Below, piece by piece: positions 1 to 32,103 of a stretch of DNA of 32,103 nt. The notes beneath the pieces were generated by a model. It was not told the origin of the DNA and ran no database searches. It worked only from the letters and a program-made list of their open reading frames with translations. A program made the translations under genes and the position numbers. Location of the stretch: NCBI GenBank assembly GCA_021838305.1, contig JAKCEB010000011.1:1-32103 (forward strand), written 5' to 3'. Position 1 is the stretch's first letter. Each line of letters begins with the position of its first letter. Origin of the DNA: Actinomycetes bacterium (GTDB lineage Bacteria > Actinomycetota > Acidimicrobiia > Acidimicrobiales > Palsa-688).

Positions 1-545
1 AGGCGCGCCTCGGCGGCGATCCGCCGTGATTCGGCTGACTCGGGAAGCTTCGCGAGAAGGCGGAGGGCCTCCTCTCGTCGGGTCGGGTCCGAGCGGTCCG
101 CTGCGAGCAGGGCGGAGAGGGCGAGCAGGGCTCGCTCGTTGGCGGGCTCGAGCTCGAGGGCTTTACGAAGGGAAGCCTCGTCTCCGCTTTCGATCAGGAG
201 GTCCGTTTCGCTCGGGGCGACTTGCAGGCCTGCGATCCAGGATCGAACCGCCGGTTCGCCCAACGCTCCTATGAAGCTGTCGAGCACTTTGCGATCTTTG
301 ATTGCGTACACCGCCGGAATGGACTGAACCTGGAATGCGGTCGCAGTCCTAGGATTCGCGTCGACGTCGACCTTGACGAGCTCGACTCCTTCCGTTTCGG
401 CGACGACCTTCTCCAGGATCGGGCCGAGTACCCGGCAAGGCCCGCACCACGAAGCCCAGAGGTCCACGACGACCGTCGCGGTCGTCGACCGGGTTAGGAC
501 ATCCGCTTCGAATGTGGCGTCTGTGACATCGGTGACTGCTGCCAT
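1..545 (-). CDS. Thioredoxin-domain protein, YbbN/CnoX-like (thioredoxin fold followed by a helical TPR-like region); truncated by the left window edge
   Basis: Reverse-strand translation from ATG at 545: MAAVTDVTDATFEADVLTRSTTATVVVDLWASWCGPCRVLGPILEKVVAETEGVELVKVDVDANPRTATAFQVQSIPAVYAIKD..., with the WCGPC active site and cis-Pro 'SIPAV'. No stop to the left edge. Not in the ORF track because it is open-ended. Confidence 0.9.
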   Translation of the reverse strand, partial: MAAVTDVTDATFEADVLTRSTTATVVVDLWASWCGPCRVLGPILEKVVAETEGVELVKVDVDANPRTATAFQVQSIPAVYAIKDRKVLDSFIGALGEPAVRSWIAGLQVAPSETDLLIESGDEASLRKALELEPANERALLALSALLAADRSDPTRREEALRLLAKLPESAESRRIAAEAR

Positions 546-626
546 TTTTTCTTCCTTACCTCGCGCCATGTCGGCGAGGCGGCGTGGGGATGCACGCGCA
601 CTTCGCCCCGCAATAGCTTTGGTTAC

Positions 627-1691
627 ATGAACTCCGCTCAGAGTACCGAAACACCGCGCGGAATCGACGCCGAGCGGGTGAACGCCTGGTTCGCAAGCCA
701 CGTCGCGAATGCGCAGACCCCACTGTCGTTCGTACTTGTGGCCGGGGGGCGCTCCAACCTCACGTTTGTCGGAACCGATGTGGCGGGAACTCGCTTCGTG
801 CTGCGTCGACCGCCCACCGGGCATCTGCTGCCCAAAGCCCACGACATGAGCCGGGAGCACCGGATCATCTCGGCCCTCGATCCGGCCGGGATTCCCGTGC
901 CGCCGGCGATCGGCCTCTGCGAGGACAGTGACGTCAACGGCGCGCCTTTCTATGTCATGGGCTTCGTGGATGGCGTCATCGCCCGCGACGAGAAGGACGT
1001 GGCGGCCTATCTAGACGAGGGCGCTCGCCGGCAGGTTAGTTTCGCCCTCGTCGACACTCTCGCCGACGTCCACAACGTCTCGCCCGACGAGGTTGGACTC
1101 GGCGACCTTGGCCGCCGGGACGGCTACATCGCCCGTCAGCTGCACCGTTGGTACACCAACTATCTAGCGGCGAACCAGGCCCGTGGCGGCACGGCGCTCC
1201 AGACGATGACCGCCCTCCACGAGCGCCTGTCGAAATCGATCCCGGATCAGGGCCGCTCGACGATCGTCCACGGCGACTACCGGCTGGACAACTGTGTCGT
1301 TTCCCCCGACGGTAGCGAGGTTCTCGCCGTGCTCGACTGGGAGCTCTGCACGCTCGGCGACCCCCTTGCCGATCTCGGGCAGCTTCTTGCCTACTGGACG
1401 GAACTCGGCGAGCGATCCGCTCTCGGCCATGCGTCGACCGCGATGCCGGGCTTCGCCCGCCGCCAGGAGCTGGTGGAGCGCTACGCCGAGAGGACGGGGG
1501 CAGATTTGAGTTCCCTCGGGTTCTATGTTGCCTTCGCCTATTGGAAGCTGGCGTGCATCCTCGAAGGCGTGTACGCCCGCTACGTGGGGGGCGCAATGGG
1601 CGACGACGGCTTCGACTCCAGCAACTATCCCGAGACCATCAGGTGGCTGGCAGCCCGATCGGAGATGGCGGCGGCCGAGTCAGGCTTGTAA
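627..1691 (+). CDS. Phosphotransferase family protein (aminoglycoside phosphotransferase/ACAD10-N-like kinase fold)
   Basis: GGRSNLTF, FVLRRPPTGHLLPKAHDMSREHRII, catalytic HGDYRLDN and VLDWELCTLGDPLADLG motifs. Confidence 0.9.
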   Translation: MNSAQSTETPRGIDAERVNAWFASHVANAQTPLSFVLVAGGRSNLTFVGTDVAGTRFVLRRPPTGHLLPKAHDMSREHRIISALDPAGIPVPPAIGLCEDSDVNGAPFYVMGFVDGVIARDEKDVAAYLDEGARRQVSFALVDTLADVHNVSPDEVGLGDLGRRDGYIARQLHRWYTNYLAANQARGGTALQTMTALHERLSKSIPDQGRSTIVHGDYRLDNCVVSPDGSEVLAVLDWELCTLGDPLADLGQLLAYWTELGERSALGHASTAMPGFARRQELVERYAERTGADLSSLGFYVAFAYWKLACILEGVYARYVGGAMGDDGFDSSNYPETIRWLAARSEMAAAESGL

Positions 1692-1848
1692 CACAAGGCG
1701 CCAGCTGGCGCCGTTGCCGTGGCCCTTGGGGCTGGACGCTTGGCCGGGCTGGCCCTCGTCTCCTGTGCGCTTCGGCCACCCGTCGGGGGTTGCCCTCGCA
1801 TGGTGGACGGTCACGCAAGCACCTCTCGATGCACCAAAATGGACTCCT

Positions 1849-2727
1849 ATGAGCGATACTCGACCTCCATTGGCCACGATCCACGCATGGCCGGCCGTCG
1901 AGCGTCCGGTCTTGGTGATGTGCCTGGACGGGTGGATAGACGCAGGATCGGCAGCGGCAGGCGCTCTCGGCGTCCTTACCGAGTCGATCCCAAGCACTCT
2001 CGTCGCGACGTTCGATTCCGATGAGCTCATCGACTTCAGGGCCCGCCGGCCGACCCTCAGGATCGTCAACGGCGTCGACGAACAGCTTCGCTGGCCTGAG
2101 ATAACTATCCAGGCCGCTACTAACCGTACGGGACGGACCGTTCTCACGTTGTCAGGTCCAGAGCCCGACATGCAGTGGAGGCGGTTCACAGCGGAGGTTG
2201 TCTCGCTCGCCAGCCGTCTTGAAGTCGAGTTGGTTGTCGGCCTGGGAGCCTTCCCTGCGCCCGTGCCCCATACACGCCCCGTGCGGCTGGTCGGCACCTC
2301 GCCGGCCGCTGACTTGGCTGCCCGGGTGGGCTTCCTGCCCGCCAGCATCGAGGTCCCTTCCGGAATCCAGGGAGCCCTCGAAGTGGCCTTCGGGCAGGCT
2401 TCAATACCGTCCGTCGGGCTGTGGGCGAGGGTTCCACACTACGTAGCGGCGATGCCCTACCCGGCCGCGTCGGCTGCGCTTCTTGAAGGCCTGGGTCGGA
2501 TCGCCGAGATTGAAGTTGATCCGAAGGCGCTCTATACAGCTGCTGGCGTCACCGCCCAGCAGATCGCGCAACTTCTGGCCGGCAGCGACGAGCACACTGC
2601 CTTGGTGCGCCAGCTGGAAGAGCAAGCTGACAGCGAGCTCGAGCCACAGACGACGGACTTCGGGGATCTCCCCTCCGGCGAGGAACTGGCGGCGGAGCTC
2701 GAGCGTTTCCTGCGCGGGGAAACGTGA
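1849..2727 (+). CDS. PAC2 family protein (proteasome assembly chaperone-like)
   Basis: In-frame ATG at 1849 (MSDTRPPLATIHAWPAVERPVLVMCLDGWIDAGSAAAGALG...) matches PAC2 family architecture. The upstream part of the listed 1525-2727 ORF overlaps the phosphotransferase and looks non-coding. Confidence 0.82.
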   Translation: MSDTRPPLATIHAWPAVERPVLVMCLDGWIDAGSAAAGALGVLTESIPSTLVATFDSDELIDFRARRPTLRIVNGVDEQLRWPEITIQAATNRTGRTVLTLSGPEPDMQWRRFTAEVVSLASRLEVELVVGLGAFPAPVPHTRPVRLVGTSPAADLAARVGFLPASIEVPSGIQGALEVAFGQASIPSVGLWARVPHYVAAMPYPAASAALLEGLGRIAEIEVDPKALYTAAGVTAQQIAQLLAGSDEHTALVRQLEEQADSELEPQTTDFGDLPSGEELAAELERFLRGET

Positions 2728-2775
2728 CGACAAGCCTGATCTCCACTCCTCGCCTCTGAAGTCGTCGTCGTCGTC

Positions 2776-3708
2776 TCAACTCGATGCGAGCGCAAGCGCT
2801 CTCCTCTCGGCGCATACTTTCAACACGGCTGCGCAAATCAGTTCCGGGGTGGAACGAGAAGTGAAATCGAGCGGGTACCAGCCAGCCGCCGACATCCGCG
2901 CCCGCCGGTCACTGTCGTAGTCGAACGTGCTGCGCGATCCGTGGTACTCGTAGCCGTTCCAGTCGACTGCAATTTTGAGATCCACGATCGCCCGGTCCGG
3001 TCGATAGGTGCGATTTCCGCACTGGATCCGGTACTGACGCTGCGCCGTGGGCATTCCTAACTGCTCCCACATCCTGTCCATCCGAAGCTCCCATCCGTTT
3101 GCGCCCGGGTCGTAAGCAAGATCGCGATCGGCCAGTGCCTTGCGCATCGATGCAGTCCCCGGGCGGCCTTTTCCTGATTTCGCTGCGTAGGAAGCTTGGA
3201 GCCGGCCTGAGGTCGTCAACTTTCGCCGAAGCGCAACGTCAATCATCTTCCCGATCTCGACCGGGCCGACCTCCGATGCCACGTCAAACAGAGTCCTCTC
3301 TACGGATGTCACGGGAATCCCCATCTGCCAAACGCAGTCCCGGGGAGTCAATGCACCTCGGTGAACCACGACCCCGGGTTGGCGGTTATGCCCTGGAGAA
3401 GTGATCTCGATGCCCTCAGCCGTTCCCACGCTGCCCCCCAGTTCCCAAAGACGAACTGCGCTCCCATGCGACAGAACGGCCTGACCGCCCGCTGCGAGCA
3501 CGGCGGCTAAGGCTGATCCGTGCCAGCTCAGCGGCATTCCACACAGCCGATAGACACCGCGCCTCGCTCGGAGCAAGGTGCCCCTCGTTGCCAGCAGTTC
3601 GATGGCCGTACGGTCAAAATGAAGGGCGTGCATCTGGGCTACGGTCACCAAGCCGTGCTGCCGCTGAGCGACTCGGTCAAGAGATGCTAAGTCTAAGGCG
3701 CCGGCCAC
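2776..3708 (-). CDS. AbiEi-like winged-helix plus DUF559/Vsr-like nuclease-fold protein (solitary; GTG start)
   Basis: N-terminus 'LDRVAQRQHGLVTVAQMHALHFDRTAIELLATRGTLLRARRGVYRL' is typical of AbiEi-type antitoxin N-domains. C-terminus 'AVDWNGYEYHGSRSTFDYDSDRRARMSAAGWYPLDFT' is DUF559-like. Confidence 0.8.
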   Translation of the reverse strand: MAGALDLASLDRVAQRQHGLVTVAQMHALHFDRTAIELLATRGTLLRARRGVYRLCGMPLSWHGSALAAVLAAGGQAVLSHGSAVRLWELGGSVGTAEGIEITSPGHNRQPGVVVHRGALTPRDCVWQMGIPVTSVERTLFDVASEVGPVEIGKMIDVALRRKLTTSGRLQASYAAKSGKGRPGTASMRKALADRDLAYDPGANGWELRMDRMWEQLGMPTAQRQYRIQCGNRTYRPDRAIVDLKIAVDWNGYEYHGSRSTFDYDSDRRARMSAAGWYPLDFTSRSTPELICAAVLKVCAERRALALASS

Positions 3709-3751
3709 TCAGTAAGCATGCCAACCCAGTGTGACTTCGTTCCTTTCCAGG

Positions 3752-3800
3752 ATAGATTGGTACTTTATACAGGCTATAGCTGTATAAAGTACCAATCTAT
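3752..3800. repeat. Perfect 21-bp inverted repeat with 7-nt spacer
   Basis: Left arm atagattggtactttatacag (3752-3772), spacer gctatag, right arm ctgtataaagtaccaatctat (3780-3800); the arms are exact reverse complements. Confidence 0.98.
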
Positions 3801-3879
3801 GGGCAGCGGTGGCCTGGAAGGCAGCCTCAACCCTCGCACTCGCACCCATCCTCGCACTCGCGCACCCCGGCACCCCGGC

Positions 3880-6351
3880 TCAAACCACGATATTGACCAG
3901 CTTGGGCGGTCGAGCGATCACCTTCAACGGCATCCGCCCGGCCAGCACCTCAACGACACGCTCCGATCCAAGAGCAAGCTCCACGGCTTCAGCCTCTGTC
4001 ACGCCATTCCCGACGCTCAACCTCTCCCGGACCTTACCGTTGACCTGTACCACCATGGTCGTCCGCTCGACCTTGACCTTCTCTGGATCGGCTTCCGGCC
4101 AGCGCTGCGAATGCAAGGGTGCAGCCTCAGGATGGCGGCGCTCCCAAAGCTCGGCTGTGATGTGTGGAACCATCGGCGCCAGCAAGGTCAACATCGAGTC
4201 CACCGCGAAGTCCAACGTCGCGCCACTCGCCCCTTCAGCGGACTGGGCATAGCGGTACAAGGTGTTCAGCATCTCCATGCACGCTGCCACTGCGGTGTTG
4301 TACGACCAACGCTCGTAGTCGGACACCACCTTTGCTATCAGGCGGTGCACCTGCCGATCGATCTCGACGTCCCCCCCCGTAGGAGGACGCTCGGCGATCG
4401 TCGCCTCATCCACGGATCCGGTGGCAATCCTCCAAAGACGGCCGAGGAAGCGATGGCATCCGTCGATCATGTGGTCTGTCTGGTCGCTCCAGTCGAAGTC
4501 GTCTCCGGGTGGACCGACGAAGAGATGGAAAAGCCTGAGCGAGTCGGCTCCGACCGTGTCGAAGTACTTCTCGGGCGACACCAGGTTGCCCTTCGACTTC
4601 GACATCTTCGAGCCGTCCATCGTGATCATCCCTTGGGTAAAAAGCCGGGCAAATGGCTCCCTGATCCCCCCCGGAGCTAGACCTCGATCGCCCAGAGCAC
4701 GCGTGTAGAAGCGCGCGTAGAGCAGGTGAAGTATGGCGTGCTCGATCCCACCTATGTACTGGTCGACCGCCATCCAGCGCAGCGCCGCGTCAGCATTGAC
4801 GGGTTCGCCTTCGTCCCAGGGATCGCAGAAGCGCAGGAAGTACCACGAGGAGTCGACGAAAGTGTCCATGGTGTCGGTCTCGCGCTGCGCCGGACCACCG
4901 CACACCGGGCACGTCGCCTCCATGAAGGAAGGGTGGTGACGCAGCGGTGAATCGCCGCCCGGACGGAATTCCACGTCGTCAGGCAGAAGGACCGGCAACT
5001 CGTCCTCGGGCACCTTGACGATTCCGTCGGTCGGGCAATACAGAACCGGAATCGGGCACCCCCAATAGCGCTGGCGGGAGAGGAGCCAGTCGCGCAGGCG
5101 GTAGTTCACCTTGCGCTCGCCGACACGATTTGAGACCAGCCAGTCGATCGCGCTCTGCTTGGCCACAGCGGTGTCGATAATCCCGTCCAACCACTCGCTG
5201 TTGATCCTCGGACCCTCACCCGTGTAGGCCTCCCCCTCCCATCCCGGCGGGGGCTCGACCGTCCGGAGATAGGCGAGGCCGTGCGCTTTCGCAAAGTCCC
5301 AGTCGCGCTGGTCCTCGGCGGGCACCGCCATGATCGCGCCGGTGCCGTACGTCATCAGCACATAGTCGGCGAGGTAGACGGGAACTCTGCCGCCATTGAA
5401 GGGGTTCACGGCGTACGCCCCGGTAAAAACGCCGCGCTTGTCGAGCGGGCCCTCGCTCGACTGGCGGTCGATGTCCGACTCGCCCCGCACGCGCTCGATG
5501 AAGGCGTCGACGTCGTCCCGGCGCTCCGGCGTTGTGATCACCTCGACGAGCGGGTGCTCGGGTGCGAGCACGACGAACGTCATGCCGAACGCTGTGTCGG
5601 GTCGCGTGGTAAAAACTTCGATCTCTGCGCCATCGACACCTTCGACTGCTAGAGCGAACTGCGCTCCCTCGGAACGGCCGATCCAGTTGCGCTGCATCAC
5701 CTTGACCCGCTCCGGCCAGTCGAGGCTGTCCAGCGCCTCGAGCATCTCGTCGGCGTACGTAGTGATCTTGAAGAACCACTGTTCGAGGTCGCGCCTAGTA
5801 ACCAGGTCTCCGCTTCGCTCGCATGTTCCGTCGGGCAGCACCTGCTCGTTGGCGAGCACCGTCTGACAACCGGGACACCAGTTGACAGGAGCATTTCTCC
5901 GGTACGCGAGCCCCGCGTCGAGGAATTTTTGAAAAATAACCTGGTTCCATCGCATGTACTGCGGATCGTGACTATGCAGCTCTCGGCGCCAGTCGTAGCT
6001 GGCCCCGAGGCGCTTCAAGCTTGATTTCAGCTCCTCAATTCGGGCGTCCGTGAAGGGTCGCGGGTGTACGCCCGTCTTGATGGCTGCGTTCTCGGCGGGC
6101 AGGCCGAAGCTGTCGAAGCCGATCGGGCTCAGCACCGCGTAGCCCTGCATCGTCCGCTGGCGGACCAGAAGATCGCCGAACGTGTAGTTGCGGACGTGAC
6201 CCTGGTGCGCTGGCCCGCTCGGGTAGGGATACATGCACAGCACGTAATACGGCGGCCGCGGGTCGTCGTTGTCCACCCGGTAGGCCCCCTCCGACTCCCA
6301 GCGACGCTGCCATTTTGCCTCAATGTGCTGCGGATCGTAAGCGTCTGCCAT
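3880..6351 (-). CDS. leuS: Leucyl-tRNA synthetase
   Basis: MADAYDPQHIEAKWQRRWESEGAYRV start; HIGH-like motif 'PYPSGPAHQGHVRNYTFGD'; 'GSKMSKSKGN' KMSKS motif; C-terminal anticodon-binding domain '...VERTTMVVQVNGKVRERLSV'. Confidence 0.98.
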   Translation of the reverse strand: MADAYDPQHIEAKWQRRWESEGAYRVDNDDPRPPYYVLCMYPYPSGPAHQGHVRNYTFGDLLVRQRTMQGYAVLSPIGFDSFGLPAENAAIKTGVHPRPFTDARIEELKSSLKRLGASYDWRRELHSHDPQYMRWNQVIFQKFLDAGLAYRRNAPVNWCPGCQTVLANEQVLPDGTCERSGDLVTRRDLEQWFFKITTYADEMLEALDSLDWPERVKVMQRNWIGRSEGAQFALAVEGVDGAEIEVFTTRPDTAFGMTFVVLAPEHPLVEVITTPERRDDVDAFIERVRGESDIDRQSSEGPLDKRGVFTGAYAVNPFNGGRVPVYLADYVLMTYGTGAIMAVPAEDQRDWDFAKAHGLAYLRTVEPPPGWEGEAYTGEGPRINSEWLDGIIDTAVAKQSAIDWLVSNRVGERKVNYRLRDWLLSRQRYWGCPIPVLYCPTDGIVKVPEDELPVLLPDDVEFRPGGDSPLRHHPSFMEATCPVCGGPAQRETDTMDTFVDSSWYFLRFCDPWDEGEPVNADAALRWMAVDQYIGGIEHAILHLLYARFYTRALGDRGLAPGGIREPFARLFTQGMITMDGSKMSKSKGNLVSPEKYFDTVGADSLRLFHLFVGPPGDDFDWSDQTDHMIDGCHRFLGRLWRIATGSVDEATIAERPPTGGDVEIDRQVHRLIAKVVSDYERWSYNTAVAACMEMLNTLYRYAQSAEGASGATLDFAVDSMLTLLAPMVPHITAELWERRHPEAAPLHSQRWPEADPEKVKVERTTMVVQVNGKVRERLSVGNGVTEAEAVELALGSERVVEVLAGRMPLKVIARPPKLVNIVV

Positions 6352-6421
6352 GCCCAACAGGGTACTTACGCCCGACGTATGCCACGGACGCACCGGGGAT
6401 GCTACGATCCCTAGACCTTCT

Positions 6422-6494
<73 letters not shown>

Positions 6495-6677
6495 CCCAGT
6501 CTGACCAGGGGTTTTGCACCGGAGGGTTCGACGGTGCAGCCGTCCCGGAGGTGTTCGGGGCCAATCTGGTAGCCAGCGCATTATTCATGGCACATCGCCG
6601 AGCCCAGATCGCCAGCGAATTAACCGTGGTTGAGACATCCACCACATGAGTAGTACCCCCTGGCTAGGAGAGGACTC

Positions 6678-6839
6678 ATGGTTAGCCGCAAGCAGTCCGA
6701 CAGAAACATGCGTGGACTGCTTGAAAATGTAGAACTCGGAGGTTGGACAGTCGAGGACCCAGTGGGTAAGAGCAACATTTACGCCAGACGACGCCGACGA
6801 CGACCGGCAGGCTCCTCAGGCATATGGGCCGTTCGCTGA
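6678..6839 (+). CDS. Small ORF (53 aa, basic C-terminus), possibly a decayed small toxin or phage-type protein
   Basis: ATG preceded by 'ctaggagaggactc' (SD-like). Translation MVSRKQSDRNMRGLLENVELGGWTVEDPVGKSNIYARRRRRRPAGSSGIWAVR*. The 'GWTVE...' segment loosely recalls HicA-type small proteins. Confidence 0.3.
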   Translation: MVSRKQSDRNMRGLLENVELGGWTVEDPVGKSNIYARRRRRRPAGSSGIWAVR

Positions 6840-6860
6840 ACGCGTGGGGGAGCCACGCGA

Positions 6861-7000
6861 ATGTGTCACCGCCTACGAGGTTGGTACGTCGCTATCGCCG
6901 AAGCTCTGGGTGCGCCTCTCGCTACACTCGATCACCGCCTGGCTCGGGCATCCACTGTCCGCTGCCGCTTCATTACTCCCGGTGCGCCCATCAGACCGTC
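6861..7000 (+). pseudogene. C-terminal fragment of a PIN-domain (VapC-type) toxin, frameshifted
   Basis: Frame from 6861 reads ...GWYVAIAEALGAPLATLDHRLARASTVRCRFITPGAP, and the preceding residues VTAYE are in a different frame (6865-6879). Together they resemble the PIN C-terminal signature 'TAYDAxYVALAEALGAPLxTxDxRLARA'. Confidence 0.75.
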
Positions 7001-7193
7001 GGCATCCCCCCGGGATGAGCACGACGCTGTCGGTATCTGGAGATATCACCCTCGCTGACTAACCGCCGGCTCGCAGACCGGCGCTCATGTGGCTGGCCCG
7101 AACGGAGGCAGCAACACGACTGACGTTTCTACGGTGGAAAAAAATGTCAGTGCCTTCGGCTATCAGGGCGGTTTTTAGCGCATCGCCGTGGAC

Positions 7194-7835
7194 TTAGTCG
7201 ACTAGGAACTGGACCTTAGCGGCGACGAACCAGTCGCCGTCGAACAGCGTCTCGCCCTCCACTTCGGCGGCCAACTGGTCGGCGGTGAAATACCGCTTGA
7301 ACACCTTATGCCGGGAGCCGTCATTAAGCACCCGTTCCTGCCATTGCTCGGAGTCGACCCCCGGTCGGCAGGCAGAGTCGACGACAACCAACTCGCTGGC
7401 AACCCTACGAGCCTCCGACATAAAGGCCTCCCGGTCTTTCGGCGGGAGGTGGCCATAAAAGTGCCCCGTGAACACCCGATCGAATGCGCTGTCGGCGACT
7501 AGGAGATGCAAGGCGTCCCCGACGACGGCTAAACCAGTCGGAAGACGGGACTGCGCAATCGTGACCATCGCCGGGCTCTGGTCGAGCCCTACGACGTAAC
7601 CTCGGAGGTGCTGCGTCAGGAACCCGGTGCCGCAGGCGACGTCGAGGGTCCGGACGGGGGGCAGATTCGCGACCAGCTCAACCACCTGGGCTACCTCGCT
7701 ATCCCATCCCAGCCGGTCTCGAGCGGCGAACAGGCCTTTGCTCGTGTACCACTCGTCGTATTCGCCGGCCCGCTTCTCGTAGTAGAGACCCGTCGCCTGA
7801 TCCGCGGCGAAAGCCGGAGTCTGCACGACGACCAT
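7194..7835 (-). CDS. Class I SAM-dependent methyltransferase
   Basis: VRTLDVACGTGFLTQHLRGYVVGLDQSPAMVTIAQSRLP motif I/II region; 'FDRVFTGHFYGHLPPKDREAFMSEARRV'. Confidence 0.85.
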   Translation of the reverse strand: MVVVQTPAFAADQATGLYYEKRAGEYDEWYTSKGLFAARDRLGWDSEVAQVVELVANLPPVRTLDVACGTGFLTQHLRGYVVGLDQSPAMVTIAQSRLPTGLAVVGDALHLLVADSAFDRVFTGHFYGHLPPKDREAFMSEARRVASELVVVDSACRPGVDSEQWQERVLNDGSRHKVFKRYFTADQLAAEVEGETLFDGDWFVAAKVQFLVD

Positions 7836-7936
7836 TCTTCCACGACGAAGCGGGACTGCTCGGCAGCTTGACGAGCTGTCGGTGTCAGCACAGGATGCGT
7901 GCGCTCACAGCTTGCTATTTGCTAGCACGTTGCGAC

Positions 7937-8020
7937 ATAAAGACGCTTCACTTGCGTAAGGTCCCTGACAAGGTTGTGGAGCGCCTGCAACGGCTACCGA
8001 TATGGATGCAACCTCAGTGA
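7937..8020 (+). pseudogene. Remnant of a FitA/VapB-type antitoxin N-terminus
   Basis: Frame ATA AAG ACG CTT CAC TTG CGT AAG GTC CCT GAC AAG GTT GTG GAG CGC CTG ... TGA reads (I)[26 protein letters not shown], resembling the ribbon-helix-helix antitoxin start (M..LxIRxVPDEVVERLK). No ATG and an early stop. Confidence 0.55.
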
Positions 8021-8157
8021 GCGCAGTCGCAGTGCGCGAACTCGCTCAGGTGTCTCGCCGCGCTGACAACCCTTTGCTTCTGGGCCAGCTTCCAGATCAG
8101 ACTTTGCAGTAGCGACCACCACCATCATCGAGGACTTGACGTAGAGCGCTCCAGCCG

Positions 8158-8310
8158 TTGATCGTCGTTGACGCATCAGCAGCGGTAACCGGGCTGCTCA
8201 ATGCTCAAACCTGTCCGCCTACGATGCCAGCTACGTAGCGCTTGCGGAGCTGCTCGACTGCCCGCTTGTGACTGCAGACGCTCGCCTTAGTCGGTCGCCC
8301 TCCAAGCACC
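8158..8310 (+). pseudogene. Internally deleted VapC/PIN toxin: N-terminal and C-terminal motifs fused out of frame
   Basis: Frame from 8158: LIVVDASAAVTGLLN (PIN N-terminus with first catalytic Asp). Another frame from about 8208: NLSAYDASYVALAELLDCPLVTADARLSRS (PIN C-terminal motif). The usual middle segment is absent. Confidence 0.75.
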
Positions 8311-8497
8311 CAGTCCTCCATCACGGTGGTGCCCCGATAGCGAGTGTCTGGATCAGACCCGTATTCGCCGGATCAAGTCTCCCCGGCGTGAACGGTGGAG
8401 CCGAATGCGAGCCCACCTCCTTCAGCTGACCACTTGGCCGCGGACGACCTCGGATCCCGAGCCTCCGCTTCATCCCGGCACGTCCGGCAGCGCCGCT

Positions 8498-9007
8498 TCA
8501 CTGACCGTCCTTCACCGAGCCATCCGCGCCATCGGGATCTGCGTAACGCGCCACAGTGAAAGCGACGATTATCGGCACGTCGACAGCAAAGACAACCAAA
8601 GTCAGCATTAACACAGCAAGGGTCGCGCCGCGAGTGTCGTCGTAAATGAACACGAGAGCCAACAACCCGGCGATGACGAGGTACGCGACGAACGCCCAAC
8701 GCACGACGAGGAAGAAGGTCCGCCAGGCGAAGGGGTGGATCCGAGTGAGCAGGGCCATCGCGACGACCGTGAGGACTGCGCCGCCCGCAAGAAGGCCGAC
8801 GGCCGGAGCAAGCGGCGGGAGTCTTGGCAGGTGTGCGGCGAGATACACACCGCCCGAGATCATTAGGGCGACCGAGGCCACCGCCAGTTCAGCTACGGGA
8901 GGGAGTCGGCGGTCGAGCACCGACGTCCGCCGCTCGGCTCCGGCTCCGGTCGCAACGGTCGGCGCGCGCCCGTCGGCTGGCTCCACTGGACTCGACGCGG
9001 AGCTCAT
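8498..9007 (-). CDS. Integral membrane protein (uncharacterised)
   Basis: ATG at 9007 (MSSASSPVEPADG...), several hydrophobic segments (VAELAVASVALMISGGVYLAAH, VLTVVAMALLTRI, AFVAYLVIAGLLALVFIY, VLMLTLVVFAVDVPIIVAFTVARY). ATGA overlap with the upstream gene. Confidence 0.65.
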   Translation of the reverse strand: MSSASSPVEPADGRAPTVATGAGAERRTSVLDRRLPPVAELAVASVALMISGGVYLAAHLPRLPPLAPAVGLLAGGAVLTVVAMALLTRIHPFAWRTFFLVVRWAFVAYLVIAGLLALVFIYDDTRGATLAVLMLTLVVFAVDVPIIVAFTVARYADPDGADGSVKDGQ

Positions 9008-9624
9008 GTGGTGGCGATCCTGGTCATAATCACCAGCGTCGCTATCTGCATAGCGCCGGTGATACCGGCTGTGTAGATGAACCGGCGCATGAGCCGGGCG
9101 ATGATCTCGCCGTTCGGTCGGGGCTTCTTCAGCTCGAACAGCACCGCCACGTTGGCAGGTTCCAAGACCCCGAGTGCGACCACGGCCATGACCGCGACCA
9201 CTACGAAGGAGGCGACCACCCAGCCGTGGTGCGAATAGGTGGCGTTGAGGTAGCCGAGGTGGCGGGCAAGCTGCCAACCTCCCGCCAGTGTCGAAATAAC
9301 AAGCGTTGGCATGATGAGAACCATCCTCGGCATCAGCCGCATCGTGAGCTCGGTCCTCGCCGGGATCGACAGCCGCCCTAGAATAGGTCCGAGCACGAAA
9401 CCAAGGAAGAGGTCGAGGGCGGTCCACATCCCCCCACCGATCACGTGGTAGAAGTCGATCGCCCAGAGGCTGTTGGTCAGGATCGTCACTACTAATCCAG
9501 CGATCACCGCTGCCACGACGAACAGGCCCTTCCGCGGCACGATTTCGAAGTCAGGACTTCGTGGTCCCTCGGACTGTCTTTGTCCTATCCCTGATATCGA
9601 TGTTCCGGTGCTCACATCTACCAT
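9004..9624 (-). CDS. Integral membrane protein (uncharacterised, possibly DUF2269-like)
   Basis: MVDVSTGTSISG... followed by multiple TM segments including 'NSLWAIDFYHVIGGGMWTALDLFLGFVLGPIL'. Stop overlaps the start of the next gene (ATGA). Confidence 0.7.
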   Translation of the reverse strand: MVDVSTGTSISGIGQRQSEGPRSPDFEIVPRKGLFVVAAVIAGLVVTILTNSLWAIDFYHVIGGGMWTALDLFLGFVLGPILGRLSIPARTELTMRLMPRMVLIMPTLVISTLAGGWQLARHLGYLNATYSHHGWVVASFVVVAVMAVVALGVLEPANVAVLFELKKPRPNGEIIARLMRRFIYTAGITGAMQIATLVIMTRIATT

Positions 9625-9831
9625 TCGTGTTACTCCAGACGGGAAACTGCCTTGGTAGCTGATCGGTTCGAGAAGTCGATTGGTAGGGCCACAACTCCCG
9701 ATTTGCGCAAGCCCATGGCATTAGCGTACACCCGAGAAAGCGGTGGGCGCCATAGGGCTCCGCAGCGTCACAAGATCGGCGTGAGCCACCAGGTCGGGAC
9801 GGCACGGAGCGGCTGACGCTAGCGTGGCGTC

Positions 9832-11478
9832 ATGGGTCAAGAACAAGCCTTGCATACAGGGGACCTGGCATTGAAGCCGCTAAGCGAGTTCGGAGTGAAC
9901 ACGATGTTCACCCTAAACGGAGGACATGTGTGGCCGCTCTACGATGCTGCGCTGAAAGTCGGAATGCGCATCGTCGACACGCGCCACGAGCAGACAGCGA
10001 CGTGGGCAGCAGAAGCGTGGGCAAAGCTGACAAGGACTGCCGGACTCGCAGTCCTCACCGCCGGCCCTGGCGTTACCAACGGTGTAAGCGCCATCACCTC
10101 CGCACACTTCAACGGGTCTCCCCTCGTCGTCCTCGGTGGGCGGGCCCCCCAGGGACGCTGGGGTTCGGGGTCCTTGCAAGAGCTCGATCACGTTCCGATC
10201 CTCAAATCGATAACCAAGATGGCGACCACGGCGTACGACTCAGCGAAGGTCGCTGACACGGTTCGCTCAGGTCTTACGGCAGCCACGACACCGCACCGTG
10301 GGCCAGTCTTCATGGATTTTCCGATGGATGTGCTCTTCTCCCCGCAGGACCCGGTCCTGCCGACAGGGTCGCAAGTCGAAAGCCGGGTCCTACGCCCCGT
10401 TGAAGCAATATCACCGGACGAAAGCGCGGTCAGCACCGTCGCGGAGATGATCGCGTCGGCACAAGCCCCGGCTCTGATCGCTGGAAGCGACGTCTACTGG
10501 GGCGGGGCGTGGGACTCTTTGCGCAGGGCGGTCGAGGCGATGGAAGTGCCCTGCTTCGCGAACGGGATGGGCCGCGGTTGCCTCCCCGCCGACCACCACT
10601 TGGCATTCAGCCGTACCCGAGGCGTTCTAAGCCGGGAAGCCGACCTTGTCGTCGTAGTCGGCACTCCGCTCGATTTCCGTCTCGGATTCGGCCGTTTCGG
10701 CGACGCTCGTGTTGTGCATCTCGTCGACAGTGACGAAGTGCGCTCCCCTATGGCCACCACGGCTGCCAGCGTCGCCGGTGACCTCGACTTGATTCTCGAC
10801 GCGATCGCCGCCTGGGGGGGCCCGAGACGTAGCCACCGCGATTGGGTTGACCGTTTGCGGAATGCCGAGGACGCATCGATCGCAGCAGACCGCGACAAGA
10901 TGACGGCAACTTCTGATCCGATCAAACCCACCCGGATATTCGGCGAGTTGTCAGCGCGCATGGAGCGCGACGCAGTTGTCATCTGCGACGGGGGCGACTT
11001 CGCTTCGTACGCAGGAAAATACGTTTCGTCGTTCACGCCGGGCTGCTGGCTCGATACGGGCCCGTACGGCTGCCTGGGTAACGGCATCGGATACTCTGTC
11101 GCAGCGCGCCTCGCGAAGCCGAACTCTCAGGTAGTCGCCATTCTCGGCGACGGAGCAGCCGGATTTGCTCTGAGCGACATCGACACTCTCGTGCGTCACA
11201 ATCTGCCGGCCGTGCTGATCGTCGGCAACAACGGCATTTGGGGCCTCGAGAAGCACCCGATGCAGGCCGTTTACGGCTACGACATTGCCTGCGACCTTCA
11301 GCCCGGAACTCGCTACGACCTTGTCGCCCAAGCTTTAGGAGCGGGCGGCGAGACAGTGGACAAGGCCGACGAGATCGGCCCCGCCCTAGATCGCGCATTT
11401 CAGTCTGGCGTCCCTTACCTGCTCAACATCCTGACGGACCCTGCAGACCAGTACCCGAGAAGCTCGAACTTGGGATGA
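9832..11478 (+). CDS. Thiamine diphosphate-dependent enzyme (acetolactate synthase / 2-hydroxyacyl-CoA lyase-like)
   Basis: Catalytic-Glu region 'VDTRHEQTATWAAEAWAKLT', 'LTAGPGVTNGVSAI', C-terminal ThDP motif 'GDGAAGFALSDIDTLVRHNLPAVLIVGNNGIWGLEKH'. Confidence 0.9.
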   Translation: MGQEQALHTGDLALKPLSEFGVNTMFTLNGGHVWPLYDAALKVGMRIVDTRHEQTATWAAEAWAKLTRTAGLAVLTAGPGVTNGVSAITSAHFNGSPLVVLGGRAPQGRWGSGSLQELDHVPILKSITKMATTAYDSAKVADTVRSGLTAATTPHRGPVFMDFPMDVLFSPQDPVLPTGSQVESRVLRPVEAISPDESAVSTVAEMIASAQAPALIAGSDVYWGGAWDSLRRAVEAMEVPCFANGMGRGCLPADHHLAFSRTRGVLSREADLVVVVGTPLDFRLGFGRFGDARVVHLVDSDEVRSPMATTAASVAGDLDLILDAIAAWGGPRRSHRDWVDRLRNAEDASIAADRDKMTATSDPIKPTRIFGELSARMERDAVVICDGGDFASYAGKYVSSFTPGCWLDTGPYGCLGNGIGYSVAARLAKPNSQVVAILGDGAAGFALSDIDTLVRHNLPAVLIVGNNGIWGLEKHPMQAVYGYDIACDLQPGTRYDLVAQALGAGGETVDKADEIGPALDRAFQSGVPYLLNILTDPADQYPRSSNLG

Positions 11479-11530
11479 CAAACGTCTTTGGCTTGCCCGC
11501 CACGACATCAGCCCGCAGGACAACCGTCGC

Positions 11531-12844
11531 GTGAGCACGGTCAGGCTCTGGGACTCGTGGAAGCGTACCAGGCTGGTACCGAGCAGAGCGCGACGAATGG
11601 CGCTTCGACTGTCACTTGCCGTCGCTTTGCTGGGCACGTTCGTTACGTCGCTCGCAGCAGCATCGTCAGGACCCGCTCTGGTAGTCAACGGGTCGATCAC
11701 CGTCGGAACGCTGTACGCAAGCTCAGGTCAGTTTGCGGGAGCCTCGATGGCAGAGTTTGCGGGGCTGCAGGCGTGGGTACGCATCGAGAACTCCCGGGGT
11801 GGTGTGTGGGTAGGGTCCCTCCACAAGCGGATCCCCGTCAAGCTGCTGGCCTATGACGACCACAGTTCGGTCACACAAGCATCAAACCTGTACGGCAAAC
11901 TGCTGTCGAACAGTTCCGTGCGGCTTCTCGTCAGCGACTTTGGGACAGTCCTCACCTCACCAGCCGTCGCAGTCGCCAAGGAACACCAGATCTTGCTGTT
12001 CGACCAAACGGGAACTGCTTCAGAGTTCTTCGGTGGCTCCAATCCATACATCGTGCTTTGTGATCTGACAGCCTCGCAGGTTTGGCCGATACCTCTCGCC
12101 CACTTCTTGATCGCAGCGAATCTCAGACGGACTGCCGTTGTCTATGACCTGAACGGTTTCGATGCCACGCAGGATCAGACGATCGTATCGACACTGACTA
12201 AAGCTGGTGACGCACCAATTGCCAACGTATCCGTTCCGACGACGACGACGGCTTACGGCCCCACCTTGAAGCGTCTGGCCGTACTCAAACCGGACGCTAT
12301 CGTTGAGTTGGGATACCAACTCAACGACCAAGCCTTTCTTCCAGCGATTCGTCACTCACCGATACGCCCGAGAGTCGTCTTCACGGCGAATCCGGGACAA
12401 CTAGGCAACGAACTTCTGGCAGCAGATGGGCCAGCAGCACTGAACGGCACGTACACCTACGCTCTCCCACCTACAGTCGCCTATCAGCCCGTGAACGCGG
12501 GAATGCTCGAGGGACAGTTCGAGTCGATATTCGAGTCTAACGGGCACGTCTCGATCAATTTCTTGAACCTGGCTGGATACAATACCGGTGTAATAATCCA
12601 GTCCGCTCTTGCCAGCGCCACGTCTACTAGCGAGCTCGGAATCCGCGAGGCCCTCAATTCGGATTCAGGTAACCTGCACACGCTCCTCGGGACCTGGCGG
12701 ATCAACTCTGCTGGCGCGCAGGTTGCAATCCTGCCGCCGGTTGCACGGATTTCAGGGTCTACCGCCACGCACCTCTCCGCGCATGTCGTGTACCCATTGC
12801 CTGTCCAGACCGCTGTGTCTGTGGCCGCCCCGACGTCACCGTGA
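11531..12844 (+). CDS. Branched-chain-amino-acid-type (Peripla_BP_6) ABC substrate-binding protein, set 1 (no evident lipobox)
   Basis: Signal peptide 'MALRLSLAVALLGTFVTSLAAASSG', then 'ITVGTLYASSGQFAGASMAEFAGLQAWV...' similar to the window's second SBP (20723-22033). Confidence 0.87.
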   Translation: MSTVRLWDSWKRTRLVPSRARRMALRLSLAVALLGTFVTSLAAASSGPALVVNGSITVGTLYASSGQFAGASMAEFAGLQAWVRIENSRGGVWVGSLHKRIPVKLLAYDDHSSVTQASNLYGKLLSNSSVRLLVSDFGTVLTSPAVAVAKEHQILLFDQTGTASEFFGGSNPYIVLCDLTASQVWPIPLAHFLIAANLRRTAVVYDLNGFDATQDQTIVSTLTKAGDAPIANVSVPTTTTAYGPTLKRLAVLKPDAIVELGYQLNDQAFLPAIRHSPIRPRVVFTANPGQLGNELLAADGPAALNGTYTYALPPTVAYQPVNAGMLEGQFESIFESNGHVSINFLNLAGYNTGVIIQSALASATSTSELGIREALNSDSGNLHTLLGTWRINSAGAQVAILPPVARISGSTATHLSAHVVYPLPVQTAVSVAAPTSP

Positions 12845-12869
12845 GCGCTCGACCACGACCGCAGTGCGA

Positions 12870-13628
12870 CTATCCCGCAGAGGGCGAGCCGCTGAACGGA
12901 AGACCGGTTGGTACAAGTCCCTTGGCAAGGAGCTCACCGGTCGTGCCGTCGGCGACAATCCTCCCGGCATCAATGACGACCGCCCGGTCAGCGATCGCCA
13001 TGCTGCGTCCGATGTTTTGATCGACCAGCAGCATCGAAACCCCTCCAGACACGAGGTCCGGGAACTGGCCAAGTAGTTCGTCAGCCGCCAACGGTGACAG
13101 GCCGACGAAGATCTCGTCTAGGAGGAGAACGCAGGGATCCGCCATGAGAGCTCTTCCGAGGCAGCAAAGCTGTCGGTCCGAGGAGGCCAACGTTCCGGCG
13201 CTAGAACCGAGGATATCGCCAAGCGCCGGCAGCCGGTCGATTACGTCGTCGATGGAGACGCTCGAGCGACCCCAACCGCCGACAATCAGGTTCTCTCGCA
13301 CCGTCAGGCTCGGGAATACTCGGTGACCCTCAGGGACGTGCACCAATCCGTAGTTCCGACGATCCTCAGGCCCCTGCGAGCTAACGTCGACTCCACGGAT
13401 GCTGACCGACCCTTCCGACATCGCTCGAAGCCCGGACAAAGTGTTGAGAAGAGTCGTTTTGCCGGCACCATTCCGCCCGACCAGAGCAACTAGTTCGCAT
13501 CGTTCGATGCGAAGGCTTGCCCCTTTGATGATTGGGGTTCCCGAAAGCTTGACGCAAAGGTTTCGGGCTTCTACAAGCGCTACGGTGCTAGCTTCGGATA
13601 GACGATCGGCATACGACACGAGGTTCAC
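12870..13628 (-). CDS. Branched-chain-type ABC transporter ATP-binding protein LivF-like, set 1 (degenerate signature motif)
   Basis: Walker A GRNGAGKTT; signature position reads LASSDRQLCCLGRAL; Walker B VLLLDEIFVGLSP. Proposed GTG start at 13628 (VNLVSYADRLSEASTVALVEARNLCVKLSG). Confidence 0.82.
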   Translation of the reverse strand: MNLVSYADRLSEASTVALVEARNLCVKLSGTPIIKGASLRIERCELVALVGRNGAGKTTLLNTLSGLRAMSEGSVSIRGVDVSSQGPEDRRNYGLVHVPEGHRVFPSLTVRENLIVGGWGRSSVSIDDVIDRLPALGDILGSSAGTLASSDRQLCCLGRALMADPCVLLLDEIFVGLSPLAADELLGQFPDLVSGGVSMLLVDQNIGRSMAIADRAVVIDAGRIVADGTTGELLAKGLVPTGLPFSGSPSAG

Positions 13629-13665
13629 CTCGCTCCGAGGATCGTCGCGGCACTCGCATGACGGC

Positions 13666-15513
13666 TCACAATCGCAGCCTGGTAAGTCTGTTCGAGCCAA
13701 GATATGGTTCCAGCAGCACTGGATCCGTGAGGACCTCCTCACTAGTCCCGTGGCGCACTACGCGTCCTGCATCCAAGAACGCAACGCTGTCGGCTATGGC
13801 CCAAACGGCGCTCACGAGGTGTTCGACCACTATGACGGTCGATCCGCTCGATGCGAGGTTGCACACCGCGCCTACGACTACTTCGACCTCGTCTGACGAA
13901 AGACCTGCAAGGGGCTCGTCGAGGATCGCTATCTTCGGGCGCATTGCGACAACCCTGGCGATTTCAAGTCTCCTGATGCCGCCTGTCGACAGCTGCCCCG
14001 GCCGGCATTGACGCTGTTCCAGCAAGCCCAGCTTGTCGAGCGCATCCCATGCAGCTCCCTGCGCTTGACTGCGTCCTAGTCGTGGAGTCGACCCGTATGC
14101 TGCTGCGAGACCGACTTGGTCCGAAACGCTCAACCAGTGGACGGGTCTCGGCACCTGAAAACTCCTTGCCAGGCCGATCCCGGCAAGCCTTGACGGACCA
14201 GTCGCGCGAGTAGAGCATCCTTCTATCAGAACTTCGCCGCCGTCAGGACGGACCAGCGCGGAGATGCAGTCGAGGAGGGTCGTCTTGCCTGCTCCGTTCG
14301 GCCCGATGAGCGCAAGCACCTCACCCGGGCGAACCTCTAGATTCACGTCGACAAGAACGGCTCGACCGCCGAAGCGTTTGGTGAGGCCGCTGACTTCCAC
14401 GATCGGCCCCTTTACGGCGTGGCTCTTTCCGGTGTGGGCCTGTCGGGCGTTGGTCTGTCCGGCGGCCGGAGTCCCCGTCTGAATCCGACCGTGGCGTCCA
14501 AGCGCGGGGGCCATCGCCTCTGCGCTCGCCATTGTGTCAGCGTTGGCACGGGGATGCGCTGACCACTTAGCGGCCCGGGACGAGACGAGACCCCGCGGGT
14601 CGATTACGATAGCGGCCACCGTTACCGCAGCCAATGCGAGTTGGTGAGCTCCGGGCACCACGTAACCTACTGCCACCTCGAGACCCGAAAGGGCGAGAAC
14701 CCCGATGACAGGTCCCGCGACGGTGGCTCGACCGCCGAGCACGACCGCAGCCACGACGAGGACGCTGAGTCCGGGGTCGAACATTGTCGAGGGCTCGAGG
14801 ACCACGTCGTGAATCGCAGCCACCCCTCCTGCGAGCCCGGCGATAGCGCCAGACACGAGAAAGATTTCAAACGGAATAACGCGCGACGCCACGCCGCAGG
14901 CCTCCGACAGCGTGAGGTCCGCTCGCTGGAGCGTGGCTCCAGCAGCCATGCGACTGCGGCTCACGATCGCCACGACAAGCGTCGCGAGCACTGCTACCGC
15001 CCCGGCAACAAGACCGAAGTCGGCTGATCCTATGTAGGCGCCGGCTCGATGCAAGCCGACTGTACTGACAGTCAATCCGGTGCCACCCGGCGAGACAGCA
15101 CCCCACAGGCTGAACAGCTCCTCGGTACCAGCGGCGACAGCAAGGGTGACCACGGCGAAGTTCACGGCCCGTCGGCGCGGCGCCAAAAGTCCGGTCGCTG
15201 CGCAAAATACCGCTCCCCCAGCTACCGCCAAAGCTAACGACGAATAAACATTGAGGTGGAGGTACACAACGGAGAGTCCAAGGGCGTAGGCCCCGACCCC
15301 GTAGGGGGCGACCTGACCAAGGCTCGGGTATCCCCCATAACCGCCTATCAGGTTCCACGACTGCGCCAGGGCTATTTCCAGTCCGACTGTGCCCCACTCT
15401 GACGGGCTTGCAGCGACTACCGCGGTTCCTCCGAGCGCCAGGGCAACCGCCGACACGACACGCCACACCGACGAGGCAACCCCGAGACGCAGCACCGCCC
15501 TCGGCCTGGTCAC
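13666..15513 (-). CDS. Fused LivM permease and LivG ATPase of a branched-chain-type ABC transporter, set 1
   Basis: N-terminal LivM-like TM region (ALAQSWNLIGGYGGYPSLGQVAPYGVGAYALG); C-terminal ATPase (GPNGAGKTTLLDCISAL, LSTGGIRRLEIARVVAMRPKIAILDEPLAGLSS). GTG start at 15513 overlaps the livH stop (GTGA). Confidence 0.88.
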   Translation of the reverse strand: MTRPRAVLRLGVASSVWRVVSAVALALGGTAVVAASPSEWGTVGLEIALAQSWNLIGGYGGYPSLGQVAPYGVGAYALGLSVVYLHLNVYSSLALAVAGGAVFCAATGLLAPRRRAVNFAVVTLAVAAGTEELFSLWGAVSPGGTGLTVSTVGLHRAGAYIGSADFGLVAGAVAVLATLVVAIVSRSRMAAGATLQRADLTLSEACGVASRVIPFEIFLVSGAIAGLAGGVAAIHDVVLEPSTMFDPGLSVLVVAAVVLGGRATVAGPVIGVLALSGLEVAVGYVVPGAHQLALAAVTVAAIVIDPRGLVSSRAAKWSAHPRANADTMASAEAMAPALGRHGRIQTGTPAAGQTNARQAHTGKSHAVKGPIVEVSGLTKRFGGRAVLVDVNLEVRPGEVLALIGPNGAGKTTLLDCISALVRPDGGEVLIEGCSTRATGPSRLAGIGLARSFQVPRPVHWLSVSDQVGLAAAYGSTPRLGRSQAQGAAWDALDKLGLLEQRQCRPGQLSTGGIRRLEIARVVAMRPKIAILDEPLAGLSSDEVEVVVGAVCNLASSGSTVIVVEHLVSAVWAIADSVAFLDAGRVVRHGTSEEVLTDPVLLEPYLGSNRLTRLRL

Positions 15514-16358
15514 GGTGTCACCTTCCGCGTTGGAAGCAGCCAGACGCCTGCGAGGACCAATCCCAGCGCGCACAACTCGATCAGCCGGTGCGACGACCAT
15601 TCCTCAACTACGGCAGAGAGCGCGGCGAGAAGAAAGCTGGCGGCGACGGCGCCACGAAGGCTACCGAGCCGACCGGCTACTCCTGCCACCGCCACGTCGA
15701 TCGTGTATCGGTTGATTTCTGAGGTTGCGACGGCCCCCCTCCATACAGCAAACACGCCGCCTAGGGCTGCTAACGCCCCTGCTATTCCCGCAACAAGGTA
15801 TACGAGGCGCACTGAGCGAACTCCGAGGAGCCTTGCGGCGTCGTGGTCGTCGGATATCGCACGAAGAACAAGGCCGATCCGTGTGGAGCGGATAGTCCAC
15901 GAGATCGCCAGGGCTGCTGCGACACCGACCAGACCAGCGATGACATCCGGAAGTGGCACGTTCATCTTGGCGAGAGCGACCTGGTCGGTTCCCGTCTTGG
16001 TCGGGATCCATACGAAATTTGAAGTCACTAAAAGCGCTAGACCGCCGGCTAGACCGAGACCGCACGCAAAACCGACGATCAAGCGGAACAGTGGCAGCTT
16101 CAGCTCAGCGCGCCCGATGATGTAACGCCAAAGAAGGTAACCGAGAGCGAAGCCGGCGCAAACTGCGATCGCGCCAGCAAGGAGCACCGGGAAATGGAGC
16201 TCCGACTGAAGTTCCCACGACGACAGGGCCCCTACGATAACGAGGCTACCCTGCGCCAGGTTCGCGACTCCCGTCAGCCAGTACAGCAGGCTGAAACCGC
16301 AGGCGCCAAGGGCGAGAACGCCACCGCTGCCCAGGATTCCCCCGACTACAAAAGACAT
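15510..16358 (-). CDS. Branched-chain-type ABC transporter permease LivH-like, set 1
   Basis: MSFVVGGILGSGGVLALGACGFSLLYWLTGVANLAQGSLVIVGALSSWEL; LivH family motif around 'TGVANLAQGS'. Confidence 0.88.
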   Translation of the reverse strand: MSFVVGGILGSGGVLALGACGFSLLYWLTGVANLAQGSLVIVGALSSWELQSELHFPVLLAGAIAVCAGFALGYLLWRYIIGRAELKLPLFRLIVGFACGLGLAGGLALLVTSNFVWIPTKTGTDQVALAKMNVPLPDVIAGLVGVAAALAISWTIRSTRIGLVLRAISDDHDAARLLGVRSVRLVYLVAGIAGALAALGGVFAVWRGAVATSEINRYTIDVAVAGVAGRLGSLRGAVAASFLLAALSAVVEEWSSHRLIELCALGLVLAGVWLLPTRKVTP

Positions 16359-16397
16359 ACCGAGCGTGAGTTTAGAACTGCTCGGCGAAGTATGTCT
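16353..16397 (-). promoter_or_regulatory. Hairpin over the set-1 livH start codon (candidate translational control element)
   Basis: On + strand agacata (16353-16359) pairs with tatgtct (16391-16397), and ccgagc (16360-16365) pairs with gctcgg (16380-16385); 5-nt bulge, 14-nt loop. The livH ATG (16358-16356) lies in the stem. Confidence 0.45.
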
Positions 16398-16455
16398 CGG
16401 TCATGGGCAGGACCCTCGGGACTATGAGGCGTCCGTAGTACGGCGAGGCAATCCG

Positions 16456-17139
16456 CTAGCGGTCGACGAGCAAGGCCGACAGTGGATCTTTTGCTTGGAC
16501 GGATGACGACACGGCTGCCTCAAGATTCTTGCGGGCCCTCGCTATGCTTTCGCTTACTTGACGCTCTACAGCTTCGCGATCCCCGTCGCGGATCGTCGCC
16601 ACAAGCAGTCGGTGCTCGCCGGAGGCGTGGGCTTGAGGTCCCACCAACGTCGAGTACAGCCGGTTGTAGGGCTCCAGGAGATTGTTGACCTGAGTCAATA
16701 GCCGCAGCGAGTGGCGTCGACCTGACATCTCGAGCAGACGACGGTGGAAGCTGTAGTGCTGCGCTGCCCAACCCTCAGGATCCGATCCGTCCAGAGCATC
16801 CAACTGGTCAATCTGGCGGTCCAGTTGATCCAGTTGCTCGGGGCTCACACGTCCTACCACGGCCGCTGTCAGGGACGGTTCGAGCTGTGATCTGAGGTCA
16901 AACAGCTCGTCTAGCTCCTGGACGTGCAGCTCGGTGACCATCGCGCCGGAGCCCGGCTGCATTACTACAAGGCCCTCGCCGACCAAGGTACGCAGAGCTT
17001 CACGAAGGGGAATCCTGCTGACTCCGAAGCGGCGCGCCAGGTCGTCCTGGTTGAGCGCTTCGCCCGGAAGCAGCAACCTTTCCCTGATCGCCCTGCGCAT
17101 CATGTCAACGATCTCGTCAGGTCTTGGGCGCCTCTGCAT
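16456..17139 (-). CDS. GntR-family transcriptional regulator, FCD (FadR-type) subfamily
   Basis: wHTH 'LNQDDLARRFGVSRIPLREALRTLVGEGLVVMQPGSGAMV' plus FCD region 'FDLRSQLEPSLTAAVV...HYSFHRRLLEMSG'. Confidence 0.93.
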   Translation of the reverse strand: MQRRPRPDEIVDMMRRAIRERLLLPGEALNQDDLARRFGVSRIPLREALRTLVGEGLVVMQPGSGAMVTELHVQELDELFDLRSQLEPSLTAAVVGRVSPEQLDQLDRQIDQLDALDGSDPEGWAAQHYSFHRRLLEMSGRRHSLRLLTQVNNLLEPYNRLYSTLVGPQAHASGEHRLLVATIRDGDREAVERQVSESIARARKNLEAAVSSSVQAKDPLSALLVDR

Positions 17140-17210
17140 CGCTACATGCTACGGGTGTGTCACGCGGCGCTGGGAACTTCTTTGCTCCCTTTCCGCACTA
17201 GTCGGCACCA

Positions 17211-17954
17211 TCAGCCCTCCAGACCAAAGAAGGCTTTTCGAAGAGCATCGTCGGCTTCGAGTTCGCTCACCGTTCCGGCAAAACCCACCCTGCCGCCTTC
17301 GATGACGACGACGTGGTCGGCGATTTCTGTGAAGGCGATGTTCTGCTCCGCTATGAGCATCGACGCGCCCCGGTCTGCGCGCACTTTCGCTAAGGCACCG
17401 ACGACCTCTTTGACCGCCAGCGGTGAAAGCCCAGAGGATGGCTCGTCCATGACGATCAGCTTCGGACTGGCGGCTAGGGCCTTTGCCACTCCGACGAGCT
17501 TTCTTTGACCACCGGAGAGACTCCCAGCCGGTGCCCTGCGACGCTGCGCCAGGACCGGGAACGCGGAGTAGATCGCTTCGATACTTTCGTTGGCAGCCCG
17601 CCTCCCGCAGCTGTAGGCCCCGAGGGAAAGGTTGTCGTGAACTGACATGTCAGCGAACACGGCTTTTTCAGTCATGTACGAGATTCCCCTGGCGACCCGC
17701 TGGTCTGTTCGCATCGTTCCGAGTGGTTCGCCAAGAAAGTCGATCTCCCCTCCGCGAAGTTCTATTAGACCCATGATCGTTGCGAGCGTCGTCGATTTCC
17801 CTGCTCCGTTCGCGCCAAGGAGCACTACACAAGTGCCTTCTTGAACTTGAAAGTTGATGTCCCAAAGGACCTGCATCTGAGCGTATCCACCCTCGACATG
17901 GCGCAGCTGAAGAATCGACGCGGCGGCCGCCTTCGCAGCCTGGACGTCAGCCAC
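17211..17954 (-). CDS. Branched-chain-type ABC transporter ATP-binding protein LivF-like, set 2
   Basis: GANGAGKSTTLATIMGL, canonical LSGGQRKLVGVAKAL, LIVMDEPSSGLSP. Proposed GTG start at 17954 overlapping the livG stop. Confidence 0.9.
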   Translation of the reverse strand: MADVQAAKAAAASILQLRHVEGGYAQMQVLWDINFQVQEGTCVVLLGANGAGKSTTLATIMGLIELRGGEIDFLGEPLGTMRTDQRVARGISYMTEKAVFADMSVHDNLSLGAYSCGRRAANESIEAIYSAFPVLAQRRRAPAGSLSGGQRKLVGVAKALAASPKLIVMDEPSSGLSPLAVKEVVGALAKVRADRGASMLIAEQNIAFTEIADHVVVIEGGRVGFAGTVSELEADDALRKAFFGLEG

Positions 17955-18705
17955 CGAGGAACACCTGTATGACGTTAGGCTGGCGTAACGCGTCAACCAG
18001 GGAGCCTTCAAAGATAACCTGCCCGGCGTTCAGCACCACCACATCCTCGGTCACCCTCTCCAAGAAACCCATGAGGTGCTCGACGACGAGGAGGGCGATC
18101 CCCCAGCGCTCGGCAATCTCTCTCAGCATTACAGCAACCTCATCCAGTTCGCTCACCGAAAGTCCGGCTCCGAGCTCGTCGACACATAGCAGCCGGGGCG
18201 CCGTCGAAAGCGCTCTGGCGAGGTCAAGTTTCTTTTGCTCTGCGGCGGTAAGTTCCTCAGACGGCCTCGAGGCGACCCTGTCAAGTCGTGTAAGAGCAAG
18301 AATTTCTTCGACCGACCGGCGACCCTTACCGTAGCGGGCTGCAACCTCCACGTTCTGGCGCACTGTCAGACCCGTGAACGGCTTGGGGATCTGAAAAGTC
18401 CTATTGATACCTAGGTGGGCGAGGCGGTGAGGCGCCCGACCGCTGACGTCCTCCCGGTCGAACAGAACTTTGCCACGCTTAGCGGCCACGAGACCTGTCA
18501 CGACGTTGATCAGAGTCGTCTTACCCGAACCGTTCGGTCCGACGAGGCCGAGCGCTCGTCCAGTATCAAGGGTGACGCTCACGTCGTCGAGGGCCATGAA
18601 ATTGCCGAACAGAACGCTCACGGATCGAACTTCGAGCAGCCGCGCACCCGCCGACGTTGGTCCCGCAGTGCCAACAGCCGTCGATGACTGAGCTTGGGGA
18701 ATCAT
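17947..18705 (-). CDS. Branched-chain-type ABC transporter ATP-binding protein LivG-like, set 2
   Basis: SVLFGNFMALDDVSVTL, GPNGSGKTTLINVVTGL, LTAAEQKKLDLARAL, LLCVDELGAGLS; C-terminal LivG-type tail. Confidence 0.9.
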   Translation of the reverse strand: MIPQAQSSTAVGTAGPTSAGARLLEVRSVSVLFGNFMALDDVSVTLDTGRALGLVGPNGSGKTTLINVVTGLVAAKRGKVLFDREDVSGRAPHRLAHLGINRTFQIPKPFTGLTVRQNVEVAARYGKGRRSVEEILALTRLDRVASRPSEELTAAEQKKLDLARALSTAPRLLCVDELGAGLSVSELDEVAVMLREIAERWGIALLVVEHLMGFLERVTEDVVVLNAGQVIFEGSLVDALRQPNVIQVFLGG

Positions 18706-19724
18706 TTGGACCTTCGACCGAGCACGGACGCTCCGAGTGAAGCAAGGCCCCGAGGCACGAACAGGACTATCACCACGATAAGGAGACCATAGATCAGCTG
18801 GAAGTACTGCGGAACGGTTATTCCAATCGCGTTGTAGATACCGTACAGCACCACCGTCCCAACGATCGGGCCTACAACAGTTCCGATACCTCCGAAGAGC
18901 GCAAATATGATTGCAAAAACTGACGTCGTCAGGCTAAAGACGTCACCGGGATAGAACACCGAAATGACCCACGCATAGCATGCGCCACCGAGACCGGCCA
19001 TCGCCGCAGAGATGACCCACGCAAAGGTTCGGACTTTCACTACGTTGATTCCCGACATGGATGCCGACGAGCGGTCCGCCTTGATCGCGCGAAGAGCCAG
19101 ACCAAAAGGTGAATGTTTTATCCAAACGACGGCAACCGTCACCAACCCTAAGGCGACGACCGTGCTCACGTAGCTTGCGCCGGGGTTGAACACAGATGAC
19201 AAGTTCGCCCCGTACGCTCCGTTGGTAATCCCCTGTGCAGAGGGATTCGACACGAGAAGAACCAAGGCTTCCGCAGCAGCGAGACTAGCGATTGCAAAGT
19301 ACGAGCCGCGTAGTCGCAGGAGAGGCGACAGCACCAACGCCACCACCACTGACACCACCACACCCGCCACGAGGCCTGGGTAGGCTCCCATATGGAACTT
19401 CGAGGTGCTGACGGCCATGCCGTAGGCGCCGGCACCGAAGAAGCCTACGAAACCAAACGGAAGGTAGCCGGTGAAGCCGTAACTGACGTTGATCCCCTGT
19501 GCGAGGATCATGTACACCATCAAGTTTACGAGTAGAAGAGTATTCGCTTCGAAGCTACGGCCGAATGCGAAGACTCCTATTACGACCAAGGCAACAGCGG
19601 CGTCGCCCACTAACGACCGATTTCTGAACAGCCGGATCACACGATCCTTCGAGGCCGTTCCTGAAAGCTCGCCCACCACAGTCCCGTCGTCACGCAACAC
19701 GGACTTGGCTCCCGAATAGCCCAC
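18702..19724 (-). CDS. Branched-chain-type ABC transporter permease LivM-like, set 2
   Basis: AQGINVSYGFTGYLPFGFVGFFGAGAYGMAV; ATGA overlap with livG (18702-18705). Confidence 0.9.
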   Translation of the reverse strand: MGYSGAKSVLRDDGTVVGELSGTASKDRVIRLFRNRSLVGDAAVALVVIGVFAFGRSFEANTLLLVNLMVYMILAQGINVSYGFTGYLPFGFVGFFGAGAYGMAVSTSKFHMGAYPGLVAGVVVSVVVALVLSPLLRLRGSYFAIASLAAAEALVLLVSNPSAQGITNGAYGANLSSVFNPGASYVSTVVALGLVTVAVVWIKHSPFGLALRAIKADRSSASMSGINVVKVRTFAWVISAAMAGLGGACYAWVISVFYPGDVFSLTTSVFAIIFALFGGIGTVVGPIVGTVVLYGIYNAIGITVPQYFQLIYGLLIVVIVLFVPRGLASLGASVLGRRSK

Positions 19725-20568
19725 TCGGCCGTATCAGCATCACCGCAAGGAGGAGCCCGTATGGGATGACTCCTGACCATGAGGGCGCATACGCCTGGGC
19801 GAGATTGTATGCGCATCCCAAAACGACGCCGCCGGCGATGGAGCTGATCGGATTGCCAAGCCCCCCGATGACGATCACTGTGAACGCGAAGGTGGTCACT
19901 GCGACCCCCTGAGCTGGGTCTGTGCCGCCTCGGATGAAGATCGAGAGTGACCCGGCGGATGCCGCGAGAAACAGTCCGACTCCTAGGCAGATTGCTGACA
20001 CCCTCTTCACGTCGATTCCTACTGAAGCAGCGTCATCAGGTGAGCTCATCACCGCACGCGTCGCCAGGCCAAGCCTTGTGCGGTACAGGTAGATGTAGAT
20101 TGCGCCGAACACCGGTACCGCGATGGCGGCTCCAAGGACCCAGTAGAAGGGGTATCTTTGCCCGAGGATGCTCACCGAGGAGGCGCCGAGGCTCGACTCG
20201 GGAAGCGCTCGGCGATTCGAGGTGAACACAATGGTTGTAACCGCTTCGATAGCCTGCGCGATCCCGAAGAACAGTATCAGCGAGAGCATTTCGGGATCCG
20301 ACGAACGCTGCAATCTAGGTGTCACGGCGTAGAAGATCACCGCACCCAGAACCAGCGACGGCGGGAAAGCTATAAGGCCGGCAATAAGCGGATTCAAATG
20401 CCAGGTGTTTGACAGCTCCCAGGTCAGGTACGACCCGAGGACGACTACAGAGCCGTGGGCGAGGTTGACGAAGCGAAGGACACCGAAGACCAGGTTCAAG
20501 CCAACCGCCAGAAACCCGTAGAACATGCCGGTTAGCACACCGCCTATCAATGCAAACTCAAGTAGCAC
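19690..20568 (-). CDS. Branched-chain-type ABC transporter permease LivH-like, set 2
   Basis: LLEFALIGGVLTGMFYGFLAVGLNLVFGVLRFVNLAHGSVVVLGSYL. GTG at 20568 has upstream SD 'gggagagg-cagtta-GTG'; the ORF track starts at GTG 20622. Confidence 0.88.
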   Translation of the reverse strand: MLLEFALIGGVLTGMFYGFLAVGLNLVFGVLRFVNLAHGSVVVLGSYLTWELSNTWHLNPLIAGLIAFPPSLVLGAVIFYAVTPRLQRSSDPEMLSLILFFGIAQAIEAVTTIVFTSNRRALPESSLGASSVSILGQRYPFYWVLGAAIAVPVFGAIYIYLYRTRLGLATRAVMSSPDDAASVGIDVKRVSAICLGVGLFLAASAGSLSIFIRGGTDPAQGVAVTTFAFTVIVIGGLGNPISSIAGGVVLGCAYNLAQAYAPSWSGVIPYGLLLAVMLIRPSGLFGSQVRVA

Positions 20569-20631
20569 TAACTGCCTCTCCCTTCCCCTCAGCCACGGCG
20601 CCTGCTTTCGATGTTTGGTCACCTCCGCGGA

Positions 20632-20704
20632 TCCTCGTCGAGCCGGCGACGGTCGCCCAGTGGTACAACACCACAGTGCGCTCGGCGCACGGCGTCGACG
20701 AGGA
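20632..20704 (-). other. Structured intergenic element (long outer stem enclosing three hairpins) between SBP and permease genes
   Basis: + strand tcctcgtcga (20632-20641) pairs with tcgacgagga (20695-20704); enclosed hairpins ggcga-cgg-tcgcc, gtggt-acaac-accac and gtgcg-ctcgg-cgcac. Confidence 0.65.
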
Positions 20705-20722
20705 GTCCTCAGTCGAGCTGGG

Positions 20723-22033
20723 TTACGGAGCTGGGTAAACGGCGGCCCCAGTCGCCTTGCTCTTAGGCCAGACGATCGTAACCTTTGTAGCGCTTCCCGA
20801 GCTGGCGGGCAAAAGCTGCGCTACGGGCAGCGGAAAACCGGTCTGCGCACCTTGGGCGTTCATACTGAACGGACCTATCAGCGTCGAGAACTTACCCGAC
20901 TGGGAAAGGACTCCAGCTCGTAGTGCGGTCTGTGAGAGCGATGTTGCGTTGGCAAGAGCCTGCTCTACGACCAGCCCGGCGTTGTAGCCAGCGATGTCCT
21001 CGAAGTTGATGTGCGTCTTGCTCGCATACGATTCGAACGCCGTCGTGAAGCTGGACAAGCCGAGGCCGACGCTGGGGTTGTTATGAACCAACGCTGGAGG
21101 AGCACCGTAGGTATACGTGTAGGCGAGTCCAGATGCGCCCACTGCAGCTTCCACTTGACTGTGGTTTTGCCCAGGAAACACGGTGAACACATAGGGGAAT
21201 TTGGTACCCGACGAGTGCAGTTGCTTGAGGAAAGCTATGTCGTTGGCTTCATAGCCGAGTTCGAGGAAGGCGTCCGGCTTCTTGGCGGCTACCTCCTGGA
21301 TCAGCGTGGTATATGAAGTTGTGGCGGTCGGAACAGACTGGAAGAAGCTCACATTGATGCCTTCCGCCGCCAGCCCCTGCTTGTAGGTGTTCGCCTGCGC
21401 CTGGTCGAAGTCGTTTGCTCCGTAGACGATCGCGACGTTCTTGATCCCGACCGACTTCATGAAGGCGACCGCTGGTTGAGGCCAGATCGACGAGACCGGC
21501 AGTGACGTCAACACGATGTAGGGATCGTTGTTCGAAGCTTGGAAGAACGTGGTTCCGGTGCCGCTGACATCGAAGAGCAGCTGCTTGTTCTCTTTGGCGA
21601 TGGTCACAGCGGGAGCTGTGAGGACAGACCCAAAGTCCGAGAGCAGGATGTTGACGTGGTTCTGCGTTATCAGCTGCGTGTAAAGAGTCCCGGCTGTCGA
21701 TGTGGAGCTCTGGTCGTTGTAGGACACGAGCTTGATAGGAATCTTCTTGTTGTATGCCTTGACGTAGGCACCCCCGGACGCATCGACTTCATGGACCCAG
21801 AACTTGATTCCCTCGTATTCGGGAAGCGACGAGACGGCGAAGCTGCCGGTCCCCGCGTAAAGAGTACCTACGGTGATAGCCGCTGGTGCCGGGCCTGCAG
21901 CCGCACCGGCCGCCGCTGAAGTGGCAGAGGGCGCCACAGTCGTTGCGGTCGTTGTCTTTGATGAGCTACCGCAGGCAGCGGCGAGTACTGCCCCTGTCAC
22001 AAGCGTGACGTGCAGCTTCGTTTTAATCTTCAT
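20723..22033 (-). CDS. Branched-chain-amino-acid-type ABC substrate-binding lipoprotein, set 2
   Basis: MKIKTKLHVTLVTGAVLAAACGSSSKTT lipobox (LAAAC); 'ITVGTLYAGTGSFAVSSLPEYEGIKFWV...'; SD 'agggagg' upstream of the ATG at 22033. Confidence 0.92.
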   Translation of the reverse strand: MKIKTKLHVTLVTGAVLAAACGSSSKTTTATTVAPSATSAAAGAAAGPAPAAITVGTLYAGTGSFAVSSLPEYEGIKFWVHEVDASGGAYVKAYNKKIPIKLVSYNDQSSTSTAGTLYTQLITQNHVNILLSDFGSVLTAPAVTIAKENKQLLFDVSGTGTTFFQASNNDPYIVLTSLPVSSIWPQPAVAFMKSVGIKNVAIVYGANDFDQAQANTYKQGLAAEGINVSFFQSVPTATTSYTTLIQEVAAKKPDAFLELGYEANDIAFLKQLHSSGTKFPYVFTVFPGQNHSQVEAAVGASGLAYTYTYGAPPALVHNNPSVGLGLSSFTTAFESYASKTHINFEDIAGYNAGLVVEQALANATSLSQTALRAGVLSQSGKFSTLIGPFSMNAQGAQTGFPLPVAQLLPASSGSATKVTIVWPKSKATGAAVYPAP

Positions 22034-22142
22034 GTTCCGAGTAACCCTCCCTGTGAGCTGAACTTGACACAGCCACGCCACTCACGCCCCAGACAACCCC
22101 GACTGACCCGGGTGAGCGAATGAACGCAATATCTACTAGATA

Positions 22143-22180
22143 CTGTGTATACAGCGTAGCGGACTACGCCGGATTGTCAA
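22143..22180 (-). promoter_or_regulatory. Candidate sigma70-like promoter with overlapping palindromes (possible GntR operator) for the set-2 liv operon
   Basis: Reverse strand TTGACA (22180-22175), 16-nt spacer, TACGCT (22158-22153). Palindrome tgtataca (22146-22153) and inverted repeat gcgtag-cgga-ctacgc (22154-22169). Confidence 0.5.
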
Positions 22181-22260
22181 GTGATGCGCCAAGATATTTT
22201 TCGCGTGGTCGTGAGAAACGCCAACGTGACGCTGCAGATGGTCGAAGCGGGAATGAGCGG

Positions 22261-23376
22261 CTAGCGCGCCGGCGCACCACTTCCGTGCCTACCGTCGAGA
22301 GCGCCTCGCGCTGCATCGCCGAGACCGTTACGTGAATTGGGTATCCGCCTGAGTTCACCTACCAGCGAACCGATCCCCACGCCACCCACCGACACGACGA
22401 CTAGCACTAAGGGAAGGCCCAAATGCGCGAGGTTGTGCACGTGGACTCCGGTCGACACGCTGAGCGACGCGAATCTCGGAAAGGCGATCCCGATAGCGCC
22501 GCCCACCACGAACGCTACGCCGCCGATACCGAGAGTTCTCGCCGCGACGACCAGACCAAGTCGGCGGCTGACCTCCGGTGAGGCACCCTTGCGGCGCACC
22601 AGCCATCCGACAAGGCCCCCAACCATCACCTGCACGATGGTTGTACCGAGCCCGAAAAGTGCCCCCGGTACCCACCCCCATAGCGCCGACGGCATCGACG
22701 GGGCGAGAACTGTGTAGACGATCAGAGCGAACGCACCGAAGCCCCAGCCGGCAATGAATCCATGCAGCGCGGGCATCCACGGCCGCGGGTCGACGAGGTC
22801 CGGTTCGCCGCAGTCTTCGCAGCCGTCTGGTGCCCAGTGCGGTCCCGCCCCGAGGTCAACGCCTCCGTGGACGTGAGCGTGAATAGGGCCGTGCTCGCGA
22901 TCGGTCGGGTGCCTGGGTGAAACCTCACCCGACAGAGCCAGTTCCTGGCGTGCCTCGTCGGGGGCGACGGGTGCTTCCCGGGGTTTGAGCACGTGGAGAT
23001 GCAGGTCGAAATGCCAAGGCAGTTTCCCGCCACGGATGTAGCGGGCTGCCCAGAACATCGCCACCCCGACAACGACATAGACGACGTAGTCGCCTCGGGA
23101 TCCGAGAGTCAGGAACTGCCCCAACGCCAAGAAAGCGAGCTCGCTGGCGATCGACCGCTGAAGGGTGAAGGCAAGAGAATAGATCAGCGCGTTGCGCATC
23201 CCTGCCCGACTGGAATACCCTCCGACGGCATAGGAGAACGTGATCGGCCACGTGTGCTCGTCGGGAGTTACCCCGTGGACCATCCCGAGAAGCAGTGCCG
23301 TGGCCATCACCGTCCAGAGGGCCAGGCCGGCGTGCGGGCTCCACAGGTCGAGAGCAAGCAACGAGCCGCTCAGCAT
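22261..23376 (-). CDS. UreH / nickel-cobalt (NiCoT/RcnA-like) membrane transporter family protein
   Basis: Multi-TM; 'LLLGMVHGVTPDEHTWPITFSYAVGG' histidine motif in TM1-2; His/Cys-rich loop 'HPTDREHGPIHAHVHGGVDLGAGPHWAPDGCEDCGE'. ATG at 23376 (MLSGSLLALDLW) preferred over 23460. Confidence 0.72.
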   Translation of the reverse strand: MLSGSLLALDLWSPHAGLALWTVMATALLLGMVHGVTPDEHTWPITFSYAVGGYSSRAGMRNALIYSLAFTLQRSIASELAFLALGQFLTLGSRGDYVVYVVVGVAMFWAARYIRGGKLPWHFDLHLHVLKPREAPVAPDEARQELALSGEVSPRHPTDREHGPIHAHVHGGVDLGAGPHWAPDGCEDCGEPDLVDPRPWMPALHGFIAGWGFGAFALIVYTVLAPSMPSALWGWVPGALFGLGTTIVQVMVGGLVGWLVRRKGASPEVSRRLGLVVAARTLGIGGVAFVVGGAIGIAFPRFASLSVSTGVHVHNLAHLGLPLVLVVVSVGGVGIGSLVGELRRIPNSRNGLGDAARGALDGRHGSGAPAR

Positions 23377-23496
23377 GCGGCTGTCCCGCTCGCGCTCTCC
23401 ACACTTGCGCTCTCCACGCTTGACAGGGTATCGGCATCCAGATAATGCGCACCGGAACATCCGGAGGCGTCCTCAGGAAGACTGTGAGCGTTTTTA

Positions 23497-23514
23497 TACA
23501 ATTTTGGTACAATT
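23497..23514. promoter_or_regulatory. AT-rich direct repeat (tacaatt x2, 11-bp period) in the divergent intergenic region
   Basis: tttttaTACAATTttggTACAATTacacgc; repeat starts at 23497 and 23508. Confidence 0.35.
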
Positions 23515-23585
23515 ACACGCACAGTCCGGGCGGGGCACCAATCGCCAGCCGTTCTCGAGCATGGGTGGGCTAGCTTGTCGGAGAT

Positions 23586-25832
23586 ATGGACCTGAGCGGA
23601 CCATGGCGCGTCGCGGCGTCGACTGAGGACCTGCGCCGGTCCTTCACTGACGAAAGCTTCGACGACAGCGGGTGGGAGCCCGCTATGGTCCCCGGCCACT
23701 GGCGATCAGTCCCGACCCTCAGCGATTCAGATGGACCCGTGCTCTATCGCAAGCGCTTCACTACCCGCTCCCCTACTCCGTCACGGCGCTTCTTCCTCAT
23801 CTTCGACGGGTTGTTCTACCAGGGGAGCGTGTGGATGGACGGCCACTACCTCGGCGACACGGAGGGGTACTTCTACCCGCATTCATTCGAGATCACCCAA
23901 CAGCTCGCCGCCGGCGACGAGCATCTTCTGGCGCTTGAAGTAAGTTGTTCGCCTCCAACTGACTGGACCGCGAAGCGCAACGTAACGGGAGTTTTCCAGC
24001 ATTCGCCATATATCGATCCTGCATGGAATCCAGGGGGTATATGGGGACGAGTCCACATAGACGAGACCGGCCCGCTTCGGATCGTGTCGTTAAAGGTCCT
24101 CTGTCAGGAAGCGAACTCGGATCGTGCGACCCTCGACTTGGAGGCTGAAGTCGACAGCCTTGGCCCGCTTGGGGCTACGTTGCGGACACGGGTATCTAGG
24201 ACGAATCTGCTTCCGCCAGCGACTCGCGAACAACCGGCCGGTTCCGGTCCTAATACCGCCGCCGCACTGACGGGCGAGACGGTGAGGAAGTCCGAGCACA
24301 ACCTATCCGCCGGGACGAATCGCCTCCGCTGGACGGTGGCGGTGGAATCCCCCGACTTATGGTGGCCGAGAGCACTAGGCAATCAACCTCTCTACGGAGT
24401 CGACGTGGACGCGGCAATCACGGACGCCACCCCGCCAGCCGACGGACCCACTCCAGCCGACGGACCCACTCCAGCCGACAATTCAGCCGTGAGCGATCGA
24501 CGTCAAGTCGTCACAGGTCTGCGACAGTCGCGCTTGCGCAGCTTCGTTACGACACTCAACGGAGAGCGGATGTACTTAAAGGGCGTCAACTGCGCCCCAA
24601 CACGGCGGGATATCGCCACCGCGACTCCAGCCGAGGTGGTCCGCGACGTGAGATTGGCATCGGAGGCCGGTTTCGACTTGATGCGTCTGGACGGTCACAT
24701 CGCTCGCCCCGAGCTCTACGCCGAAGCGGACCGCTTGGGCATGCTTATCTGGCAGGACCTGCCGTTGAAATGGGGCTACGCAGCGATCCGCCGCCGGGCC
24801 GCAACCGAAGCGCGTCGAGCGGTGCGCGTTCTCGGTCATCATCCGAGCATCGTCGCTTGGTGTGCCCACAACGAAGCGTTTCGGGTCGACTCGGCCCCAT
24901 CGGACTTCCAGAGGCGACAAACACCGCTTCGCTCGGCCGCAACCTCGGTCCGACCCGACTGGGATGCGGCCCTCTTGGACCGCACTTTGCGGCGAGCCTT
25001 GGAATCCGAGGACGGCACCCGCGCGGTGATAGGCCGGTCCGGAGCGCTTCCTCATCCGGGTGGGGCGACCGACAGTCACCTGTTCTTCGGCTGGTCCTAC
25101 GGCGATGCGGCTGGTCTGGCCGGTCTGATTTCCCGGCTGCCGATCGCCGGCCGGTTCGTCGGAGCTTTCGGGGCACAATCCGTCCCCGACTCCGCCGACT
25201 TCATGGACCCTCGCGGCTGGCCGGACCTCGACTGGGATGGACTCGCCGCGCACTTCGGGATGGACACGCAGACCTTCCAAGAAAGACTGCCGCCTTCGCA
25301 TTTCGCGACCTTCGACGAGTGGAGGGCCGCAAGCCAGCGACTGCAGGCAAACCTGCTCCGCTATCAGATCGAGACACTTCGCCGCCTCAAGTACCGCCCC
25401 TCAGGTGGGTTCTGTGTCTCGATGCTCGCCGACGCGCAGCCGGCGGTTTCGTTTTCGCTGTTCGACCACAACCGACTTCCCAAAAGCGCTTACCGGGCTG
25501 TCCGCGCGGCTTGTGCGCCGCTGATCGTCTGCGCAGACCGGCTTTCGGCGACCTATAGCCCCGGGGATCGGGTGTCTCTCAGCGTGCACGCCGTCAACGA
25601 CATGCGCCGGCCTGTCGAACGCGCCACCGTGGAGGCGGTGATCCGCTATCCGGGCGGTGAGCGGCGCTGGCGATTCGAAGGCGAAGTTCCGGCCGACTCG
25701 TGCGTGCTCATTGCGAAACCGTCATTCGCGCTTCCTCAGTCCACCGCTCCCGGCCGGCTCGTGGTCGAACTAGCGCTCGGCTGGGTCGGCGGACGAGCAT
25801 CTAACCGTTACCTTGCCTCCGTCAACATGTGA
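23586..25832 (+). CDS. Glycoside hydrolase family 2-like protein (beta-mannosidase-type architecture), nucleophile position apparently substituted
   Basis: Sugar-binding domain 'VLYRKRF...FLIFDGLFYQGSVWMDGHYLGDTEGYFYPHSFEIT'; TIM barrel 'GVNCAPT...LIWQDLPLKWGY...HHPSIVAWCAHNEAF'; 'RFVGAFGAQSVPDSADFM'. Confidence 0.85.
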   Translation: MDLSGPWRVAASTEDLRRSFTDESFDDSGWEPAMVPGHWRSVPTLSDSDGPVLYRKRFTTRSPTPSRRFFLIFDGLFYQGSVWMDGHYLGDTEGYFYPHSFEITQQLAAGDEHLLALEVSCSPPTDWTAKRNVTGVFQHSPYIDPAWNPGGIWGRVHIDETGPLRIVSLKVLCQEANSDRATLDLEAEVDSLGPLGATLRTRVSRTNLLPPATREQPAGSGPNTAAALTGETVRKSEHNLSAGTNRLRWTVAVESPDLWWPRALGNQPLYGVDVDAAITDATPPADGPTPADGPTPADNSAVSDRRQVVTGLRQSRLRSFVTTLNGERMYLKGVNCAPTRRDIATATPAEVVRDVRLASEAGFDLMRLDGHIARPELYAEADRLGMLIWQDLPLKWGYAAIRRRAATEARRAVRVLGHHPSIVAWCAHNEAFRVDSAPSDFQRRQTPLRSAATSVRPDWDAALLDRTLRRALESEDGTRAVIGRSGALPHPGGATDSHLFFGWSYGDAAGLAGLISRLPIAGRFVGAFGAQSVPDSADFMDPRGWPDLDWDGLAAHFGMDTQTFQERLPPSHFATFDEWRAASQRLQANLLRYQIETLRRLKYRPSGGFCVSMLADAQPAVSFSLFDHNRLPKSAYRAVRAACAPLIVCADRLSATYSPGDRVSLSVHAVNDMRRPVERATVEAVIRYPGGERRWRFEGEVPADSCVLIAKPSFALPQSTAPGRLVVELALGWVGGRASNRYLASVNM
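24435..24479 (+). repeat. 18-bp tandem repeat (about 2.5 copies) encoding (PADGPT)n
   Basis: ccagccgacggacccact at 24435-24452 and 24453-24470 identical, then ccagccgac. Confidence 0.95.
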
Positions 25833-25871
25833 CTGGATCCGCGATGATCGCAGGCCGATGATGGTGTCGAG

Positions 25872-26324
25872 ATGACGGAAAAAACGCCTGGCCATGCCGA
25901 CTCTCGCTCCTCGCCGCCGGAGGAGCCGATGCTGGTGTTCCTCTCCGAGAAATGGTTCGAGAAAGTCATGGAATGCGCCCGAGTCGATCTCGAGCTGGCT
26001 GGCGAAACATTCGTAGTGGAGCAGATCGTCGAGGGCACCCCGGACGGGACGGTCCGCTACAGAGTGCAAGCAGCAGCTGGGATTTCCCGGGTCGCGTGGC
26101 CCGTGCCCGCAGACGCGCCTGATCCGGATTTGACTGTTACCTGTCAATGGGACACGGCAGTGGAGATCGCCTCGGGGCGGCTGATTGCAGGCCAGGCTCT
26201 GCTGGACGGCAAACTTCGCGTCCGCGGCAACCCTTCTTCGAACCTTTTGGCGGATGGAACCGAGTTTGCTGATCCGCTGCCCGCCGAGGTCCGCCGTATC
26301 ACGAACTTCGCTCCATGCGGATAA
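25872..26324 (+). CDS. SCP2 sterol-binding-domain-like protein
   Basis: MLVFLSEKWFEKV..., 'VRYRVQAAAGISRVAWPVPADAPDPDLTVTCQWDTAVEIASGRLIAGQALLDGKLRVRGN' resembles the SCP2 core. Confidence 0.65.
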   Translation: MTEKTPGHADSRSSPPEEPMLVFLSEKWFEKVMECARVDLELAGETFVVEQIVEGTPDGTVRYRVQAAAGISRVAWPVPADAPDPDLTVTCQWDTAVEIASGRLIAGQALLDGKLRVRGNPSSNLLADGTEFADPLPAEVRRITNFAPCG

Positions 26325-26439
26325 CCGATCTGGAGTTCTGCCGGCCGACCCGCCTACCAGAACGACGAACGGGAGGGGCCGAGCGGGCGGACGGCCGAGC
26401 GACTATGTTGGGCGAACCACGACGCAGGAGGTAGGGCAA

Positions 26440-26658
26440 GTGACGCTGTCGGAAGTAATCGACGACCAGTTCCTCACCCGCTATCGGGCGCTGCTCGACG
26501 CGGAGGATGCGGCCTTCGACGAACTCGAACACGCCTTCGAAGACGGGGACAGGAACCATTTCGACAAAGATCTGTCGGCCTGGCGCAACGCAGTCGAACA
26601 GAAACTCGGGTACCTTCACCGGCTCGGGGTGGTCTCGCCGCCTACGATCCGCTCCTAG
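26440..26658 (+). CDS. Conserved-looking small acidic hypothetical protein (72 aa, GTG start)
   Basis: SD 'aggagg' 9 nt before GTG at 26440; MTLSEVIDDQFLTRYRALLDAEDAAFDELEHAFEDGDRNHFDKDLSAWRNAVEQKLGYLHRLGVVSPPTIRS. Confidence 0.6.
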   Translation: MTLSEVIDDQFLTRYRALLDAEDAAFDELEHAFEDGDRNHFDKDLSAWRNAVEQKLGYLHRLGVVSPPTIRS

Positions 26659-26780
26659 CGGGGCCGCCGGCAGTCGGGTTCGTTCCCCCTGGTTGGCCGA
26701 GCGCATAGGACACGGCCTATCGTCGGTGACCGGACAACCGCCGCGATAACCGCGCTTTTGATGGAGGCTCGAAACAAGAT

Positions 26781-27773
26781 ATGACTGCCACGCCAGTTAG
26801 AGTTGCTGTGACAGGTGCCGCCGGGCAGATCGGCTACAGCTTGCTGTTCCGTATTGCAAGCGGCGCGATCATGGGACCGGATCAGCCGGTCATCCTGCAA
26901 CTTCTAGAAGTGACGCCGGCGCTCTCCGCCCTTCGTGGGGTCGTGATGGAACTCGACGACTGCGCTTTCCCGCTTCTCGCGGATGTGGTCGCCACCGACG
27001 ATCCGAACGTCGCCTTCGCCGACGCGAACATTGCGCTGCTCGTAGGGGCCCGCCCGCGAAGCAAGGGGATGGAACGCAAGGACCTCCTTGAAGCGAACGG
27101 GGCAATTTTTTCCGCGGCAGGAAAGGCCCTATCCGACAACGCTGCCAAGGACATAAAAGTTCTCGTGGTCGGCAACCCTGCGAACACGAATGCGCTGATC
27201 GCAATGCACAACGCCCCGGCGATACCTGCCGAGCGATTCACAGCGATGACACGCCTCGATCAGAACCGGGCCAAGGCGCAGCTCGCAGCGAAGTCCGGCC
27301 GGACTGTCAGCGACGTCACCAACATGGCCATATGGGGCAATCACTCGGCAACGCAATACCCCGACATCACCCATGCCCGCATCGGGGGCGCCCCCGCACC
27401 AGAGGTAATCGGCGACCACGACTGGGTGGTCAGCGAGTTCATTCCCGTGGTTCAGCAGCGGGGCGCTGCGATCATCGAAGCCCGCGGGGCGTCGAGCGCC
27501 GCATCTGCTGCGAGCGCCGCTATAGATCACGTCCACGACTGGATGGCAGGCACGAGCGAAGGCGACTGGGTGTCGATGAGCGTGCCCTCCGACGGGTCCT
27601 ACGGGGTTCCCGAAGGTCTCATCTCGTCGTTTCCGGTCACGACAAGCGCCGGGCAGTACAGCATCGTCCGGGGACTGACAATCGACGAGTTCTCTCAGGA
27701 TCGGATCGACAACACGGTCGCGGAGCTCGCCGAGGAGCGCGACGCCGTGCGCTCCCTCGGGCTACTACCCTGA
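26781..27773 (+). CDS. mdh: Malate dehydrogenase
   Basis: [64 protein letters not shown]. Confidence 0.97.
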
Positions 27774-27809
27774 AGCATTGCGACCGAGCGTAAACTACAG
27801 GAGGTCGAG

Positions 27810-29006
27810 CTACAGGCGGTCGACGATCGCCGAAGCGAACTCGGACGTCTTGACCTCGGTGGCGCCGTCCATCTGACGGGCGAAGTCGTAAGTCACGATC
27901 TTGTCCGCGATGGTGGCCTCCATCGCACGGACGATATCGTCGGCGGCTTCCTGCCACCCGAGATGCTCGAACATCATGACCCCTGAGAGCAGGACCGAAC
28001 CAGGGTTTACCTTGTCGAGTCCCGCATACTTCGGGGCTGTGCCGTGCGTCGCCTCGAAGATGCCGTGGCCGGTCACGTAATTGATATTGGCGCCCGGAGC
28101 AATCCCGATCCCGCCGACTTGCGCGGCCAGCGCATCTGAGAGGTAGTCGCCGTTTAGGTTGGTGGTCGCTATGACATCGAACTCGTCCGGGCGGGTCAGC
28201 ACCTGCTGAAGCGTGATGTCGGCGATCGCGTCCTTTACCAGGATGCGATCCCCAGGCTTGCCGGCGCAGTCGTCCCACCCGACGGCCACCTCGGCGAACT
28301 CGTCACGCACGACCTCGTAGCCCCAGTTGCGGAAAGCCCCCTCGGTAAACTTCTGGATGTTCCCTTTGTGCACTAGGGTCACGGACTTACGACCGTGGCT
28401 CACCGCATAGTTGACGGCCGCCCGGACCAGGCGCTTCGAGCCGGTTTCCGACACCGGCTTGATTCCGACACCGCTGTCGGCGCGGATGTCCCAGCCGAAC
28501 TCGTCGTGGAGCACGCTGATGAGCCGCTTCGCTTCGGCGGTGCCTTCCTGGACTTCGAGTCCTGCGTAGATGTCTTCGGTGTTCTCCCGGAAGATGACCA
28601 TATCGACAAGATCCGGCCGCTTTACCGGCGACGGGACCCCCTCGAACCACCGCACGGGGCGCAGGCACACATACAGGTCGAGAAGCTGGCGCAGCGCCAC
28701 ATTGAGCGAGCGGAACCCACCTCCGACTGGTGTGGTGAGAGGACCTTTGATACCGATCAGATACTCGCGGAAGACATCGACCGTCTCCTGGGGAAGCCAG
28801 TCGCCGACCTCGTTGAAGGCCTTCTCGCCGGCGAGCACTTCTTTCCACGCGATCCGCTTGGCGTACTTGGCTGCCGCAGCGTCGAGCACGGTCTGAGCTG
28901 CAGGCCAGATATCGACGCCCGTACCGTCACCTTCGATGTAGGGAATTATCGGCTCGTCGGAAACTGCGAGGGTGCCGTCGGATTGCATCGTGATCTTGTC
29001 AGCCAT
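27810..29006 (-). CDS. icd: NADP-dependent isocitrate dehydrogenase
   Basis: [101 protein letters not shown]. Confidence 0.97.
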
Positions 29007-29904
29007 ACACACCAGACTCTATCCGACGTGGCCCGGAGCGCCCCACTGGCTTCGAAAGCCCAAGGCTGTCGTAAATCTCGATCGTTGCCTTCGAGCGGTT
29101 CAGCGTGTAGAAGTGCAATCCGGGAGCGCCAGCGTCGAGCAGGTCCTGGCAAAGCTCGGTCGCGAGCTCGATTCCGACTCTCCTTACCTCACGCGGACTT
29201 CCGGCGGCATGAAGGGCAGCGACCATGTCGTCGGGCACGGCTGCCCCCATCTGCGCCCGACGCGGTATAGCCGAAAGGCTCGTGACCGGCATGATCCCGG
29301 GGAGTATCGGCTTATCCACTCCCCGCTTTTCAAGGTCCTCCACCAGGTTCAGGTATTCCTCGGCCCGGAAGAAAAACTGCGTCACGGCGAAATCCGCGAA
29401 CGCCAGCTTCTCGACAAGACGGCTCCGGTCCGATTCCAGATCCAAGGACCGCGGGTGCCCGGCGGGGTGTGCGGCGACGCCGATCGAGAAGCCCCCGATG
29501 GCTCGGGCGAGCTCCACCAGTTCGTGCGCGAATCGCAACTCGCCCTCCCCCATCGCCGGGTCGTCGGGAGGGTCGCCGCCCAAGGCCATCAGGTTCTCGA
29601 CACCGGCCTTTCGCAGATCGACGAGGATCTCGGCGAGCTCCAGGCGGCTGTGCGCTGCGCACACGAGGTGGGCCATCGGGGTGAGAGACGTGGTCGCCAG
29701 CATCGCGACAACCAGGTCGTAGGTACGTCGGCGCGATATGCGCCCACCCCGGTAGGTGACCGAGACAAAAGATGGTCGAAGTGGTTGCAGCTCCATGAGC
29801 GTGTCGACTAGCACCGCGTGTTCGGCGTCGTCGCGTGGAGGGAAGAACTCGAAGGAAAAGGTACGCCCTGCGGCTAGCAGGTCACCTATACGTGCCATTT
29901 CCAC
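28999..29904 (-). CDS. metF: 5,10-methylenetetrahydrofolate reductase
   Basis: [44 protein letters not shown]-type '[12 protein letters not shown]'; '[37 protein letters not shown]'. Overlaps the icd start by a few nt. Confidence 0.95.
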
Positions 29905-29942
29905 AGAATAGGCAGTGTTCCGGCGCCTAGTAGCCTTGTTGC

Positions 29943-32096
29943 GTGGATTTACCCGCGCCTCGACTCGGCGTCCTTGCGTCCGGAACAGGCACCGTCCTAT
30001 CCGCGATTCTCGCTTCCGGCCTGCCGGTTTCGTTGGTGCTCGTGGACCGGCCCTGCGCTGCGCTCGACCTGGCAGCCGGCGCGGGAGTGCCAGCCGTGGT
30101 GGTCGAGCGCAGCAATTTCGCCGCAGGCTTCGATCGTGTCGCCTACACAGCCCGGGTGTGCGAGACGCTCGCGGCGCATCGCGTTGACGTGGTGGCGATG
30201 GCGGGCTTCGGTACAGTCCTCGCCGCGGCGATGTTCGAGCGATACCCGGGGCGGGTCCTGAACACCCACCCGGCGCTTCTGCCGGCGTTCAAGGGCTGGC
30301 ACGCAGTACGCGATGCTCTCGCCGCGGGCGTCCGGGTGACCGGGACCACCGTCCATGTGGCAACCGAGGACGTCGACGCTGGGCCTATCCTCGCCCAAGA
30401 GGCTGTCGTAGTTCTAGACGACGACACCGAAGCCAGCCTCCACGAGAGGATCAAGGAGGTGGAGCGCCGGCTCTACCCTGAGACGATCCGTGATTTTCTT
30501 GGGGGCCTAACCCAGACCCACCCCGACACGCAAAGGAGACGACCGATGAGGGTCCTGCTCTCGGTCTACGACAAGACCGGCCTCGAAGACTTCGCACGAT
30601 CTCTCGCCGAGCTCGGACACGAACTGATAGCGAGTGGGGGCACGGCAAGCGCCCTCGAACAGGCGGGTGTCGCCCACAGCAACGTCGAGTCGGTTACCGG
30701 CGCACCCGAGATGTTGAGCGGACGGGTGAAGACTCTCCACCCCCGGATCCACGGCGGCATCCTCGCCGACCTGTCCAATCCATCGCATCGGGCCGATTTG
30801 GAAGGCGAGTCGATCGATCCGATAGGGCTCGTGGTCTGCAACCTCTACCCTTTCCGCTCAAACCCTTCGATAGAGCTGATCGATGTGGGCGGCCCCACCA
30901 TGGTGCGCGCAGCGGCGAAGAACTGGGCGCATGTGGGCTCTCTTGTCGATCCGGCCGACTACGGCGAAGTGCTCGGGGAGCTGCGTGAGTCAGGCTCGCT
31001 CAGTGCCGGCATGAGACGTCGCCTCGCCGCGAAGGCTTTTGCGCATACCGCCGCCTACGATTCGGCGATAGCAAACTGGTTCGCGGCTAGCGATACCAGC
31101 GCAACCGACGCGAACAGCGGCGGTGAGGTTGGCACCAGCGGCTCCCTGCCCGCAACGCTGCACTTGTCGTTGGAGCGAGTTGAGGATCTGCGCTACGGAG
31201 AGAATCCCCATCAACGCGGCGCCCGCTACCGCAAGGTCGGTGAACCCAGCTGGTGGGACGGCGTCGTCCAGCACGGCGGCATGGCGCTGTCTTATCTCAA
31301 CCTCTACGACGCGGACGCCGCGTGGCGCCTTGTCCACCAGCTCGCGGACCTCGGGCCCGCAGCGGCGGTAGTCGTCAAACACGCGAACCCATGCGGCGCG
31401 GCAGTCGCCCCAGATGCCCTCACTGCCTACAACCGGGCGTTCGAGTGCGACCCGATGTCGGCGTTCGGAGGTATCGTCGCCCTCGGCGGCCTCGTCAGCG
31501 AAGAGGTCGCCGCAGAGATGGTCACGAACGCGAAGGCAGACGTTCTGATAGCGCCAGGATTCGAACCAGAGGCCCTCGCGCTGTTTGCTGCGAAGCGTAA
31601 GAACATGAGGGTCCTCTCGGCTCCGCCTCCGAGCGACGAGCCTTTGCATCTCCGCCAGATGAGCGGCGGCTGGCTGGTCCAAGACCAGTACCGCTTCGAT
31701 TCGACGCCCGCCGAATGGCGCGTCGTGACGAAGGCGCAGCCAACCGACGAGAACTGGCGCGACATGCAACTCGCCTGGAGGGTGTGCGCGCAGGTGAAAT
31801 CCAACGCGATCGTGCTCGCCGCCGACGGCATGGCGGTCGGAATCGGGGGAGGCCAGCAGAACAGGGTGACGCCCGGCGAGATCGCATCAACACGCGCCGC
31901 CGGAAGGGCAAAGGGGGGCGCAGCCGCAAGCGACGCCTTCTTCCCGTTCCGTGACGGCCTCGACGCGTGCGCGTCTGCCGGTGTCGCCGCAGTGATCCAG
32001 CCGGGAGGATCGGTGAGCGACGACAAGGTGATCTCTGCAGCAGACGAGCACGGACTCGTCATGGTCTTCACCGGGGAAAGGCAGTTCCAGCACTGA
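29943..32096 (+). CDS. purN-purH: Fused phosphoribosylglycinamide formyltransferase (PurN) - AICAR transformylase/IMP cyclohydrolase (PurH)
   Basis: N-terminal PurN: LGVLASGTGTVLSAIL, VLNTHPALLPAFKGWHAVRDALAAGVRVTGTTVHVATEDVDAGPILAQ. C-terminal PurH from 30546: MRVLLSVYDKTGLEDFARSLAELGHELIASGGTA..., KHANPCGAAVA, FECDPMSAFGGIVAL. No stop between them. Confidence 0.92.
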   Translation: MDLPAPRLGVLASGTGTVLSAILASGLPVSLVLVDRPCAALDLAAGAGVPAVVVERSNFAAGFDRVAYTARVCETLAAHRVDVVAMAGFGTVLAAAMFERYPGRVLNTHPALLPAFKGWHAVRDALAAGVRVTGTTVHVATEDVDAGPILAQEAVVVLDDDTEASLHERIKEVERRLYPETIRDFLGGLTQTHPDTQRRRPMRVLLSVYDKTGLEDFARSLAELGHELIASGGTASALEQAGVAHSNVESVTGAPEMLSGRVKTLHPRIHGGILADLSNPSHRADLEGESIDPIGLVVCNLYPFRSNPSIELIDVGGPTMVRAAAKNWAHVGSLVDPADYGEVLGELRESGSLSAGMRRRLAAKAFAHTAAYDSAIANWFAASDTSATDANSGGEVGTSGSLPATLHLSLERVEDLRYGENPHQRGARYRKVGEPSWWDGVVQHGGMALSYLNLYDADAAWRLVHQLADLGPAAAVVVKHANPCGAAVAPDALTAYNRAFECDPMSAFGGIVALGGLVSEEVAAEMVTNAKADVLIAPGFEPEALALFAAKRKNMRVLSAPPPSDEPLHLRQMSGGWLVQDQYRFDSTPAEWRVVTKAQPTDENWRDMQLAWRVCAQVKSNAIVLAADGMAVGIGGGQQNRVTPGEIASTRAAGRAKGGAAASDAFFPFRDGLDACASAGVAAVIQPGGSVSDDKVISAADEHGLVMVFTGERQFQH

Positions 32097-32103
32097 TGCC
32101 GGC

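Follow-up and report, generated by a model that had tools for sequence, protein, structure and literature searches.

The window analysed here is a 32,103-nucleotide stretch of an Acidimicrobiales assembly (GCA_021838305.1, contig JAKCEB010000011.1). It contains a gene for a GH2-like protein that has alanine where a retaining glycosidase of this family carries its catalytic nucleophile. The question raised by this locus is whether the alanine is an error, the mark of a decaying enzyme, or the sign of a pocket that serves another purpose. In GH2 retaining hydrolysis, a covalent glycosyl-enzyme is formed on a Glu nucleophile. Because this Glu is required for the glycosyl-enzyme intermediate, canonical retaining hydrolysis by the window protein should be impossible.

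Architecture and predicted fold of the GH2-like protein

As listed in Table 1, the gene encodes beta-sandwich domains, a TIM barrel and a C-terminal beta-sandwich. The Pfam models Glyco_hydro_2_N2 (PF22666) and Glyco_hydro_2_N (PF02837) exceeded their cut-offs, while PF00703 and the barrel model PF02836 stayed under theirs. None of the NCBIfam GH2 equivalogs (GalA, GalB, LacZ4 and others) was reached, the best score being 62.8 bits against a curated cut-off of 900. The AlphaFold2 model, computed from a family alignment of 27 sequences, had a pLDDT of 85.6 and a pTM of 0.88. In Foldseek, the solved structures closest to the model were those of a GH2 exo-beta-mannanase and of beta-mannosidases (E about 1e-47 to 1e-44, ~20% identity), and the match to 6BYI (TM 0.76, E 5e-48) extended the GH2 fold over the whole chain. 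The protein is thus confidently predicted to adopt a GH2 beta-mannosidase-like fold.

The GH2 beta-mannosidases and exo-beta-mannanases BtMan2A (2JE8/2VJX) and XacMan2A (6BYC, 6BYE) have the same architecture and fold, and their catalytic loops align with those of the window protein. The differences are the low identity (~20%), the natural Ala at the nucleophile position and, at position 369, His or Asp in place of Trp. The engineered nucleophile mutant 6BYG (E575A), which was among the Foldseek matches, carries the same change as the natural Ala527.

No signal peptide is apparent, since the MDLSGPW start leads directly into the first beta-sandwich, and the protein is probably cytosolic. Its PADGPT linker repeat occurs in the window species only and is missing from the sister species. 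A consensus promoter scan around the gene found no sigma-70 site.

Table 1. Positions of the GH2-like gene, its pocket residues and its conserved downstream neighbours in the window
Feature	Position	Strand	Remark
GH2-like protein gene	23586..25832	+	748 aa; beta-sandwich domains, TIM barrel (about residues 320-640), C-terminal beta-sandwich
18-bp tandem repeat, 2.5 copies	24435..24479	+	PADGPT repeats in inter-domain linker of the GH2-like protein
Arg367	24684..24686	+	strand-2 Arg; in 55/55 nucleophile-less and 89/89 Glu-bearing members
Asp369	24690..24692	+	loop-2 substrate position; His in 77/89 Glu-bearing members
Glu430	24873..24875	+	acid/base position, present; Asn429 before it
Arg484	25035..25037	+	His in 82/89 Glu-bearing members; altered in same lineage as nucleophile
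Ala494	25065..25067	+	strand-6 loop before TDSH; Gly in 87/88 Glu-bearing members
Nucleophile loop RFVGAFGAQSVP	25152..25187	+	residues 523-534
Ala527, codon GCT	25164..25166	+	column of GH2 nucleophile Glu
SCP2-like protein	25872..26324	+	next gene downstream; linkage conserved in genus and family
Malate dehydrogenase	26781..27773	+	conserved neighbour

Alanine at the nucleophile position

An earlier note on this DNA had described a beta-mannosidase-type GH2 protein with its nucleophile Glu replaced. The ORF reading confirmed the V-G-A codons that it gave (Val525-Gly526-Ala527, GTC GGA GCT, 25158-25166) and its start of the loop; the loop end at 25185 was two bases short. In an alignment with 110 relatives, whose Glu-bearing orthologues read RFVSEFGAQ, Ala527 falls in the nucleophile column, and the phmmer alignment to BtMan2A places RFVGAFGAQSVP opposite RFMSEFGFQSFP. 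Both comparisons agree with the replacement, and the alignment that the note had asked for gave no displacement of the nucleophile to another column: the loop-7 position of the Glu is occupied by Ala527. The acid/base pair is present, as had been stated. It lies in AHNEAF (residues 427-432, 24864-24881), where Asn429 precedes the strand-4 acid/base Glu430; residue 429 is Asp in both sister species.

Among beta-mannosidases, subfamilies GH2_13 and GH2_17 have Trp instead of the loop-2 His (PMC12243196). This Trp is missing here, the residue being Asp369 in the window protein and mostly His in the family. Position 369 pairs with Trp395 of BtMan2A, a loop-2 position near C2/C3 (role from PMC12243196). 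Members with an altered NE motif are described for GH2_19 and GH2_21 (PMC12243196); these have a substituted acid/base but an unaltered nucleophile, whereas the window protein has lost the nucleophile.

The earlier note had also proposed that the alanine may come from a recent micro-frameshift or a sequence error, and TCGGAG does survive one frame over in the window sequence. An artefact of assembly or sequencing, or two compensating micro-indels, has nevertheless almost no chance of being the explanation. An in-frame Ala codon is carried by three genus genomes that were assembled separately, and the TCGGAG 6-mer, read as a frameshift trace, does not occur in either sister species (GTTGGAGC). 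The genus genomes are incomplete, fragmented assemblies, and that of the window is 77% complete with 5% contamination; the two sister genomes agree with it on Ala527. Both encode RFVGAFGA by different synonymous codons (GTT GGA GCT TTC and GTT GGA GCG TTC), so that the genus as a whole reads GTC/GTT-GGA-GC(T/G)-TTC. Close relatives outside the genus all keep the frame and read RFV[SG]E[FL]GAQ, with GT(C/G/A)-(AGC/AGT/TCG/GGC/GGG)-GAG-TTC and unchanged length. The nearest other genera all have Glu, and with Ala shared by all three genus genomes this pattern goes beyond chance. As the closest Glu-bearing genera have either GTC AGC GAG TTC or, with Gly526, GTC GGG GAG TTC, and Gly526 members thus already exist in the family, ordinary substitutions would suffice to produce Ala527.

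Recurrent loss of the nucleophile across Acidimicrobiales

The GH2-like family is an Acidimicrobiales-wide orthologue, sampled here from relatives of the organism, a named-genome scan and 397 genomes of the order. The named-genome scan placed nearly all close relatives in Acidimicrobiia metagenome genomes, and a match at E up to 1e-60 was found in 187 of the 397 order genomes. Glu occupied the nucleophile column in 97 of 158 non-redundant sequences; the others had Ala (29), Gly (19), Ser (4), Gln (3), Asp (2), Val (1), Leu (1) or a gap (2). A residue other than Glu was therefore present in 59 sequences, in 52 of which it was Ala, Gly or Ser. Both catalytic Glu were found in 81 of the 158 sequences and neither in 29. 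Among the Glu-bearing Acidimicrobiales orthologues, L008-L010 are 56-57% identical to the window protein, alignable over the full length and carry an HNEP acid/base motif. Unlike the window protein, they have an intact RFVSEFGAQ nucleophile loop, His369, His484 and Gly494.

In trees computed without the catalytic columns, at least 7 changes between Glu and non-Glu were needed for 102 rows, and at least 10 for 145 rows, 8 of them on starred (well-supported) branches. The query genus forms a fully supported clade nested within a Glu-bearing clade, and Glu is likewise present in the distant outgroups (Chloroflexota, Burkholderia, Vibrio, Bacillota), so Ala527 is a loss. As judged from these comparisons, nucleophile loss is not unique to the window genome or its genus and recurs across the order. 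L164 (G004), from the window's own family, has a highly degenerate nucleophile loop, VRFVALRAATAVP, with AGADYL in the acid/base region, and is likely a further independent loss.

A 2025 survey described the GH2 nucleophile as an invariant Glu across 23 subfamilies (PMC12243196), yet it has been dropped in more than a third of the orthologues sampled here, in at least 8-10 separate events. In the literature search, no paper joining Acidimicrobi* with pseudoenzyme was found, and none relevant to GH2 proteins that naturally lack the nucleophile. GH2 proteins of Acidimicrobiia that carry a beta-mannosidase or beta-galactosidase annotation may often be misannotated.

Residues R367, H371, Q390, W425, G502 and W503 are unchanged in all 55 nucleophile-less sequences compared. 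Positions 369, 429, 430, 484, 494 and 623 are far more variable in these members, with some parallel changes, an association that is partly phylogenetic. Too few informative pairs were available for the independent-pairs tests of nucleophile loss with H484, G494 or the acid/base to reach significance in most pairings.

Selection on nucleophile-less members

Between the two sister species, NG86 dN/dS was 0.176 overall; residues 300-750, a part that contains the barrel, gave 0.10-0.13. Across the order, the median was 0.196 (0.068-0.267) for 13 non-overlapping nucleophile-less pairs and 0.22 (0.089-0.457) for 15 Glu-bearing pairs (Mann-Whitney, p = 0.12). There is no sign of relaxed selection after nucleophile loss. 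Out of 180 columns conserved at 90% or more in Glu-bearing members, 10 are altered in all three genus members, among them 484 and 494 in barrel loops.

Genomic position of the GH2-like gene

In the usual locus of the order, the GH2-like gene is preceded by a divergent moxR-like ATPase gene, which a vWA gene often follows, and sdhC-sdhA-sdhB lie downstream. Counted over loci with enough flank, and with moxR, vWA and sdh identities judged by eye from sequence, sdhC or sdhA was found on the same strand within 3.5 kb in 38/53 nucleophile-less and 42/74 Glu-bearing loci, and moxR near the GH2-like gene in 34/48 and 45/62, respectively. This same genomic place indicates that the nucleophile-less proteins are the same orthologue and not a diverged paralogue. 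The locus is therefore a natural replicated experiment in turning a glycosidase into something else, with Glu-bearing and nucleophile-less orthologues at the same genomic position. Order-wide (L031-L222), the gene lies between moxR/vWA and sdhCAB whatever its catalytic state. In the window lineage, the downstream genes encode the SCP2-like protein, a 72-aa protein, malate dehydrogenase and then, on the opposite strand, isocitrate dehydrogenase.

Outside the window's family, moxR/GH2 is preceded in many loci by a GH1-like gene (Pfam PF00232). It is absent from the window, and the window genus gave weak, distant GH1 matches only. Its acid/base and nucleophile are both intact in five loci only, every one with a Glu-bearing GH2; one of the five belongs to a distant outgroup from Chloroflexi. 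Of 43 loci counted as nucleophile-less, including 3 gapped at the GH2 nucleophile column, 36 had a dead GH1-like protein and 7 one with a gap at a catalytic position; with a Glu-bearing GH2, the GH1-like protein was dead or gapped in 17 of 22. These are raw counts, with species redundancy left in and phylogeny ignored. The GH1 partner seems to lose its catalytic function earlier than the GH2 protein or at the same time. In every readable locus with a nucleophile-less GH2, the GH1-like catalytic pair NE..E has become DD/ED..G/A. L048, L047, L198 and L308 are examples of the intact form, and L056, L057, L063, L064, L067, L070 and many others of the dead form.

Possible functions of the nucleophile-less protein

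The window protein is best explained as a functional pseudo-GH2, probably a cytosolic carbohydrate-binding protein that reuses the old pocket, a reading to which we give a probability of roughly 0.6. The earlier note had suggested a pseudo-glycosidase or a repurposed binding protein, which the loss of Glu with the NE pair kept supports. In the ancestor of the genus, the catalytic Glu of the order-wide orthologue would have changed to Ala by ordinary substitution, together with neighbouring residues of the pocket (His484 to Arg, Gly494 to Ala and loop-2 His369 to Asp). The former active-site pocket may now bind a sugar in the cytosol, and the protein could act as a sensor, carrier or scaffold. 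That the pocket has been retained under purifying selection speaks for binding of a ligand. The strand-2 Arg assists the nucleophile in GH2 (PMC12243196). Arg367 has persisted without its usual carboxylate partner, which suggests that the vacant place is now taken by an anion or a polar group of the ligand. From sequence comparison, the pseudo-GH2 lineage is old, conserved and recurrent, and its role is most likely carbohydrate binding or regulation. A part as regulatory partner of an active paralogue was rejected, since the gene is present in one copy each in the window genome and in the 90%-complete sister genome. Klotho (GH1) and heparanase-2 are animal pseudo-glycosidases that have kept the fold, lost catalytic carboxylates and act in binding or regulation; they differ from the window protein in family, host and evolutionary history.

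Simple decay of the gene, after a useless enzyme was lost, would agree with the greater variability of the six pocket positions in nucleophile-less members. This explanation is very unlikely, and already largely contradicted by the normal-length open frame in all three genus members, by dN/dS values level with those of Glu-bearing pairs and by the conserved gene neighbourhood. An intact gene under strong purifying selection argues for a functional pseudo-glycosidase. What speaks against pure binding is the retention of Glu430 and Asn429, which binding does not require, and the recurrence of Arg484 and of an acid at 369 together with the loss could reflect a rebuilt catalytic site. One version is that Asp369 has assumed the role of the nucleophile in the query genus. 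Acid at 369 was seen in six nucleophile-less sequences, from the query genus and a Ser527 clade (L062, L169, L176), and in no Glu-bearing one. Most nucleophile-less lineages have no acid there, and the position corresponds to BtMan2A Trp395 near C2/C3, not to the anomeric face; this relocation appears quite improbable. A nucleophile shifted to a nearby residue was rejected as well: within two residues of 527, no acid was found in nucleophile-less members, except for two with Asp at 527 itself.

Catalysis might also have been rebuilt around an anion from outside the protein, for instance phosphate. Bound by Arg367, and perhaps also by Arg484, this anion would attack from the face vacated by Glu, with Glu430 as acid, in an inverting phosphorylase-like reaction. 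The replacements are mostly small (Ala, Gly or Ser in 52/59), as in engineered glycosynthases, which use the same small residues. Arg367, the partner of the lost Glu, is kept in 55/55, and Arg484 occurs in 18/55 nucleophile-less members against one Glu-bearing member, having arisen separately in the query genus and in a Gly527 clade, mostly with Glu430 retained. Phosphate would also be plentiful for an apparently cytosolic protein. On the other side, 24/55 nucleophile-less members have lost the acid/base Glu as well, and we know of no GH2 phosphorylase. Such a reaction is an unlikely alternative to the pseudo-GH2 binding protein, and it is somewhat less likely still that a GH2-derived, non-hydrolytic, anion-dependent catalyst (Glu lost, Arg367 and Glu430 kept, Arg484 gained) evolved repeatedly in Acidimicrobiales.

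Other features of the window

Divergent from the GH2-like gene, positions 22261-23460 (- strand) hold a 399-aa membrane-protein-like ORF without a Pfam match. It takes the place of the moxR found in other genera, both in the window and in sister genome L124. Positions 11531-22081 contain branched-chain amino-acid type ABC transporter genes, with two binding proteins and several permeases and ATPases, adjoined by a GntR regulator and a TPP enzyme. At 29943-32096 (+ strand), a single ORF combines PurN-like formyltransferase and PurH-like (MGS plus AICARFT/IMPCHase) domains, an apparent PurN-PurH fusion that is present in the sister genomes too.
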